From Archaeoglobus sp. JdFR-27 (GTDB lineage: Archaea; Halobacteriota; Archaeoglobi; Archaeoglobales; Archaeoglobaceae): a stretch of DNA of 64,000 bases. The stretch is taken from positions 1-64,000 of the forward strand of contig MTMO01000037.1 of NCBI GenBank assembly GCA_002011235.1, given 5' to 3'. The notes under the pieces were generated by a model, which ran no database searches, was not told the origin of the DNA, and worked only from the letters and a program-made list of their open reading frames with translations. This document shows, in pieces, positions 1-64,000 of this stretch (its first letter is position 1; each line of letters starts with the position of its first letter). The position numbers and the translations under genes were made by a program.

Positions 1-1
1 T

Positions 2-538
2 GCCTGGATCAAGCTTGAGATCGAAGCAGCACTCGCTAAATCAGACTTTAACTGGACCGTCTTGGGCGTTGCCCCCTCGATGGAGATTTTCTTTGCTATG
101 ATACGTGGGGATACCATGATGGTTCCCGGTGGTGGACCACCTGCCCTTCCTACTGTTTCACCTGTAGATGTAGGGGAAATTGCAGCCCAAACGGTGCTTA
201 GAGATGATTTGAAAGGAAAACGCTTCCGAGTGGCTGGACCTGAAGCAATATCATTTCCGGAAGCTGCGAAGCGTATTTCTAATATCACTGGCAAAACAAT
301 CAAATTCCGAAAAATTCCTCTGTTCCCTCTGAAAATCGCCTCGATTCTGGTTTGGCCTTTCAATCCCTTTCTCCGACACCTTCTGGAATTCGTCAAACTG
401 ATGAATAATTTTCCACAGGATGTTGTGGCCAAAGTTCCTGAAGACCACCAGTTATTGGTAAAAACCTTTAGCTACACACCAACCACATTCGAAATGGAGG
501 TGCGAAGGCGAATGAAGTGCCATGATAAATCTTTGTGA
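2..538 (+). CDS. NAD(P)-binding NmrA/epimerase-like protein, C-terminal part
   Basis: The reading frame is open to the left window edge and ends at TGA 536-538, so only the C-terminal ~178 residues are visible. The upstream in-frame residues (WIKLEIEAALAKSDFNWTVL) match the part of NmrA-like or atypical short-chain dehydrogenase proteins that leads into a conserved RPS-type turn, here VAPS. The later segments (VSPVDVGEIAAQTVL, then FRVAGPEAISFPEAAKRIS) are the usual C-terminal half, in which the substrate pocket sits on a Rossmann fold whose glycine-rich loop would be upstream. These proteins act as NAD(P)-dependent sugar or quinone modifying enzymes or redox sensors; the substrate is unknown. 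Family call good, function open. Confidence 0.7.
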   Translation, partial: AWIKLEIEAALAKSDFNWTVLGVAPSMEIFFAMIRGDTMMVPGGGPPALPTVSPVDVGEIAAQTVLRDDLKGKRFRVAGPEAISFPEAAKRISNITGKTIKFRKIPLFPLKIASILVWPFNPFLRHLLEFVKLMNNFPQDVVAKVPEDHQLLVKTFSYTPTTFEMEVRRRMKCHDKSL

Positions 539-704
539 AAGGAGATAAAATATTGCGGATGGATACTGAATATAATCGTATCTGGTTACAGTGCTTCGCA
601 CCTTTACTCAAATCCAGTGCGACAGCTGGGAATTTACCCCCATAAAAGTTGATTCCAAATCCTTCACTGAAGTATGACACTATTTTAATAATATTAATAT
701 CCAG

Positions 705-1583
705 TCATTCCAAACCATAAATCTGCTTTGGTGCGAGGTATTCAGGAAATCTTTCAATTAATGAACACCGGATAGAATAACAGAAATGGCATGCGTCTAC
801 AAAACCCGTTTCATGCTTAACATCGTATTTCTCAGCAAGCAACGCTGGCCCACCCTTAACCAACGGCTCACAGATTGGATGTTTTTTGAAATCGTAATTT
901 TTAACGAGTTCGAAAAGAGGCGTCTTATCCAAGTTGCCCATCAGCAAACCTTGGCAAATGTGGACATTTCCAAACGGATCGATATGCACTCTTTCAGGTT
1001 TTTCTAGGTTCTCGTACGGACATTCTCTAAATTCCTTCCAATTTTTTCTTGGAAGGTTTTGCACCAATTTATCTGCAGCTCTCCCTCTAAATCTGATGGA
1101 AATCTCTCCCTTTACTACACTCTTTGCATTAGGCTCATTGATGCAAATCGAGGCAACAGGCAAACCTAAACTTCTGGCAGCAGCATATGCATTTTTGGCT
1201 AGATTTTCTTCTCCTTTTCCTTCTGGATAATGAAAGGAGTCATCACTAATACTTATATCGGAAACTCCCAAATCACGCAGCGAAACAAGCCAGAGCTTTG
1301 CATCCTCGACGGTTGTTGCCCAGTAAGCATTCGTAACAACGCCCGTTTTGAAACCCATACTGCTTGCGATTCTTATTCCCTCTACCATCAGCGGATAGAA
1401 CAGAAATGGTTCGCCACCTTCAAAATACACCCATTCAACTCCAATTTTTTTCGCCTCTTGTAAAACCGATTTGATTTGCTGCAAAGAAAATGTACCCTTT
1501 GTGCTCGGGCTGGAGTACACAAAGCAATGGTCGCATTCAAAATTGCATGTATAAGTAAGGAGAAGGTGAATTCCCTTTAACAT
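705..1583 (-). CDS. radical SAM protein with C-terminal auxiliary cysteines
   Basis: A 292-residue protein. The radical SAM [4Fe-4S] motif CNFECDHC (Cys13, Cys17, Cys20) sits at the N terminus, followed by the GGEP SAM-binding motif (YFEGGEPFLF, about residue 55). The C-terminal half has a SPASM-like stretch (VHIDPFGNVHICQG) and a final CHFC cluster, suggesting at least one auxiliary Fe-S cluster, as in peptide- or small-molecule-modifying enzymes. No precursor peptide or partner gene is next to it: the upstream neighbour on the other strand is a 73-residue unknown protein and downstream is a 166-base gap. The substrate cannot be named. Confidence 0.8.
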   Translation of the reverse strand: MLKGIHLLLTYTCNFECDHCFVYSSPSTKGTFSLQQIKSVLQEAKKIGVEWVYFEGGEPFLFYPLMVEGIRIASSMGFKTGVVTNAYWATTVEDAKLWLVSLRDLGVSDISISDDSFHYPEGKGEENLAKNAYAAARSLGLPVASICINEPNAKSVVKGEISIRFRGRAADKLVQNLPRKNWKEFRECPYENLEKPERVHIDPFGNVHICQGLLMGNLDKTPLFELVKNYDFKKHPICEPLVKGGPALLAEKYDVKHETGFVDACHFCYSIRCSLIERFPEYLAPKQIYGLE

Positions 1584-1654
1584 ACCAAAAATTAAACCAA
1601 GTCATAGTTATCATTTGCGTTACAATTAAATATAACGGTAGGTTAATTTACTTA

Positions 1655-1876
1655 ATGTGCCTTTCAAAGAGGGAAAGAGAGTTCATTCAAGATTGGTTGG
1701 ATTACACAGAGGACAAAATATCACTCGTTGACTTTGTCAACAAATGGAAGACTGAAGGAAAAGACTGGAAAGTCTACATGAGAGTTTTGAGGTACAGAAT
1801 AACAAAAAAATACGACAGAATGCTTGAAGACTTGATTTTCATGAAAAAGTTCCTCGAGCTGGATTATCACCCCTAA
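1655..1876 (+). CDS. small hypothetical protein, 73 residues
   Basis: A short, charged, mostly helical protein with no cysteines, signal or membrane segment. An AT-rich TATA-like element (around 1627-1634) lies about 25 bases before the ATG, consistent with a leaderless transcript, and the gene is divergent from the radical SAM gene with a 71-base shared promoter region. I do not recognise the family. The alternating acidic/basic pattern (EREFIQDWLDY, KDWKVYMRVLRYRI) looks like a folded helical protein rather than random translation, so I accept it as a gene with moderate confidence. Confidence 0.5.
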   Translation: MCLSKREREFIQDWLDYTEDKISLVDFVNKWKTEGKDWKVYMRVLRYRITKKYDRMLEDLIFMKKFLELDYHP

Positions 1877-1896
1877 CGTTCCCTTAATCATACCTT

Positions 1897-2868
1897 CTAA
1901 CTATGAACCTTCCTGACTTTTGCAACAAAAAAGCCCGAGCATCTATGAATGTGGGGGTAAAATCTTCTGGCAAGTTTTATTTCTTCTCTAATTCCAGATA
2001 GGCTTAAAGACGCTTCACCCAGTGGGATTTCCTCCAGTTTAATCCCTATTCCCTTTTCCTCACAGTAATCAAAAAGATCGTTTATAACAAATTCGTTTTC
2101 CTCAGGGGTTAGAGAGCAGGTAGAATAAACCATAATTCCTCTATCTTTAAGACTTTCAATTGCTGAGTAAACCATATTCCTTTGGAGGTTCGAGCAGAAT
2201 TTGATGTCTTCTTTTCCTCTGCTAATCTTTCTGGATGGATCCTTATGAATTATCCCCTCTCCAGTACATGGCGCATCTAACAAGATCTTATCAGCTTTTA
2301 TCCCAGTTTGATGAAATGTCCTTGCATCCATTTTCAGAATGGCTGTGTTCATAACCCCCATTCTCTGTATATTGTCCCTTAAAGCCTGGATTCTTTCTTT
2401 GTTAACTTCCAATGCAAGAATAGTACCTTTATTCTCCATGAGTTGTGCGAGCATTGTTGTTTTCCCGCCCGGGGATGCAGCGAAATCAACGACCAGATCT
2501 CCCTTCTTGGGTTCGAGAACCAATGGAGGAATGCATGAACTCTTATCCATGAGATAGTAATACCCCACCAGATACTCGGGTGTTGCTCCAACAGAGTACT
2601 TTTCTTCCACTACCTCATAGCAATACTTGACTTCCGTTTTCTCAAGAATAAAACCTCTCCTTTCCAGTCTCCCAATCAGATCCTTCTCATCGATCTTTAA
2701 AGTGTTAACCCTGAGGTATTTGGGGATATCTTCCATTCCCTTAATCAAGTCTAAGGTCTTTTTCTCACCGAAGAATCTGGCCCATCTTCTTATAATAAAC
2801 TCATCATACCCAAATTTTTCAGATATTTCTCTAGAAAACTCAGTGGAGGGAAAATCAATGACTTCCAT
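1897..2868 (-). CDS. NOL1/NOP2/Sun-family RNA m5C methyltransferase
   Basis: A 323-residue SAM-dependent RNA (cytosine-5) methyltransferase. After an N-terminal region with the PKYLRVNTLK motif typical of the family come the SAM-binding stretch (DFAASPGGKTTML, about 125-137), the catalytic motif IV DAPCTGEG (about 198-205) and motif VI YSTCSLTPEENE, which carries the second conserved cysteine. Both family cysteines are present, so the enzyme should be active. Archaeal members modify tRNA or rRNA, and the sequence alone does not decide which. It is 29 bases downstream of the DUF2148 gene on the same strand and may be cotranscribed with it. Confidence 0.9.
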   Translation of the reverse strand: MEVIDFPSTEFSREISEKFGYDEFIIRRWARFFGEKKTLDLIKGMEDIPKYLRVNTLKIDEKDLIGRLERRGFILEKTEVKYCYEVVEEKYSVGATPEYLVGYYYLMDKSSCIPPLVLEPKKGDLVVDFAASPGGKTTMLAQLMENKGTILALEVNKERIQALRDNIQRMGVMNTAILKMDARTFHQTGIKADKILLDAPCTGEGIIHKDPSRKISRGKEDIKFCSNLQRNMVYSAIESLKDRGIMVYSTCSLTPEENEFVINDLFDYCEEKGIGIKLEEIPLGEASLSLSGIREEIKLARRFYPHIHRCSGFFVAKVRKVHS

Positions 2869-2897
2869 TGTTAATTCATCTTGTTCATTTTGTTCAA

Positions 2898-3446
2898 TCA
2901 GGTTTTCCTGTCAAAGAACGGATTTTTCGATGCAGAGGTCAGAGGAATTCCCAACACCACATCGGATTTTGCATACCCGAGTTTTTTCGCAGCTGCTCCG
3001 ATTCTGTACATGATCCTGTTATCTATACCGATTATCGCTGCAAGCTTTGCAACCGAACCAAGAGCTATCCCCAGATCTATCAGTTTGTACGCACAATTTG
3101 GTCCTGAAAAATCCTCACCACTAACCCTGCCAGCTTTTTTCATTCCATCACAGCTCTTAAACCCGCAAGCTCCGCAGTTCAGGCCGAGCGTTCTATCTCC
3201 GAAAACTCCAATAAGCAAAACCGCTTGGGCCTTTTTTACCCCTTCAGCATCCCTAACAAAATCTTTGTGTCTATCTTTCATTCCCAACATCTGCTCAGCT
3301 AGTCTATCTTTCTCAATCCCATCAACCAAAAGGATTTCAAGACTGTCTTCTCCCTTCGCTTTAGGAGCTGTTCTGGCGGTTATAAGCAGCTGATAGGCTG
3401 CAAACTTAATTATTTCCTCCCTGATATTGTTCTCATTAACTATCAT
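2898..3446 (-). CDS. DUF2148 ferredoxin-domain protein
   Basis: A 182-residue protein with the DUF2148 architecture: an N-terminal helical segment (FAAYQLLITARTAPKAKGED), a central region and the cysteine motif CGACGFKSC (about residues 91-99), expected to bind an Fe-S cluster. A fourth cysteine follows (GPNCAYKLID). Members are common in anaerobic archaea and bacteria and no reaction has been assigned as far as I know. It precedes the RNA methyltransferase on the same strand. Cytosolic; no signal or membrane segment. Confidence 0.85.
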   Translation of the reverse strand: MIVNENNIREEIIKFAAYQLLITARTAPKAKGEDSLEILLVDGIEKDRLAEQMLGMKDRHKDFVRDAEGVKKAQAVLLIGVFGDRTLGLNCGACGFKSCDGMKKAGRVSGEDFSGPNCAYKLIDLGIALGSVAKLAAIIGIDNRIMYRIGAAAKKLGYAKSDVVLGIPLTSASKNPFFDRKT

Positions 3447-3510
3447 GTAAGGAACATATCTGGAAAAGATTTAATCATTTCGACTCCTAATGCATTTCAA
3501 CTTAGATCAA

Positions 3511-4371
3511 CTAGAATGCCCCTCCAAGAAAACCTATGAGACCGAGAAGCATCGCTAGCAGGCTTTGCTTTCTATATTTCTTTATCACTTTCATTTCAGC
3601 TTTCCCCAAAAGTAACTCAGCTGATATCTTTAACAAAATTAAATCAGTAACTAAAACAGGAACTAAGTATTTAAAGTCTAAAATAAATTTATCAACAAAG
3701 AAAAAGGGGATGGGGCTTAGTAAAACGCTCAAAATGAATATTATAGCAGAATATCTTGCTGCCACCTTTATTCCCTTTGTCCTCGCAACCGTTTTAACAT
3801 CCCTCAAAGAATCTCCCTCAACATCCTCTATCCCCTTCATTATCTCCCTAGCAAAACCAGAAAGGAATGCTATAGCTGCTAGAATTGCAACAGCCAGAGT
3901 TATGGTGTTAACAGCAACAACACTACCGAATATGAATGGAGCTGCCATAGAAAATGCTATATATATGTTTCCAGCCACTCCAAACTCCTTCAGCTTGATG
4001 TCATAAAGAAATCCTGTCAAAGTGATCAGGAAAGCAAGAAGAAAGGCTTCAAAACTTATTAAAAGGGCCACAATAAAGCCGAAAGGTGTAAACATGACTG
4101 AGACTACTAGAGCCGTTTTTCTGGAAAGTTCTCCCCTCACTAGCGGCCTATCCATTCGCTTATTCCTCAAATCAACCTCGTAATCGCAATAGTCATTTAG
4201 AGAGAAAGCCGCAGCTTGAAGAAAAATTGCTGTAAGGACTCCAAAAACAAGCTTTTCTACTTCGATGTCCAGTCCAGAAGAGACAACTACACCTATTACA
4301 ACCCCAATGCCGTACATCAGGCCATGTTCAAGCCTTGTAAGTTCCCAAAGAGCCTTGAGTTTTGCAACCAT
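3511..4371 (-). CDS. digeranylgeranylglyceryl phosphate synthase (UbiA family)
   Basis: A 286-residue integral membrane prenyltransferase with about eight or nine hydrophobic helices. The first aspartate-rich motif NDYCDYEVD (about residues 60-68, followed by RPLVRGELS) and the second motif (GIEDVEGDSLRD, about 180) are the two prenyl-diphosphate and Mg2+ sites of the UbiA superfamily. The short first loop and RNKRMDRPLV pattern are typical of the archaeal enzyme that adds the second geranylgeranyl group to GGGP, giving the archaeol core. The gene lies 30 bases downstream of GGGP synthase, which makes the preceding reaction, so the two successive lipid enzymes are probably one transcript. Confidence 0.9.
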   Translation of the reverse strand: MVAKLKALWELTRLEHGLMYGIGVVIGVVVSSGLDIEVEKLVFGVLTAIFLQAAAFSLNDYCDYEVDLRNKRMDRPLVRGELSRKTALVVSVMFTPFGFIVALLISFEAFLLAFLITLTGFLYDIKLKEFGVAGNIYIAFSMAAPFIFGSVVAVNTITLAVAILAAIAFLSGFAREIMKGIEDVEGDSLRDVKTVARTKGIKVAARYSAIIFILSVLLSPIPFFFVDKFILDFKYLVPVLVTDLILLKISAELLLGKAEMKVIKKYRKQSLLAMLLGLIGFLGGAF

Positions 4372-4401
4372 TTCAACCCTTCTTAATCCTTCCCAATTTT
4401 C

Positions 4402-5097
4402 TCAATCCTTCGGAATTGTTTCAAGATAGCTTTCAATTCCCTTCTCGTAGATCACATTTCCAACGATGATAATGTCAGCATACTTCAGAATTTTTTCAGC
4501 TTTGTCCTTGCTATCAATCCCTCCACCATAAACTAAGGTAGAGCTTTCAAGAACCTTTGAAACCTCCTCTACAACCTTTGGATCTCCAAATCTTCCGCTG
4601 TATTCGATGTAGATGATCGGAAGTTTGTAAATCCTCTCCCCAACTAAGGCGTAACTCGCTACTTCCTTTGCTGAAAGATTGCAAACGGCTTTTGTAACCC
4701 TTGCTACAGCCGAGTCAGGATTAAGGACTATATAACCCTCCATAACAGCCTTTTCGAGTAATTTGCTAAATTCTCCAAGCCTTTGATAGTGCATCGAGAT
4801 CCATTTCGCATGCTTTCCTGTTATCCATTCCCCCTCCCTCGAGTTCAGAACCGTTGGAACAAAGAGGTAGTCACTTCCGTAGACAACATTGGATGGATCG
4901 GATGGTTCGACAATAGTCGGCAAGCCATGTTCCTTTACCCTTTCAAGGAGTTCCATTGCCTTTTCAAATGTAACACCTTCTGTTCCGGAGACCATCACCG
5001 CATCTGTTCCACTTCCAGCAACAGCCTTGATTAGCTCGTTGGGGTTGTCTCTATCAGGGTCGAGCTTAGTTATGTGTCTCCACCTTTTCCATTCCAT
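4402..5097 (-). CDS. geranylgeranylglyceryl phosphate synthase (PcrB/GGGPS)
   Basis: A 231-residue cytosolic (beta-alpha)8 barrel that transfers geranylgeranyl from GGPP to sn-glycerol-1-phosphate, the committed step of archaeal ether lipids. Visible signatures are [11 protein letters not shown] at the N terminus, [19 protein letters not shown] (about 165-175) and [11 protein letters not shown], the phosphate-binding loops of the family. Length matches the Archaeoglobus-type enzyme. A 137-base, very AT-rich gap precedes it and separates it from rpoP, so it probably has its own promoter and is read together with the DGGGP synthase gene. Confidence 0.95.
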
Positions 5098-5234
5098 GGC
5101 CTTCCCCAGCTAAACTCTAACAGGTTTTTAATAAACTTTACTTTTATTGTTTAATTTTATCATTAAATTAAATTTTATATAATTCAAAAAAGATTGATTG
5201 AATAGCCTAACTGACACTAAATTGTCTAAATGGT
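5098..5234 (-). promoter_or_regulatory. AT-rich promoter region of the ether-lipid gene pair
   Basis: A 137-base gap, unusually rich in A and T (core about 5130-5190), between the stop of rpoP and the start of the GGGP synthase gene. Several TATA-like runs on the minus strand (for example around 5174-5181) could drive the two lipid genes separately from the exosome operon. The exact box cannot be chosen by eye. Confidence 0.4.
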
Positions 5235-5375
5235 CTAAATGGCTTTAACCCTTTTCTTAAGGGCAGGAGGTCTAGGCTTAAGCAATATTCTATTACCACA
5301 TCTCGTGCACTGAATAAGATTTCTTTCGAGGTCCACATCTATTTCCGCCTGGCAAACAAGGCAGATGTAGCTCAT
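5235..5375 (-). CDS. rpoP: DNA-directed RNA polymerase subunit P (Rpb12-like)
   Basis: A 46-residue protein, too short for ordinary gene finders. It carries the zinc ribbon C-x2-C (CLVC, residues 5-8) and C-x2-C (CTRCG, 23-26) followed by the basic tail GNRILLKPRPPALKKRVKAI, the classic RpoP/Rpb12 pattern with the R-I-L motif. Its ATG (5375-5373) overlaps the TGA of the ribosomal protein gene upstream (ATGA), so translation is probably coupled. The subunit bridges the Rpo3 and Rpo10 platform of archaeal RNA polymerase. The stop codon lies in a 9-base tandem duplication (5224-5241), giving two TAG codons in a row at 9-base spacing. Confidence 0.92.
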   Translation of the reverse strand: MSYICLVCQAEIDVDLERNLIQCTRCGNRILLKPRPPALKKRVKAI

Positions 5376-5638
5376 ATGGCGCCTCCTGCTTTCACAATCT
5401 TATCATACATCTTCGAGCTTGGGGTTGATGGAATATACGTTCCACCTGCAAATCTGTAGCCACAACTCTTACACTCCCATATTCCAGTTCCAACCCTCTT
5501 TACACTCCTCTTTCCACACTTCTTACAAACGTATTTTCTTCTCTGGGCGCTTTCAATCTTTATTATGCTCTTTCTAATCTTAACTCCGTATCTCGATCCA
5601 AATCTTCCAGCAAGTTTGACCTTTTTCGTCCTTGGCAT
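5372..5638 (-). CDS. rpl37ae: 50S ribosomal protein L37Ae
   Basis: An 88-residue zinc-ribbon ribosomal protein. The motif CKKCGKRSVKRVGTGIWECKSCG (about 38-60, two C-x2-C pairs) and the surrounding RFGSRYG and RFAGGTY residues identify L37Ae (eL43). It sits between rrp42 and rpoP, exactly its place in the conserved archaeal exosome/proteasome superoperon. The length is normal. Its stop overlaps the rpoP start by four bases. Confidence 0.95.
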   Translation of the reverse strand: MPRTKKVKLAGRFGSRYGVKIRKSIIKIESAQRRKYVCKKCGKRSVKRVGTGIWECKSCGYRFAGGTYIPSTPSSKMYDKIVKAGGAI

Positions 5639-5662
5639 CCTTAATCCTCCTAAACCACATCA

Positions 5663-6448
5663 CTAAATCTCTTTAAGGAGTTCCCTTACTTCTTTAGCCT
5701 TCTCCACACTCACATCAATGAGTTCATAAAACTTTTGTTCACTCAACAGATAGCTTCCACTCTTTTGCATCGCCACGATATTGTTATCCTTGTCGGAAGT
5801 AATAGTGATGATCCTATTGCCAACGCTCATCTCATCCCTTGTTGGGTCAATGAGATACCTCTCCCCAACTATTAAGGATGTTATTGCGACGGGCAGATTT
5901 CTCACAGGCAGCGGGAAGTCATCTCCAAGCCCAAACCTCTCCGCTGGAACCGTGGTGTTGAGCAATGCAGATATGGCTGCAAGGGCTGAGGCATCAATGA
6001 GATTTCCATCGTCATCCAGTGCATGGATGTCGATGAAGATCATCCAGACCTTTTCTCCCTCCTCAATACAAAGTTTTGTAAGATCTACCGCTTCACTCTC
6101 TCGTATTCCTCTATCAACAACTCTAGCAAGCTCTATTGATGTTTCATCAGGTGGTCCTGCTTCGAATGTTGGAGAAGCAAGGGGTACGAGTTCAGCATTT
6201 GTAATAATAACTCCCCTGTCCGGAACATCGGGAAATGGTTCGCCTGGCTGCATCTTCACTCCAACTATAACCTGTGTATCGCCAAGTCTGACGAGCGCTG
6301 AGCCTTCAGCTTTCGATATTAGATTTGTTTCAATCTCTATGGGTCTTATCTCGTCAAGTCTCCTACCATCTATTCTTTCCCCATCTCTCAGCTTTGAAAG
6401 AACGTAGTCCTTTTTTATGTCCATCAGAATTTCCTCGCTCATATTCAC
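5663..6448 (-). CDS. rrp42: exosome subunit Rrp42
   Basis: A 261-residue RNase PH-fold protein, the non-catalytic partner of Rrp41 in the archaeal exosome hexamer. Family features include RIDGRRLDEIRPIEIE at the N terminus, SALVRLGDTQVIVGVKM, and VDRGIRESEAVDL. Rrp41 and Rrp42 alternate in a ring that degrades RNA 3' to 5' with phosphate and can also add heteropolymeric tails. The ATG overlaps the end of rrp41 by four bases (6445-6448), pointing to coupled translation and stoichiometric expression. Confidence 0.95.
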   Translation of the reverse strand: MNMSEEILMDIKKDYVLSKLRDGERIDGRRLDEIRPIEIETNLISKAEGSALVRLGDTQVIVGVKMQPGEPFPDVPDRGVIITNAELVPLASPTFEAGPPDETSIELARVVDRGIRESEAVDLTKLCIEEGEKVWMIFIDIHALDDDGNLIDASALAAISALLNTTVPAERFGLGDDFPLPVRNLPVAITSLIVGERYLIDPTRDEMSVGNRIITITSDKDNNIVAMQKSGSYLLSEQKFYELIDVSVEKAKEVRELLKEI

Positions 6449-7212
6449 TCCTCCTCGATCTCAACCGCAGCATACTTTTTCATGATGGCTTCCCTCTGCA
6501 GAGCATAGATTTCCATTGCACCTTTCTTTGCCATTTCCGTAGCCTTTTTCATCTCTTCAACGGTCATCTTCCCGTCCATCTGGACGAGGGCAATGGATTC
6601 GATTCTACCATTTCTGATGACAAATGCAAATGGCACGTCTGCCTCGCCGTGGTTATCCTCTTCTTTCATCGGATCCAAAACGAGTACACCATCAACCTTT
6701 GCAACGGCAACCGAGGTGATCAACCCCCTCATGGGTATACCTGCATCCACCAAGGCAACCGTCGCAGCGTTAAGGCATGCGGTCCTTGTTCCTGCATCCG
6801 CTTGTAAAACCTCCACAAAAATGTCAATTCCCGATCTCGGGAATAGTTCCTTCATTATAACCGGCTCGTATGCTTCTCTACTTACCTTCGATATCTCAAC
6901 ACTCCTTCTGTCAGGGCCAGGTCTTTTCCTCTCCTCCACACTAAAAGGTGCCATGTTGTAGCGGTATCTAACAACCGCCTTGCTCGGTTCTTGCATGTGC
7001 CTAGGGTGTACTTCTCTGGGTCCATAAACCGCTGCTACAACTTTATTTCTTCCCATTTCTAGATAACAAGAGCCATCAGCCCTTTTAAGTACTCCTGCTT
7101 CTATTTTTATAGGTCTCAATTCTTCAAAACCTCTTCCATCCAGCCTTTTTCCATCAACAATTAGCTGAATGTATTCCTTCTTAATTTCTAAATCCTCATC
7201 CATCTCATTCAT
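6445..7212 (-). CDS. rrp41: exosome catalytic subunit Rrp41
   Basis: A 255-residue RNase PH-fold protein and the catalytic subunit of the exosome. Diagnostic stretches are [19 protein letters not shown], the phosphate- and RNA-binding [11 protein letters not shown] and RRSVEISKV, and the acidic catalytic region [20 protein letters not shown] with EEDNHGEAD near the active site. The N-terminal order (L-D-G-R-x-x-E-E-L-R-P) is typical of Rrp41 rather than Rrp42. It overlaps rrp4 by eight bases upstream and rrp42 by four bases downstream. Confidence 0.95.
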
Positions 7213-7885
7213 CTTTAATACCCTCTTTCCTCTTTTTTATGAATTCGGTTATCCTGTCAGTGAGGCCTTCTGTATGAGCCTCTTTTTCAATTATGTAAAT
7301 CGCCTCTTCCACAATATCGACCTTCTTTCTATCCCCACTCAACCATATAAGACCATTTTGACCAACAACAATCTGAACACCCAATTCGTTTTTCAGGAGC
7401 TTTATCATACTTCCCTTCTTCCCAATAACCCTTGGAACCCTCGTGGGATTGATTGCAACGATTCTACCAAATCTTATCGGTCTACAAACCTTATCACGCA
7501 TTGTGAGAGTTACCTTCATCTTCGGATCGATCGCAACAACTTTAGCGATTATCGCGTCGTCCATGTCAAGAACATCGTTGATTTTCCTCCCTCTGATTTC
7601 TGGTTTTTCGGAAGTTGGAAGAAAAGCAGAATAGGGCGAGTTTATGTCAACACTCCATCCATTTGAAACAACTTCTCTTACAATCCCTATAACAAGATCG
7701 CCAGGAGAAGGAATGTATCTTCCTTTAAGGGGAATTATCCTGACCATGTTGTCAGTTTTATCCATCAGCCCCATTATCTTAGCATAAACCTTGCCATTCT
7801 CTACGAAAGTCCCATATCCAGCTGTTTTAGGATTGGTACTCACAAGGTCCCCAGGGAGCACCAACTTTCTAGATCTGGAGATCAT
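7205..7885 (-). CDS. rrp4: exosome RNA-binding cap subunit Rrp4
   Basis: A 226-residue protein with an N-terminal domain ([28 protein letters not shown]), a central S1 domain ([29 protein letters not shown]) and a C-terminal KH domain ([20 protein letters not shown], with the GxxG loop as GKKG). This arrangement is specific to Rrp4, one of the two exosome cap proteins that thread RNA into the Rrp41/42 ring; Csl4, the other, is not in the window. It overlaps both neighbours by a few bases. Confidence 0.95.
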
Positions 7886-8589
7886 CCATGAATCCTCCTT
7901 AAAACCTTTGTTAACGCTTCACCATGGGCAACTCTACCGAGTAAATCAAGCAAATCACCCTGCATTCCTGCCGGAATTCTGATGATGCAAATCCAACTCC
8001 CATCTTTCTGCCATTCTTCCTGAACCACATTACCAAAGGAGTAAATTGCACCCATAGCCTTTCCTGTATAGGCTGAAGGGATCTTAACGGCGATTTCAAC
8101 CTCCTCAACCCGTATCGGGATTATTGGCTTAAGAACCTTGACTATATCTTTAACTTGAGCTTCAACCGTTTTGAAAATATCAATATGAACTTTCGCCTCC
8201 TCCATCGCCCTTTCAATCCTAGAAGGCGGATGTGGAGCGCCAGTCCTCGGATCGACTGTATTCTTCCTTATAAATTCAATTACCTGCTTTTTCTTTTGTT
8301 CGTACATCTCCTTTCTCTGTTCTGCTGTGATCTGAACGTCTCCTTCAAGGATTATTGTTCTCACAATTTCTTCAAAATCGCTCGTACCGAAATGCTTCGT
8401 TAATTCTTCTATAGATGTCCTTTCCCCTTTTTTTGCATCCTTATAAACTTCATCGCTTGCTATGAGTTCCTCAAAATCAACTTCTTTACCCTCTCTCAAA
8501 TCTCTCGCAAGATATGGATCAACTAAAACTTCGAAGGTTTCCCCTCCCTTTTTTATCCTAGCAATTACAGCTTTATCTAGGGATACCAT
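7882..8589 (-). CDS. sdo1: ribosome maturation factor SBDS (Sdo1)
   Basis: A 235-residue orthologue of the Shwachman-Bodian-Diamond protein. The N-terminal domain ([18 protein letters not shown]), the conserved central stretch [19 protein letters not shown] (about 108-126) and the C-terminal ferredoxin-like domain are all present. In eukaryotes it helps release eIF6 from the 60S subunit; the archaeal protein probably has a comparable late 50S maturation role. Its place between rrp4 and psmA is the standard superoperon location. The ATG lies 3 bases after the psmA stop. Confidence 0.95.
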
Positions 8590-8592
8590 GAC

Positions 8593-9336
8593 TTACCCCT
8601 TAGAGAGTTCTTTTCTCAGCACCTCATTTGCCCTTTCAACGTATGGTCTAAGTTCTTCTTCACTCAGCTGCCTGAACTTCTTATCTTCCACTTTTACTAT
8701 GCCCATATCTATGGCATTCGATTTTATTTCAGACTCGATTGCCTTTCCCATTGCAATAAGCCCCTTTACAATCGCATCATCAAGCGTCATGTCTTCAGAA
8801 TACTCTTTTTCGAAATACTCCATCACTGCATTCCTTCCAGCTCCTATGGCTGTTGCCTTATATTCAAGTAAGGCTCCACTTGGATCGGTTTCATAGAGCT
8901 TCGCATGCTCATCAACACCTGCTATGAGGAGGGATACTCCAAAGGGCCTTACTCCACCAAATTGTGTGTATTGTTGCTTATAATCGCATATCTTTTTTGC
9001 CAGATCTTTCACGCTTATGGGTTCGTCATAAGTAAGCCTGCTTATCTGGGCCTCTATTCTTGCCCTATCAACCAGAACTCTAGCATCAGCAACTAAACCA
9101 GAAGTTGCAATACATATGTGCTCATCAATCTTGTAAACCTTCTCTATTGTATCCGATTCAAGAAGTTTGCTCGCAACCCTTCTGTCAGCCAAAATGACTA
9201 CTCCTTCCTTTGTTTTAATCCCTATTGCTGTTGCTCCTCTTTTTACAGCCTCTCTTGCATATTCAACCTGAAAAAGCCTACCATCAGGGCTGAAAACTGT
9301 AATCGCCCGATCATAACCCATTTGTGGTATTTGCAT
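8593..9336 (-). CDS. psmA: proteasome alpha subunit PsmA
   Basis: A 247-residue 20S proteasome alpha subunit. The N-terminal signature GYDRAITVFSPDGRLFQVEYAREAVKRG is diagnostic for alpha-type subunits, whose N-terminal helices form the gate; RPFGVSLLIAGVD is the other conserved block. Rings of seven alpha subunits bracket the beta rings and bind PAN or Cdc48 ATPases. No psmB is in the window. The gene overlaps the end of the Pop5 gene by 26 bases, an unusually long overlap in this operon. Confidence 0.96.
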   Translation of the reverse strand: MQIPQMGYDRAITVFSPDGRLFQVEYAREAVKRGATAIGIKTKEGVVILADRRVASKLLESDTIEKVYKIDEHICIATSGLVADARVLVDRARIEAQISRLTYDEPISVKDLAKKICDYKQQYTQFGGVRPFGVSLLIAGVDEHAKLYETDPSGALLEYKATAIGAGRNAVMEYFEKEYSEDMTLDDAIVKGLIAMGKAIESEIKSNAIDMGIVKVEDKKFRQLSEEELRPYVERANEVLRKELSKG

Positions 9337-9676
9337 CTTTAAACACCTCCAAGTATTTGGTTTTGCATTTTTTTATCGTTCCACTCACTCCGATTATCAG
9401 GGGTAGAACCTTTTCCCCTTCTATTTCATTGATCAAGCTTAATGCTATCTTCACTTTTTCAAGGGCTTTGTTGTAGCATCTCACTATCCCGTATTCTCCG
9501 TCGAAGTATTCAACCCATATACCAGCGTAAGAGCTACCTACTTCCCCAAACAGCGAAATCATGCTGTCCATCAGTTTAAGAGCGATCTCTCTTTTGTCAA
9601 GATCGCCGCTATGTCCAATAAGTCTAAATGCAATATATCTTTTTCTGTGTCTTAACGAGGGTGGAAGTCTCCTCAA
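9311..9676 (-). CDS. rnp2: ribonuclease P protein component 2 (Pop5)
   Basis: A 121-residue protein with the archaeal Pop5/Rnp2 pattern: N-terminal LPPSLRHRKRYIAFRLIG, a middle SYAGIWVEYFDGEYGIVRCYNKALEKVKIAL, and a C-terminal GTIKKCKTKYL block. Pop5 pairs with Rpp30 and activates the catalytic RNA of RNase P in pre-tRNA 5' processing. It heads the minus-strand superoperon here; Rpp30, often directly upstream in other archaea, is absent from this locus because a divergent deaminase gene begins 88 bases away. Confidence 0.9.
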   Translation of the reverse strand: MRRLPPSLRHRKRYIAFRLIGHSGDLDKREIALKLMDSMISLFGEVGSSYAGIWVEYFDGEYGIVRCYNKALEKVKIALSLINEIEGEKVLPLIIGVSGTIKKCKTKYLEVFKDANTTNGL

Positions 9677-9764
9677 TCTATCACTCCTCTTTTAGATTTT
9701 ACCGTTGGATATTTAACATACTCGAATTCAAAACTCTTTTATCTGTTCCAAATTAAAAAAGGAC

Positions 9765-11030
9765 ATGCACGATTTAGCGATCAAGGATGGTTTATGTTTT
9801 ATCAACGGAGAATTTGTCAGAGCAAACATTGGCATTGATGGAAACAAAATCAGCTATGTCGGAAAAGAAGATATTGAAGGAGAGATAAAAATTGATGCCA
9901 AAAATAGCCTTGTGCTTCCCGGTCTTTTCAATGCACACACACACCTGGCTATGACCCTTTTTAGAGGATTCGCTGAAGACATGCCACTAATGGAGTGGTT
10001 GAAAACTAAGATTTGGAGAGCTGAAAGGCTGCTGAATGCTAGAGATGTTTACTGGGGATCCATGCTTGGGATTCTTGAGATGGTAAAAACAGGCACGACA
10101 TGCTTCTCCGATCTCTACATTTATATGGATGAAGTTGCAAAGGCATGTGTTGAGTCAGGCATCAGGGCTGTTCTTTGCTATGGGATGGCGGATAGAGGAG
10201 ACCCTGAGAGGGCTAAAGAGGAGTTGAAAATAGGAGTAGATTTCATAAAAAAGTGGGATGATGAGAAGATAAGGGCTGTTTTCGGACCCCACGCACCATA
10301 TACGTGCTCTCTTGAGTTCTTGACCATGGTGAAGGAGAAAGCAAATGAGCTCAATGTCGGAATTCATATCCATGTTTCTGAGACCAAAGACGAGGTGGAA
10401 GAGTTTAAGGAAAAATTTGGGGTAAGGCCAATAGAGAAGCTTGATGAGATTGGATTTCTCACCCCAAAAACAGTGATAGCTCATGCTGTCTGGATAAACG
10501 ATAATGAAATGGAGATTCTCGCTAGAAGAGGTGTTAGCGTTGCCCATAATCCTGTAAGTAACCTAAAACTGGCTTCTGGTATCGCTAGGATTGCAGAAAT
10601 GGTAAAAAGAGGAATAAACGTCTGTCTTGGAACTGATGGCGCTGCGTCGAACAACACCTACAACCTTTTCGAGGAGATCAAGCTTGCGTCCCTCCTTCAG
10701 AAGGTTCATATGGGGAGAGCAGATGCCCTTCATGCAAGAGACGTGATTGAGATGGCGACAATGAACGGTTACAAAGCCTATGGATTGAACGGGGGAGAGA
10801 TAAAGAAGGGGAGGCTGGCTGATCTGATTCTGCTTAAAAAGAGTTTCAACTTCACACCCCTCTACAACCCCCTCTACAGCATAGTTTACTCTTCTTTTGG
10901 TTGCGAGGTGAGCCATGCTATCGTGGATGGAAAAATACTGATGGAGGGTGGAGAGCTTATAACTCTGGATGAGGATAAAATCATCGATAAAGCAGAGAGA
11001 ATCAAGGAGAAATTCTTGCAGCTTAGTTAA
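9765..11030 (+). CDS. MTA/SAH or aminodeoxyfutalosine-type deaminase (amidohydrolase)
   Basis: A 421-residue TIM-barrel metal-dependent hydrolase. The metal ligands are visible as FNAHTHLAMTLFRG (about 56-69), HIHVSETKDE (His near 205), IAHAVW and the catalytic GTDGAASNN (about 290). The subgroup deaminates adenosine-type compounds: S-adenosylhomocysteine, methylthioadenosine, 5'-deoxyadenosine or aminodeoxyfutalosine. The last would belong to futalosine-route menaquinone synthesis, which fits an organism with Fqo, but the sequence does not separate these substrates. The start is preceded by AAAGGA and a TATA-like element near 9736; it is divergent from the Pop5 gene. Confidence 0.85.
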   Translation: MHDLAIKDGLCFINGEFVRANIGIDGNKISYVGKEDIEGEIKIDAKNSLVLPGLFNAHTHLAMTLFRGFAEDMPLMEWLKTKIWRAERLLNARDVYWGSMLGILEMVKTGTTCFSDLYIYMDEVAKACVESGIRAVLCYGMADRGDPERAKEELKIGVDFIKKWDDEKIRAVFGPHAPYTCSLEFLTMVKEKANELNVGIHIHVSETKDEVEEFKEKFGVRPIEKLDEIGFLTPKTVIAHAVWINDNEMEILARRGVSVAHNPVSNLKLASGIARIAEMVKRGINVCLGTDGAASNNTYNLFEEIKLASLLQKVHMGRADALHARDVIEMATMNGYKAYGLNGGEIKKGRLADLILLKKSFNFTPLYNPLYSIVYSSFGCEVSHAIVDGKILMEGGELITLDEDKIIDKAERIKEKFLQLS

Positions 11031-11033
11031 AGC

Positions 11034-11372
11034 TCAAAGCTGCCACTCTGCATCCTCTATAAACTCCACTACCCTTTTTACCATCTCCGCATCGAGTTCA
11101 GGAAGCTCTTTTTCTTCGTCAAAAAACTCAAGAACCTTCTTTCTGTGCTTTGGTAGCTGAGAGATTACGTAAAGCTTAAGCAAATGTAGATTTTTCCTTG
11201 CATCCTCTTCTGGGATCTCTCCAGAGCGATATTTCTCGTAAACCTTTTTTGTATCGGATATAAACATGGATTCGATGCTTGCTTCATCCGTAAGCTCATG
11301 AAAAAGCCTTTTATCTCCTCCCTTTTCAAGGAGAATCTTCATTTTATCAAGGTAAGAGTTCACGTATTCCAT
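11034..11372 (-). CDS. hypothetical helical protein, 112 residues
   Basis: A small acidic protein predicted to be wholly helical (EYVNSYLDKMKILLEKGG, EEDARKNLHLLKLYVISQLP). It has no cysteines, no signal and no membrane segment. The gene ends three bases after the convergent deaminase gene and has its own short upstream region. I do not recognise the family. Consistent amphipathic periodicity and a clean open frame make it a likely real gene. Confidence 0.6.
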   Translation of the reverse strand: MEYVNSYLDKMKILLEKGGDKRLFHELTDEASIESMFISDTKKVYEKYRSGEIPEEDARKNLHLLKLYVISQLPKHRKKVLEFFDEEKELPELDAEMVKRVVEFIEDAEWQL

Positions 11373-11416
11373 AATCTAGCTTAGGTTAAGACATTAAAAA
11401 TTTTGTCAAATTGGAT

Positions 11417-12097
11417 TTAGCGTGATAGCAAAAAGGTTGCAGCGATAAATATTCCAACCCCTATGATCCCTATGATTACGAGCGGTGCCTCAAATACAAA
11501 ATTAAAGCTGAATACAGCAGGATAAATAAGGAATATAAGATACGTTGAGATGAATGCGAATCCCCACTGGAAAACAACAAGATTTTTTGAGCTCATCCCC
11601 CTTTCTTCCATTTCCCGCCCTTTTTCAGTTGAGATCCAAATCAGCTGAGAGAGGACAAAGAGCCAAACGATGTTGAGGAGGAGGGTAAAGATGTTTACAT
11701 CTTTGGCAGAGGAAAAGATCGAATTCAGATAGGAGGCAAGATCTGGAGATTTTAGATAGAGCGCGTCGAGACTTGCATAAAAAAGCTCGCTTCTTGACAG
11801 AAGATTCCCAACGCTCATGAGAAGAAGGAAATAGAAAAGACCGAAAGAGAACGGATTTTTCCTAAGAATTAAGAGGATTATCGGGATGGAAAGAACAACT
11901 GGATAAAGCAGCTGGAGGGCAAAGTATTTAGAAATTAGAACTAAAATGGGTGGCTGGGAAAGAGCCAGCAGAGCCTGATATGACGCGAATTCTGCAAGAA
12001 GGAGATTAATGACTGGTCCAAAAATTAGATAATTTCCTCTACCCCTTTCTTTCTCATCCAAATCAGATTTTGCCTTCAACCTTAACCTGAGCTTCAA
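11417..12097 (-). CDS. membrane protein of the MoxR/DUF58 operon
   Basis: A 226-residue protein with a basic N terminus and about six hydrophobic helices, ending in IGIIGVGIFIAATFLLSR. No enzymatic motif is visible. Its ATG overlaps the stop of the DUF58 gene by four bases, so it is the last gene of the MoxR-DUF58-transglutaminase operon and probably a membrane component of that assembly. The family is not known to me. Confidence 0.7.
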   Translation of the reverse strand: MKLRLRLKAKSDLDEKERGRGNYLIFGPVINLLLAEFASYQALLALSQPPILVLISKYFALQLLYPVVLSIPIILLILRKNPFSFGLFYFLLLMSVGNLLSRSELFYASLDALYLKSPDLASYLNSIFSSAKDVNIFTLLLNIVWLFVLSQLIWISTEKGREMEERGMSSKNLVVFQWGFAFISTYLIFLIYPAVFSFNFVFEAPLVIIGIIGVGIFIAATFLLSR

Positions 12098-13386
12098 GCG
12101 AACAAAACCTCCTTCAAAAGGATTTGAGATAGTGGTTTATCAATCTCCCAGACTGTCATCCTGACACCCGCGGATCTTATTCTTGACTCAATTGAGTTCC
12201 TTAGAATTCTCAAAGCAAGTTCAGAGAGATCTCCAGCATTTTCTTCAGATTTCTCTCTGAGTTTTTCTTTAGATTTCTCTCCAACTTTTCCATCTGAGAT
12301 GAGCGCTATTACCTCGACAGGAGCTTTTCTACCCTTCTTTGAGATTTTGGATGCTTTCAAGACAGCTCTAACTGGTTTTGAGTATTCTATCCTCGTAATG
12401 AAGTATATAAGAGGCTTATAGGTAATTAGGAGAGCTTTTGATGATTCAAAAGCCTCCTCTAGGGACTCGAAGTTTTCGGATGGTTCAACCTGGATGAGTT
12501 CATCCACTATCCTCCTGAACTGTCTTCTTCCTGTATCGGGGTAAAGGTATTTCCTGTGTCCCACGATATAAAGTCCGACTCTATAACCTCTTTGGGTAAA
12601 ATAATATGAAATAGCATTTGTAGCTTCAACTGCAGACTCGAAATAGTTCCTTATAAGCTCTCCATGCTTCATGTAAGGATTTCCATCCAGAAATATCCAG
12701 ATGGATTTTTTTCCTTCTACCTCATACTGGTTCACCATCACCTCATTCTTTCTCGCGCTTGCTTTCCAATTGATAAACTTGACTGGATCTCCTGATACGT
12801 ATTCTCTTATTTCTCTGAAATCTGTCCCTGGAACCCCTATTTTAGAGACATCTACATCAGGAGTTGGGGATCTCGCGATACCCCTGTGGACTCCTATTTT
12901 TATTACCTTTGGTACTCTCTGTTTAATCTCGATCTCCAATGGGACTTCTAGCTCCCTTATAAACAACTTTCCCGTGAGAAACGGATTTTCAACCTGTACT
13001 ATTACCTTCCCCAAGGAATACTTGCCCCTCTTTGTTGGGATCGCTTCATAATCTATCTTTATCCCAGCTGAACCAACAACAAATCTCGCAGCTGCATTAC
13101 TACCATTTGAGAGTTCAAAATGCTCAGGAAGCTTGTGCATAACCTTTACAACACCAAAGCCTGATGCTGACATCGTAATGGATACCTTAAACTTCTCTCC
13201 AACGTATCCTCCACCTTCAAGGTGGTGTCCAAGGATTTTGATCCTAACCGGGAATGTAGGGGTTAGGAGAAAGAGAATGGGGAACACAGAAAGGGCTACA
13301 AGCTCGTAGGAAGTTAGCAGGATACCTAAAACTAAAAGAAACATTGAGGTCTTTACAAGGACATAGGTACCCTTTCTGATTTTCAT
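12094..13386 (-). CDS. DUF58 domain membrane-anchored protein
   Basis: A 430-residue protein. Two hydrophobic helices at the N terminus (about 10-50) are followed by a beta-rich region and then the DUF58 signature GTDFREIREYVSGDPVKFINWKASAR (about 185-215) with a von Willebrand A-like fold (IWIFLDGNPYM). DUF58 proteins almost always go with MoxR ATPases and transglutaminase-like proteins, as here, and are thought to help assemble or activate cell-surface or periplasmic complexes. A metal site could lie in the vWA-like part. The gene starts 52 bases downstream of the MoxR gene. Confidence 0.88.
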   Translation of the reverse strand: MKIRKGTYVLVKTSMFLLVLGILLTSYELVALSVFPILFLLTPTFPVRIKILGHHLEGGGYVGEKFKVSITMSASGFGVVKVMHKLPEHFELSNGSNAAARFVVGSAGIKIDYEAIPTKRGKYSLGKVIVQVENPFLTGKLFIRELEVPLEIEIKQRVPKVIKIGVHRGIARSPTPDVDVSKIGVPGTDFREIREYVSGDPVKFINWKASARKNEVMVNQYEVEGKKSIWIFLDGNPYMKHGELIRNYFESAVEATNAISYYFTQRGYRVGLYIVGHRKYLYPDTGRRQFRRIVDELIQVEPSENFESLEEAFESSKALLITYKPLIYFITRIEYSKPVRAVLKASKISKKGRKAPVEVIALISDGKVGEKSKEKLREKSEENAGDLSELALRILRNSIESRIRSAGVRMTVWEIDKPLSQILLKEVLFA

Positions 13387-13438
13387 TTTTCACCCTTTAG
13401 TCCCTTTTTTATCCCCGATTAAGCTAATTTTTGCCCAA

Positions 13439-14419
13439 TTAAGGTTTTACCTCCTCCTTCTTTGGTACCTCGACACTCTTTAACACGTCTTCAATAATCG
13501 TTTCCGGCTTAACCCCTTCTATCAGGTATTCAACGTTCAGAATTATTCTATGGGAAAGTGTTTCGAGTGCGACCCTTTTAACATCATCTGGGATTACAAA
13601 GTCCCTACCATCAATCGCCGCTAAAGCCCGAGAGATTTTAAGCAAAGCTAACCCACCCCTAGGGCTTGAGCCAATTTCAACCAGCTCATGTTCCCTCGTT
13701 GCTCTAACTATCTCAGTTATGTATCTTAGGATGCTCTCATCAACGAAGATGTGCTCTACGATTTGCTGCATGTTCCTGAACTCCTGTAAACTCACAACGG
13801 GCTGAATATGGGAAGTTGGGTCATCAACCTTCCAATCTATCCTTCTCTTCAAAATTTCCATTTCCGAATCAACGCTGTCCGGGTATCCGGGAGACATCCT
13901 TATTAGAAACCTGTCCATCTGAGCTTCGGGCAACGGATAGGTTCCTTCCTGCTCTATTGGATTCTGAGTTGCTATTACGTAAAAAGGAGGATCTAACGGA
14001 TATGTCTCTCCCTCGATTGTAACCTGTTTCTCTTCCATTGCCTCTAGCAATGCTGCCTGTGTTTTTGGGGGGCTCCTGTTTATTTCATCGGCAAGCAAAA
14101 CGTTCGTGAAGATTGGCCCCCTCACCAGAACGAATTCCCCTGTGCTCTGCCTCCACACCTTCGTGCCAGTTATGTCAGCTGGCAGTAGATCAGGGGTGAA
14201 CTGTATCCTGCTGTAGTATGATCCAATTACTCTTGCAAAAACCTTTGCAAGCAATGTCTTTCCCAGCCCGGGATAGTCCTCGAAAAGAACGTTTCCATTT
14301 GTAAGGCAAGCTGCAAGCATCTTTTCAACTATGTCCGTATCCCCTACATAGATACTACAGACTGAATCTATTATGTCCCAACTTTTCCTGCTAAATGTTC
14401 TAAGATCCAATTCCAACAC
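13439..14419 (-). CDS. MoxR-family AAA+ ATPase
   Basis: A 326-residue AAA+ ATPase. Walker A is DYPGLGKTLLAK (about 48-59), Walker B is LLADEINRSPPKTQAALLEAMEE (about 110-132), and sensor 1 is IATQNPIEQEGTYPLPEAQMDRF. This is the MoxR branch, a chaperone-like group that matures metal-binding vWA or surface proteins. Its likely client is the DUF58 or transglutaminase protein of the same operon. The start overlaps the end of the upstream membrane protein by 20 bases. Cytosolic. Confidence 0.93.
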   Translation of the reverse strand: MLELDLRTFSRKSWDIIDSVCSIYVGDTDIVEKMLAACLTNGNVLFEDYPGLGKTLLAKVFARVIGSYYSRIQFTPDLLPADITGTKVWRQSTGEFVLVRGPIFTNVLLADEINRSPPKTQAALLEAMEEKQVTIEGETYPLDPPFYVIATQNPIEQEGTYPLPEAQMDRFLIRMSPGYPDSVDSEMEILKRRIDWKVDDPTSHIQPVVSLQEFRNMQQIVEHIFVDESILRYITEIVRATREHELVEIGSSPRGGLALLKISRALAAIDGRDFVIPDDVKRVALETLSHRIILNVEYLIEGVKPETIIEDVLKSVEVPKKEEVKP

Positions 14420-15479
14420 CCTCCTTACTCAGTTTTTCCTCAATCTTGCTTAAAATTTTATTCCTATTTTTTCTATTTTTATTTTCAATTATATTCCTCT
14501 CCCATCTGAAGGTAAATTTGGGTATTCTTTCATCCTCATAAGATATTAAAGGAGAGATTAATGCGGCAATTCTATCCTCACTCCATCCAGCATCGATTAA
14601 AATTCTCGAAATAGTAGCTACCAGTGGTGACTTCTTACCCTCCTCAAGGAAAAGTCTTCTTGCTTCTTCCAGCCTCTCCAGCATTTCGTCTTTTTTGTAG
14701 GAGAGTCTCTGCCTATGCACTTCAACTGTCTCAACCTCCTCAACAGACAACGACTTTCTGAAGTCATTAGAGAATTTTAGCAGAAATATCCCAACAAGGA
14801 CCCATTCCATAAAGTTTACAAGACCACTCCTTTCAAGAATTCTCGGCCTGATTGCGATGTAGTAAACTACTGCCAAAACCAGGAAAGAGAGAAGGAATGC
14901 CCTAGAGCTCCTGAGCCACTTTGCAGCTCCACTATCAGAGAGATTGGCGAGAGAGGTTGCAGCGAGGATTACAAGGAACACAAGAAAACCCAATCCTATT
15001 TTTTGAGTCTTCTCTGGATCTAGAGGAAGATTGCTAAGAATCAAATATCCGAAAAGACCCATAATTATAAGTCCACAAGCTGATACAGCCGGTTGAACGA
15101 ATCTGTGGACTTCAAAAGGTATTTCGACCCTTGCTATTGCAAATCCGATGAAGAAAAGGAGGAAGTACTTATCCATTGAATAGACGAATGGATAAACGAG
15201 AGCAAAAGTACTGAACCTTGAAATCGAATAGGCAATAACCTTGAGTATCAGATAAAGGGCTATTGAAAGCATAAAGGGCTTTAGGGGAAGTGTATACCTG
15301 TGCAAACCAAAGAGTATGTACGCAAGGAGAAATGAGTAGATCGCTATAAGTATGTCTGTTTGAATAGCAATTAAAACCCTGCCAGTAATAGAACTCTGAA
15401 AACTCGTAAAGAAATAGAGAATTCCGAAGAAGAACGTCAGAGCAACGATTTTTGTAAATTCACCCCTCAACCAAATCAC
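14400..15479 (-). CDS. membrane protein of the MoxR/DUF58 operon, 359 residues
   Basis: About seven or eight hydrophobic helices in the first 240 residues, then a soluble, charged C-terminal tail of some 110 residues containing coiled-coil-like segments (RRLFLEEGKKSPLVATISRILIDAG) and a very basic end. No recognised domain. The start overlaps the transglutaminase gene by 20 bases and the end overlaps the MoxR gene by 20 bases, so it is tightly built into the operon. A cytosolic tail next to MoxR suggests, but does not prove, a docking role. Confidence 0.7.
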   Translation of the reverse strand: MIWLRGEFTKIVALTFFFGILYFFTSFQSSITGRVLIAIQTDILIAIYSFLLAYILFGLHRYTLPLKPFMLSIALYLILKVIAYSISRFSTFALVYPFVYSMDKYFLLFFIGFAIARVEIPFEVHRFVQPAVSACGLIIMGLFGYLILSNLPLDPEKTQKIGLGFLVFLVILAATSLANLSDSGAAKWLRSSRAFLLSFLVLAVVYYIAIRPRILERSGLVNFMEWVLVGIFLLKFSNDFRKSLSVEEVETVEVHRQRLSYKKDEMLERLEEARRLFLEEGKKSPLVATISRILIDAGWSEDRIAALISPLISYEDERIPKFTFRWERNIIENKNRKNRNKILSKIEEKLSKEGVGIGS

Positions 15480-18195
15480 CCCTTATAGCTCTGTAGGAAC
15501 GATAAGCTTCTATGAACTCGTTCCTGCTCGCATCTCTCAAACCATATTTGGAGAGTTCAAATAGCTTTAACAGCTTCCTTCCTTCCGGTTTTTCTCTGCC
15601 ATTTAGAATTCTAAACATTCTTAGGATCTCTCTTGCCGTATAATCGCTCAGATCTATCCCTCCTGTTTTTTCAAGGTTTTTAACAAGTTCGGAGAATATC
15701 GATATGATCGCCTCTCTGTAATTCATTATCCTTATCTCTATTTCATCTCTCTCCATAACTCCCTTTTCCCCAATCCTTTCAGCAAGGATTTTGTGCGTTC
15801 CAGGTTCTTCAAAGGCTATGGTTATCTCAAGGCCCTTTTCATGGCTTCCAACAGCATGTCCATCAATAAAGACTCTCAATATTCCCTCTCCGAGATTCTT
15901 TACCCTTAACTTTATCTCCTCATTTACATCCCAGATGAGAGGCAGATCTTCCTCTTCCCGCTCAATCTCAAATACAATGTAACTAGCTGTCATCTTCCTA
16001 TATTTTTTAATGAGGAAGTATGCGATGAATGGCAATAGGATAGAGAAAACGAGGTATGGGAAAGAAGAGGTTTTGAATTCCTTCTCTGATGGAAGATACT
16101 TATCGTTACCCTCAAAAACAGCTTTTGTGGCAGATGGTGGCTTGTCATAAACGAAAACGGCAAGTCCGGCATTGTTGGTCTCAACTGCATCGTCCCCAAT
16201 TTTAATAACCCCATGAGCCGGAATGCTTTTACCCTTTTCCCTCAGTAAAACGTAGATATAGGTCTTGTCATTCTCGTTTTTTACCGAAACGTCCATTTCC
16301 GTTTCAGCTTTAACGGTAAGATCTATGCTATCTTCAAAACCCACCCCTTCAATCGTAAAATTAACTGGAACCTTTCCCAATTCGAAGTTTTCCGGGATTT
16401 TTCCCTTTATCACAAAAGAACCTTTATCATCGGCAACAGCCTGAGTAGAGAAATCGTCCCGCGAAAATGTTATCACCGCCCCTTCAAAGGGTTCTCCTTT
16501 AAAGAAGATCTTTCCACCCGATACCCACTCTTTTCCTTTTATTGCTGTTTTGTTGTCAACCAAGAGCTCAATTCTCCCTACATCGACGAATTTACCTTCT
16601 GATAGTGGCATGATGAAATCAGAGCCAAGGTATTCAACCGATACGTGATGTTTACCTTCTTCTTCTATGTTGAGCGTGAAGTAAAATACTCCATCCTCAT
16701 CGGATTTTGTTTTGGCAACGATCTTTCCATCGATTCTCAAAAAGATTTCTGCATTGCTTATTGCGGTTCCATTAAAATCAACAATTCTCCCTCTCAGCTC
16801 GAAGGGTATTCCAGCCGCCATTTTATCAGGGATGTTAACTCTTATTTCAGGCGGGCTGTAGATCTTGATTATCGGATCGCTCCATGATTCTTTAAATCTC
16901 AAACTCCCAACGTAATGGGCAACCACATGATATTTTCCCGAAACATCGGGAACCTTAACCTTACCTTCAAATTTACCTCTATCGAGTTTTAGAACGCCCA
17001 GCAAAAGTCCAGTCTCATTTTTCTCCTTTTTAATTGTAATCTCAACATAGCCACTATAAACAGGCAATCCATCCTTGGTTGTTACAACACCTTTAACACT
17101 AAAGTTACTCCCTTTTGTAGCCGTGGGATCTGCATAAGTTATCTCAGTAATTGTCGGAACCATATTCTCGGGGGAAGGGGTGGGATCTACCTCTATCCAT
17201 CCTTTATTGAATTTTACCTCAGCCCAGACATGGGCTTGGGATGCCATAACAGTCTGATTGTCGGGAATTGGTCTGGCATTGTATCCGAAAACAGCTCTGG
17301 CAGGGATGCCGAGAGATCTTACCAAAGCTATGTATGAGGTTGCAAACTCCTTGCATATGCCTTTCTTGTGTTCAAAAAGGAAGTAGGTCACTGGTTCCAC
17401 ATTTTCTGGGGGTGGCTGATAGTTTGGATCATATTCGTAATTCTCTTTCAGATACTCTTTAATTGCTATCACCTTTTCATAATCTGTAATTGCATCTATG
17501 GTAATTTCTTCTGCCAGAGACCTTATTTTCTCCAGATCTTTGTCGGAAAAATGAAGTTGGGTGTAATAGGAGTCCTTTTCAATCAGTCCTGGATCCTCAA
17601 CCTTCCAAGCTGTGGAATAGGCATCATAAGGTTTACTTAAATTATACTCAATCAAATACGTTCCCGTTTTCTTATCAAACTTTGCAGGTGCGGTTACATA
17701 AGCTGTATCTTTCGCAACGGGAATGTGCTGGGAAAATTCACTTACAGGGGTGACATGGTATTTTGTAATGTGGCCACTCGGATTTACAGAGGGGGTTTCT
17801 CCATAATTTCCTTCTTCCTTGATCCATTTCCCACCTTTGTATTCAGCTGCCGTAAAGAGGCGAAGCTTGTTTGTATACCTGTTAAGGTTTTCAACGAAAA
17901 AAACAGGAACCTGGGGGGGATCGAATTCTTCATGGAGGTTGGCTATCGAATCTGTAACAGATACCTTAATATTCTTGTACGGTTCCACCTTTTGAACATC
18001 GGGTGGAATTACTTCTGTTGGTGTTATTTCCTTGGCCCCTATGCCAATGAATCCACTCAAACCAGTGTTGCTGAAATCAAGAGATGATATGAAGTTGAGG
18101 AGAAAGGAGAGAGCTACTAAAATAAGGACTAAAGAAATTAACTTTTTTACTGCCTCCAGCAATTCTTCTCTCACTTTGATGAAATTTCCGTTCAA
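15460..18195 (-). CDS. large membrane-anchored transglutaminase-like protein with surface domains
   Basis: A 911-residue protein. An N-terminal helix (about 15-35) anchors a large external part. The transglutaminase-like core has the Cys-His-Asp triad: KKGICKEFATSYIALVRSLGIPAR, then QAHVWAEVKF and WIEVDPTPSPEN. Several Ig- or Ig-like carboxypeptidase-regulatory beta domains follow (repeated G-x-FYFTLNIEEEGKHHVSVEYLGS pattern, about 370-700), then a second membrane helix (FPYLVFSILLPFIAYFLIKKY) and a cytosolic end. In other prokaryotes such proteins share operons with MoxR and DUF58, as here. The first gene of this minus-strand operon. Protease or crosslinking activity is inferred only from the triad. 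Confidence 0.85.
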   Translation of the reverse strand: MNGNFIKVREELLEAVKKLISLVLILVALSFLLNFISSLDFSNTGLSGFIGIGAKEITPTEVIPPDVQKVEPYKNIKVSVTDSIANLHEEFDPPQVPVFFVENLNRYTNKLRLFTAAEYKGGKWIKEEGNYGETPSVNPSGHITKYHVTPVSEFSQHIPVAKDTAYVTAPAKFDKKTGTYLIEYNLSKPYDAYSTAWKVEDPGLIEKDSYYTQLHFSDKDLEKIRSLAEEITIDAITDYEKVIAIKEYLKENYEYDPNYQPPPENVEPVTYFLFEHKKGICKEFATSYIALVRSLGIPARAVFGYNARPIPDNQTVMASQAHVWAEVKFNKGWIEVDPTPSPENMVPTITEITYADPTATKGSNFSVKGVVTTKDGLPVYSGYVEITIKKEKNETGLLLGVLKLDRGKFEGKVKVPDVSGKYHVVAHYVGSLRFKESWSDPIIKIYSPPEIRVNIPDKMAAGIPFELRGRIVDFNGTAISNAEIFLRIDGKIVAKTKSDEDGVFYFTLNIEEEGKHHVSVEYLGSDFIMPLSEGKFVDVGRIELLVDNKTAIKGKEWVSGGKIFFKGEPFEGAVITFSRDDFSTQAVADDKGSFVIKGKIPENFELGKVPVNFTIEGVGFEDSIDLTVKAETEMDVSVKNENDKTYIYVLLREKGKSIPAHGVIKIGDDAVETNNAGLAVFVYDKPPSATKAVFEGNDKYLPSEKEFKTSSFPYLVFSILLPFIAYFLIKKYRKMTASYIVFEIEREEEDLPLIWDVNEEIKLRVKNLGEGILRVFIDGHAVGSHEKGLEITIAFEEPGTHKILAERIGEKGVMERDEIEIRIMNYREAIISIFSELVKNLEKTGGIDLSDYTAREILRMFRILNGREKPEGRKLLKLFELSKYGLRDASRNEFIEAYRSYRAIRGDLVEG

Positions 18196-18271
18196 TAAAT
18201 ATCTATTTTTCGCTTTCAGGGATGATGATATAGTTCAAGCGTCTATTTTTTATTCTCCAGCCCAATTTGAT

Positions 18272-18790
18272 ATGATGATATGCATCTGTCTCATTAATAC
18301 GTACGATAAACTCAAGCTGCACGAGATACACCTGCGTACTATAGCTAGAGCCGCCCCCATTTGTTATGCTTACGATTTCCATCTTGCCCTCTTGGACTTT
18401 CCTTTTTGGAGGCATGAAGAGGAAATTGTTAATGAGATTACAGAGTACACCACAATTGGTGAAAGTGGTAGATTTGCGAGAAAGCTGCTTGAAGATGGGA
18501 AAGTTCACCTTATAGAAAAAATTCCGGCCCATTTTGGAGAGGTAATTGCGACTACATCCAAGCCAGAGGGGAGGGCGCTTGAAATAGATGAATTGAAAAA
18601 ACTTTTAAAAGAAGCTTCAGTAACCTTTCTAATAGGTCTTGGTAGAAGGGGGCTACCAAGAGAGATAGTTAAAAAATCAAAATATCAACTTGACATTACG
18701 TGGAAAGGCGTCAGCCTTGAGACGTGTAGTGCGATTGGAGTTATCTCAGCCACAGTATACTGGCTCAGCAGGACTGAACATACTATATAA
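18272..18790 (+). CDS. DUF531 archaeal protein
   Basis: A 172-residue archaea-only protein, starting MMICICLINTYDKLKLHEIHLRTIARAAP, which matches the usual DUF531 beginning (an NTYDK motif followed by a conserved helix). The reading frame is open further upstream, but that part overlaps the transglutaminase gene and does not look like the family, so I place the start at the ATG pair 18272/18275. Later conserved blocks are LGRRGLPREIVKKSKYQLDITWKGVSLETCSAIG. The C-terminal pattern recalls an RNA-modifying (SPOUT-like) knot, and KptA follows 35 bases downstream, so an RNA role is plausible but unproven. Confidence 0.8.
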   Translation: MMICICLINTYDKLKLHEIHLRTIARAAPICYAYDFHLALLDFPFWRHEEEIVNEITEYTTIGESGRFARKLLEDGKVHLIEKIPAHFGEVIATTSKPEGRALEIDELKKLLKEASVTFLIGLGRRGLPREIVKKSKYQLDITWKGVSLETCSAIGVISATVYWLSRTEHTI

Positions 18791-18825
18791 TGATAGATGG
18801 TTAGATAGCTTAGAAAGGTGATCGA

Positions 18826-19458
18826 ATGGAAGACATAAGGTTCTGTCCAGAACATGGATACTACCGGGGAGTTAAGTGTGAGATTTGCAACTTTAAAGGA
18901 GAGGTTATCCTCGATAAAGAGAAAGTAGAGAAGCTCGGAAGGTTCGTCTCCGGAGTTTTAAGACATTTTCCACAAAAATTCAATCTTGAAATGGATGAAA
19001 ATGGATGGGTTGATTTCGAAGAACTTTCAAAGATCGTATCAAGGAAGTACAGGTGGGCAAACAAGTGGCTTATAAAAGCGATGATCTATTCTGATAAAAA
19101 AGGGAGGTATGAACTGATAGATAATAAAATAAGGGCAAGATACGGACATAGTGTAGATGTAAAGCTCAGAGATTATGAATTGGCAGATAATGACTTGCTT
19201 TATTACGGAACCAGTGAAGAGGAGGCTCATAGATTGCTCGAAATAGGAATAAAACCCGTGAATCAGAGATTTGTTCACCTCTCTACAACGATAGAGAAGG
19301 GAATAGAAGTTGCCATGCTAAGAACGGACGATCCAATTATTCTAGTTATTGATGCGAAGAAAGCCAGAGAAAAGGGTATTAAATTCCTCAAAGCAAATGA
19401 GTTCATAGTACTTTCAGAGGAAATCCCACCAGAATTTATAAAAATGCTGGAGGTTTAG
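18826..19458 (+). CDS. kptA: RNA 2'-phosphotransferase (Tpt1/KptA) with N-terminal zinc finger
   Basis: A 210-residue enzyme that removes a 2'-phosphate from RNA with NAD+, giving ADP-ribose 1'',2''-cyclic phosphate. The first 30 residues form a C-x5-Y-x6-C-x2-C type finger (CPEHGYYRGVKCEIC), usual in archaeal members. The catalytic region follows: SGVLRHFPQKF (Arg-His), ARYGHSVDVKL, YYGTSEEEAHRLLEIGIKP and RFVHLSTT. The start has a strong Shine-Dalgarno sequence AGGTGATC four bases before the ATG. It follows DUF531 and is probably cotranscribed with it. Archaeal tRNA splicing does not make the yeast 2'-phosphate, so the natural substrate is open. Confidence 0.93.
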   Translation: MEDIRFCPEHGYYRGVKCEICNFKGEVILDKEKVEKLGRFVSGVLRHFPQKFNLEMDENGWVDFEELSKIVSRKYRWANKWLIKAMIYSDKKGRYELIDNKIRARYGHSVDVKLRDYELADNDLLYYGTSEEEAHRLLEIGIKPVNQRFVHLSTTIEKGIEVAMLRTDDPIILVIDAKKAREKGIKFLKANEFIVLSEEIPPEFIKMLEV

Positions 19459-19496
19459 GACGTTTAAGATTTAGATTTATAAAACTGTAGAATTAG

Positions 19497-19913
19497 TCAG
19501 GAATAATAAAAGGCGGGAATCTTTGTTGTGTTTTCAAAGAAAAAGGTCGTTCCACTCACATTTATATATACATTGACACTCTGACCGAGATCTATTCCTG
19601 AGAAGTAATTTGTTCCGTTTTCGTTCTCGAAGTAAACCTTGAAAATAGCCTCTTCAAGGCTAACCTTAATGAATTCAATTTTCGAGTCTATTATGCTTAC
19701 GAGTTCATCTTTTATGGGCATCGCACCAAAAAGGAAAAGCTGTAGTTTCTGAAGTGCATCAACATCATAGACCATTCTTATATTAACGGCATCACCTTCA
19801 ACCGTTACGAATACCTCTTTAATTTCTAAATCGAGATTTTGAGCACTTGCTATGGGGATGAAAGTAAGGAGAATGAAAATTGATAAAGCCTTGATGAGCA
19901 ATTTTGAGCGCAT
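19497..19913 (-). CDS. secreted or lipid-anchored hypothetical protein with signal peptide
   Basis: A 138-residue protein. Residues 1-24 are a clear signal peptide (LLIKALSIFILLTFIPIASA followed by Q-N), with a type I cleavage site after ASA. The mature part is a beta-rich domain with alternating hydrophobic residues and several Asn-x-Ser/Thr sites (NGTNYF, NVSGT, NTT), possible glycosylation sites for an external protein. No family recognised. It has its own promoter region upstream (19914-20036). Confidence 0.65.
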   Translation of the reverse strand: MRSKLLIKALSIFILLTFIPIASAQNLDLEIKEVFVTVEGDAVNIRMVYDVDALQKLQLFLFGAMPIKDELVSIIDSKIEFIKVSLEEAIFKVYFENENGTNYFSGIDLGQSVNVYINVSGTTFFFENTTKIPAFYYS

Positions 19914-20036
19914 GCCTCATCATAAGATTTGAAGAATATAAGCTTTGTCATCAGGAATTTGATATATGGTCTAAGTTATAATAATTCAGTCTAAATTATT
20001 CTACCGCAACACTTATTTAGAAGTTTGAGCATTATT

Positions 20037-20115
20037 TAATTGGGGTGCCGCCTGCAGTAACAGCTATTCCCGCCGTCACCGTAATAATAGCTATTATTTG
20101 GCACCCCCAATTTAA
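20037..20115. repeat. 79-base structured palindrome
   Basis: A near-perfect inverted repeat encloses smaller palindromes. Outer arms pair TTAATTGGGGTGCC (20036-20049) with GGCACCCCCAATTTAA (20100-20115), differing by one extra C and one extra T. Inside, AGCTATT (20062-20068) can pair with AATAGCT (20086-20092), and AATAATAGCTATTATT (20083-20098) is itself a 16-base palindrome. The element is more GC-rich at its stem than its surroundings. It could be a miniature transposon remnant, a small RNA or a terminator for neither neighbour in particular. It also encodes, in one frame, a short hydrophobic peptide (about 28 residues from GTG 20045) that I do not trust. Confidence 0.6.
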
Positions 20116-20185
20116 TAAGAAATCCAAATAAGAATCCAATAACCCATCCAAAGTATTTTATAGGTCCCTTTTTTGTCCCAACTTA

Positions 20186-20995
20186 ATGAAAAGTTGGGAA
20201 GAGGTAAACAGCAGGAAAATCAAAGATTACATCTCACATTTTGTCAACACCTACAACATACAAAATGTACGTCATATGAACAACAGAAGGTATTAGAGAG
20301 AGCCGCTTGTAGCCTTTGCAGATGCAAACGACCCTTTATTTTCGAGATTGAAAGGAATGATCTCATCAGAACACCTTCTTCCATCTGAGATACTTGAGAA
20401 CTCAAAGAGTGTCATCGTTTATTTCATTCCTTTCAAGAAGGATATCGTTCGAAGTAATTCCAAAGGTATATGTTCATCGAAAGAATGGGCTGAGGCGTAT
20501 GTTCTAACAACTCAAATGATCGTAAAGCTGAATCGATTTTTGTCGGAGAAAATTCAGAAAATGGGATTTAAGATGGCTGAGATTCCACCAACCCATAACT
20601 TCGATAAGGATAAATTGATAAGTAACTGGTCACACAAGCACGTAGCCTACATCGCGGGACTTGGGAAATTTGGTTTACGCAAGATGATTATAACAGAGAA
20701 GGGTTGTTGCGGAAGACTCGGGAGTATTGTGACAGATTTAAAGCTAAAACCAACAAACAGACCAGACAATGAGTTCTGTCTGTATTTCCACGATAAAAGT
20801 TGTATAAAATGTGTTGAAAAATGTCCTTTCGGAGCTCTTGGAATTAATAAGTTTGACCGGAAAAAGTGCTACCAGATCTGTCTTTCCAATGCAGAATTAC
20901 ATTCCAAAATGGGTTATGCTGATGTGTGTGGAAAATGCCTATCGATTGTACCATGCTCGCTGAGGAATCCTGTGATTAGAGGCAAGAAAGATTGA
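20186..20995 (+). pseudogene. QueG-like Fe-S reductase interrupted by an in-frame amber codon
   Basis: The frame from ATG 20186 to TGA 20993-20995 encodes 269 codons with a single TAG at 20294-20296 (codon 37). Before it the peptide is MKSWEEVNSRKIKDYISHF..NNRRY, after it REPLVAFADANDPLFSRLKG, so both sides belong together. Related proteins, from memory, have Tyr-Trp-Arg-x-Pro-Leu here, so TGG to TAG is the simplest explanation. The C-terminal part has two Fe-S motifs (CIKCVEKCPFGAL and CYQIC..CGKCLSIVPC). A TATA box (TTTTATA, about 20157-20163) lies 26 bases before the ATG, so the promoter looks intact. It may be a fresh pseudogene, a sequencing error or a readthrough gene; a TTG at 20348 could start a shortened 215-residue protein. 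Confidence 0.75.
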
Positions 20996-21097
20996 ATAAA
21001 AATTGAATGAAAACTTAATTTAAATGTCAAAGCTCACATTATTTTGCCAATCCTAAACAGTAAGTGTTTAATATTCAATACCAAAAAAGATTGCTTT

Positions 21098-21856
21098 ATG
21101 GTTAAGATTGCAATCTCAGGAAAAGGAGGAGTTGGTAAAACGACTCTTGCAGCCATGTTAGCTTATCTTTTTGCGAAAGATGGTTATAGCGTTACTGCAA
21201 TAGACTGTGATTCATCCATTAACCTACCAACAGTTCTTGGGATAAAAGAGGATGTCAGACCAATGTCCGAGCTTGGGGAGGTAATTGAGGAAAGGGTTAA
21301 AGGCCCTCTCGGTACATTCAAATATAATCCGAAGGTTGATGATATTTTTGAGGAATATTCCAAGAAAAACGAGTTTGGTATAAGAGTATTGGCTTTAGGA
21401 ACCATTGAGAAGGGGGGTGAAGGATGTTTCTGTCCTCAAAATGCTTTTCTCAGGGCGATTTTAAGGCATGCGATATTCAGGGAGAAAGATGTTTTGCTTC
21501 TCGATATGGAGGCGGGAATAGAGCATCTCGGTAGGGGAACAGCTAAAGGAGTTGATTTGCTTATAGCGGTTGTCGAACCCGGTATGAGGTCTGTTGAAAC
21601 TCTTAAAAGAATCGAGAAGCTTGCAGCTGATCTCGGGATCAGAAAAATAGGAGTGGTTATTAACAAATTCATAGAGTCCGAGAGCACGAAAAAACTTCTT
21701 GAGAGAATCGATAAAGAAATTCTCGGAAAAATTCCATACAACCAATGTTTTATCAGAGCAGACTTGGAGAACATCCCACCCTATAAGCTTGAATGCGAGA
21801 TTGGAGCCTTTGAAGAGATTAAGAACAGAATCGTCGAGTTAATTGGAGGTGTATAG
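21098..21856 (+). CDS. cooC: CooC-type nickel-insertion ATPase
   Basis: A 252-residue MinD/CooC-family ATPase. The deviant Walker A GKGGVGKTT is at residues 8-16, and a Cys-x-Cys motif (Cys110, Cys112, in GEGCFCPQNAF) matches the metal-binding pair of CooC dimers. Switch regions are LLDMEAGIEHLGRGTAKGVD and VVEPGMRSVET. CooC inserts nickel into carbon monoxide dehydrogenase (or acetyl-CoA synthase/CODH complexes) using ATP. An upstream in-frame TTG would add 18 residues unlike the family, so I use ATG 21098. No CODH subunit is in the window. Confidence 0.88.
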   Translation: MVKIAISGKGGVGKTTLAAMLAYLFAKDGYSVTAIDCDSSINLPTVLGIKEDVRPMSELGEVIEERVKGPLGTFKYNPKVDDIFEEYSKKNEFGIRVLALGTIEKGGEGCFCPQNAFLRAILRHAIFREKDVLLLDMEAGIEHLGRGTAKGVDLLIAVVEPGMRSVETLKRIEKLAADLGIRKIGVVINKFIESESTKKLLERIDKEILGKIPYNQCFIRADLENIPPYKLECEIGAFEEIKNRIVELIGGV

Positions 21857-21907
21857 TCAATCTTTGGTTATTTTAAAATCAACATTGATTTTAAGAATTA
21901 CAAAAAT

Positions 21908-22798
21908 TTAAAACCTAATGAATATATTCAAGATTATCGATGCCAGAAAGATCGAGCTCACCAGTGCATTTGAGTAAAAAAAGGCAAGCTGAACTCTCTT
22001 CTCATCATACCTGTTTTTAACAATGTAATGCTCAAAAAAGAGAATCATCCCTGTCAAAAGCATTCCGTAGAATAAGAGGTCCCCCGTTATCCGGAAGATA
22101 AAAACGTAGGCCAGGATTAGAAAGAAGATTAGATGGCTTGTCGCAGAGACTTTTTTTGCGAATCCCACACCGAAATGGGCACCGAGAGAATGAAGGCCCA
22201 TTTTTCTGTCAAATTCAATGTCTTGAAGTGCATAAATTATATCAAAACCCGCAACCCAGAATATCAGGGCTATTCCGATCATCAACGGTATGAATCCGGC
22301 TGCGAAAAAATCCATCGAATCCGTTATCGCTATCCATCCACCCAAAGGGGCGAAAGCAAGATTCAGTCCTAGAACGAAGTGCGAGAGGCAGGTGAACCTC
22401 TTCAAGTAAGGGTAGATCCATGCGGTAATCGCCGGAATCGGAGAGAGTATGAGGGCAGTATAATTGATAAGATAGGCTGAAAGGAAGTAAATTGCAAAAC
22501 CTACCGCTGCTATAGCGTAACCTTCTTTTACAGAGATTTTGCCTGAAGGAATATGCCTTCCAGCCGTTCTCGGGTTCAAGGCATCTATTTCACGATCAAT
22601 TATCCTGTTCAAGCTCATTGCTGCTATTCTCAAACCTGTAAATGCCGTTAAAATCAGAAAAAATATTCTAAATCCAAACCACCCATTAGATGCAAGAAAA
22701 GCTCCAGAGTAAGCAAACGGAAGGGCAAATAACGTGTGTTCAATCTTTATAAAGTCAAGATAATCTTTCAATTTGCTCATCTCTTCGTGTTTTTGCAA
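21908..22798 (-). CDS. UbiA-family prenyltransferase, probable quinone biosynthesis (MqnP-like)
   Basis: A 296-residue membrane prenyltransferase with about eight or nine helices. The two metal-binding motifs are NRIIDREIDALNPRTAGR (about 63-80) and DIIYALQDIEFDRKMGLHSLG (about 185-205). This pattern is the 4-hydroxybenzoate/MqnP branch that prenylates the ring of ubiquinone or futalosine-route menaquinone, distinct from the DGGGP synthase at 3511. Since Fqo needs a quinone and Archaeoglobales make menaquinone, MqnP is the best guess. It is monocistronic by position, convergent with cooC. Confidence 0.82.
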   Translation of the reverse strand: MQKHEEMSKLKDYLDFIKIEHTLFALPFAYSGAFLASNGWFGFRIFFLILTAFTGLRIAAMSLNRIIDREIDALNPRTAGRHIPSGKISVKEGYAIAAVGFAIYFLSAYLINYTALILSPIPAITAWIYPYLKRFTCLSHFVLGLNLAFAPLGGWIAITDSMDFFAAGFIPLMIGIALIFWVAGFDIIYALQDIEFDRKMGLHSLGAHFGVGFAKKVSATSHLIFFLILAYVFIFRITGDLLFYGMLLTGMILFFEHYIVKNRYDEKRVQLAFFYSNALVSSIFLASIILNIFIRF

Positions 22799-22901
22799 CG
22801 TTGAAAATTAACCTTTCCATTTTGATGATAGCAAGGGGTATGATATGTAAAATGATTAATGAGAAGGATAAAGTTAAATCCCCTTTTTAGCCAGTGATCT
22901 T

Positions 22902-23789
22902 ATGTTTGAAACTGGAAAAGATGCTGCAGTCGCTGCTGTACTTTCAATGCTTCTGGAAGTTTCCGCAAGTCCAAAGGCTGGAAATGTCGACAGGGAGCAT
23001 AACTTTGAAGATCTGAGATTTGAGCATTTCCTCGCTTCAGCCACCTCATCTTTCCCGGTTTTTTTAAAAGCCACGGCTACGAATTCTACGAGATCTGAGG
23101 GTTGTGGTGAACTTATCCTTAAAGCCGTAAAGACTTCGATGCGTTGGCATAAAGCCCAAAACGTGCATTTTGGTGCGTTCCTCCTCCTCATACCCCTACT
23201 AAAATCCTGGAACTCAAAATCTCCAAAAGAGGCAGGAAAGAATGCAAGCTCGATTCTAAAGGAAAGCACATACGAGGACTCTCTCAAACTTTTGAGAGCT
23301 TTCAGGCTTTCTTCAGCAAGAGTCATGGATGCCGAAAATCTCAATCTCCGTTCAAATGAGACCGAAAAGCTCATTCGAGAGAGAGATGTTAATCTGTACT
23401 CCTGGATGAAGATGGCGCCGAAAGAAAACATAATAGCTAAGGAGCTTGTTGAAGAGTACAGAATAAGCATAAAAGGTTCAGAAAAAATCAAAAGATTTTT
23501 TGAGGAATTTAAAGACATTAACTATTCCATCATACTTTGCTACTACCACATCCTCTCAGAAAATCTCGATCCACTCATAATATCAAAGTTCGGTAAAGAT
23601 ACAGCAGAATCTGTTTCTAAAAGGGCTGGAGAGCTGATTAGAAATCCAAGCAATGACATTTATCAAAACCTCAGAAATTTCCAGAGTTTTGACGTTGAAC
23701 TCATAAAAAGAGGTATAAATCCCGGAAGTGTGGCCGATCTTACAATTTCTTCGATTTATCTAGCATTGATGGATGGCCTAAGATTTTAG
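22902..23789 (+). CDS. CitG/MdcB-like triphosphoribosyl-dephospho-CoA synthase family protein
   Basis: A 295-residue helical protein. The N-terminal block LEVSASPKAGNVDREHNFEDLRFEHFLASA is the family signature, and GAFLLLIPL follows near 90. Classical CitG makes the prosthetic-group precursor of citrate lyase, but no citrate lyase is here. Archaea and some methylotrophs carry related genes in tetrahydromethanopterin or methanofuran cofactor clusters, usually beside DUF447, as here (19 bases away). A cofactor role in C1 metabolism is therefore more likely than citrate lyase maturation; this is inference from neighbourhood. Confidence 0.8.
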   Translation: MFETGKDAAVAAVLSMLLEVSASPKAGNVDREHNFEDLRFEHFLASATSSFPVFLKATATNSTRSEGCGELILKAVKTSMRWHKAQNVHFGAFLLLIPLLKSWNSKSPKEAGKNASSILKESTYEDSLKLLRAFRLSSARVMDAENLNLRSNETEKLIRERDVNLYSWMKMAPKENIIAKELVEEYRISIKGSEKIKRFFEEFKDINYSIILCYYHILSENLDPLIISKFGKDTAESVSKRAGELIRNPSNDIYQNLRNFQSFDVELIKRGINPGSVADLTISSIYLALMDGLRF

Positions 23790-23808
23790 TAGGATTTGGT
23801 GAAAGGAG

Positions 23809-24396
23809 ATGATTGAGATGGAGAAGATGGAGCTCAAACTCAGAAACTTCGGCCTAAGGAATGGGATAAATGAGATCATAGGAATCACCTTCGGCAAGTG
23901 GACAAACACAGCTCCTCTCGGAATCATAGTTGAAGATGAGGAGGGCATCAATGCGAAGGTTAGGCTCTACTCCAACCACACCCGAGATAATATCAAGGAA
24001 AAAAAGGAGCTCTGGGTGAACGTTATCCATGATCCGGTTATTTTCGCGATATGTTCATTTGATGACTTGGACGAATCCTATTTCGAAAGCCTGAATCCTC
24101 CGATAATAAGGGGTTCTCTTTCATGGTGTAGAATGAAGGCAGAGATCAAGGGTGCATACGCAGAGGTTGAGCTGATCGATGGAGGTGTTTTGAGGAAAGA
24201 GGCAAAAGCTGTGAATAGGGGATTCAACGCTATCGTCGAAGCTTTGGTATATGGAACCAGGCTTATGGAGTACAAGAATATGGCTCTGAAGGAGAAGGTG
24301 GATTACTATCTCAAGCTTGCCGAGAAGTGTGGAGGGGAAAGAGAAAAAAGGGCTGTGGAGATAATTAAAGAAAGAATTAGCGAATTAGTAGACTGA
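23809..24396 (+). CDS. DUF447 flavin-reductase-like protein
   Basis: A 195-residue protein of the DUF447 family, which has the FMN-binding split-barrel fold (NGINEIIGITFGKWTNTAPLGIIVED at the N terminus, VNVIHDPVIFAICSFDDL in the middle) and a helical C-terminal region. No activity is established to my knowledge. It sits 19 bases after the CitG-like gene with a good ribosome site (GGTGAAAGGAG), so the two are one operon. The pairing repeats in other H4MPT-using organisms as far as I recall. Two further in-frame ATGs at 23818 and 23827 are possible starts. Confidence 0.85.
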   Translation: MIEMEKMELKLRNFGLRNGINEIIGITFGKWTNTAPLGIIVEDEEGINAKVRLYSNHTRDNIKEKKELWVNVIHDPVIFAICSFDDLDESYFESLNPPIIRGSLSWCRMKAEIKGAYAEVELIDGGVLRKEAKAVNRGFNAIVEALVYGTRLMEYKNMALKEKVDYYLKLAEKCGGEREKRAVEIIKERISELVD

Positions 24397-24440
24397 AACT
24401 AACTTTGTTGTTTCAATACGATATAATAATAGCAAAGAAA

Positions 24441-24472
24441 TTAAATATTCCACTCTTTAAATATTCCACTCT
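24441..24472. repeat. 16-base tandem duplication across the acyl-CoA ligase stop codon
   Basis: TTAAATATTCCACTCT occurs twice head to tail (24441-24456 and 24457-24472). The first copy in the minus-strand direction supplies the last residues and stop of the acyl-CoA ligase gene; the second copy lies just past the stop. It looks like a recent slippage duplication. Confidence 0.9.
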
Positions 24473-26052
24473 TTTTCTCTTAATACCCTCCTAAGAATCT
24501 TGCCCACTGGAGACTTTGGAAGTTCCTCAACAAACTCAATTTTTTTCGGAGCTTTAAAAGCAGCGAGTTTTCCCTTACAGAACTCTATCAACTCCCCCTT
24601 ACTGACCTCCCCAACATATTCCTCTCTTAAAACCACAAAAGCCTTTGGAACCTCACCTTTCTGTTCGTCCGGAGCCGATACCACTGCCGCTTCTTTAACG
24701 GCAGGGTGTTCATAAAGTACATTCTCGACCTCATCTGGCCAGACTTTGAATCCCGCCACATTTATCAGATCTTTTTTCCGGTCGATGAAGTAGAAAAGGC
24801 CGTTCTCATCCATGTAACCCAAATCTCCAGTGAAAAGCCAGCCATTTTTCAGCACATTCTTGGTTTCTTCGGGTTTATTCCAATAACCTTTCATGATCTG
24901 GGGGCCTTTTCCAACAAGTTCTCCGACCTCTCCAATTGCCAGATCTTTTGCAGTATCGATGTCCACCACCTTGACTTCGGTGTCAGGCATCGGGACTCCA
25001 ATCAACTTATCTCCGCTCATTCCTAAAGGCGTGCAAGTTAAGCATGGACTCGCTTCTGTAAGCCCCCAAGCTTCAATTATATCTGTTCCTGTCACTTCCT
25101 TCCACCTACGTCTTATCTCCGGCGGGAGAGGGGCAGCTGCACTGAAACATATTCTCATTCTGGAGAAATCCGCATTGCTCACCTCAGGGTGATCGAGAAG
25201 GGCTATGTATATTGTGGGTACGCCATAGAATATACTTGGTTTGTAGAGGTTGACATATTCTAAAACTTTGCCAGGTTCAAACCTTTCCATTAGCATGATG
25301 GTTCCTGCTACATGAATCATGGTGTTCATGCACCAGTTCATGCCGTAGATGTGGGAAACAGGGAGGAAGATTATCGCTGTTTCTTCTCCTTCTCTGAATT
25401 GAAACCACGTTGCCTCTTGAACTTGGTCAACTATAAGGTTGTAATGAGTGAGCATGGTTCCTTTCGGTGTGCCAGTTGTTCCGCCAGTATACTGTAGAAC
25501 TGCTAGGTCCTCTTTGGGATTTATTTCGATCTCAGGAGGTATAGTGTCGCTTTCAGATAGTAGTTTTGCCATGGTTCCACGATTCATGAGCGTTGCATCA
25601 TCTCTTGATGTGACGATTACATGTTCAACCTGTGTTTTGTCCTTAACGTTTTCAACTACCGACTGCAGCTCATCAAACGTAACAATCACTCTCGCACCGG
25701 AGTCTTTAAGAAGGTATTCTAACTCTTTCTCCTTGTACATGGCATTGCATGCAACTACAACCGCACCACAGATCAGAGAACCGTAATAGGCTACAACGAA
25801 TTGAGGGAGATTTGGAAGATATATTGCGATTCTATCTCCTTTATTAACCCCTAACCTCTGAAATGCATTCGCCATCCTCACCGATAGATCCCATAGCTCT
25901 CCATAGCTGTATTCAACCCTGCTATATATCAGTGACGTCCTCTCGGGGAATTTCTCCGCCGCGATTCTGAGGTTCTCGAACACCGCTACAACAGGATACT
26001 CTAAAGAAGGAGGTATGTGGGCAGGATAAAATTTGTACCAAGGTTTATCCAA
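24457..26052 (-). CDS. acyl-CoA synthetase (AMP-forming)
   Basis: A 531-residue ANL-superfamily ligase that activates a carboxylic acid to its CoA thioester through an acyl-AMP. The phosphate-binding loop is YTGGTTGTPKGTMLTH (about 188-203), followed by the AWGLTEASPC, LFTGDLGYMDENGLFYFIDRKKDLI and C-terminal PKSPVGKILRRVLRE (catalytic Lys) motifs. Medium- or long-chain or aromatic acids are plausible; Archaeoglobales carry many such genes for beta-oxidation. The start is TTG 26052 behind GAGGGGGG; its codons overlap the stop of the small membrane protein gene upstream by eight bases, suggesting coupling. Confidence 0.93.
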   Translation of the reverse strand: MDKPWYKFYPAHIPPSLEYPVVAVFENLRIAAEKFPERTSLIYSRVEYSYGELWDLSVRMANAFQRLGVNKGDRIAIYLPNLPQFVVAYYGSLICGAVVVACNAMYKEKELEYLLKDSGARVIVTFDELQSVVENVKDKTQVEHVIVTSRDDATLMNRGTMAKLLSESDTIPPEIEINPKEDLAVLQYTGGTTGTPKGTMLTHYNLIVDQVQEATWFQFREGEETAIIFLPVSHIYGMNWCMNTMIHVAGTIMLMERFEPGKVLEYVNLYKPSIFYGVPTIYIALLDHPEVSNADFSRMRICFSAAAPLPPEIRRRWKEVTGTDIIEAWGLTEASPCLTCTPLGMSGDKLIGVPMPDTEVKVVDIDTAKDLAIGEVGELVGKGPQIMKGYWNKPEETKNVLKNGWLFTGDLGYMDENGLFYFIDRKKDLINVAGFKVWPDEVENVLYEHPAVKEAAVVSAPDEQKGEVPKAFVVLREEYVGEVSKGELIEFCKGKLAAFKAPKKIEFVEELPKSPVGKILRRVLREKEWNI

Positions 26053-26242
26053 CTACAACCCCCCTCAAGTCCTTCACTATGGTGGCCTTTATAAATCCAC
26101 CCATCTTGACATTATCCAACCAGGCTACCTTCGCTCCATTATACCGTTTTTTGCAGATAACCACAGCAAGTCCAACGGCAGCAAGAGAAAAGCTTCCAAT
26201 CAGAATATCGCTCACAACAAGGCTCAAGAGAGGTTCAATCAT
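26045..26242 (-). CDS. small membrane protein, 65 residues
   Basis: One hydrophobic helix (SLVVSDILIGSFSLAAVGLAVVIC, about 6-29) then a basic, soluble tail of about 35 residues. TATATAC on the minus strand (26264-26270) lies about 25 bases before the ATG, the right distance for a leaderless archaeal transcript beginning at this codon. The frame overlaps the acyl-CoA ligase start by eight bases, so it is probably the first gene of that transcript. Function unknown; possible membrane tether or regulator of the ligase. Accepted as a gene because promoter, start and overlap agree. Confidence 0.6.
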   Translation of the reverse strand: MIEPLLSLVVSDILIGSFSLAAVGLAVVICKKRYNGAKVAWLDNVKMGGFIKATIVKDLRGVVVG

Positions 26243-26436
26243 TAAAAATCATTAAAAAAATTTGTATATAATTATTTCGGTCTATGGATGGGGTATTAGC
26301 TCCTCAGTTAGTAACTTAATGTAACTCATTCCATGGTGCTGGCTAAACTGTGGATGTTCGGTATATTACCCGTTATAATGGAGTATCAAACTAAATCACA
26401 GAAGTCTTAAATAAAAAATTACCAAAAGAAAATTTC

Positions 26437-27363
26437 ATGTATCATCCTCACTACGTAATCCGCTCGATTGAACAAAACATAAAAAATACTGGAAACCCGC
26501 TTGGCTTATCCAGATCACAGATCAATACATGGTGGGAAGGATGGGAGGGATGGAAGAAAGTGGGCGAGAAGGATACCATGCTCTTCACGGGTCTGCTATA
26601 CCAGCTCACACCATACGTAGATAAGCTTGTAGATTATCTTTACAAGTTCGAAAACACGTTTCTGGAAAAAGTCACGAGGTTTATGCCTAAATCCCCTCTA
26701 GGAATACTTCTAAAACCGCAGAAAGAGGCGGAGCATTTCAATGGGATCGTGAGAAAGATAGCAGATTCTCTCATCAAATCCGGAATCGATTTCTGCTACA
26801 AACCCGAACTCGATTTCTATAGTGGGGTTTTACTATATGATATGGGAGATGATGAGGGATTTACCGAACATTCATTGTTTGTAGCCGAAAAACTGAGAGA
26901 AAAAGGAATTAAGAAGCTGATTACAATCGATCCACACACGACCTATGTTTTGAGAGAGCTTTATCCCGAATATGCGAATGCAGAATTCGAAGTAAAGAAT
27001 TATCTCGAAATTCTGGATTTCAAGAGCAAGAAGGAAAATGAAAACATAACACTAACACTCCACGACCCCTGCTACTATGGAAGGTACCTTGAAATATCAG
27101 ATGAGTCGAGGAGAATTCTGGACTCTCTCGGAATTGAATACAAAGACATAAGAAATTCCGGAAAGCTCACCTCATGCTGTGGCGGGCCAATTGAGAGTAT
27201 CTCACCAAAGCTAACAAAGGAAGTGGCAGAGAACAGATACGACGAGCTCAGCAAAACGGGATGCGAGATTGCAACGATGTGCCCGATATGTTTGGTAAAC
27301 TTGAGAAAGTTCGGTGAGATTAAAGATATCTCCGAGATTATATGGGGGGCCGTAAATGCCTAA
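26437..27363 (+). CDS. CCG-domain Fe-S protein, LutA/LldE- or HdrD-like
   Basis: A 308-residue protein with one canonical cysteine-rich CCG domain at the C terminus (HDPCYYGRYLEI, LTSCCGGPIESIS, MCPICLVNL); the N-terminal half lacks the cysteines of a first CCG domain, though its fold may be kept. Such proteins bind a non-cubane [4Fe-4S] cluster in lactate oxidation (LutA/LldE) and heterodisulfide reductase. The next two genes are LUD-domain proteins, so this is the LutA position of a LutABC-type system for L-lactate oxidation. Starting ATG 26437 fits a TATA-like run near 26410. It overlaps the next gene by eight bases. Confidence 0.8.
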   Translation: MYHPHYVIRSIEQNIKNTGNPLGLSRSQINTWWEGWEGWKKVGEKDTMLFTGLLYQLTPYVDKLVDYLYKFENTFLEKVTRFMPKSPLGILLKPQKEAEHFNGIVRKIADSLIKSGIDFCYKPELDFYSGVLLYDMGDDEGFTEHSLFVAEKLREKGIKKLITIDPHTTYVLRELYPEYANAEFEVKNYLEILDFKSKKENENITLTLHDPCYYGRYLEISDESRRILDSLGIEYKDIRNSGKLTSCCGGPIESISPKLTKEVAENRYDELSKTGCEIATMCPICLVNLRKFGEIKDISEIIWGAVNA

Positions 27364-27781
27364 CGAGGTGCTTGAACTGCTTAATCAGCTTATTGAAACG
27401 CTTAAAAGAAACTCGGTTGAAGTGTATATATCAAAGGATGCCGAAAGAGATGTTGAGAGGTTAAAAAGCGAGGATTCCTTCATCTGCAACGCTCTAAGCA
27501 TCGCTGCTGATACAGGAATTGTTTTCTTCGGCGGGTTTGAGAGCAGAAAAAATTCGGCTCTTGCTGAACATCACATAGCCATAATCAGAAGAGATGCGGT
27601 TTGCAAGAACGTGATTGAAGCTTATAACCTTGCAATCTCCAAATCCAACGTTATTTTCGCAACATCTACAGCCTCAAAAACAGGAGACATCGAAGGAAAG
27701 CTGATATGGGGAATGCATGGTCCAAAGAAGTTTACAGTTGTTCTAGAGATTTCAGAAGAATTGTATGGAGGAATAGCATGA
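27356..27781 (+). CDS. LUD-domain protein, LutC-like
   Basis: A 141-residue LUD-domain protein, shorter than typical bacterial LutC (near 200-240). The core ALSIAADTGIVFFGGFESRKNSALAEHHIAIIRRDAV and IWGMHGPKKFTVVLE are the nucleotide- and product-binding part of the fold. It overlaps the upstream gene by eight bases and the downstream LutB-like gene by four, so all three are coupled. It supplies one LUD part of a lactate-oxidising complex that feeds electrons through Fe-S centres, probably to the quinone pool. Role inferred from context. Confidence 0.82.
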   Translation: MPNEVLELLNQLIETLKRNSVEVYISKDAERDVERLKSEDSFICNALSIAADTGIVFFGGFESRKNSALAEHHIAIIRRDAVCKNVIEAYNLAISKSNVIFATSTASKTGDIEGKLIWGMHGPKKFTVVLEISEELYGGIA

Positions 27782-28902
27782 GAGAGGAAGACATCTACAA
27801 AGCGATAAAAAACAGGTCGATCAGGGCAGGAATCCTCAGAACCTGGGAAAACCTCCATAATGCGGTTGAACAGAACATTGAGAGGTACAGATTTCTTAAA
27901 GAGTATGCAAAGGATGTAAAGATGGCCAAACTCGAGGTTTTTTCAGACTATGATCGTTGGACTGAGAAAGCTATGAAGTCGATTGAGAGCAGAAACAAAT
28001 GCTCAGTTTACTATGCTGAGGATGGAAAAGAGGCGAGAAAAATCGTTGCAGAGATAGTTGGAAGAGATAAGATAATCGTCAAGGCCAAGTCCATGGTTTC
28101 CGAGGAGATTCAGCTGAGAGAGTTCCTCCAGGAGATCGGAAATGAGGTGTGGGAAACCGATCTCGGTGAGCTGATAGTCCAGCTTGCAAATGAGAAGCCG
28201 ATGCACGTGCTCGCTCCTGCAATCCACTACTCCGAAAGACAGGCTGCGGAACTCCTCAGGAAGGTAGGTGTTAAAGGATATACCGCTGCTGAGCTCGCTG
28301 AGGGTGTAAGGAAATTTATGAGACAAAAGTTCTTATTAGCAGATGTGGGAATCTCGGGCTGCAATGCATTCTCAGCTAAAACTGGAAGGATTTTTCTGGT
28401 TGAAAATGAGGGGAACATAAGACTTTCAACAACTCTCCCCAAGGATTACATAGCCATCGTGAGCATAGACAAGATACTTCCAAGCGATGAGCTGTGCCTC
28501 AAGCTCGTGATCCTTCAGGCTGCTTTTCTTGGAACATTCCCTCCTGCATATATAAACGTCAACGAACCCGTTGAAGGACAGCGAATGCATGTAATATTCC
28601 TGAACAATGGTAGAAAGCAGGCTCCCGAATTCCTTAAAGAGCAGCTGACGTGCATCAAATGTGGAAGATGCCAGATAGAATGTCCCATCTTCCAGATAAC
28701 CGGAAGTCTCTGGGGAAACGTTTACGGGGGGCCTATGGGAATGGGATGGAGTGGTATACTGGGAGAAATTGGATATGAATGTTTCCTCTCAAGCCTGTGT
28801 GGTAAATGCAAGGAGGTATGCCCGATGGAGATAGACATGCCAAGGATCATCAGAGAACTCAGAAAAATGATGGTGAGGGGCAATAACCTAGGAGAGGTCT
28901 AA
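27778..28902 (+). CDS. LUD-domain and ferredoxin protein, LutB-like
   Basis: A 374-residue protein. The N-terminal LUD domain (residues about 80-280; KAKSMVSEEIQLREFLQEIG, DVGISGCNAFSAKTGRIFL, LPKDYIAIVSIDKILPS) is followed by two [4Fe-4S] motifs: CIKCGRCQIECPIF (about 297-310) and CGKCKEVCPMEIDMP. An upstream in-frame ATG at 27706 would reuse the LutC reading, so ATG 27778, overlapping the LutC stop (GCATGAG), is chosen. LutB proteins oxidise lactate in a complex with LutA and LutC. No lactate permease is adjacent. Confidence 0.87.
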   Translation: MREEDIYKAIKNRSIRAGILRTWENLHNAVEQNIERYRFLKEYAKDVKMAKLEVFSDYDRWTEKAMKSIESRNKCSVYYAEDGKEARKIVAEIVGRDKIIVKAKSMVSEEIQLREFLQEIGNEVWETDLGELIVQLANEKPMHVLAPAIHYSERQAAELLRKVGVKGYTAAELAEGVRKFMRQKFLLADVGISGCNAFSAKTGRIFLVENEGNIRLSTTLPKDYIAIVSIDKILPSDELCLKLVILQAAFLGTFPPAYINVNEPVEGQRMHVIFLNNGRKQAPEFLKEQLTCIKCGRCQIECPIFQITGSLWGNVYGGPMGMGWSGILGEIGYECFLSSLCGKCKEVCPMEIDMPRIIRELRKMMVRGNNLGEV

Positions 28903-28922
28903 AGATGTAGATAAATCTAAAT

Positions 28923-28943
28923 GGCCATAGGAGAGATATGGCC
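28923..28943 (+). terminator. hairpin after the Lut-like operon
   Basis: GGCCATA (28923-28929), a 7-base loop and TATGGCC (28937-28943) form a perfect 7-bp stem, 21 bases beyond the LutB-like stop codon. There is no poly-T tract as in a bacterial terminator. It may protect the 3' end or mark termination; the role is a guess from position. Confidence 0.4.
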
Positions 28944-29087
28944 GTTACCAGTTTATCGCTTTAATCGAGTGCTAACAATTCCTGCACACTCCAAAGGAGA
29001 TCGAAAAAGGAAGTTTGTTCAAAATTAAATTGTATGTTGGTATGTAAAAATTAAGTAAGGTATAAAGCATTTAGCCAGTTATTTAGC

Positions 29088-30239
29088 CTAGCCCTCTTTT
29101 GTCCCTTCCTGCTCTTTTGGTTTTTCTGTCTTTTCCTTTTCTGACTCTTTCTCTCTCGACTCTTTTGATTCTTTTGATTCTTCAGGCTTCACTTCTTCCT
29201 GAATCCTGCTTCTGAACTCTTCAGGGATGTTCTTTTTCCTCTTCTTTTTCAGATTGCTCAACTTTTCAATGACTTCAGGTATGACTTTTCCGAAGTCCGC
29301 ATAGTTGTTTTCCCTTATGAAATCTAATACGTCCTTCGCCACCTCTCCTCTCACCACGACTGTTGAGTAGCCTACGTTGCTTCCAACGCTCCCAACACTG
29401 AAATCACTTTCAACGGCTGTAAAATCGATACAAACCTCGCAACCGTGCGGTATTATATCATTGAGCTCCTTAACAGGGAAACTAACAACCGAGTCGGTCA
29501 TGGTGGCTATAAACTTACCCTTGGTTATGTCTGTTTTGATCAACTTGCTGAAATCCACTCCCTTCTCCTTTAAAAACTCATAAAGCTGATGATGGTAAAA
29601 GTTCTCCGTGCAGAAAAGTCCACAAACAAGTTTGATCTTTTCTCTAAAAAGGCTGAACTCAGACTGGAGTTTCCTTATCCCGCTCACCATGCATGGTGTT
29701 CCAACAACACCTATCCCCAGCTTGGACGTTTTCATGGCTTTCTTGATTTCCGGTAAAACACTGGCGAAGGAGTACTTCGTTCCAGTTAATCTTGTGTCCT
29801 TTAGCTGATCTACGCTCCTGATGTGGTAAATATTCGTTCTCCACTCTTCATCCCTTCCCACAAAAAGGGCCCTGTCTATCAAACCCATCTCTAATGCAGA
29901 TGCCATAAACTCAGTTGCCATCGCTCCGTCCTGTCCCTTAAAGCGTTTTGATCTTGCAGCGGTAAGCTCGATGTATTCTCCAATATCACACAGAGGGGTG
30001 TAATCATACCTCGGACAAACCCTAACACATGCCGAGCAGTCCACACACTTCTCTTCCCAATCTGGAAAATCGATCTCCCGATCGGCTGAGATTATTCCAT
30101 CGACTGGACAAATCAAAGCACAGGTTGAGCAATGACTGCACAATCCAGCATCGATTACCTTCTTCTTCAAATTCAGCCAGTATTTTTCTTCTATTGCCCT
30201 ATCAGGTATCTTAACACTCCATTCAAGGGTTATAGCCAT
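29088..30239 (-). CDS. fqoF: F420H2 dehydrogenase subunit FqoF with K/E-rich tail
   Basis: A 383-residue FrhB/FpoF-type flavoprotein and the F420H2 input module of the complex. Two N-terminal [4Fe-4S] motifs (CSHCSTCALICP about 34-45, CVDCSACVRVCP about 65-76) precede the FAD- and F420-binding domain (DGAMATEFMASALEMG, LTGTKYSFASVLPE, GVVGTPCMVSGIRKL). The last 35-40 residues are a low-complexity run of Lys and Glu (EESKESKESREKESEKEK), beyond the normal end of the family. Last gene of the fqo operon, 10 bases after fqoI, as in Archaeoglobus. The GGTGGT ribosome site precedes ATG 30239. Confidence 0.95.
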   Translation of the reverse strand: MAITLEWSVKIPDRAIEEKYWLNLKKKVIDAGLCSHCSTCALICPVDGIISADREIDFPDWEEKCVDCSACVRVCPRYDYTPLCDIGEYIELTAARSKRFKGQDGAMATEFMASALEMGLIDRALFVGRDEEWRTNIYHIRSVDQLKDTRLTGTKYSFASVLPEIKKAMKTSKLGIGVVGTPCMVSGIRKLQSEFSLFREKIKLVCGLFCTENFYHHQLYEFLKEKGVDFSKLIKTDITKGKFIATMTDSVVSFPVKELNDIIPHGCEVCIDFTAVESDFSVGSVGSNVGYSTVVVRGEVAKDVLDFIRENNYADFGKVIPEVIEKLSNLKKKRKKNIPEEFRSRIQEEVKPEESKESKESREKESEKEKTEKPKEQEGTKEG

Positions 30240-30249
30240 AGTACCACCA

Positions 30250-30978
30250 TCACTCTCTAACCAAGCTTAAAATCTGAACGGGGCACTCCTTCACACAAAT
30301 TCCACATCCCGTACATCTCTCCTTGTCGATCTTTAACTCCTTTTCTTTTTCTTTTACAGATAAGTTTATTGCTTCACTTGGGCATGAACTCACACATATA
30401 CCGCAAGCAAGACAGCTTTCTGGCATCACACATGCGCTGTATTCTTTTACTTTCTCATGTGGCTTAAACTCCGGAATTAGATTATCTTTCTCCTTTATCC
30501 TTCTCAGAATCAGCTTAACACCATCTATAACGTACTCAACTGTATACCCATCCTCTCTCACGATCTTAGGGGGCTTTACCATTTCTTCCGTGGATGTTAT
30601 CATCTCATTCATATTCTTATAAACAACATCATGGACTTTTGTCGGCCTTAAAGCAGCCCCTGGACATGAATCTACGCAGAAGTGACAGAAAATGCACTTG
30701 GTATAATCTATGGTTGGATAGTATCGATTGTTGGCTGCAAGCTTCATGCCTATAGCGTTAGCAGGACATACAAACGAGCATTGGAAACAGCTTATACAGT
30801 TTTCAGGCGAAAAGAGAACGTATCCTCTGAAAGAATCAGGTAAGAGTCTTCTTTCCCTTGGATACTCAATCGTGATCGTTCCGGGCTTTATCGCCTCTTT
30901 CGCTCCTACAACAAGGGCATCGAGATGTAACTTCACGTTGTCAAGAGTTTTAAGCTTTGGAAACTTGATTTTGATCAT
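30250..30978 (-). CDS. fqoI: Fqo subunit I, four-cluster ferredoxin
   Basis: A 242-residue NuoI/FpoI-like Fe-S subunit. The NuoI core has two [4Fe-4S] motifs (CISCFQCSFVCP and CIFCHFCVDSCP); the C-terminal part adds two more (CLACGICVSSCP and CTGCGICVKECP), making four predicted clusters, where the usual NuoI/FpoI has two. It carries electrons from the F420H2 flavoprotein towards subunit B. I chose ATG 30978, four bases after GGGGTGGT, over the GTG nine bases upstream. Position between fqoH and fqoF is canonical. Confidence 0.92.
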   Translation of the reverse strand: MIKIKFPKLKTLDNVKLHLDALVVGAKEAIKPGTITIEYPRERRLLPDSFRGYVLFSPENCISCFQCSFVCPANAIGMKLAANNRYYPTIDYTKCIFCHFCVDSCPGAALRPTKVHDVVYKNMNEMITSTEEMVKPPKIVREDGYTVEYVIDGVKLILRRIKEKDNLIPEFKPHEKVKEYSACVMPESCLACGICVSSCPSEAINLSVKEKEKELKIDKERCTGCGICVKECPVQILSLVRE

Positions 30979-31005
30979 TTTTACCACCCCACCTAACTAC
31001 CTACC

Positions 31006-32109
31006 TCACACGACGTTTGCAAGATTTAGCACAACGCCAATTGCAACAGCCAAAAGCGAGATCTGGAGCATGGCCGTCCAGCTGATCCTCAACGCCTGAT
31101 CGAGCCTGATTCTTGCATAAATCGATCTCAAGAATGATAACGCCACCATTACAACCATCGTTTTTATGAACATCCAGATCACAGCACTCAGATCTCCTAA
31201 CAAAGGTATTGTTGGCCCATTTCCCCCTCCAAGGAAGAGAACCGACATCAAGAGCGAAAGGATGTACATCTTCTCATACGCTATCGTCATCACGAGTCCG
31301 AACATGATGCCGCTGTACTCAACAAATGGCCCAAATGCGATCTCCTGGTCTGCTTCCGGAATTTCAAATGGTAGCCTTGAAGTTGCCATCACCGTACTTA
31401 TGAAGAAAACGAGGGCCGCTATTGGATTCAGAATTATTCCTGGTATGCTCTGCTTTTCCACAATCGTCACCATGTCAGCCGTGCCATATACAAGAATCAT
31501 AGAAACCACTGCAAGTATGAAAGGGATTTCGTAGGCGAAGTACATGAAAGCCTCCCTAACGGTTCCAATGTAGGCGAATCTGCTGTTCGAAGCCCATCCT
31601 ATCGCTACGATGAATACCGGAATGAGCGAGACGATCGCAACGGTTATCGGGAGGGCATAAGGCGTTCTTATCCCAACGATGTTGCCTACAGGTATGAAGA
31701 GGAGTGGCAAGAGAACAGGGATGAATATTAGAATTGGAAACTGGAGAAAATACGGGCGATGAGCGTCTCTGTGAACGATAACCTCCTGGAAGAAGTATCT
31801 CAGGCCATCGGCGAGAGCCTGGATTATTCCTTCCGCCCACCTGAGGACTTCAAGTGGTCCTCTTCTCCATTGAATTCTTGCGGTAAGCTTTCTTTCAAAC
31901 CATATTATGAAGAGCAGGACTGTCATCAGAGTTGCGAGGCCTGGGAAGATGAGCAGTGCGAACATCGGTCTCCACAAAATTATGGCAACTACAAATCCTA
32001 TAACCGGGATTCCAAGCAGGTAGTCTATCAGAGGTTGAATCAACGGGATACTAACCATGTTATCGATAAAATGCTGCATCGTTAAACCTAAAAGCCCAAG
32101 ATCTACCAT
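31006..32109 (-). CDS. fqoH: Fqo membrane subunit H (NuoH-like)
   Basis: A 367-residue membrane protein with about eight helices, homologous to complex I NuoH/ND1, which forms part of the quinone chamber. Conserved stretches include FERKLTARIQWRRGP (about 74-88, the RxRGP loop), GWASNSRFAYIGTVREAFMYFAYEIPF and LPFEIPEADQEIAFGPFVEYSG, the acidic residues linked to proton transfer. ATG 32109 follows GAGGTGATAAG. Its quinone-site sequence here must accept menaquinone rather than ubiquinone or methanophenazine; I cannot tell from sequence. Confidence 0.95.
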   Translation of the reverse strand: MVDLGLLGLTMQHFIDNMVSIPLIQPLIDYLLGIPVIGFVVAIILWRPMFALLIFPGLATLMTVLLFIIWFERKLTARIQWRRGPLEVLRWAEGIIQALADGLRYFFQEVIVHRDAHRPYFLQFPILIFIPVLLPLLFIPVGNIVGIRTPYALPITVAIVSLIPVFIVAIGWASNSRFAYIGTVREAFMYFAYEIPFILAVVSMILVYGTADMVTIVEKQSIPGIILNPIAALVFFISTVMATSRLPFEIPEADQEIAFGPFVEYSGIMFGLVMTIAYEKMYILSLLMSVLFLGGGNGPTIPLLGDLSAVIWMFIKTMVVMVALSFLRSIYARIRLDQALRISWTAMLQISLLAVAIGVVLNLANVV

Positions 32110-32118
32110 CTTATCACC

Positions 32119-33369
32119 TCACCTGTCCGCCTCCGGAGGGAAGTAACCGAAGCTGCCGTAAATTGCCTGTAGATCTGCAACTCTCTCACCTCTCAAAGCC
32201 TCCATGAACCCTTTAAGGTAGTACCATCCTGGAGTTACAGCCCTGACTCGGTAAGGCACGTTCGACTCCCCATCGCTGATTATCGAGTAGAGAAGCGTCC
32301 CCCTCGATGCTTCGGTTAAAGCCGTGTACTCACCCTGTGGAAGAATTAGATTTCCAAAAACCTTGAAGAAGTAACCTCTGATGTCGGAAGATGCATTGCT
32401 GTAGTCAGCAAGAATGTCTTCGCTTATGACGTTGCCTTCGGGCATCGCTCTGAGTTCGTTGACCGCCTGTCTTATGATCGAAATGCTTTGGGCAATCTCC
32501 TCAACTCTAACGAGGAATCTCGAGTAGGAATCACCATCATCGGAAACTGGAATATCCCAGTTAAGCATTTCATAAGCTTCGTAGGGTTCAACTTTCCTGA
32601 CATCGTACTCCACTCCGCTAGCCCTAAGGAACGGTCCGACAACACCAAATTTTATTGCATCCTCCTTCGAAAGAACACCAACCCCCTTAAGCCTTGCTAT
32701 TACAGTTGGATTCCTTATGAATATCTTTTCAAAACTTTTAAGCCTCCTTTCAATAACGAAGGTGGTTTTTCTTATAAATTCAAGAACATTCCATGGAACG
32801 TCTCTCCTTATACCCCCCGGAATCACGAAAGATGCTGTAATCCTAGCCCCACTCATTCGGGTTATAGCTTCAACGATTGGTTCTCTCAAGGCGAAGGGCC
32901 ACATGAAACCGGTTGTATGGCCCATGAAAACTGCTAAAATACCCGCATCGTAGAGATGGGTTCCTATTCTGCTCAGCTCTGCAAGAACAGTTCTGATGTA
33001 CTTCGCCCTCTCAGGAATCTCTATGTCTAAAGCCGATTCTATTGCCCTGACATACCCCAGCGTTAAATTCCCTGTGTCCATTATCGCAGGTCTTTCCAGA
33101 AGAGGGATGTTCTGGATGTAAAGTCTATTTTCAGCGAGCTTCTCTATCGATCTATGAACATATCCAGGATCGGGAATCGCTTCGACGATGATGTCTCCTT
33201 TTATTCTTACGATGATCCTCATATGCCCGCTACCAGGATGCTGAGGGCCAACAAGCACGAGATAATCGTCACCCTGGTAAGCTTCCTCTAGAAACTTCTT
33301 TGGAATTGGAAGGAACAACTCAGTAGGAGGTTGAACTGGAACATCCAAGAGAAGTTCTTTCTCAGTCAT
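32119..33369 (-). CDS. fqoD: Fqo subunit D (NuoD-like)
   Basis: A 416-residue protein related to the large subunit of [NiFe] hydrogenase and NuoD; the nickel cysteines are absent. Conserved blocks are LVGPQHPGSGHMRIIVRIKGD, PDPGYVHRSIEKLAENR, FEKIFIRNPTVIARLKGVG and RGTLLYSIISDGESNVPYRVRAVTPG. It builds the quinone-binding pocket together with B and H. The ATG follows GAGGTGAGAGA, and it overlaps the fqoBC stop by four bases. Confidence 0.96.
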   Translation of the reverse strand: MTEKELLLDVPVQPPTELFLPIPKKFLEEAYQGDDYLVLVGPQHPGSGHMRIIVRIKGDIIVEAIPDPGYVHRSIEKLAENRLYIQNIPLLERPAIMDTGNLTLGYVRAIESALDIEIPERAKYIRTVLAELSRIGTHLYDAGILAVFMGHTTGFMWPFALREPIVEAITRMSGARITASFVIPGGIRRDVPWNVLEFIRKTTFVIERRLKSFEKIFIRNPTVIARLKGVGVLSKEDAIKFGVVGPFLRASGVEYDVRKVEPYEAYEMLNWDIPVSDDGDSYSRFLVRVEEIAQSISIIRQAVNELRAMPEGNVISEDILADYSNASSDIRGYFFKVFGNLILPQGEYTALTEASRGTLLYSIISDGESNVPYRVRAVTPGWYYLKGFMEALRGERVADLQAIYGSFGYFPPEADR

Positions 33370-34445
33370 TCTCTCACCTCACAAAAGCAGTATTCTTCTT
33401 CCTTCAGCTTTCTATCCTTTCTTAGTGGGAAATCTGGTGTGTCAGGTGCTAAAAGGAATCTTTCGCCCATCGCCGGATTTCCTTCAAACCATACTCCAAA
33501 CAGATCGTACATCTCCCTTTCAAGGTAATCGGCACTTGGCCAGAATGTCACGAGACTAGGAAATCTCGGGTTGTCTCTTGGAATTCTGGCATAGATGTTG
33601 ACGACTACCGGCATGAGTTTTTTATCAGAATAGCTTGAAACCTGATACTCCACGATGAAGCTGTTTTCGTGGGGGAGGTCTATTACGTTCACGTTTTTAA
33701 CATGATCGAATCTTTTGCTGAGAATGTTTGCGATTGCCATTATATTCTTCTTCTCAGCTGAAATTGCAATTCTGTTCTTTGCCGTTATGGTTATTGAGTT
33801 GTAAAGTCCATTTAAATCCTTTTCAAACTCTTTAACGAGCTTTTTACCGAATTCCCAGTCTACATCCTTTGGAACATCCACTTTAATGGATGGAGTTGGA
33901 GCGATGAACTTTGGGGTGGTAGGAGGTCTTGCTGCGGAACTCCTTCCCTCAATCTCTGAAAGGTCAACCTTATCAAAACTTATCGTAGTTTCAGCCTTTC
34001 CACTCATTATCTTCTCCTGCAATGCCCTAATCGATCTGAGAAGGGATTCAGGAGTTGGAGGACATCCAGGAATGAAGAAATCAACCGGCACAACGTCAGA
34101 TGGCCTAACCATATGGTAGCCATTCCAGAAAAGACCTCCTTTAAGCCCACAGGCTCCCATTACAACCACAAACTTAGGATCCGGCATTTGCTCATATGTT
34201 ATTTTCAAAACTCTTGCCATCTTCCTTGAGATTGCTCCTTCAACAATTATCAGATTCGTCTGTCTTGCTATACCGTAGTTGAGGGACCCAAGCCTCTCGC
34301 CATCATAGCCGCTCGCATAAGCATGGGCGAGCTCAACACCACAGCACGCTGTAACAAGGTGGACCGGCCAGAGACTCCATTTGGTTCCCCACTTCTTGAA
34401 GGGGGCAAAGATACCTGAACCAAGGAACTCAACGTTCTCACTCAT
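33366..34445 (-). CDS. fqoBC: Fqo subunit BC, fused NuoB-NuoC
   Basis: A 359-residue fusion. The N-terminal NuoB part (to about 165) has the N2-cluster cysteines: the CC pair in HLVTACCGVELAHAY, then MGACGLKGGLFWNG and FIPGCPPTPESLLRSIRALQEKI. A linker rich in Ala, Pro and Thr (about 165-190) leads to the NuoC part (PRDNPRFPSLVTFWPSADYLEREMYDLFGVWFEGNPAMGERFLLAPDTPDFPLRKD). The A. fulgidus homologue is also a BC fusion. I prefer the ATG at 34445, seven bases after GGGAGG, over 34460. Confidence 0.94.
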   Translation of the reverse strand: MSENVEFLGSGIFAPFKKWGTKWSLWPVHLVTACCGVELAHAYASGYDGERLGSLNYGIARQTNLIIVEGAISRKMARVLKITYEQMPDPKFVVVMGACGLKGGLFWNGYHMVRPSDVVPVDFFIPGCPPTPESLLRSIRALQEKIMSGKAETTISFDKVDLSEIEGRSSAARPPTTPKFIAPTPSIKVDVPKDVDWEFGKKLVKEFEKDLNGLYNSITITAKNRIAISAEKKNIMAIANILSKRFDHVKNVNVIDLPHENSFIVEYQVSSYSDKKLMPVVVNIYARIPRDNPRFPSLVTFWPSADYLEREMYDLFGVWFEGNPAMGERFLLAPDTPDFPLRKDRKLKEEEYCFCEVRE

Positions 34446-34806
34446 AAGCCTCCCTCCCATACGCCATTGAAAGCGTTAGCTTATATCCAAAGAACACAGC
34501 AGGAATGAACAGAATTGCTGAAATTCCCAACAGCATGTAGAAATCCAGGGATGGATATGCCGCAAACAACAGTAAAAGCACAAGCACGGGCTCGATGGCC
34601 ATAAACATGTACATATATCCGAAATATTGCATTGGAATCCTATGTTTAGGGTTCCTGATTGGAAGATTCCCAGCCTCAAATCTCGACTCTTTTATCTCCG
34701 TTATATTGTATTTAGGTAGAATCTTGGTAAGGATAAGTATCGCTCCGTCCATAACCAAACTTATCACGATTACCGCACCGATTACAATTATGTTGTCTAT
34801 GATCAT
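34438..34806 (-). CDS. fqoA: Fqo membrane subunit A (NuoA-like)
   Basis: A 122-residue NuoA/ND3-like protein with three hydrophobic helices. The conserved acidic residue in the loop (ESRFEAGNLPI, about 40-50) and QYFGYMYMFMAIEPVLVLLL in the second helix are the NuoA signature. It overlaps the fqoBC start. Upstream is a 61-base gap containing a 10-base tandem repeat and a TATA-like run (about 34851-34860), so an internal promoter here is possible. Confidence 0.93.
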   Translation of the reverse strand: MIIDNIIVIGAVIVISLVMDGAILILTKILPKYNITEIKESRFEAGNLPIRNPKHRIPMQYFGYMYMFMAIEPVLVLLLLFAAYPSLDFYMLLGISAILFIPAVFFGYKLTLSMAYGREAYE

Positions 34807-34830
34807 CTTCCTACCCCCTTTCTATTAAGT

Positions 34831-34850
34831 TTAATCCAGTTTAATCCAGT
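34831..34850. repeat. 10-base tandem repeat inside the fqo operon
   Basis: TTAATCCAGT occurs twice in tandem in the only sizeable gap (61 bases) of the fqo operon, between fqoN and fqoA. A TATA-like ATTTAAGTA on the minus strand follows at 34851-34859. It may reflect slippage or hold an internal promoter element. Confidence 0.6.
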
Positions 34851-34867
34851 ACTTAAATCTTTAAACC

Positions 34868-36109
34868 TCATAAGGCAACACCAAATGTTTCAATGATGAA
34901 TTTAACAGACTGAACAAACCAGTCGGGTGGATAGAAAGTTATTACAGTTATGAGTACTGCTATAAGGCCAACGATATTTGCAATTCCATAACCCCATCCC
35001 TTTCCGAGCTCCCTTGCAAGCCTGATGTAATACGGCACGGATATTGCAGAATTAATGACAAGGAGTACCGCCAGCCACACGTAGCCAGAATAGACGAGGG
35101 CGAGAGTTATGAAGAGCTTGCTCCAGAACCCCATGAGAGGTGGTATTCCGATGAATGAGAGTGCAAGAGTATATGTGAATGGGGCACTAACACCTTCTTT
35201 TTTGATTGCAGTGAAAAATCCGATTTTTCCAGCAGAATTAGCAAAGAGCTGGAGCAGCGCTCCAGATATAGCAAGATAAATGAACTCGGGCTTTACAATG
35301 GCCACAAAAGTTGCGAGAATGTAGCCCATGTTCGCCACGGTTGAGTAGCCTAGCACCCTTCCAAGTTCTCTGCTTGTAAGGGCTCCGATATTGCCTGTGA
35401 ACATTGAAAGGACTGCGAGAAATGCTGCGAACATCGTTATCGAATACGTAACGGGATTCGTTGTTGCAATTAAAATCTTGAACGCAACTATGAACGGCAC
35501 GATTTTTGCAATGGATGCAATTATGGAAATCGGAATCGGGTCTGCTGCAGAGAAAACATCCGGTACCCATTCATGGAGCGGAGCGATGCCAACCTCAAGT
35601 CCAAGCCCGAGAACGAGAAGAACGTAACCAATGATGTAAATACTTGGATTCATTTCCTTGTAGAAGTAAACCACCAAGAAAGCTCCTATGATGAAAATTA
35701 TAGTTGCAAACACCATGAAAGTTATGTACTTGATACCAACATCGAGCTTTGCTTCCCTATCGCTTAGCATAACAAGAATATACGTTGGAACCGATACGAG
35801 TACAAAGGTTCCGATCAGAACCGCAAAGTTCTCCGTTTGGATTACGAGAATCGTCGCAAAGATCAGCATCGCTGTAATCGCGTAATCAATTCCCTTGATC
35901 TGGTTTTCTGAGATGAATAGGGTGATAAGGTTGAGTACACCAATCGCGATCACGAAAAATCCAAAGAAGTAAGTTTCACTGGTTAAAGATGCAAAGGCAA
36001 GTAAAATCGATACCACGCTAGCTGCAAATCCTATCCTGTGGTCTTTTAATGAGAATATCGCTCCGAGGGTTAGAATTATTATCGCTGCCATGAGAAGGGA
36101 TTCTGTCAT
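34868..36109 (-). CDS. fqoN: Fqo antiporter-like subunit N (NuoN-like)
   Basis: A 413-residue membrane protein with about fourteen helices, one of the three Mrp-antiporter-like proton pumps of complex I. Typical stretches are GLEVGIAPLHEWVPDVFSAADPIPISIIASIAKIVPFIVAFKI, LGYSTVANMGYILATFVAI and IGIPPLMGFWSKLFI. The conserved Lys on the broken helix and the discontinuous proline are visible in these. Slightly shorter than bacterial NuoN. Starts three bases after fqoL stops. Confidence 0.95.
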   Translation of the reverse strand: MTESLLMAAIIILTLGAIFSLKDHRIGFAASVVSILLAFASLTSETYFFGFFVIAIGVLNLITLFISENQIKGIDYAITAMLIFATILVIQTENFAVLIGTFVLVSVPTYILVMLSDREAKLDVGIKYITFMVFATIIFIIGAFLVVYFYKEMNPSIYIIGYVLLVLGLGLEVGIAPLHEWVPDVFSAADPIPISIIASIAKIVPFIVAFKILIATTNPVTYSITMFAAFLAVLSMFTGNIGALTSRELGRVLGYSTVANMGYILATFVAIVKPEFIYLAISGALLQLFANSAGKIGFFTAIKKEGVSAPFTYTLALSFIGIPPLMGFWSKLFITLALVYSGYVWLAVLLVINSAISVPYYIRLARELGKGWGYGIANIVGLIAVLITVITFYPPDWFVQSVKFIIETFGVAL

Positions 36110-36112
36110 TTT

Positions 36113-38017
36113 TCACCACCCCACAAGTGAGAATATCACAAGGAATAGCATTATCGATGCAGCAACTATCTTCACGTAGCTTTTGAGGTACCCAGACTGA
36201 ATCGATCGAATGGCAATTGAAAGCCTGTCGAAAAATCCTGGGATCGCGGTATGGAAGAAGAAGTCTATCGCTCTGTTGAGGGCATCAACGATCGCAGCTA
36301 TCCCCCATCCAATTTTAGGAACGATGAAGTCGTTAAGGAATGGCAAGTACATTCTGTCTGTGAAAATTACACCGATTTTTAATTTTGAAGTGGGCTTATA
36401 AAGCGTGATGAAATAGGAGGCTGTTACAAGTAATCCAACGTATAGAGACATTTTGAGGTACCCTTCCTCCAAGAAGTGAGCTGCATGTTCTTCACGCTGC
36501 AAGAGAATGATTGCCAGCAATACGATAAGCATGGAAACCATTGCCGAGTAGGCTAGCTTCATCAACCCTCCGCCTTCGGTATGCTCATGGTGCGGATACT
36601 CGCCCTTGATGAAATTAAGACTGAGAAATTTCGCCAGAAATGCTGAGTATATAACGGAGACCAAAACGAGGAGGTAGAATGGCAGGGATAATCCTTCCTC
36701 CATGAGATGCTCCATCACTCCATCCATCCCGGACTTCACCCAGTAGGCTGTGAAGGGTGGAATCCCAGCTAAGGAGATAGTTGCAACAATCGTCACTGCA
36801 AAGGCAACTTTCATTTTTCTGGAGAACACTAGATTCCCGCTGCAAAATCTGTCATGGGTTGCATGGATGAGATGACCTGCGACAAGGAAGAGAGATGCCT
36901 TTGCAAAGGCGTGGACGATCAAGTACCAGAAGGCAACGATCACGGCTATTTCCCCCACCCAGAACGAGGCAGCTGAAGATGCGAACATCAATCCGAGGCT
37001 TGACATGGTTGATGCAGCAAGCAAGACCTTCCTCTCCCTCAATCCAAGAGCTACTGAAGCGCCATAGAGAGCTGAGAAGAGACCCAAAAACAATACAAGG
37101 AGATAAATCGCTTCAAGCCCCGGAACGTGTGCTTCCCATGGTTTGATGTACCAAGTAAGACGCATGAAGAGATATGTTCCCGCTGCGACCATCGTTGCAC
37201 TGTGCAGTAAGGCGCTGACAGTTGTAGGGCCAGTCATGGCAGTCATCAGCCACTCGCTGAATGGAAGCTGGGCTGATTTAGTGAAAGGACCCAGGAGGAA
37301 GAGAAAGAGGAGTATTACCGTTCCAACTAATCCGATTTTCACAAATAAATCCTCCCAAGGTATAGCATGGATGTCTAGGCTTCCGGTAAGGGCATAGATT
37401 GCTGCGATGGCAAAGAGCATCGGCATGTCGCCAAATCTTATCGTCGAAATTGCCCTCCATCCGCCAAAGCTTGGAGACCAGCTCATCTCAAGAGGGCCAA
37501 CTTTCCTTCCCTTCTCTCCAACAAATGTTATGTCATCGTCATCTCTAAACCAGTGCCCAATCAGGCCCCATGATGCAATTCCAAGGCCTTCCCACCCTAT
37601 AAGGAGAGTGAAGAGGTTATCACTGTAAACAACCAAAAGCATTGACGCTGTGAAGGTATTGAAAAAGAACCAATACCATCCCAGCCTGTAGTCATCCTTC
37701 ATGTATTCCAAACCGTAAACACCGATCAGGAAAGCTATCAAAGCTGTGAGAACTCCCATGTATTTGCTGAGGTAGTCTACAACGAAAACGAAGTTTATGT
37801 TGAAGTCCTCAATCCAAGGATATGAATAGAAACCTTCCTCGAAATTGAACAGAATGTTAAGGGAGATTACCAAAGAGACGAAAAGACCGAACACAGATAG
37901 ATAAGGAAGCTTTCTTGCCCACTCTTCCCCAGGTTTGTATATCCACGCTAGGGCTATCGGCAGGCTCGATATTACCGGTGTGAGAAACAGGATTGCGAAC
38001 TGAAGTATCTCGGTCAT
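36113..38017 (-). CDS. fqoL: Fqo antiporter-like subunit L (NuoL-like)
   Basis: A 634-residue protein with about sixteen helices, the distal pump module of the complex. Signature stretches include NLFTLLIGWEGLGIASWGLIGHW, GPFTKSAQLPFSEWLMTAMTGPTTVSALLHSATMVAAGTYL and SLAGIPPFTAYW, with the Glu and Lys of the proton channel. The long lateral C-terminal helix of NuoL is present (FFHTAIPGFFDRLS...KIVAASIMLFLVI). Overlaps fqoM by four bases. Confidence 0.96.
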   Translation of the reverse strand: MTEILQFAILFLTPVISSLPIALAWIYKPGEEWARKLPYLSVFGLFVSLVISLNILFNFEEGFYSYPWIEDFNINFVFVVDYLSKYMGVLTALIAFLIGVYGLEYMKDDYRLGWYWFFFNTFTASMLLVVYSDNLFTLLIGWEGLGIASWGLIGHWFRDDDDITFVGEKGRKVGPLEMSWSPSFGGWRAISTIRFGDMPMLFAIAAIYALTGSLDIHAIPWEDLFVKIGLVGTVILLFLFLLGPFTKSAQLPFSEWLMTAMTGPTTVSALLHSATMVAAGTYLFMRLTWYIKPWEAHVPGLEAIYLLVLFLGLFSALYGASVALGLRERKVLLAASTMSSLGLMFASSAASFWVGEIAVIVAFWYLIVHAFAKASLFLVAGHLIHATHDRFCSGNLVFSRKMKVAFAVTIVATISLAGIPPFTAYWVKSGMDGVMEHLMEEGLSLPFYLLVLVSVIYSAFLAKFLSLNFIKGEYPHHEHTEGGGLMKLAYSAMVSMLIVLLAIILLQREEHAAHFLEEGYLKMSLYVGLLVTASYFITLYKPTSKLKIGVIFTDRMYLPFLNDFIVPKIGWGIAAIVDALNRAIDFFFHTAIPGFFDRLSIAIRSIQSGYLKSYVKIVAASIMLFLVIFSLVGW

Positions 38018-39441
38018 GTTCCACCTCCGATAATTGCTTTAAGACCGTTCAGCAGCACGGTGATCAGCGGAGGGAAAATGAAGATGATTGAAAGAATGCC
38101 TATCAAGTAAAGGGGGACGTCCAAATACCTGCTGATCTTAGGCCTCTCAAGATCTTTTGGTGTGCCGTAGAATATCTTTTTGAGTGTGTAAAAGCTATAC
38201 CACCCAGAAAGGATGAAAATGAACACAACTGCAACGATCAAAGGAACGGTTGAGATTTCAAAGCCAAAGACATCAACAACTCCTCTCAAAATGAAGAATT
38301 CACCGAACATTCCTATCGCGAGTATTCCGCCAAGGTTCATAAAACCGAGAAGGGCAGCATTCGAAATGGATGGGATCTGCTCATGCAACCCGCCCATCTT
38401 TCTCAAATCCCTGAGGCCATGATAGGAGGCTATGATCCCTCCAGCGGTCATGAAGAGGATTGACTTCCCGAAGGCATGAGACATGTACTGAATCACAACC
38501 CCAATCAGCCCATACGTCCCAAGGCAAAGTCCTATGAGGATATATCCCATCTGAGATACAGTTGAATACGCTAGCAGTCTCTTGTAATCCATCTGCTTGA
38601 AAACGGCAAATCCAGCATAGACGCTAGAAATTATCGCATAAATCATAATCGGATTTCTATACGCCTGGATGAATGAGGGATCGATCAGGTAAACCCTTAG
38701 CAGGATATAACCAGCTAGACCGACTGTGAGGGGACTTAGCAATGCACTAACTGGCGTTGGAGCCTCAGCATGAGCCCATGGAAGCCATATATGCGGCCCC
38801 AATCCAGGAAGCTTGATCACCATTCCGACGAAGATCAGCAACCATGCAACCATGCTTATTGCGGATATCCCTTTTATTGCAAGGGTGGAATTATCCATGG
38901 CTATAACGATGAATCCGATAAGAGTGAGAACTCCTGCAACGTTGGTCCAGATGAAGTAAAGAAGTCCCACCCACCTTCTGTTTCCGTAGCCGTACATGTA
39001 GATGAGAAGGAAGGATGTGATGAGTGAGATCTCAAGGAATATGTAAAGCATTATGAAGTTCCCGCTATAAACCAGCCAGAGCATCGATGCCGCATACAAC
39101 CCATAGATCACTATGTACTTTCTGTACTCGTTCTCGCCAAGGCCCATCTCCTCAAACCTATGGAGCATGTATGGGAAAGAATAATAACCAACCATCGCTG
39201 AAACCATGCAGACTGTCAGCCCGAAGGCACTTGAGATCGGATCTATCAAAACGTAGAACTCACCGATAGGAGGTGAGAAACTGAGGAGCGGAATTTCAGT
39301 CGTTGTAAAGTTAAACAGTTCAAAACAAGCGGCAAAAAATGGTATGAGAAAAGACAGAGAGATTAAATGGGTTGCCTTTTTGGGTTTAAGGAATGGTGCT
39401 AGGAGGGATGCGATTATGGGTAAAAGGAGGTAGACTATCAT
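38014..39441 (-). CDS. fqoM: Fqo antiporter-like subunit M (NuoM-like)
   Basis: A 475-residue pump subunit with about fourteen helices. NuoM-type stretches are GNFIMLYIFLEISLITSFLLIYMYGYG, VIKLPGLGPHIWLPWAHAEAPTPVSALLSPLTVGLAGYILLR and LLAYSTVSQMGYILIGL. The catalytic Glu and Lys residues of the proton path lie here. Overlaps fqoK and fqoL by four bases each, so the three pump genes are translationally coupled. Confidence 0.96.
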   Translation of the reverse strand: MIVYLLLPIIASLLAPFLKPKKATHLISLSFLIPFFAACFELFNFTTTEIPLLSFSPPIGEFYVLIDPISSAFGLTVCMVSAMVGYYSFPYMLHRFEEMGLGENEYRKYIVIYGLYAASMLWLVYSGNFIMLYIFLEISLITSFLLIYMYGYGNRRWVGLLYFIWTNVAGVLTLIGFIVIAMDNSTLAIKGISAISMVAWLLIFVGMVIKLPGLGPHIWLPWAHAEAPTPVSALLSPLTVGLAGYILLRVYLIDPSFIQAYRNPIMIYAIISSVYAGFAVFKQMDYKRLLAYSTVSQMGYILIGLCLGTYGLIGVVIQYMSHAFGKSILFMTAGGIIASYHGLRDLRKMGGLHEQIPSISNAALLGFMNLGGILAIGMFGEFFILRGVVDVFGFEISTVPLIVAVVFIFILSGWYSFYTLKKIFYGTPKDLERPKISRYLDVPLYLIGILSIIFIFPPLITVLLNGLKAIIGGGT

Positions 39442-39758
39442 AACACATCACCTCCTACTGAAATTGAGTCCGTTGTAATGTCTTTTTTGACCTTATCAAG
39501 CTTGACTATCGTCCCGATTAGGATAAGAAGTTCACTACTGCTTGTGAAAATAGTGATGATTGCAAGTACAAAACTTTCAGCAATCAGAGATTCAATCGAG
39601 AAAATAGGCATAAGGGCAAGAAAAACAGCTCCAAACATCAGTTCAAGAGATATCAACAACCTGATTAAATCTTTGCTGGATATCGCCATTGTATATCCTA
39701 CCATCAGAATTATCACGGACGCTATCAAAGATGTTGCAACATCGATCACCTCAATCAC
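39438..39758 (-). CDS. fqoK: Fqo membrane subunit K (NuoK-like)
   Basis: A 106-residue three-helix protein homologous to NuoK/ND4L. The conserved glutamate in LIRLLISLELMFGAVFLALM (about residue 39) and the second acidic position near the third helix belong to the proton-transfer chain at the junction between the quinone module and the pumps. Overlaps fqoJ by eight bases and fqoM by four. Confidence 0.93.
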   Translation of the reverse strand: MIEVIDVATSLIASVIILMVGYTMAISSKDLIRLLISLELMFGAVFLALMPIFSIESLIAESFVLAIITIFTSSSELLILIGTIVKLDKVKKDITTDSISVGGDVL

Positions 39759-40203
39759 CCCTCGAAATCGAAATTACAGATAGCATGAGTAAGACCATTA
39801 ACGATACCAAAGCAGAAATCAGAACGATATATCCACCTGTTGTAGCCATATCAATCTTCCCCGATTCCACAATGTAGCTTGCGTTATTGTAGAAAACATA
39901 TGAGAGCACCAGAGCCGTTATTGCCGATGGAATTATCCACAATTTGGAGAGTTGTGATGACGGTCTGAACTTGTATACGGCTGCTAAAGCAACGGTAACG
40001 ATACCGATGGCCCCTACGAAGATGAATGCAATCAGAACGAATACCTCTTGAAGGTTAGTTAAGGCATAGAGTGCGGCAATTGTTAGTAATGTTAAAGCCA
40101 TATAAAGGGCCGAGTAAAAGTTATCTTTGGTGATGAGACTGCCGATTGATGACAGCACAGCGAAAGCGACAAGAATTAGGAAAACATAGCTCTCGATTAC
40201 CAT
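39751..40203 (-). CDS. fqoJ: Fqo membrane subunit J (NuoJ-like)
   Basis: A 150-residue protein with five hydrophobic helices, homologous to NuoJ/ND6. The second and third helices (FYSALYMALTLLTIAALYALTN and VFVLIAFIFVGAIGIVTVALAAVYKF, with the pi-bulge region of the third helix) are the family pattern. First gene of the operon, as in Archaeoglobus. A TATA-like run on the minus strand (TTTATTAATTA, about 40219-40230) lies about 20-25 bases before the start, so the messenger may have little leader. Confidence 0.93.
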   Translation of the reverse strand: MVIESYVFLILVAFAVLSSIGSLITKDNFYSALYMALTLLTIAALYALTNLQEVFVLIAFIFVGAIGIVTVALAAVYKFRPSSQLSKLWIIPSAITALVLSYVFYNNASYIVESGKIDMATTGGYIVLISALVSLMVLLMLSVISISRGD

Positions 40204-40464
40204 GCAAAAAGCTCAAAGAGATAATTAATAAATCTTACGTTTTGTTTCAGAAATTTATTTCCAAATTAATCATGATTAATAACTCTATTTTTAAAAAGAG
40301 ACTCCCTTATTTAAGATCGCCCTAATTTAAGTTTATTGAATAATTCTTTGTTATAATTAGGTTACCAAGCCAATTTGTTTTCAAGAATAACTTTTTGAAT
40401 AATGTATCTTTAATATATTTAGGTAACTAGATTATAGAAAATTATTTAAAAGTCTATCCACAAC
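40204..40464. promoter_or_regulatory. divergent promoter region of fqo operon and zinc-ribbon/DUF22 pair
   Basis: A very AT-rich 261-base region. It contains a perfect 16-base palindrome ATTAATCATGATTAAT (40265-40280), about 60 bases upstream of fqoJ and upstream of its TATA-like run, plus related GGTTAC and GGTAAC words at 40362 and 40421. On the plus strand TTATTTAAAA (about 40442-40451) is the likely TATA of the zinc-ribbon gene. The palindrome is a candidate binding site for a dimeric regulator of fqo. Confidence 0.5.
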
Positions 40465-40500
40465 ATGCAAACGCATCATAAATCAGGGGGTGCCCTTTTA

Positions 40501-40971
40501 ATGGAACTCAGTGTTTGCAAAGTATGCGGAGAAGAGCTTGTTGGCGGAACTTATGAGAAATTTGGATTCTGTCCAGTATGTGGTGACATCTTAGATGATA
40601 TCATTGCAAAATATCTCGAATTAGTCGCAAAAAAGTGTTCAGAGAAAGAGTTCGATGAAATAACCTATGAGGTAATCTTAAGATATCTGGATGAAATCGT
40701 TGATTGGGTAGAGTACTTTGAGGAACTCGATGAATATTCCTCAGACCAGAAATATTATGAAAGATTCAGAATGGTTCTCAACTGGCTTGAAGATCGTCGG
40801 AACAAGTTCGAGGATGTTGTGACCAAGAAGTTCAAGAAATGCGAAGCATGTGGGGCTGATTTCTCAAGGAATTGTATTCAAATTGAGAGAGATGGTGACT
40901 GGATTCGTGTTTATTGTGGAAGCTGTGGTTTTTTGATTTCAAAGCATTACTCTCCAAAAGTTGAACTCTAA
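40501..40971 (+). CDS. double zinc-ribbon hypothetical protein
   Basis: A 156-residue protein with an N-terminal zinc ribbon (CKVCGEELVGG...FGFCPVCGD, about 5-31), a helical acidic middle (YLDEIVDWVEYFEELDEYSSDQ) and a C-terminal ribbon (CEACGADFSRN...VYCGSCGF). Start ATG 40501 is preceded by GGGGGTG ten bases upstream; a frame extension to 40465 lacks a ribosome site. Function unknown. The DUF22 gene follows 19 bases later in the same direction. Confidence 0.75.
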   Translation: MELSVCKVCGEELVGGTYEKFGFCPVCGDILDDIIAKYLELVAKKCSEKEFDEITYEVILRYLDEIVDWVEYFEELDEYSSDQKYYERFRMVLNWLEDRRNKFEDVVTKKFKKCEACGADFSRNCIQIERDGDWIRVYCGSCGFLISKHYSPKVEL

Positions 40972-40990
40972 AAATTTTTGAGGTGAAAGT

Positions 40991-41416
40991 ATGGTTGAAA
41001 TAAGAATAGTTTATAAGGATACGGAGACGGGTGAGCTAAAATCAGAAATAGTCGACACCGAAGACTACGAATACACAATCGCAACAAGAGGAGGTTGGAA
41101 AATGATTATAGCTGATGAAGAGGTAGAATTCGAAGTTGGCGAAACAAAGCCCATCAAAATAAGAAAGACAATTTTACCACGAGAGTCAATAGTCTTAATG
41201 TGCCCTGTCTCAAGACATGGCCTCGGTTACGTTGCTGCTTTGGGTAGAGGGGGTGAACCCCAGCCAGTCGAGGAAGAAAGAGAGATAGATTATGTAATTT
41301 TCAATGCTTTTGAAAAAGGAAAAGTAAGAAATGGAGACCTTCTCGGCGTTCTCAATGTCTTTCCAATTATGATGGTCAGAAAGGCGAAGAGGCCCACAAA
41401 AATAAAGGAAGAATAA
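40991..41416 (+). CDS. DUF22 archaeal protein
   Basis: A 141-residue protein with the DUF22 core: VGETKPIKIRKTILPRESIVLMCPVSRHGLGYVAALG (about 48-85) and GDLLGVLNVFPIMMV near the end. DUF22 proteins are small all-beta proteins, frequent in Archaeoglobus and methanogens and without assigned function to my knowledge. A ribosome site (GAGGTGA) precedes the ATG. Paired with the zinc-ribbon gene. Confidence 0.85.
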   Translation: MVEIRIVYKDTETGELKSEIVDTEDYEYTIATRGGWKMIIADEEVEFEVGETKPIKIRKTILPRESIVLMCPVSRHGLGYVAALGRGGEPQPVEEEREIDYVIFNAFEKGKVRNGDLLGVLNVFPIMMVRKAKRPTKIKEE

Positions 41417-41472
41417 TTTACTTACCTATTAGATAATTAAATAAGATTATTAAAAAAATAAGATTTAAAGAT

Positions 41473-42495
41473 TTAAGATGGTATATACTCCGGTGGTCTA
41501 ATTGCTTTCATTCTTATTGCTTCCTGCTCACACCCAACGGCACAGACACCGCAACCAAAGCATTTCTCCTCTATTATTTTTGCAACCTCGTTATCGATCT
41601 CTACGGCATTAAAGTGACATCTCTCAACACACGTTTCACATCCAATACATTCATCCTCGTTAACTTCAGCTACGAATCTGCTTTTCTCCAGCAATTGTCC
41701 TATTGGAATATCCGCTGCTTTTGCAGAAAGAAAGAATTCACAACAATCACTACAGCAGTTGCAGTTTACAGTAACCCCTTTACCTGAAATCGCTGCTGTA
41801 TTTGGCCATGTATGGATTAGTCCTTCCTCTTCTATTCGGTCTATCAACTCGAGAGCTTCCTTAACCGATAATTCCTTGCCCGAACCTCTTTCAATGACAT
41901 ACTCTGCCCCCCTACCGAGCTGTATGCAGTGCCAGGTTTCAAGTTCGTTGGTATAGCTGCAACCATCTCCTGCAAGATGCGTTACATTCCTGCATGAACA
42001 GGGAACTACGGCTATTCTTTCTTGAGACTCAATCATGTGTCTTATATTCTCATGGGGAAGGACATCAGGAATCCCTTCGATCGATTTGTAAGCGGGAATT
42101 ATCCTCCATACTTTCATTCCGGTTGCACCAAGAAATTGGCCGATTCTCTCATTGCATTCCTTATCTCCAAATTCCTTCCAGAGCTTTGCGAACTCAGGAT
42201 CTTTCATCTTCTGTGAAGCCATCGTCGCATCGTGAAGCTGAATTATATCCCTAGCAAATCTGAAATACTCCCTTTTCCTGAAATCTTTAGGGAAAACAAC
42301 CCCTTTGTCAAATAGTCTTTCGAGGATGTCTCTGACTTCTTCCCTATCCATTCCTACCCTTTCTGCAACCTCATCTATGCTCCCAGGAAGAGAGGCGGCA
42401 ATTTTAACTTCTACTTCATCCATCAAATACTCAAGAATCTTTCTCAGATATTCGGAGTCCGGAAATCCAAGATTCTGCATTAATTTCTCGTACAT
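41473..42495 (-). CDS. winged-helix and ferredoxin Fe-S protein
   Basis: A 340-residue protein. Residues about 30-80 read as a winged helix (SLPGSIDEVAERVGMDREEVRDILERLFDKGVVF). A cysteine-rich middle (VPCSCRNVTHLAGDGC..., VNCNCCSDCCEFF) is followed by two C-terminal [4Fe-4S] motifs, CIGCETCVERCHF and CFGCGVCAVGCEQEAIRM. The family occurs in sulfate reducers and archaea as 4Fe-4S binding proteins of unknown role. Of three ATGs I take 42495, six bases after GGAGGT. The MFS gene lies upstream in the same direction by 30 bases, so a transporter-partner role is possible. Confidence 0.8.
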   Translation of the reverse strand: MYEKLMQNLGFPDSEYLRKILEYLMDEVEVKIAASLPGSIDEVAERVGMDREEVRDILERLFDKGVVFPKDFRKREYFRFARDIIQLHDATMASQKMKDPEFAKLWKEFGDKECNERIGQFLGATGMKVWRIIPAYKSIEGIPDVLPHENIRHMIESQERIAVVPCSCRNVTHLAGDGCSYTNELETWHCIQLGRGAEYVIERGSGKELSVKEALELIDRIEEEGLIHTWPNTAAISGKGVTVNCNCCSDCCEFFLSAKAADIPIGQLLEKSRFVAEVNEDECIGCETCVERCHFNAVEIDNEVAKIIEEKCFGCGVCAVGCEQEAIRMKAIRPPEYIPS

Positions 42496-42525
42496 GGACA
42501 TACCTCCCATCTAAATTATTTAAAT

Positions 42526-43698
42526 TTAAAGATCTGCACCGGATTTTTCTACTATCAGAACTGCGAGGATCGCTGAAATAACGAGCAAGAAGGATGAAAG
42601 GAGGAGAGTCGAGTCCCAGCTAATCTCTGAGAGCGCTATGAAGGCAAAGATCAGGATGAGAGAGCCAACTTGGGAGAAGAGCCACACGGCTGCATTCGAT
42701 GTGCCAATATACTTTTTCTCGACTGATGATGCTGCAACATCTAAGCCAAGAGGCAAAACTGCCATGAAGAAGAAGCCTAAGAGGAACAAACTGGCTGCAA
42801 GGCTGTAAACTCCGAAAAGCAAAGTGTGGATGTAGAATAGGAGGGCTGCAATTAAGAGGCACCCGACCATAAAAGGCCTTCTTACCCCTTTTTTATCCGA
42901 GATCCCGGGAATTATTACAGAGCCAAAGATTCCGCCTACTATCATCAAACCTCCTATAGCACCAGCGATTTCAACGCCTAGCCCATGAGTTTCAAGGATC
43001 GGTTCCACCCATGTTGTGTAGGCTGTGAAGATTCCGACTCCGAAAAACGAAAGGGTGGATACCAGAATGACGTTTCTGTTTTTTAAGGTAGAAAGAAATT
43101 CTCTAAGTGGGAGGTATTCTTTTTCCCCAGTTTCATAGGGTGATTCCTTTCCAAAGAAGTAGAAGATGCCCAGAATTGCCAGACCGATTATTCCATAGAC
43201 TGCCAGCATGGTGTTGAGGCCATAGCTGAGAGTTAAGAAAGGTGTTACTCCAAGGCCGATTATTATTCCAAGGTATATCGAGAGCGTTCCTATCCCCGTT
43301 GCAATCCCAACCTCTCCTGGAGGGAACCAGCCTTTTACAAGCTTTGAAATGCTGTTGAAGATGAACGGCTGACCAATAGAAGCTATAGTTTGAAATAAAA
43401 GCAGCATCATAAAGGTTGTGACGAAAGCCCTAAGCAAACCGAAAACGGAAAGAAAGAACGTTCCTATAAGAACCGCAGTTCTAAATCCCTTCGAATCAAC
43501 AAGGTATCCTACAGGAAGGGCGAGAAAGACGAAGGTGATCGGAAATACAGCTGAAAGTAATCCAACCTCAGCTTCACTTACACCATACACATTCTTAACA
43601 ATCGGTAGAATCGGTGAAAAGGTTATCCAAACGATCTGAGAGAGAACGCCAGTCAAAAAGTAGGCAAAGAGAACTACCCATCTGTATTTCGTGCTCAT
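42526..43698 (-). CDS. MFS transporter
   Basis: A 390-residue transporter with twelve predicted helices. The motif between helices 2 and 3 (FLALPVGYLVDSKGFRTAVLIG) is the MFS signature G-x-L-x-D-x-x-G-x-R, and IPGISDKKGVRRPFMVG is its repeat between helices 8 and 9. It resembles nitrate/nitrite, oxalate/formate or cyanate group members more than sugar carriers, but the substrate cannot be read from sequence. Upstream of the Fe-S/winged helix gene. Confidence 0.85.
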   Translation of the reverse strand: MSTKYRWVVLFAYFLTGVLSQIVWITFSPILPIVKNVYGVSEAEVGLLSAVFPITFVFLALPVGYLVDSKGFRTAVLIGTFFLSVFGLLRAFVTTFMMLLLFQTIASIGQPFIFNSISKLVKGWFPPGEVGIATGIGTLSIYLGIIIGLGVTPFLTLSYGLNTMLAVYGIIGLAILGIFYFFGKESPYETGEKEYLPLREFLSTLKNRNVILVSTLSFFGVGIFTAYTTWVEPILETHGLGVEIAGAIGGLMIVGGIFGSVIIPGISDKKGVRRPFMVGCLLIAALLFYIHTLLFGVYSLAASLFLLGFFFMAVLPLGLDVAASSVEKKYIGTSNAAVWLFSQVGSLILIFAFIALSEISWDSTLLLSSFLLVISAILAVLIVEKSGADL

Positions 43699-43783
43699 AT
43701 TTTCAAATATTAATTCATGATTATTAAAGTTTATTTAGTTTATTCTTGTTATGGTAAGATTATCGTAAGATTATCAGTAATAA

Positions 43784-43915
43784 TCAGTACAAAGTTTCAA
43801 CAATTTTAAAATACCAACCGAGTTTAATGCGGTTGGTGGAGTTCTCGTGACAGTAAGCATGAATGACCAGGCTACGGAAACCAGCTCCCCGATCCAGGAA
43901 GGATGGCTATGCTGA
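43784..43915 (+). pseudogene. C-terminal fragment, possibly of an IS200/IS605 TnpB-like protein
   Basis: From 43784 the frame reads SVQSFNNFKIPTEFNAVGG and continues VLVTVSMNDQATETSSPIQE to a TGA at 43913; it has no start and no preceding transposase domain. ACCAACCG (43813-43820) and CGGTTGGT (43830-43837) make a perfect 8-bp hairpin like the subterminal ends of IS200/IS605 elements. The tail recalls TnpB ends but I cannot confirm it without a search. Most likely the decayed right end of a mobile element. Confidence 0.35.
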
Positions 43916-44110
43916 AAATTCTGGCGGTGTATGGTTCGTCAATCTTCTATGTGGTCGATGCGTTCATAGAGAGTTTGCATAGAGTTTTTCATAACAGCAA
44001 CGATTTTGCCTATTTTTGGATTGTTCGTTATTCTCTTCTTTCTGAGTGGAGAAGAGCATCTCAAGGGGATGAGGGTTAGAAGGATAAGGATTAGAGCCAA
44101 AACCACATAA
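43903..44110 (+). pseudogene. remnant of a membrane protein gene, frameshifted
   Basis: Two overlapping hydrophobic stretches in different frames look like one membrane protein end: MAMLKILAVYGSSIFYVVDAF from 43903, and then, one frame over, FFITATILPIFGLFVILFFL, then SGEEHLKGMRVRRIRIRAKTT to TAA 44108. The positively charged tail after a last helix is typical of a transporter C terminus. No N-terminal part is present. The frame change falls near 43970-43985. Confidence 0.45.
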
Positions 44111-44261
44111 CTCGCTAGATAAAAACCTTAGATCTAAGCAGTCGATAAAAGAATTTCATATGGATTTCACACAGATTCCATAAGGATTTCACAGGGAATT
44201 CTATAAAGTACAACAAGAAAGTACAACAAGATATATTTACATTTTAAGATGAGAAACTTCT
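44111..44261. other. intergenic region with short repeats before the flavin-dependent oxidoreductase
   Basis: AAAGTACAACAAG is repeated in tandem at 44205-44217 and 44218-44230, and GGATTTCACA occurs at 44162 and 44184. TATATTTA (about 44230-44237) could be the TATA of the next gene. Nothing else seen; part of a 563-base stretch without an intact gene. Confidence 0.6.
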
Positions 44262-45353
44262 ATGAAGTTCGGAACAGTTGCTCCAACCTTCCCCCCAATC
44301 GATGAGATACCGAGAACTGCAAAAAGGCTTGAAGAAAAGGGCTACGCATCTCTCTGGTTCCCTGACCATCTGATGGGTTGGTATCCCCATGAATTATGGA
44401 AGGAGAGCGTTTTTGGAAAGTTATTCCCATCCTGCCATATGTTCTATGATGCCTTTTGTGCGATATGCTATGCTTCATGCTCAACTGAGAGGATAAAACT
44501 CGCAACAGGTGTGACTGACGTTCTACGAAGACATCCGGCAGTTCTTCTCCAGCAGGTGGTAACAGCAAACCACGCCAGCAACGGAAGATTCATTCTTGGA
44601 ATAGGAGCAGGAGAAGGAGAAAACACACTACCCTATGGTATTGAAATGAGAAAACCCGTTGCAAGATTAGAAGAGGCTTTAGAATTGATGAGAATAATGC
44701 TGGAAACCGATTACGGAGAAAATATTAATTTTAATGGCAAGTTCTTCAAGCTCAAGAACGCAGTGTTCGATCTAAAGCCGATAAACAAAATTCCTGTATG
44801 GATTGGTGCCCATGGAGAGAGGATGTTAAAGATTACCGCAAAATATGCAGACGGCTGGTTGCCAACAACCATGCCACCCAAAGTATACTCTGAAAAGGTA
44901 GAGGTACTTGAAAGGTACTGCAAGAAAGAAGGGAGAGATCCGGCTGAAATTGAAAAGGGATTGTTTGTAAGCCTCGTTATTGATGAGAAAAGAGAAGAGG
45001 TTGATAGGTTACTTAAACAACCCATATTAAAGGTGAATTCCCTTTTGCTGCCATCCGAATACTTCAGAATGCTCGGATACCAGCATCCGTTCGGAGACTT
45101 CTATGGCTTGCTAGACTACATACCTACAGAATATTCAAAGGATGATATTCTGTTAGCGTTGAAGGAGATTCCGGATGAGGTTGTAAGACTTGCTTTTGTG
45201 AGCGGAACTGCTGAAGATGTTGCCCAAATCTTCGACGAGTATTCAAAGGCTGGAGTGGAGCATATCGTTTTGTGGAATCTAACGTATTTCGGAGACGTTT
45301 CAAAAATAAAATCCTCCTACCAGCTAATTGATGAGGTTATAAGGCATTTTTAG
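44262..45353 (+). CDS. LLM-class (luciferase-like) F420- or flavin-dependent oxidoreductase
   Basis: A 363-residue TIM-barrel oxidoreductase. The N terminus FGTVAPTFPPIDEIPRTAKRLEEKGYASLWFPDH and later ERIKLATGVTDVLRRHPAVLLQQVVTANHASNGRFILGIGAGEG are typical of the F420-dependent LLM group, which includes methylene-H4MPT reductase (Mer), F420-dependent alcohol and secondary ketone reductases. The insert at VFGKLFPSCHMFYDAFCAICYASCS is unlike Mer. In an F420-rich archaeon, F420 is the likely cofactor. Substrate unknown. Start ATG is about 25-30 bases after a TATA-like element. Confidence 0.85.
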   Translation: MKFGTVAPTFPPIDEIPRTAKRLEEKGYASLWFPDHLMGWYPHELWKESVFGKLFPSCHMFYDAFCAICYASCSTERIKLATGVTDVLRRHPAVLLQQVVTANHASNGRFILGIGAGEGENTLPYGIEMRKPVARLEEALELMRIMLETDYGENINFNGKFFKLKNAVFDLKPINKIPVWIGAHGERMLKITAKYADGWLPTTMPPKVYSEKVEVLERYCKKEGRDPAEIEKGLFVSLVIDEKREEVDRLLKQPILKVNSLLLPSEYFRMLGYQHPFGDFYGLLDYIPTEYSKDDILLALKEIPDEVVRLAFVSGTAEDVAQIFDEYSKAGVEHIVLWNLTYFGDVSKIKSSYQLIDEVIRHF

Positions 45354-45397
45354 TATTTTTAAGCACTAGGCATTTTTTCAATCAATTTTAGTCATTT

Positions 45398-46585
45398 TTA
45401 CCTTTTTATGAGAAACACCAGTGGAATAATCGCTATCAGCTCTATTACAAAAACGTATACCATAAGATAATAGATAGACAGATCGTAAAAAAAGCCTGCC
45501 ATTACTCCACCAAAAAACCAACCTAAACCGAAAACAGTGTTGAATATGCCATAAGCGGTTCCTCTTTTTCCAATTGATGTTAAGTCCGCTATAGCTGCTC
45601 GCATTATTGTCTCCTGCATACCCACAACAATCCCCCAAATCAAAATTCCTGAAATGACAAAGGTTAGATCTGGACTGAAAGAGAGGAAAGGAATTAAAAT
45701 TATCAGTAAGGGAACGAGGCTAAGAGAGGCTAAACCTACTCTATCGTAGACTTTGCCAATGATTAGGGCTGCTACTGCATCCACTCCCATTGCAACCGCA
45801 TAGAATGCTGGGATCAAAGCATCTGAAAGTATCGATTGCACTTTAAAATGATATGAGATTATTTGAAAGTTAATAAATCCTGCCATAGCCACAAACACAA
45901 AGAGAGTGTATAACCAGAACGTTCTGGAAAGTTTCTCCTCTTTTAGCTCAGGTTCAAAAACCTCTGGCTTTGGAAATTCCAATCTTGAAAAAGCAAGAAA
46001 TAAAATACATAGAAGAGCCGGAATAAAAAGAACCGCAAATCCATCTCTGAAACTTCCACCCATGTACAACGCCAAAAACAAGACCATCGGCCCAATAACC
46101 GCTCCTAACTGATCTATCGCTTCGTGAATTCCAAATCCCCATCCCCTTCCAACCTGTTTTGTCGCAAAAGAAATCATTGAGTCCTTTGCTGGAGCTCTTA
46201 CAGCCTTTCCCAACCTTTCCAGTATTATCAGGAGAGCAACGACCTCCCATCTTCCTGCCAAGGCAAGAAAAGGTACTGAAAGAATCAAACCGTATCCGAT
46301 GAAGGCGAGTAACCAATATCTTTTAGTTTTATCAACCAAATATCCCGATACCAATCTTAGGGCATATCCAAGAAATTCTCCCGCTCCCGATACAACTCCA
46401 ACAACCAAAGCACTAACACCAAAAGTTGCCAGAAAAGGGGCCGTTACACTTCTTGCTCCCTCATAGGTAACATCCCCGAAAAAACTTACGATTCCCATAA
46501 GAATTATGAATTTAAGTGCCCTACTTTGGAGATTGCTACCAAAATTGCTGTTCTCAAGCTTCTTTGTTTCTTTTTTGGGATCCAT
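45398..46585 (-). CDS. MFS transporter, multidrug/permease type
   Basis: A 395-residue protein with twelve helices. The loop between helices 2 and 3 (GYALRLVSGYLVDKTKRYWLLAFIGYG) is the degenerate MFS motif, and ERLGKAVRAPAKDSMISFATKQVGRGWGFGIHEAIDQLGAVIGP is common in the group of bacterial and archaeal efflux-like permeases without known substrate. Convergent with the oxidoreductase gene. Less similar to the MFS at 42526 than two recent copies would be. Confidence 0.83.
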   Translation of the reverse strand: MDPKKETKKLENSNFGSNLQSRALKFIILMGIVSFFGDVTYEGARSVTAPFLATFGVSALVVGVVSGAGEFLGYALRLVSGYLVDKTKRYWLLAFIGYGLILSVPFLALAGRWEVVALLIILERLGKAVRAPAKDSMISFATKQVGRGWGFGIHEAIDQLGAVIGPMVLFLALYMGGSFRDGFAVLFIPALLCILFLAFSRLEFPKPEVFEPELKEEKLSRTFWLYTLFVFVAMAGFINFQIISYHFKVQSILSDALIPAFYAVAMGVDAVAALIIGKVYDRVGLASLSLVPLLIILIPFLSFSPDLTFVISGILIWGIVVGMQETIMRAAIADLTSIGKRGTAYGIFNTVFGLGWFFGGVMAGFFYDLSIYYLMVYVFVIELIAIIPLVFLIKR

Positions 46586-46624
46586 TTTAATCTAAGTGAA
46601 AATATGACATTTGATTTATTTTTA

Positions 46625-46652
46625 TTTTCTTTTGATTGTTTTCTTTTGATTG
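46625..46652. repeat. 14-base tandem duplication
   Basis: TTTTCTTTTGATTG occurs twice head to tail (46625-46638, 46639-46652) in the gap between the MFS gene and the membrane protein gene. A looser repeat ATTGTGAGATTT follows near 46690. It fits the small slippage duplications seen elsewhere in the window. Confidence 0.8.
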
Positions 46653-46816
46653 GCTGAAATTGTTAAGATTGGAGTTGAGATACTTAAATTGTGAGATTTT
46701 TAGATTGTGAGATTTGTGATTTTAAAACCACAATCGAATATCAGCCGAATGTCAACCCTACCACCGAATGACTTTTAAGAGACTAGCGAAAAGGGTCAAA
46801 CTAAATGAGGTGAATC

Positions 46817-47689
46817 ATGACAAAGAGTATGGCAAGGAACGAATTCCTTAAGGAATTGTTAAGATTGATACTCCTGAGTTTCCTTTTATTCATTTACTAT
46901 TCGGTTGTGTCGATGGCAATTGGTTTTTCATCACATGAGAATGCGATGATTATCCTCCCAATTGTGTGCTTTTTTCAAACCGCAGTCATGAGCTATCCTA
47001 TCATCCGCTCTAAATGGAGTGGATTGAAACTCATTCTGGCAATCTTTCTCATCTTTTTTGGAGTAGTAACCTTTCTTACACAAATCGAGACCATCGTTTT
47101 TCTGAGATATCTCGTAGATATAGTTCCAGAGGAGGAAATTCCAAAGTTTTTCATCCAAGGATTTGTTATCGCAGTGTTGTTCTCAATTTCAGCTGTAGTT
47201 ATCTATGGAAAACTGAAAGGTGAGGTTATAGAGACGAAAAAAGATGATTGGCCAAGATACCTCCCTTTAAACCTAAAATTTTTAGCTCGAATGTTTGTCA
47301 TTGCCATCATTTACATGATAATTTACATCCTATTCGGGATGTTTGTGGCTATGCCACTCGGAGGAGAAGTGTTTCAGGAGTACTACGCTGGATTACAGCT
47401 ACCGCCATGGATTCTTCCATTTCAGATAGTAAGAGGCTTAATATGGGCTTCCTTAGCTTTTATTGTGCTAACCATGATGGATGGTAGTTGGTGGGAGAAG
47501 GCATTGGCAGTAGCCCTAATTTTTTCGATACTTCCCGCATCTTTGCTTCTGCTTCCAAACCCGTACATGCCCGATCAGATAAGAGTAGCCCATTTTTTTG
47601 AAATACTGTCTTCAAACTTTCTTTTCGGGCTTATTGCTACTTGGTTATTGAAATCTGGAACTGATGTAACTGATAAATCTGTCAACTGA
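46817..47689 (+). CDS. hypothetical membrane protein, 290 residues
   Basis: About eight hydrophobic helices in two blocks (residues 15-120 and 160-285) joined by a charged loop (KGEVIETKKDDWPRYLPLN). No signature motif is visible. The start has a strong ribosome site GAGGTGAATC before the ATG. It begins a plus-strand group with the HEAT-repeat, DUF3795 and SPL-like genes; the HEAT gene follows 20 bases after its stop. Unknown function. Confidence 0.75.
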   Translation: MTKSMARNEFLKELLRLILLSFLLFIYYSVVSMAIGFSSHENAMIILPIVCFFQTAVMSYPIIRSKWSGLKLILAIFLIFFGVVTFLTQIETIVFLRYLVDIVPEEEIPKFFIQGFVIAVLFSISAVVIYGKLKGEVIETKKDDWPRYLPLNLKFLARMFVIAIIYMIIYILFGMFVAMPLGGEVFQEYYAGLQLPPWILPFQIVRGLIWASLAFIVLTMMDGSWWEKALAVALIFSILPASLLLLPNPYMPDQIRVAHFFEILSSNFLFGLIATWLLKSGTDVTDKSVN

Positions 47690-47709
47690 TAAAAATCTAG
47701 GTGAGAAAA

Positions 47710-48486
47710 GTGGCTTTCTACGACCTATCAAAGGAGGAAAGAAGAAAACTCGTTGAAATAATAGAGCTGGAGATAAAACAAGACTTAATTCGAGGTGAAG
47801 ATGAAAATATAAGAAAGTATGCATCCGATAAAGATACCTACATAAGGAGGGTTGTTTATAAAGCAATAGGAAAGCTGTACCGCGAGCAAGATATCCAGAG
47901 GAAGAGAATTCTCGAGATTCTAATGAGTATGTACAAAGATGAGAACGAGAAAATCAGGCAGGCGGTTGTTTACACTTTTGGTGAGATTGGTAAGATCGAA
48001 GCCAATAAAGTTGAATTGCTTGATGTTGCATTAAATGATACGCATCACTCAGTAAGAAATGCCGTAGTTGGGGCTCTAAAACAGATAGGTGAGAAAAATC
48101 CTCAAGCTGCTATAGAATTTGCAAGGAAATTTTTGCACCATTCTGATCCGAAAATTAGGAAAATGATCGTCCATGGAATTGAACTCAGAGGAAGAACCCA
48201 TCCTGAGGATATTTTACCCCTTCTTTCAGAATTACAAAATGATTCAGATAAGGAAGTTCGAAAGATGATAATCCATGTAATCGGACAGATTAGCTATAAA
48301 GAGGGATGTCTGGAAAAGGTTGTTTCTACTTTGAAGGAATGGGAAAACAGAGAATTGGTAAAGTTGGCAACAGAAGAAATACTGGAGGTCCACAGGCGAT
48401 ACAAAAAATTCAGTGCTAAATCGTACGAGGAGGCTAAAAAGTACATTGAACAGGAATTTGAGGGGTTGAGATGTCAGAAAATCTGA
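47710..48486 (+). CDS. HEAT-repeat protein
   Basis: A 258-residue all-helical protein of four or five HEAT repeats, seen as recurring D-x-x-x-x-V-R-x-x-V (DKDTYIRRVVYKAIG, DENEKIRQAVVYTFGEIG, DTHHSVRNAVVGALKQIG, DPKIRKMIVHGIELRG, DKEVRKMIIHVIG). Such scaffolds bind proteins or nucleic acids; DNA alkylation repair proteins of the AlkD type also share this fold, but the AlkD catalytic residues are not evident. GTG 47710 with AGGTGAG five bases before it is preferred over GTG 47701. Overlaps the next gene by 16 bases. Confidence 0.85.
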   Translation: MAFYDLSKEERRKLVEIIELEIKQDLIRGEDENIRKYASDKDTYIRRVVYKAIGKLYREQDIQRKRILEILMSMYKDENEKIRQAVVYTFGEIGKIEANKVELLDVALNDTHHSVRNAVVGALKQIGEKNPQAAIEFARKFLHHSDPKIRKMIVHGIELRGRTHPEDILPLLSELQNDSDKEVRKMIIHVIGQISYKEGCLEKVVSTLKEWENRELVKLATEEILEVHRRYKKFSAKSYEEAKKYIEQEFEGLRCQKI

Positions 48487-49033
48487 AAAATGAAAAAATG
48501 GAAATGAGTGGAACAAAAAGCAAAAGAAACTTGACAGGTTGCTGCGAAATCTACTGCTGTGCATGCCCATTTTACAGAAGTGAGATTTCCGATTTAGCAA
48601 ATAGATTGAAGGATGCCTTAAATGCAGAAAAATTCGACAAGATTGCGTTCCATTTGAGTGGGTTGGTGAGTATCGGGAATTCAAAAAGTGGCTGAACTTT
48701 CTTGCAAGGGGGAAATGCAAGGGATGCCAGGCTGAAGGGGGAAATCCTTTCTGTTCAATAAGAAAATGCTGCAGGAAAAAAGGAATCATCAGCTGTGCTG
48801 AATGCGATGATTTCCTGTGTGATAAGAAATTCCTCAAATGGATCTCTGAAAGATACAGAAACTGGAATGTTAAAAACATTAAGAGGATAAAGGAGATTGG
48901 ATACGAAAAATGGCTCGAAGAAAAGGAAAAGGAGGTAAACGAGGGTTTTGTTACAGGATTGATAATAAAAGGGATTAGAGGGGCGGAGCATGGTAAAGGA
49001 GGTAAAGGTAAAATCGATCCTAAACAAGCATAA
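48471..49033 (+). pseudogene. DUF3795 protein with a frameshift
   Basis: The first frame (from ATG 48471) gives GCCEIYCCACPFYRSEISDL and ends at a TGA after 74 residues, but the reading one base back resumes as PFEWVGEYREFKKWLNFLAR, GKCKGCQAEGGNPFC, CAECDDFLC and runs to TAA 49031-49033. All the cysteines of the DUF3795 family fall on the two halves together, so this is one gene with a one-base loss near 48648-48652. No slippery heptamer is visible there, so programmed shifting is unlikely. The family often sits beside metal or radical SAM genes; the SPL-like gene starts inside its end. Confidence 0.8.
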
Positions 49034-49868
49034 AAAGCGGGATGAGTGGTTTCTCGATGATTATTCCGTGAATCCGTACTATGGTTGCACATTCAACTGC
49101 ATTTATTGCTATATAAAAGGAAGCAAATACGGAAGCGCTGAATTGGCCGCGAAAATAAACGCCCCAGAAATCCTGGATAAGCAGCTCAGGCATAGAGCAA
49201 AGAAAAAGGAATACGGAATCATCGCTCTCTCTTCCTCAACGGAGCCTTACATGCATGTTGAAAGAGAACTTGAACTAACCAGGATGATACTTCAAAAAAT
49301 TCTGAAATACAGATTTCCTGTCGAGATTGCAACAAAATCAAAGCTGGTTTTGAGAGATCTGGATATTCTTGAAAAAATCGATAGCGCTGCGATTTTACCT
49401 GCTGATTTGGCTCAAAGGTTAGGTAGGGGTGTAATTGTATCATTCTCCATCTCAACTCTAGATGAGAAGCTTGCGAAAATCGTCGAACCAGGAACTCCCT
49501 CACCAAAGAATAGACTGAAAACAATGCTGAAATGCAAGCAGGGGGGATTTCTGGTTGGTGTGAACTACATCCCAGTCCTACCATTTCTATCAGACTCGGA
49601 AGAAAATTTGGATGAAATGATAAGAACAGCAAAAGATTACGGGGCAGATTATGTCTTGATTGGTAGCTTGACGTTGTTTGGAGACAAAGCAAACGATTGC
49701 AAAACCCTATACTACAAATTTTTAGAAGAGCATTTTCCAGAGCTCGTGTCAGAGTATAAAAGCCTATTCAGAAACTCATTTGCTCCACCAAAACGTTATC
49801 AAACAAAGTTAGCGGAGATGTCCAAGAGATTATGCAGGAAGTATGGAATAAAAAGCAGAATAGCCTAA
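48990..49868 (+). CDS. SPL-family radical SAM protein
   Basis: A 292-residue protein with the radical SAM cluster motif CTFNCIYC (Cys33, Cys37, Cys40) in the YYGCTFNCIYCYIKG context typical of the SPL/photolyase-like (Rv2578c-type) group. Further conserved blocks are STEPYMHVERELELTRMILQ, VEIATKSKLVLRDLDILE and SFAPPKRYQTKLAEMSKR. Spore photoproduct lyase repairs DNA, but most archaeal relatives are uncharacterised. The cysteine typical of SPL hydrogen-atom transfer is not clearly at the expected site. Starts 44 bases inside the DUF3795 gene end. Confidence 0.85.
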   Translation: MVKEVKVKSILNKHKKRDEWFLDDYSVNPYYGCTFNCIYCYIKGSKYGSAELAAKINAPEILDKQLRHRAKKKEYGIIALSSSTEPYMHVERELELTRMILQKILKYRFPVEIATKSKLVLRDLDILEKIDSAAILPADLAQRLGRGVIVSFSISTLDEKLAKIVEPGTPSPKNRLKTMLKCKQGGFLVGVNYIPVLPFLSDSEENLDEMIRTAKDYGADYVLIGSLTLFGDKANDCKTLYYKFLEEHFPELVSEYKSLFRNSFAPPKRYQTKLAEMSKRLCRKYGIKSRIA

Positions 49869-50000
49869 ATCGTCAATCGTTAATTGTAATCGTTAAGATC
49901 AGAGGTTAACATCTAGACATTTAGAAAAAAGAGAAAAGTGGATCAAACTGATGGTTTTCCAGGTTCTAATTCCACTTAACATCTATCCCACTAACCCCCT

Positions 50001-50060
50001 CTAACCTCTAATACCTTAAACTAACCTCTAATACCTTAAACTAACCTCTAATACCTTAAA
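50001..50060. repeat. three exact 20-base tandem repeats
   Basis: CTAACCTCTAATACCTTAAA occurs three times without any mismatch (50001-50020, 50021-50040, 50041-50060), followed by a partial ACCTTAAC. A degenerate extra copy precedes it (CTAACCCCCTCTAACC). Identical copies point to recent expansion. It lies in the 256-base gap between the SPL-like gene and the protease gene, upstream of the latter's TATA (about 50096). Confidence 0.9.
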
Positions 50061-50124
50061 ACCTTAACACCAATAAACCAGCATTTCCAAAAACGGTTTT
50101 ATAAGTAGTCGGCTAACAATTCTC

Positions 50125-50817
50125 ATGCAGGGTGAACACAAATCCCGGTCATATCTCTTCTTAATTTCTTACTTACTTCTCGGATACCTTTCCTTCCAGC
50201 TCCACGAGATTGGTCATTACAAAATGGCAAGAGTTTTTGGTCTTGAGACCTTTTTTGGATTTAACCGGTGGCAAATTCTTTCTGAGAGCAGTCAATTCCA
50301 GAAGCTTGCGATTTCCGTAGCAGGACCATTGATGACTTTATTTCTTGCCTTTTTTGGATTAGCTCTTGTTTATCGATCTACAGATGTTTTATTGAAAAGA
50401 ATCGGTTTTATGCTGGCTATTTTCAACTCTTTAATGGCTTTGATTCCTAATCTCATGTTTTTCAGCTGGAGCGGTGATCTAACCTGGGTCTCATATTACA
50501 CCGGAATACCCGAATACTCAATCAGAATACCATTTATTCTGATCTATCTCGCTACATTGCTATTGGTTTTTAAAAAAGCTGAAAAGGAGTTCAGGTGTGC
50601 AAAATACATTGTTATCCTATTTTTCATAACCATCGCGATAATCGCTCTGAACTTCATCCTGGATTTGATTGTATGGGAGTGGAAGAAAGCTAGCCTATTA
50701 TTCCAACCTCTCTTCGGGATTTCAGCCGTAGTCATCTTAACAGATGTTTTTGCCTTCCTTGCTTTTGTGTATGTGATGCTGGTTTACAAAAGAGTGGAAA
50801 GTGATTACTCCGTATAA
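50125..50817 (+). CDS. small M50-like membrane metalloprotease
   Basis: A 230-residue protein with about six helices. The zinc motif HEIGH is at residues 27-31 in the first helix (LLLGYLSFQLHEIGHYKMARVFG), and a second zinc-related stretch NSLMALIPNLMFFSWSGD near residue 96-113 matches the N-x-x-P...D motif of the M50/site-2 protease family. The size is small for M50 and no PDZ or CBS domain is present. A TATA box TTTTATAAG (about 50098) lies 25 bases before the ATG, so the mRNA is probably leaderless. Substrate unknown. Confidence 0.75.
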   Translation: MQGEHKSRSYLFLISYLLLGYLSFQLHEIGHYKMARVFGLETFFGFNRWQILSESSQFQKLAISVAGPLMTLFLAFFGLALVYRSTDVLLKRIGFMLAIFNSLMALIPNLMFFSWSGDLTWVSYYTGIPEYSIRIPFILIYLATLLLVFKKAEKEFRCAKYIVILFFITIAIIALNFILDLIVWEWKKASLLFQPLFGISAVVILTDVFAFLAFVYVMLVYKRVESDYSV

Positions 50818-50982
50818 GATGTTTTTTGTGTTTTACTAAAAAATTAGATGTTATCTATGGTTCTAATTTTAATGAAATTAAAAAACCTGCCATGAATTTA
50901 ACTAATATTGGCTAACGAATAACTCCTTAACTTTTAACCTTTAACAAATACCCAATCTAACCTCATCCCATACCATTTCATA

Positions 50983-51429
50983 TCATTCAATTACAAAGGA
51001 TATATCCAGCTCTTTTCTGCTTTGCCTCACTCTCCATTTCAAAATTTTTATCCTGCCTATCTCTCCAGTCGTTTTTACATGCGGCCCCAAACAGCAGTTT
51101 ATGTTCCAGTCTTTGATCCTTGTTATGGTCAGCCTCTTAACATAAGACGGAACAGGGAATTTATCGTAGATTATGGTTCCAAATTCCTTTTCAGCTTCCT
51201 CTCTGTCCATTTCAAACATCTCGATTGACAAATTCTCTTCGATTATTTGATTTACCAGTTTCTCAATCTCCTCCATCTGTTCCTGAGTGGGTTTTTCTCC
51301 ATACTCAACAGTTAACCTCCCTTTGTTTCCTTCAGCAAAAACACTTGTTGTAAGCTCAGCCCCAAGTACCTTCTGAACTGCTCCTTTCAAAACATGGAGT
51401 GCAGAATCCACTTTAGGGTTCGGTTTCAT
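50983..51429 (-). CDS. AlaX-like tRNA editing domain protein
   Basis: A 148-residue protein related to the editing (SAD) domain of alanyl-tRNA synthetase and stand-alone AlaX, which hydrolyse Ser-tRNA-Ala or Gly-tRNA-Ala. The C-x3-H zinc pair is present (Cys113, His117 in NCCLGPHV), but the H-x3-H motif reads Asp8-Ser-Ala-Leu-His12, so the first zinc histidine is replaced by Asp. The protein could still bind zinc with Asp, or have lost activity. Length matches short AlaX types. The next gene upstream on the same strand (manC) ends 363 bases away. Confidence 0.7.
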   Translation of the reverse strand: MKPNPKVDSALHVLKGAVQKVLGAELTTSVFAEGNKGRLTVEYGEKPTQEQMEEIEKLVNQIIEENLSIEMFEMDREEAEKEFGTIIYDKFPVPSYVKRLTITRIKDWNINCCLGPHVKTTGEIGRIKILKWRVRQSRKELDISFVIE

Positions 51430-51792
51430 AAAAACGCATGAAACATCCTTTATTTGTTTTTAATGTTCACCTTTTGCAAATTAAATCTCAATAAATCTAT
51501 AGTTTTAAATGGAATTCAATCACATTCGGTTCAAATGGACATGTTACAATGTCTTTACTCTCCATACTCCTATAGCCTCATATAAAGAAAAACATCAGAC
51601 ATTCTAATACTAAACAAGGTGAGTCGAGGGTTATCAGAAAAACTAATCTAGATAAAGTGTGATTTTCTGAGTTTAAGATGTGATGGGAGCTGAAAAGTGC
51701 CTCGTTTCAAATATGAGGTCTAGGAAAAAAGGATGAGTATCATTTGTCAAAACATCTGATTAAAATTCAATTTTTCCCACTTTCTTTAGACA
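51430..51792. other. 363-base gap between manC and the AlaX-like gene
   Basis: No coding frame or RNA gene found. AT-rich with a TATA-like run near 51446-51455 that may serve the AlaX-like gene on the minus strand, and a weak GACAT/ATGTC inverted pair (51538-51553). I see nothing else. Confidence 0.6.
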
Positions 51793-53166
51793 CTACAACT
51801 TATTTTCTCGTCCAAAATCATCCTGAAACCTTTCGATATCATCTTCACCTAAGTACTCACCAATCTGAACCTCTATTATTTCAAGAGTTGTCAGACCCAG
51901 GTTCTCAAGTCTGTGTATTTTACCGACATCAATAAAAGTGCTTTCTCCACTCTTGAGTAAGAATTCCTTACCATCCACAATTACCCTTGCTGTTCCTTTA
52001 ACAACAACCCAGTGCTCACTTCTATGGTAGTGCCTTTGTAAACTCAATCTTCTACCAGGTAAAACTGTTAACTTCTTGATTTTGTAGAAGTCAGCCCCCT
52101 CAAGGATGGTAAACGATCCCCATGGACGATAGGCTGTTCTGTGTATTTCAGCTCTTTCATCACCTCTCGATTTCAGAATCTCGACCACATCTTTAACTTT
52201 TTGAGCATTCTTTTTTGAGCAAACTAGAACAGCATCGCTCGTGTCAACAACAATCACATCTTTAACACCGATTACAGCAATAAGTCTTTCACCGAATATA
52301 AAGTTGTTTTTTGAGTCAACTGGTATACATTCCCCCTCGACGACGTTCTCTTTTTCATCTTTTTTGAAAATATCATACAACGCATCAAAACTACCAACAT
52401 CGCTCCAGAACGTGTTAAGGGCTACTACTGCAGCCTTATCTGTTTTTTCCATTATGCCGTAGTCTACGGATAGCTCTGGCAGTCTCCCATAAATTTCCTG
52501 TAGATTGTCGCTTTCGAATGCTTTTACGATTTCGGGCTGATGAACTTTACATTCTTCAATGAAAAGGTTGGGTTTGAAGAGGAACATCCCGCTGTTCCAG
52601 AAATAACCTTCTTTCGTATATTCTTTAGCCTTATATAAGTTAGGTTTCTCCACAAACTTCTCCACCTCATATCCTCCATCAAGTGGTTTTCCAGGTTTTA
52701 TATAACCATAGCCGGTATGTGGGTGTGTGGCTCTAATTCCAAAGGTAACGAGATATTCCTCTGCAAGGGATTCTGCCCCCTCAAGTGCTCTTTTATAGCT
52801 ATCGTTCACGTCAACAAGATGGTCAGAAGGTAATACAGCAACCTTTGAGTTGCCATACTTATCCAGAATTGTTTTAATGGCATAGTAAATTGCAGGTAGA
52901 GTATTCTTGGCGTCAGGTTCAATCAAAATATTTTCCTCTGGTATTTTTACACCTATTTCGGAGAGTTGATCCAGAACTCTAAATCTGTATTTCTCATTTG
53001 CTACGATGTAAACTTCACTTGCATCAGAGAAGATTAGTGCTCTATTTACAGCTTTCTGGAATAGCGATGAATCATTAAAGAGTTTAATGAACTGTTTTGG
53101 AAAATGTTCTCTACTCAAAGGCCAAAGTCTTGTACCACTTCCACCTGCCAGTATTACTGTCTTCAC
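51793..53166 (-). CDS. manC: mannose-1-phosphate guanylyltransferase/mannose-6-phosphate isomerase
   Basis: A 457-residue bifunctional enzyme. The N-terminal nucleotidyltransferase has the GGSGTRLWPLSREHFPKQF motif (about 8-26) and PHTGYGYI, FVEKP motifs; the C-terminal cupin isomerase is seen in RPWGSFTILEG, LTVLPGRRLSLQRHYHRSEHWVVVKGTA, GESTFIDVGKIHRLEN. It makes GDP-mannose, the sugar donor for mannosylglycerate. GTG 53166 follows AGGGGGT by five bases and the mpgP stop by ten, so I use it rather than the upstream ATG that overlaps mpgP. Third gene of the operon. Confidence 0.93.
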   Translation of the reverse strand: MKTVILAGGSGTRLWPLSREHFPKQFIKLFNDSSLFQKAVNRALIFSDASEVYIVANEKYRFRVLDQLSEIGVKIPEENILIEPDAKNTLPAIYYAIKTILDKYGNSKVAVLPSDHLVDVNDSYKRALEGAESLAEEYLVTFGIRATHPHTGYGYIKPGKPLDGGYEVEKFVEKPNLYKAKEYTKEGYFWNSGMFLFKPNLFIEECKVHQPEIVKAFESDNLQEIYGRLPELSVDYGIMEKTDKAAVVALNTFWSDVGSFDALYDIFKKDEKENVVEGECIPVDSKNNFIFGERLIAVIGVKDVIVVDTSDAVLVCSKKNAQKVKDVVEILKSRGDERAEIHRTAYRPWGSFTILEGADFYKIKKLTVLPGRRLSLQRHYHRSEHWVVVKGTARVIVDGKEFLLKSGESTFIDVGKIHRLENLGLTTLEIIEVQIGEYLGEDDIERFQDDFGRENKL

Positions 53167-53176
53167 AGAATACCCC

Positions 53177-53947
53177 CTAAAATATTTCATCTAATAGCTC
53201 TTCAAAACTCTCTATAACGCAAACATTTGGCAAATTTAAAACAAGGCTTTCATCTCTTTCTCTTTTTATCAAGAAAGGTTTATCTACAACTTCTAACATT
53301 GGCAGATCATTGAGGTTGTCTCCAATCCCAATGCTCTTTATCTTACCGAATTCCTTTTTAAATAGTTCTACAAGCTTCTTAACAGCATTCCCTTTGTCTG
53401 TTTTACCTATAACATTGTAAAATCTCCCACCATATGTCCAGTTAAGCCCAACATCTCTAATCATTTTAAGGACAATATATTTATTATGGTCATTCAAAAT
53501 GAGGGTCTCGGAGTACTCTCGTTGCTTTGCAAGGGAAGCAAGCTCTAAGCTTAAACCAGTAACTTCTGACACCTCTTCGACGCTCATATTTCCAAAAAAT
53601 CTCACATCAACTATCTTATTTATTCTATCGAGCACAGTCCTTATCTTGTCATATTTGACCCCTAACTCTATAACAAAATAAGTCTCCATCGATGAATCAA
53701 ACTCAAATGAGAATGAAAAGTACTTTTTGGGTATGTAGATTGCACTTCCATTTTCAACGATAAATGGATCTTTTATTTCCATAAGTTGTCTGTATACTTC
53801 CTGCTCAGCTTTCGTTTTTGAAGAGCAGAACACAATAGGGACTTTTTTTTCTTTAAGCTGTTTTATAGCATTTAGCGATTCATCATAAGAGTAATTACTG
53901 GGATCTAGCAAAGTAGCATCCAGATCTGTAAAAAGAATTTTTTTAAT
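53177..53947 (-). CDS. mpgP: mannosyl-3-phosphoglycerate phosphatase with an apparent ATT start
   Basis: A HAD-family phosphatase that removes phosphate from mannosyl-3-phosphoglycerate, the second step of mannosylglycerate synthesis. Motif I is FTDLDATLLD (nucleophile and acid Asp) at residues 6-15 counted from an ATT at 53947; GIGDNLNDLPML is the C-terminal Mg2+ motif. The only standard start downstream (TTG 53911) would cut off both motif I aspartates, and no ATG, GTG or TTG lies between the in-frame TGA and motif I. GGGGTGAT is 3 bases before the ATT. So an ATT start is the best reading. Lies 14 bases after mpgS. Confidence 0.88.
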   Translation of the reverse strand: MKKILFTDLDATLLDPSNYSYDESLNAIKQLKEKKVPIVFCSSKTKAEQEVYRQLMEIKDPFIVENGSAIYIPKKYFSFSFEFDSSMETYFVIELGVKYDKIRTVLDRINKIVDVRFFGNMSVEEVSEVTGLSLELASLAKQREYSETLILNDHNKYIVLKMIRDVGLNWTYGGRFYNVIGKTDKGNAVKKLVELFKKEFGKIKSIGIGDNLNDLPMLEVVDKPFLIKRERDESLVLNLPNVCVIESFEELLDEIF

Positions 53948-53961
53948 CCTATCACCCCTAA

Positions 53962-55131
53962 TTACTCAAACTTTACAAAAGTTTCTGAATATTCTTCTAG
54001 CACTTTCATGAATTTTTTGATATCAACATCATTAACTGGTGGTATAATCAAATTCTTTTTTGGTACATGGTTTTGCTCTAATACGTTGTTCACTCTCAAC
54101 TCTTCAAGAATCTTAGATTTAAGATAATCATTACAAAGCTCGCTATGGTAGATCGTAGAGAGCGAGTCTAGCAACATGTCCTTAATATGTTTCTCACCCT
54201 TTTCTTCGTGTAAGTGAGGGTTTAGAGTCTCTATTTGGAATATTTCAATTCCAGCATTAGCAGCATCTGTGTACTTGGTATCTCTTTTTCCAAACTCTTC
54301 CAGCAGATAGATGAGCTGATGTGGCTCAATAGAATAACCCGTTGAATATTTCATTATATTGGCAAGCTCCATCGTCATAGCATGTTCTCCAGCGTTTCCC
54401 GTCTTTATAGTATCTGTTTCAAATCCTGTATGGTTTGCTAATAGGATATTGAGATACTTGTTAGTGATTTCTGAAACTCTGCCCCACTTTCTGAAGTAAA
54501 GTCTACTCCTCACAATTTTTGGTTTATGTTTCCAGTGTAGCCTAATCATTGAATAAGGTGACTCGGACATACAAAATCCTGCGGCAAAATCTTTCACGTA
54601 CTCGTTGACGGCACCGGGAATGTAGTTGTCAGCGTCTATAAAACCTACAAATTTTTTTCCTAAATATTTTGCAAGCAATATGCCTATAATCATCCCTTCC
54701 GCCTTACCATGTCTAACAAACCCATTTTCATCAAGAACGTATGTATACTCCACTTCTTTAAAGGCTAAAGCCAGCCCTGGGTCTTTCTGATGTATAAGAT
54801 AGGCAGGATGTTTTGTGAGGTTATGAAAACGAGTTATGGTGTCTTCCTCCATTTTAAATACATCACGTTTCATTCTTGAGCTATTAGAAACAACTATTAT
54901 CAAACAATTATCTGGTATCGCTCTCAAAACACCATCTAGTAAATTTATTTTTTCATTTTTTATGGGTATTATAACAGCAAGCTTATCTAAAATACCCTCA
55001 ATTTGTTCTCTGTCAATGCTGTGTAGCAAGAGAGATTCAAACTCCTTTGATTCAAGTTTTAACACTTTTTGGACATCATAAATCCTTATCGATCCAAACA
55101 TCTCCGCGTGTCTGGGAGCTTCAATGAGCAT
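53962..55131 (-). CDS. mpgS: mannosyl-3-phosphoglycerate synthase
   Basis: A 389-residue GT55-family glycosyltransferase that joins GDP-mannose to 3-phosphoglycerate, giving mannosyl-3-phosphoglycerate. The N terminus MLIEAPRHAEMFGSIRIYDVQKVLKL is the family start; GFIDADNYIPGAVNEY carries the DxD metal motif (near residue 170), and NAGEHAMTMELA and GFETDTIKTG follow. An upstream GTG at 55161 would add ten residues, but the ATG at 55131 has GGAGGG seven bases before it and fits the family. First gene of the mpgS-mpgP-manC operon; the product is a compatible solute. Confidence 0.94.
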   Translation of the reverse strand: MLIEAPRHAEMFGSIRIYDVQKVLKLESKEFESLLLHSIDREQIEGILDKLAVIIPIKNEKINLLDGVLRAIPDNCLIIVVSNSSRMKRDVFKMEEDTITRFHNLTKHPAYLIHQKDPGLALAFKEVEYTYVLDENGFVRHGKAEGMIIGILLAKYLGKKFVGFIDADNYIPGAVNEYVKDFAAGFCMSESPYSMIRLHWKHKPKIVRSRLYFRKWGRVSEITNKYLNILLANHTGFETDTIKTGNAGEHAMTMELANIMKYSTGYSIEPHQLIYLLEEFGKRDTKYTDAANAGIEIFQIETLNPHLHEEKGEKHIKDMLLDSLSTIYHSELCNDYLKSKILEELRVNNVLEQNHVPKKNLIIPPVNDVDIKKFMKVLEEYSETFVKFE

Positions 55132-55167
55132 TTTTAAACCCTCCACGATACAATTTTTCACTTTGGA

Positions 55168-55211
55168 GTCATCTTATAAAAATCTTATGGACAAAATATT
55201 TATAGGATGAC
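55168..55211. promoter_or_regulatory. inverted repeat with TATA boxes between mpgS and asnB
   Basis: GTCATCTTATAAA (55168-55180) and TTTATAGGATGAC (55199-55211) form a 13-base inverted repeat with one mismatch and an 18-base spacer. Each arm contains a TATA-like core, one on each strand, so the site could control the divergent mpgS and asnB. The mpgS TATA lies about 45-50 bases before ATG 55131, giving a short leader; the asnB side would have a leader over 100 bases. Operator role is inferred. Confidence 0.5.
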
Positions 55212-55353
55212 TTATTTGGCTTAAATTGAGGTGGAAAGGTGAAATTTAGCCAAACAGAGATATCTGGAGAAAATAAAAAGACTAGAATATATTTCACTTT
55301 AAGCAGTAATCAAGATGTTTGTCGTTAGTATTGCTTTAATTGTGGTGGTTTAG

Positions 55354-57036
55354 ATGTGTGGTATTGCTGGTATTGTCAGTAAAGATGACAGCAATGTTTC
55401 AGGGCAAATCATGAAAATGCTTAGTATAATGAGGCATCGAGGGCCAGATGGTTGTGGTTTGGTGATTGAAAAAGCCATTCAGAGGGGATTATCACTTGAC
55501 GAACTGAATGTAGAAAGTACTGGGGGCAGTGTTGCAATGGGCCATACAAGGCTGGCTATTGTTGGAGGACTGTATGGTCAGCAACCGCTTGAAGATTGTC
55601 AACAAAAGCTCATCCTTCTCCACAACGGTGAGATTTATAATTACAGAGAACTTAGGAAAGAGTTAGAACCAAACCACAGGTTCATTACCAAAACGGATAG
55701 TGAAACCATTGTTCATCTCATTGAACAATTTTACAATGGTGATTTATTACAATCTGTTACTAAAACTCTTAGATATTTAGATGGTGTATATGCACTGGCA
55801 GTAAGTGATGGAAGAGATATAGTAATTGCCAGAGACATGATAGGCGTAAAACAACTTTACATTGGTGAAAATGAAAGATACTTAGCCTTTGCATCCGAGC
55901 GAAAAGCACTTTGGGAAGTTGGAATATGTAATGAAATGCGATTATTGCCAGGCCACTTAGCAAAACTATCTGAAGATGGTATAATTCTGAAAAAGGTTCT
56001 TGAACCACCTGTTAATTTAAAAACATCGATTTATGATTTTTATGAGGCTATAGAGCGTTATCGTGAAGTTCTTATCGAAGCTATAAGAAAAAGGGTTGAT
56101 GGGCTTAATAAAGTGGGTGTTATCTTTTCAGGAGGAATAGATAGCGTACTCATTGCGAAAATTGCTAGTGAATTTACTGATATAACGTGCTACACGGCAG
56201 GTTTAGTTGATTCGGAAGATGTCAGATATGCTAAATTAGCAGCCTCAAAGATTGGTCTTAAAATCAGAGTTAAAGAGCTTGACCTTGAGGATGTGGAAAG
56301 GTATATACTAAAAGTTATGGAAGCTATTGAAGATCGTCTATTTGGTCAGGTTGAGGTGGCTATCCCAGTTTATGCTGCCGTAGAGATGGCACATGAAGAT
56401 GGCTTGAAAGTTATGCTTACCGGGCAAGGAGCAGATGAACTTTTTGGAGGTTATCCGTGGTATAGGGCAATTGTGGAGAGGGAAGGTTATCAGGCTTTAG
56501 AGCGATACATGAGGGATGACATACTAAATCTCTATCGTGAAACCTTAGAGCGGGAGGATAAAATAACGATGGCACACAGCATTGAACTCCGAGTTCCGTA
56601 TCTCGATCCTAAGGTTATAGAGGTTGCTATGCAGATAGATAGCAAGCTGAAGATAAGATCCTCCAAAGATAAACTTGGAAAGTTTATCCATAGGGAGCTT
56701 GCTAAGCGAATAGGGGTGCCAGCTGATTTGGCTGACAGACCAAAAGAGGCCGCTCAACATGGATCAGGTGTGCATGAGGTAATCTTGGAGATAGCACGAA
56801 GAAACGGATTTGATGAAGACATCGTAAAAAATATCGGTTATGATTCAGACAAAAGCATCAGAGAGAGGCTTGGCAGCTCGATAAGATATGGATATAAATA
56901 TGGGAAAAAAGAACTCTGGACTGTTCCCGATTACGTACAGTTATATCTTGATGAAATTGCATTAAAACAGAAACTTGTTTGTGAATCAGAACTAGAGTAC
57001 ATCAAAAATATTGGGCAACATCTGATATTCATTTGA
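55354..57036 (+). CDS. asnB: asparagine synthetase (glutamine-hydrolysing), AsnB type
   Basis: A 560-residue class II glutamine amidotransferase. Cys2 (MCGIAGIVS) is the glutaminase nucleophile, with HRGPDG, the LLHNGEIYNYRELR and the GVKQLYIGE blocks of the N-terminal domain. The C-terminal synthetase has the PP-motif SGGIDS (residues 259-264), CYTAG, LTGQGADELFGGYPWYR and the IELRVPYLDP block. It normally amidates aspartate using ATP. Its position, divergent from the mannosylglycerate genes, leaves open a modified substrate such as mannosylglycerate. GGTGGTT is just before the ATG. Confidence 0.92.
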   Translation: MCGIAGIVSKDDSNVSGQIMKMLSIMRHRGPDGCGLVIEKAIQRGLSLDELNVESTGGSVAMGHTRLAIVGGLYGQQPLEDCQQKLILLHNGEIYNYRELRKELEPNHRFITKTDSETIVHLIEQFYNGDLLQSVTKTLRYLDGVYALAVSDGRDIVIARDMIGVKQLYIGENERYLAFASERKALWEVGICNEMRLLPGHLAKLSEDGIILKKVLEPPVNLKTSIYDFYEAIERYREVLIEAIRKRVDGLNKVGVIFSGGIDSVLIAKIASEFTDITCYTAGLVDSEDVRYAKLAASKIGLKIRVKELDLEDVERYILKVMEAIEDRLFGQVEVAIPVYAAVEMAHEDGLKVMLTGQGADELFGGYPWYRAIVEREGYQALERYMRDDILNLYRETLEREDKITMAHSIELRVPYLDPKVIEVAMQIDSKLKIRSSKDKLGKFIHRELAKRIGVPADLADRPKEAAQHGSGVHEVILEIARRNGFDEDIVKNIGYDSDKSIRERLGSSIRYGYKYGKKELWTVPDYVQLYLDEIALKQKLVCESELEYIKNIGQHLIFI

Positions 57037-57343
57037 AATTTATATCTTTACTAGGAAATAATTAAAAGGGGAAAATAATCTTTAAAAATTTCTTGCCTTG
57101 TTTACTTGGAGAACTCAACAATTTTTCACTCATATCTAATTGCCTATAGCGAGCATAGTTTTGTTAGGAAGCCACTTCTGGAAAGATAAATAAAATAATA
57201 GCGAGAGAGTAGGTGCCTACAGTAGACAACAGGTTTATTATACACCCTAAAAAACGGAAAGACAAATCAACATCTTTTAGAATCTATTTCATCACTTTAT
57301 TTTTTGAAAATGCAGTTCTGGGAGTTAATAATTCGAGCAATAG
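57037..57343. other. 307-base gap between asnB and tRNA-His
   Basis: No convincing gene. Contains a 12-base palindrome GTAGGTGCCTAC (about 57210-57221) and AT-rich DNA. Open frames here and across the tRNA look like chance. Nothing else seen. Confidence 0.6.
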
Positions 57344-57416
57344 GGCCCGGACCGGGACTCGAACCCGGCTCCTGGGATCCACAGTCCCAGAGGATGACCG
57401 CTACCCTACCCGGGCC
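57344..57416 (-). tRNA. tRNA-His (GTG anticodon)
   Basis: Read on the minus strand, G-1 at 57416 is followed by the acceptor stem GCCCGGG, pairing with TCCGGGC, and the discriminator C73 (57344) can pair with G-1, the identity pair of tRNA-His. The anticodon arm CTGGGACTGTGGATCCCAG has GTG as the anticodon, and the T-loop is CCGGGTTCGAGTCCCGG. Encoded 3' bases are CCT, so CCA is added after transcription. No intron is seen. A TATA-like TTTAAATATATTT (57453-57465) lies upstream, leaving a short 5' leader. Confidence 0.95.
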
Positions 57417-57795
57417 ATAAAGCAATACTCAATCATCCCATTTTTCCATCGATTTAAATATATTTTTCTGAGACTACATGTTTGTCGAATACTGAATTAA
57501 TTTCTTGCTTACACAACAGGTATTAAACCAATTCAGAAATTATCTAAAAAAGTTCGTAGATCGATTGTAACAGGATGATTGGTTAAATTGATAAATTGAT
57601 AACTTTATTACTTTGTTGCTTTGTTACTTTGATACACTACTTTACCACATCCATGCCAGAGTGTGACTACAAAAATGACTAAATGATCTACACTAATAGT
57701 TGTTTAATTATTTAATTAAAAAATGAGACATATAAAGTAAATTAAAATAAAATAATGACAAGTGAATATCTACTTTAATGCTGTATCTTTGATCA
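57417..57795. other. 379-base gap between tRNA-His and the molybdopterin gene
   Basis: The right side of tRNA-His holds its promoter (57453-57465). The rest is AT-rich, with a simple sequence region ACTTTGTTGCTTTGTTACTTTG (about 57612-57633, repeated CTTTGTT unit). No gene is seen on either strand. Confidence 0.6.
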
Positions 57796-59922
57796 CTATA
57801 TCTTTGAAGACCTCTGATCCCCACCCTCAACTTTGTAAATCCTGCATAGCATGGCGTTGAAGATTGCTGCTCCAAAACAGGGATCATACGGCTGATCGCT
57901 GCTTGTCACGACGTTTATATTAGATTCAAAACATCCATGTAAGCCGGATTTTTCAGGATCTACGGGTTCTTCAGGAAACCACCATGCATGCTGGGCGCTT
58001 ATGACTTTGGGGTGTATGTCGTTAAACCTGACCTTCTGTTTAACTCTACCCCTTGGAGTTTCGATCCAGACCCAGTCTCCCTCCTTTATTCCCAAGGATT
58101 TAGCAGTTTCGGGATTTATGTCCACAAGAGGGTCTGGCTGGGATTTCCTCAAGGATTTTAACTGTCGATACTCTGAATGAAAGAAATAAGGACTCCTAGC
58201 TCCCGTGGTTAGAACGAGCGGGTATTCAGACACGAGATCTGGGCGGCTATAAGGTGTTTCCGGTGGCTCAACATAGTTTGGCAAAGGATCAAAACCCATA
58301 GATTCCAAAACTGAAGAGTAAAGTTCAACCTTTCCTGAAGGAGTCTTAAATCCCTCTTTCTCGTACTTCTTATAATTAAAAGGAGCATTTAAGATACTCT
58401 TTTCGGCGAATTCTTTCCAAGTCATCCCCGAAGGATAGAGTACGTAGTCTAGATACTGCTCCACGTTATCCCAGAATAACTCACGCAGTCCCAGATATTT
58501 TGCCAGCTCGATCACGATCTTGTGATCTGACCGGCATTCCTCTACCTCTATAGCCTTCCTTCTGGCCATCACGTAGCCTGCTCTAAAGAAGTAAAATGCC
58601 ACATCATCGATCTCCAGCCATGTCGCAGCTGGCAGAACGTAGTCAGCAAGCTCAGCTGTTGGAGTCATGAAGAGATCGACAACCACAAGGAAATCGAGCT
58701 TGAGCAGAGCTTCTTTGACTAACTTCGAATTCGGCCAGGTTAGCAACGGATTCGTTCCGAAGGCCAGCATAGCCTTAACCGGATAGGGCTTGCCTTCAAG
58801 AATTGCCTTAACCACGTACATCGGCGGTATGGTTGAGCCCAAGGCTGAGAGCTTATGCTCGCCTCCAAGTACCTTGCGTTTCTGCTCTTCCGATAAATTC
58901 TTTTTCAGCATAAAATCAGTCATTCGAACCACCGGAGGGGGAGAAAAAAGCATGTTTCCTCCCTTTACATCCAGATTACCTGTGATGGCCATCAGTGCTA
59001 ACAAAGCCCTTATGGCATTCGTACAGTTCACATTCTGCTCGATCTTGACGCCCCAGTGGATCGCTGCCGGCTTCGTTGTTGCATACGTTTCAGCTGCTTT
59101 CTCTATAGTTTCAGCGGGTACCCAAGTGATCCTCTCTACCTTCTCTGGTTCGAAGGATGCAACACGCTCACAAAGCTTGTCAAAGCCAACTGTCCACTTT
59201 TCAACGAACTCGCGATCGTAAAGCTCCTTCTCTATTATTACATTGAGCATGCCCAAAGCCAAAGCTGCATCGGTGCCCGGTCTGAGCTTTAGCCAGAAGT
59301 TAGCCTTTGAAGTTAACCGGGTTTCACGGGGATCGACAACCATAAGCTTCGGGTTTCTTTTAAGGGCCCTTGAAAGCTGGGAAGCGCAATACTCATCAGG
59401 GCTAGTATCGAGGGGGTTACAACCCCATACCATGATGCACTCAGGATTTCCATCGTAGTCTGCTATCGGCAGATTTCCGCAGGTGATTACGGAGGTTGCC
59501 ACTCGGGGATAGTAGCACACATAGCCAGGTGAGGTCACATTTGGAGAGCCAAAGGCATGAGCCAGCCTGATGACCATATGCAAGTACTCACGATTGGTAC
59601 CATGGGCGAAAACAACGCTCTCAGCCCCATATCGCTCCTTTATTTCCAGTAACCTCTTAGAGATATCTTCCAAAACCTCATCCCAAGAAACTCTAATCCA
59701 CTTGCCTTCTCCCCTCTTTCCCACCCTTTTTAGCGGATATCTAAGTCTGTCCGGATGGTAAGCGAGTTCTATACTCGCCAAACCCTTAGGACAGAGGTAA
59801 CCTTTGCTTAACGGATGAGAACTATCTCCTTCTATTTTAACGGCCTTACCATTCTCTACATATACAATAGCCCCACATCCACCATGGCACATTCTGCAGA
59901 CCGACTTTACATAATCTGCCAT
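57796..59922 (-). CDS. molybdopterin oxidoreductase (DMSO-reductase family), stand-alone
   Basis: A 708-residue bis-MGD enzyme with a [4Fe-4S] site at the N terminus (Cys9, Cys12, Cys16, Cys44). Cys136 in TSPGYVCYYPR is the likely Mo or W ligand. Other conserved blocks are IMVWGCNPLDTSPD, VVDPRETRLTSKANFWLKLRPGTDAAL and the C-terminal MGD domain (YPLVLTTGARSPYFFHSEYRQ, HAWWFPEEP). There is no Tat signal, so it is cytosolic, and no electron-transfer B or membrane C subunit is adjacent. It resembles formate dehydrogenase-like or polysulfide/thiosulfate reductase catalytic subunits; substrate not determined. Confidence 0.87.
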   Translation of the reverse strand: MADYVKSVCRMCHGGCGAIVYVENGKAVKIEGDSSHPLSKGYLCPKGLASIELAYHPDRLRYPLKRVGKRGEGKWIRVSWDEVLEDISKRLLEIKERYGAESVVFAHGTNREYLHMVIRLAHAFGSPNVTSPGYVCYYPRVATSVITCGNLPIADYDGNPECIMVWGCNPLDTSPDEYCASQLSRALKRNPKLMVVDPRETRLTSKANFWLKLRPGTDAALALGMLNVIIEKELYDREFVEKWTVGFDKLCERVASFEPEKVERITWVPAETIEKAAETYATTKPAAIHWGVKIEQNVNCTNAIRALLALMAITGNLDVKGGNMLFSPPPVVRMTDFMLKKNLSEEQKRKVLGGEHKLSALGSTIPPMYVVKAILEGKPYPVKAMLAFGTNPLLTWPNSKLVKEALLKLDFLVVVDLFMTPTAELADYVLPAATWLEIDDVAFYFFRAGYVMARRKAIEVEECRSDHKIVIELAKYLGLRELFWDNVEQYLDYVLYPSGMTWKEFAEKSILNAPFNYKKYEKEGFKTPSGKVELYSSVLESMGFDPLPNYVEPPETPYSRPDLVSEYPLVLTTGARSPYFFHSEYRQLKSLRKSQPDPLVDINPETAKSLGIKEGDWVWIETPRGRVKQKVRFNDIHPKVISAQHAWWFPEEPVDPEKSGLHGCFESNINVVTSSDQPYDPCFGAAIFNAMLCRIYKVEGGDQRSSKI

Positions 59923-60115
59923 TATACCTTCCTTCTAAACTTTCTAAACTTTCCTATTAATTTCCTTCAATTATTTAATATGTCAAAAAATTCAAAATTC
60001 AAAACCTTATAAGCTTTATGAGACTACCGATCAAGATCCCAGGGAGAAATTGAATTCAACCATTTTATCGAAATCAATTGCCAACATTTTTTATACCTCT
60101 GCACAACCTTTTTCT

Positions 60116-61474
60116 ATGCCTGAAATGTATCCAGTACATCCAATCGATTATCGCTATGGTACGCCTGAGATGAAAAGAATCTGGAGTGAAGAGAGCAAGA
60201 TAAAAAGAATGATATGGGTCGAGGTTGCTCTTTTAAAAGCTCTTTCAAAAGCAGGATACTTTGAGATGGATTTTAAAGAGGTAAAGCAGAAAATTCTCAA
60301 AATAAAGCCCGAAGATGTCAAAGCCATTGAAGATGAGATAAAACATGACATAATGGCTCTCGTTAAAGCAATCTCAAACCAACTAAGCGAAGCAGAAGCG
60401 AGATGGGTTCATTTTGGAGCTACATCTAACGACATAATCGACACCGCTACAGCCACCCAGTTGAGAGACAGCACGAAGATCCTCGAGATCAAAATTAAAA
60501 AGCTGTCAGAATTGCTCGTCGAAAAAGCAGAAGAGTATAAAAACGTTGTATGCTTGGGAAGAACTCATGGCCAGGCAGCTTTACCAACAACCTATGGCTT
60601 CAGATTTGCTTTGTGGGCCTCTGAAATCACTAGGCATTACATCAGGCTTCAGCAGCTAAAGGAGAGGTTGCTTGTTGGGCAGATGAGTGGGGCCGTTGGT
60701 ACACAAGCAGCTTTTGGTGAGAAAGGTTTAGAGATTGAGGCTGAAGTGATGCGGCTTTTGAACCTGAAACCTGCAATAATCTCCTCCCAGATAATACCCA
60801 GAGACATCTACTGCGAATACATTGAGTTCCTCACAAACCTTTCCACAACCCTTGAGAAGATTGCAACCAACCTCAGAGTTCTCCAGAGAGCAGAGGTTGC
60901 TGAACTTTCAGAAAAATTCGAGAAAAAGCAGGTTGGCAGCTCTACTATGCCCCATAAAAGAAATCCAATCGATAGCGAGAATATCTGTGGGCTCGCCAGA
61001 GTTGTAAGAGGATTTGCTGAGCCCCAACATCAGAGTTCAATTTTATGGGAGGAACGAGACCTAACAAACTCCTCAGCTGAAAGGATAACCCTCGTTGAGT
61101 CGACTGTTCTTGCGGACCACATCCTTACCAAAACGATAAAAGTTATATCAAATCTCAGCCTTGATGAGGAAGCGATAAAAAGAAACTTGGAGGCTCAGAA
61201 GGGTCTAAATCTAAGTGAGGCTGTTATGGTAGCAATTACGGAGAGGGGAGCAGGGAGACAGGAGGCTCATGAGCTTTTAAGGGAGGCTGCGATGAAATCA
61301 TATCAGAGTGGTGAAAGCTTTCTGGAAATACTCAAAAATGATGAGAGAATCCGAAAGTTTCTCTCTGAAGAAGAGCTAGAAGAGATACTCAAGCCGGAAA
61401 ACTATCTCGGAACCACTGATAAGAAGATTGACTCAGTTGTCAAATGGATGAAATCCGTCTTTAAAATCACATGA
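60116..61474 (+). CDS. purB: adenylosuccinate lyase
   Basis: A 452-residue fumarase/aspartase-superfamily enzyme that splits adenylosuccinate and SAICAR in purine synthesis. The superfamily signature GSSTMPHKRNP starts at residue 274, and the N-terminal YPVHPIDYRYGTPEMKRIW and HFGATSNDIIDTA blocks fit PurB. An extension from ATG 60050 adds 22 residues unlike the family. TTTTTTATAC (about 60085-60094) lies about 25 bases before ATG 60116, so the messenger is probably leaderless and this start is preferred. Confidence 0.94.
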   Translation: MPEMYPVHPIDYRYGTPEMKRIWSEESKIKRMIWVEVALLKALSKAGYFEMDFKEVKQKILKIKPEDVKAIEDEIKHDIMALVKAISNQLSEAEARWVHFGATSNDIIDTATATQLRDSTKILEIKIKKLSELLVEKAEEYKNVVCLGRTHGQAALPTTYGFRFALWASEITRHYIRLQQLKERLLVGQMSGAVGTQAAFGEKGLEIEAEVMRLLNLKPAIISSQIIPRDIYCEYIEFLTNLSTTLEKIATNLRVLQRAEVAELSEKFEKKQVGSSTMPHKRNPIDSENICGLARVVRGFAEPQHQSSILWEERDLTNSSAERITLVESTVLADHILTKTIKVISNLSLDEEAIKRNLEAQKGLNLSEAVMVAITERGAGRQEAHELLREAAMKSYQSGESFLEILKNDERIRKFLSEEELEEILKPENYLGTTDKKIDSVVKWMKSVFKIT

Positions 61475-61524
61475 TGATAATTATCAAAAGGTTTAAGTAC
61501 TATCAGCTATCATTATTATGATAG
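61475..61524 (+). promoter_or_regulatory. two palindromes before the RHH-like gene
   Basis: TGATAATTATCA (61475-61486) is a perfect 12-base palindrome that begins at the first base after the purB stop. CTATCAT (61507-61513) and ATGATAG (61518-61524) form a second palindrome with a 4-base loop. A TATA-like TTTAAGTA (61492-61499) lies between, so both flank or overlap the probable start of transcription. The shape fits autorepression by a small dimeric DNA-binding protein. Confidence 0.5.
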
Positions 61525-61533
61525 GTGAGATAA

Positions 61534-61725
61534 ATGGTAAAGATAGTGCATGCTCAGACTGTATTGCCAGAAAGTGTCCTGGAAGAGTTGAAAAAGAAAA
61601 CGGGGGAAGGAGCTACTAAAGATGCTATAGCTAAGGCTGTAGACCACTATTTAATGTGCCCCTATACCCATGAAGAACCTCTCGAGAAAAGATTGGAAGA
61701 AGTCTTGAAAAAGAAGAAAAAGTAG
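61534..61725 (+). CDS. small ribbon-helix-helix-like protein (DUF5371-like)
   Basis: A 63-residue protein with the secondary structure of a ribbon-helix-helix DNA-binding protein: a beta strand (KIVHAQTVLP), helix 1 (ESVLEELKKKTGEG) and helix 2 (TKDAIAKAVDHYLMC), then a charged tail (EKRLEEVLKKKKK). Similar short archaeal proteins are listed under an uncharacterised DUF5371 family in my memory. A good ribosome site (AGGTGAG) is before the ATG. The two palindromes just upstream suggest autoregulation; a toxin partner is not seen downstream. Confidence 0.7.
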   Translation: MVKIVHAQTVLPESVLEELKKKTGEGATKDAIAKAVDHYLMCPYTHEEPLEKRLEEVLKKKKK

Positions 61726-61769
61726 GTTTTAAATTTTAAAACCTATTTCCCTTTCTCCAAACCTTTCCC

Positions 61770-62846
61770 CTAAGATTGAAATCTATTGGGAGAGAAATTA
61801 TTGAGGGATTTTCCTTTTAGTATCATCTCTGAGATGAGCTCCCCGACAGCTGGACCTATGCTCATTCCATGTTTACCCAATCCATTTGCTTGGATGAACC
61901 CTTTTACCTCAGTCTCTCCTATAACCGGCATACCATCCCTGCTGCAATCATAAACTCCTGCCCACTGTCTCAAAACTGATAAGCCTTTTAAACTGGGGAC
62001 CATCTCTACTGCTCCTTTTGCGTACCTTATCAGAAAGTCTAAGGAAGAAGATGTATTAAGCTCGTTAGTCTCTTTTCCCACGATCCCTCCAACGACCTCA
62101 CCCCTTGCGGACTGGCTCAAGTAAACGCCATTGGATACATTCAAGATGTAAGGGTTTATGAACGGCTTCAGACTTTCTAAAACGCAGATCTCTTCTTTGA
62201 TAACGACATTATTCAAAGATACTCCAGCCAATCTGCTTATCTCATTGCTCCAAGCTCCGGCTGCATTCACAATGAAATCAGCCTTGAAAAACTCTCCGTT
62301 GGCTTTCAAACCCTTGACCTCTCCATTTTCCACAACTATCTCACTAACCTCGGTCTGCGGTTTTATTTCGGCTCCTCTAGCTTTACAACCTTTTTCATAA
62401 CCCCATATAACAGGCCAAGGAAAGATTACACCCCCTTCCCCATAAAATCCACCGGCAACCGATTTAGGATTGAAACCTGGAATCATATTCTTAATTTCAA
62501 ATGGATCTATCTCTCTAACCTTCAATCCAGCAGATCTTTGCAAATAATATTCTTTTTCAAGTTTTTCCATATCTATGTCGTTTTTTGCTACTTTAAGGTA
62601 ACCATCTTTCCTGAAGAGGAAATTGAAGTTGACTTCTCCCTGAACGTCATCGTATATTTTCATACTTCTCTTTGCAAGATCAATAAGTTCTTTGTTTCCA
62701 AGCATCGTAGTGATGCCTCCTGTATTTCTGCCTGAGGCACCATAGAGAGGATACCTCCTCTCAAAAACAACAACTTCAGCTGAATTTGAAAGAAAGTATG
62801 CAGATGAGAGGCCAACAATTCCGCTTCCGATAATTGCAACCTTCAT
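61770..62846 (-). CDS. FAD-dependent amine/amino-acid oxidoreductase (PdhB/DAO type)
   Basis: A 358-residue D-amino-acid-oxidase-family flavoprotein. The N-terminal GIVGLSSAYFLSNSAEVVVFE (GxGxxG, about 7-30) and GRNTGGI bind FAD, and the C-terminal VRQWAGVYDCSRDGMPVIGE, GLGKHGMSIGPAVGELISEMI closes the FAD site. In the four-gene L-proline dehydrogenase complex of Thermococcales the beta subunit is of this kind. It overlaps the BFD-like gene by four bases. Substrate may be proline, sarcosine or another amine. Confidence 0.87.
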   Translation of the reverse strand: MKVAIIGSGIVGLSSAYFLSNSAEVVVFERRYPLYGASGRNTGGITTMLGNKELIDLAKRSMKIYDDVQGEVNFNFLFRKDGYLKVAKNDIDMEKLEKEYYLQRSAGLKVREIDPFEIKNMIPGFNPKSVAGGFYGEGGVIFPWPVIWGYEKGCKARGAEIKPQTEVSEIVVENGEVKGLKANGEFFKADFIVNAAGAWSNEISRLAGVSLNNVVIKEEICVLESLKPFINPYILNVSNGVYLSQSARGEVVGGIVGKETNELNTSSSLDFLIRYAKGAVEMVPSLKGLSVLRQWAGVYDCSRDGMPVIGETEVKGFIQANGLGKHGMSIGPAVGELISEMILKGKSLNNFSPNRFQS

Positions 62847-63157
62847 TCCCTTTCACCTTCCATCAGAATGTAAAGGGGTACCGGATTGACCGGTGGCCTT
62901 TGAGTTGTTATACCTATTTCATCAACCGATTTCCCTGTTTTCTGGGCGAGTATTCGAAGAACATGCATCAAACATCCCTTACCTTGACAGAAACCTGTAG
63001 TTGCTCCGGTATACCTTTTAAGGCTCTCTATGTCATCGTAGCCTTCCTCGATCGCATGGATGATCTCATCTTCGGTAAGATCTTCACATCTGCAAACGAT
63101 TTTTCTGTCTTTGACCATGCTACTCACCCTCTTCAATAATTCTAATAGCCCTAACAT
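62843..63157 (-). CDS. BFD-like [2Fe-2S] protein
   Basis: A 104-residue protein with a BFD-like [2Fe-2S] domain: CRCEDLTEDEIIHAIEEGYDD (Cys24 and Cys26 region) and TGFCQGKGCLMHVLRIL. This matches the small subunit PdhF of dye-linked proline dehydrogenase. It passes electrons between the flavin of the PdhB-like subunit and the rest of the complex. It overlaps both neighbours, the ferredoxin gene by 38 bases. Confidence 0.85.
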   Translation of the reverse strand: MLGLLELLKRVSSMVKDRKIVCRCEDLTEDEIIHAIEEGYDDIESLKRYTGATTGFCQGKGCLMHVLRILAQKTGKSVDEIGITTQRPPVNPVPLYILMEGERE

Positions 63158-63608
63158 CGAAAATAAGATCGGGATCTATTTCAACTCTTACAAGCGATGT
63201 TTGATCATTTCTCTCAGGTGGGAGAACCCATGTAACCTTTCCTTTTCCTACTTCCTCGCCCTTTCTGTTAAGTAAAACAACCTCCTGTCCCTTTTTAGGC
63301 CATGGAAGAAATTCGTGAGCCAAGGTGACGTATCCTTTTCCATCTTTCAATCTGAGCATGAAAATTGCAAGTCCTGGACACACCCTTATACATTGCATGC
63401 ATCCATTACACTTCTCATAATCCATTTCAGGAGGGGCGTTGATGTTTTCCATTCTTATCGCATCGTACTTGCATGACTCAATGCAAGGTGAGCAGGGTAT
63501 CTCCTGCGGACATTCTATGTATGCCACTGCCCTTTCCTCAAGCCTCTCCTTCGAAGGCTTTGGGGGGAGTTCATCCTCCTCAAGATAGCCCCTTACAAGA
63601 TAGCTCAT
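63120..63608 (-). CDS. ferredoxin-like [4Fe-4S] protein with extra beta domain
   Basis: A 162-residue protein with two cysteine motifs: CPQEIPCSPCIESC and CNGCMQCIRVCPGLAIFML, enough for two [4Fe-4S] clusters, then a beta-rich C-terminal domain (GKGYVTLAHEFLPWPKKGQEVVLLNRKGEEVG). The N-terminal proline-rich stretch is common in amine dehydrogenase modules. It corresponds to PdhX in the proline dehydrogenase operon. Overlaps both neighbours, the upstream PdhA-like gene by four bases. Confidence 0.82.
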   Translation of the reverse strand: MSYLVRGYLEEDELPPKPSKERLEERAVAYIECPQEIPCSPCIESCKYDAIRMENINAPPEMDYEKCNGCMQCIRVCPGLAIFMLRLKDGKGYVTLAHEFLPWPKKGQEVVLLNRKGEEVGKGKVTWVLPPERNDQTSLVRVEIDPDLIFDVRAIRIIEEGE

Positions 63609-64000
63609 GCTTCTGCCTCCTGCAATTCTTCAATACTTACCTTCTTCAACCCCGAAACAATCCTTTCTCCAAATGGCCCTTCTCTGAATTCTTTGAGGTC
63701 TCTGACAACTTCTTCCCTCACCTTTAACGCCTCATCCCCACCGTAACCTATTTTTATAGCAGCATCAATCCCAGCAATCCTTCCCTCCATCATCGCAGCA
63801 GTGGCTTCCTCTATACCCGCAACGTCTCCAGCAACATAAACGCCTTCAACAGTCGTTTCACCGTATCTATTTCTCAATGGAACTAGTCCTCCTAATTCAG
63901 GAATAAACCTCATCTTACAGCCAGCCTGATATAGCAATTCATGAGTTGGAGAGAGACCAATTGCAATACAGATAAAATCACAGTCGATTCTCTTTTCAGT
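63605..64000 (-). CDS. NAD(P)/FAD oxidoreductase, C-terminal part (PdhA/SoxA type)
   Basis: Only the C-terminal ~131 codons are in the window; the frame is open to the right edge. VEGVYVAGDVAGIEEATAAMMEGRIAGIDAA is the FAD-binding end of a pyridine nucleotide-disulfide oxidoreductase, and CIAIGLSPTHELLYQAGC is the conserved stretch before it. Together with the next three genes this gives a four-subunit complex, and the order matches PdhA, X, F, B. The likely role is passing electrons from the amine-oxidising subunit to NAD or another acceptor. Confidence 0.85.
   Translation of the reverse strand, partial: TEKRIDCDFICIAIGLSPTHELLYQAGCKMRFIPELGGLVPLRNRYGETTVEGVYVAGDVAGIEEATAAMMEGRIAGIDAAIKIGYGGDEALKVREEVVRDLKEFREGPFGERIVSGLKKVSIEELQEAEA

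Follow-up and report, generated by a model that had tools for sequence, protein, structure and literature searches.

An in-frame amber codon in a QueG/RdhA-like protein gene of Archaeoglobus sp. JdFR-27 is probably a young nonsense mutation

Does an in-frame TAG codon in an archaeal reductase gene reflect an expanded genetic code or the ordinary loss of a gene? The question is raised by a reading frame in a 64,000-nucleotide stretch of DNA from Archaeoglobus sp. JdFR-27 (referred to here as the window). The original prediction described this frame as an Fe-S reductase gene of 269 codons that is split by one TAG at codon 37, with an intact promoter and no other damage. Translation confirmed the coordinates, the codon number and the length (Table 1). 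The frame reads MKSWEEV...NNRRY*REPLVAFADANDPLF...RGKKD* (asterisks mark stops), continues with REPLVAF after its single internal TAG, and remains open from there down to the TGA; neither a second stop nor a frameshift was present in the 269 codons.

Table 1. Positions in the window of the interrupted frame and of the features associated with it.
Feature	Positions	Strand	Remarks
QueG/RdhA-like 4Fe-4S protein frame, interrupted	20186..20995	+	269 codons; terminator TGA at 20993-20995
In-frame amber TAG (codon 37)	20294..20296	+	TGG (Trp) in 10/10 other Archaeoglobaceae homologues examined
36-residue peptide, the expected product of normal translation	20186..20296	+	predicted N-terminal helix only
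Longest ORF 3' of the TAG	20348..20995	+	possible restart at TTG codon 55, 215 aa; next ATG at codon 58
TATA-like box TTTTATA	20156..20162	+	by sequence inspection; also before the homologue in genome G004
Small-RNA candidate	20042..20107	+	GGGGTGCC...TCCCGCCGTCACCG...GGCACCCC; lies between the reductase gene and the divergent gene 19497-19913

The read-through protein showed 77% identity over residues 5-265 to a homologue from the same genus (genome G004) that has no internal stop. Ten other homologues in the family matched as well; for six of these the match set in midway through the N-terminal part, and for the rest it covered both sides of the TAG. Because the read-through protein matches these copies, sequence comparison indicates that the frame is a genuine gene that has been interrupted and not two ORFs abutting by chance. 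The promoter also appeared intact, as predicted: the TTTTATA element ends 23 bases 5' of the ATG and occupies the same position upstream of the G004 copy. A TATA-like box just 5' of the ATG is the arrangement expected in leaderless archaeal genes. No second intact copy was found in the genome, the other matches being distant paralogues with 26-38% identity.

To establish which codon had been lost, we compared codon 37 with the homologous position in relatives. A close copy was found in 12 of the 55 Archaeoglobaceae genomes searched, the interrupted one included. All ten of the copies examined (L002-L011) were uninterrupted, and all carried TGG at this codon, in the motifs NYWREP (the same-genus copy of G004), TMWREP, NFWREP, DLWRRP (twice), NLWREP, DFWRKP, EFWREP, KIWRDP and DLWREP. 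The internal TAA codons flagged in copies from some other genomes proved to be merely the proper terminator, reached where the match ends at the C-terminus. With an alignment-based query, a broader scan over named genomes yielded 80 loci from Asgard archaea, Desulfobacterota, Clostridia-type bacteria and others; a single-protein query had given no matches. Over 83 homologues, the site was occupied by Trp in 54, Tyr in 26, Phe in 2 and Val in 1, and was thus aromatic in 82 of 83. These comparisons confirmed that the stop is premature relative to intact homologues. The expectation that relatives carry Trp was upheld for all ten family homologues examined, although Tyr is the usual residue in bacterial homologues at a greater distance. 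Since the nearest relatives all have TGG, a single G-to-A transition from TGG to TAG, the change originally proposed as likeliest, is the simplest origin of the stop on these alignments. Derivation of the TAG from a Tyr codon would require a transversion and is at odds with the close relatives.

We consider it probable that the gene, which encodes an accessory QueG/reductive-dehalogenase-like [4Fe-4S] protein, is a young nonsense pseudogene that lost its function through a recent G-to-A change. In this course of events, the conserved Trp codon at position 37 would recently have been converted to TAG, translation would stop after 36 residues, and the gene would be functionally lost. We infer that the organism itself carries the mutation, that it arose by a change from G to A, and that a functional full-length protein is no longer produced.

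The nature of the interrupted protein was examined by profile and structure comparison. Its designation as an Fe-S reductase was right as far as it went, and the fold could be placed in the QueG/RdhA superfamily. A Pfam search with the interrupted copy gave no match, and NCBIfam gave weak, sub-threshold matches to reductive dehalogenase (TIGR02486, 40.8 bits against a curated cut-off of 160.35) and to QueG (TIGR00276, 31.7 bits against a curated cut-off of 200), which place the protein outside both strict families. The family profile, when compared with the PDB, retrieved QueG and one reductive dehalogenase. When the read-through protein was modelled on an alignment of 30 sequences, the mean pLDDT was 93.2, and the predicted model matched epoxyqueuosine reductase 5t8y (E 5e-9) and the reductive dehalogenases 4uqu and 4ras. 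The probability of these matches to the QueG and RdhA families was 1.00, with moderate TM-scores (0.5-0.6). Among 30 homologues, seven cysteines were invariant and an eighth nearly so, in a pattern as for two [4Fe-4S] clusters. The profile matches, the predicted fold and the conserved cysteines together argue that the read-through protein is a member of the QueG/RdhA fold superfamily that belongs to neither strict family; by its fold, it may also bind a cobalamin cofactor. It resembles QueG and RdhA in its weak profile matches to both, its predicted fold and its cluster cysteines, but differs in lying far under both cut-offs, in being much shorter (269 aa) and in sharing only about 20% identity with them. 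The protein belongs to a separate, uncharacterised family that is distributed among Archaeoglobaceae, Asgard archaea, Desulfobacterota and Clostridia-type bacteria. The short QueG/RdhA-like proteins of loci L098-L176 are about 250-270 aa long and have the motifs WRxP, PTHNFD, WSHKHxAY and GCCGRLGS. Conserved neighbours of this short reductase family, sought as a clue to its function, were not seen.

In the predicted fold, the TAG lies between the helix at residues 4-27 and the first strand at residues 41-46. Because almost the whole predicted fold would come after the stop, the 36-residue product is expected to be useless, and no useful fragment is expected from it. A functional shorter protein made by internal restart was considered and judged unlikely: codons 55 (TTG) and 58 (ATG) have no good Shine-Dalgarno match, the strand 41-46 would be lost, and none of the homologues compared starts at or after the restart site. 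With its predicted fold almost wholly missing, the product would probably be functionally lost.

A different outcome would follow if the TAG were recoded as pyrrolysine, a proposal to which we attach practically no probability and in whose favour we found nothing more than a TAG codon in an archaeal host. Stop usage was counted within the window in non-overlapping ORFs of at least 150 aa (n=53). TAG terminated 14 of these ORFs (26%), and in most cases a further stop followed only a few codons later. Because TAG ends so many long ORFs with the next stop close behind, general decoding of TAG is implausible. We also searched the assembly, a 67-contig draft rated 99.7% complete with 3.9% estimated contamination, for pyl genes. 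The best scores were 25.7 bits for PylS (cut-off 178) and 29.6 bits for PylD (cut-off 150), whereas one of 14 control genomes scored above the cut-off in each search, indicating that the search works. No CUA anticodon was found among the tRNAs read, an incomplete inventory that lacks, for example, Tyr and Cys tRNAs and from which a suppressor tRNA could have escaped; a tRNA cut off at the start of contig 52 has the anticodon TCU by loop inspection. Together with the Trp or Tyr of relatives at the site, these results effectively excluded pyrrolysine, in agreement with the doubt expressed in the original prediction. The gene is like pyrrolysine-encoding genes in having an in-frame TAG in an archaeon, but unlike them in that no pyl genes were found, none of the tRNAs read has a CUA anticodon, TAG is a normal stop, and Trp or Tyr occupies the site in homologues. 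The TAG is most likely a product of ordinary genome decay and does not point to an expanded genetic code.

The age of the lesion was estimated from the distribution and divergence of the gene. Only one of the five other genomes of the genus (G004) carries the gene, in intact form; G001, G002, G003 and G005 are without it. The gene is accessory and dispensable in the genus. It sits in a spacer, bounded by the upstream RNA element and a minD-like ATPase gene, that is empty in G001-G003 (loci L038, L040 and L041), and the site is a presence/absence locus. Between the interrupted copy and that of G004, dS was about 1.35 and dN was 0.14. A nine-taxon codon branch model gave omega values of 0.098 for the window branch, 0.181 for its G004 sister and 0.065 for the background; synonymous sites are nearly saturated and these estimates are weakly determined, and omega=1 forced on the window branch was not firmly rejected (2dlnL 3.65). 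From the codon make-up of the gene, a random substitution would produce a stop in 4.5% of cases, and the probability that the frame had acquired no further stop would fall to about 6% after 0.08 neutral substitutions per site. The absence of a second stop or frameshift, the branch dN/dS, which speaks weakly against long neutral drift, and the neutral-decay estimate set against a dS of 1.35 support a lesion that is young relative to the species split, as had been proposed if the gene was a pseudogene. Two substitutions in the interrupted copy, N109T (Asn in 83/83 other homologues) and H165R (His or Asn in 83/83), could reflect slightly longer relaxation or adaptation.

Frames with internal stops that are under purifying selection, with dN/dS below 1, have been reported in bacteria (PMC7918605), and because of this precedent the stop alone is no proof that function has been lost. 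The TAG could be a leaky stop at which readthrough by a near-cognate tRNA yields some full-length protein from a gene still under selection, and purifying selection up to the present is possible on the branch model. We nevertheless regard a leaky stop as highly improbable, since the TAG occurs in one genome and in none of its relatives, and so is not a conserved device, and since TAG is a common terminator in the window. It is just as improbable that the stop is tolerated because low-level readthrough gives enough reductase, that is, as a naturally suppressed amber codon in an archaeon without pyrrolysine.

If the TAG stemmed from an error in the assembly or consensus, or from a minority strain represented in a metagenome-type draft, the main sequence of the organism would have an intact codon; we consider this unlikely, with a small share of the probability. 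The 67 contigs and 3.9% estimated contamination are compatible with such an error, and the remaining frame is intact and selected-looking, just as a one-base error would leave it; on the other hand, there are no Ns or frameshifts near the site, and the adjoining frames are intact. Read as a young nonsense pseudogene, the locus accords well with others known from prokaryotes, with which it shares a single stop, an intact frame and promoter-like region, intact homologues in sister genomes and a dispensable gene. Nothing in the comparison was unusual; the codon struck here encodes a nearly invariant aromatic residue.

The region upstream of the gene contains an unannotated candidate small RNA whose structure is conserved. 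The G004 gene is preceded by a nearly identical copy of this element in spite of the divergence between the genes themselves, and the element was also found where the reductase gene is absent. A covariance model detected 49 copies (L177-L225) in 48 of 55 Archaeoglobaceae genomes, usually one per genome; the remaining genomes among the 119 searched had none, and no copy was found in the other families of the class. Its 8-bp stem (GGGGUGCC/GGCACCCC) was paired in 99.2% of alignment cells, and compensatory U-A to C-G changes, altering both strands of the stem, occurred in 11 distinct sequences, together with one further double change. The conserved core is UCCCGCCGUCACCG, and most copies have a TATA-like box 28-34 bases 5' of the stem. 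A search of Rfam 15 with the element gave no credible match. These features suggest a small RNA that is transcribed on its own and confined to the Archaeoglobaceae. Purely as a guess, its C-rich core, which includes UCACC, might base-pair with Shine-Dalgarno sequences. We rejected the idea of an upstream hairpin that regulates the reductase gene, as the hairpin occurs without the gene and beside other neighbours. According to PMC3432209, Tang et al. (2002) reported nine trans-encoded small RNAs in A. fulgidus on experimental evidence, and the element may be one of the uncharacterised RNAs of that study. G061 was the only genome seen with two copies of the element (G061:C60:2669-2739, L182, and G061:C12:11773-11843, L225); one of them may be a duplicate or contamination.

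The finding is real, was read correctly and is an ordinary one: an accessory reductase gene has been hit by a young nonsense mutation, unless the assembly is in error at this site. The case shows how computational analysis can resolve an in-frame TAG of an archaeal gene as ordinary nonsense, by recovering the lost codon from relatives and by excluding recoding through stop usage and pyl searches. It also draws attention to an uncharacterised QueG/RdhA-like family of anaerobic archaea and bacteria and to the conserved RNA candidate that adjoins the gene.
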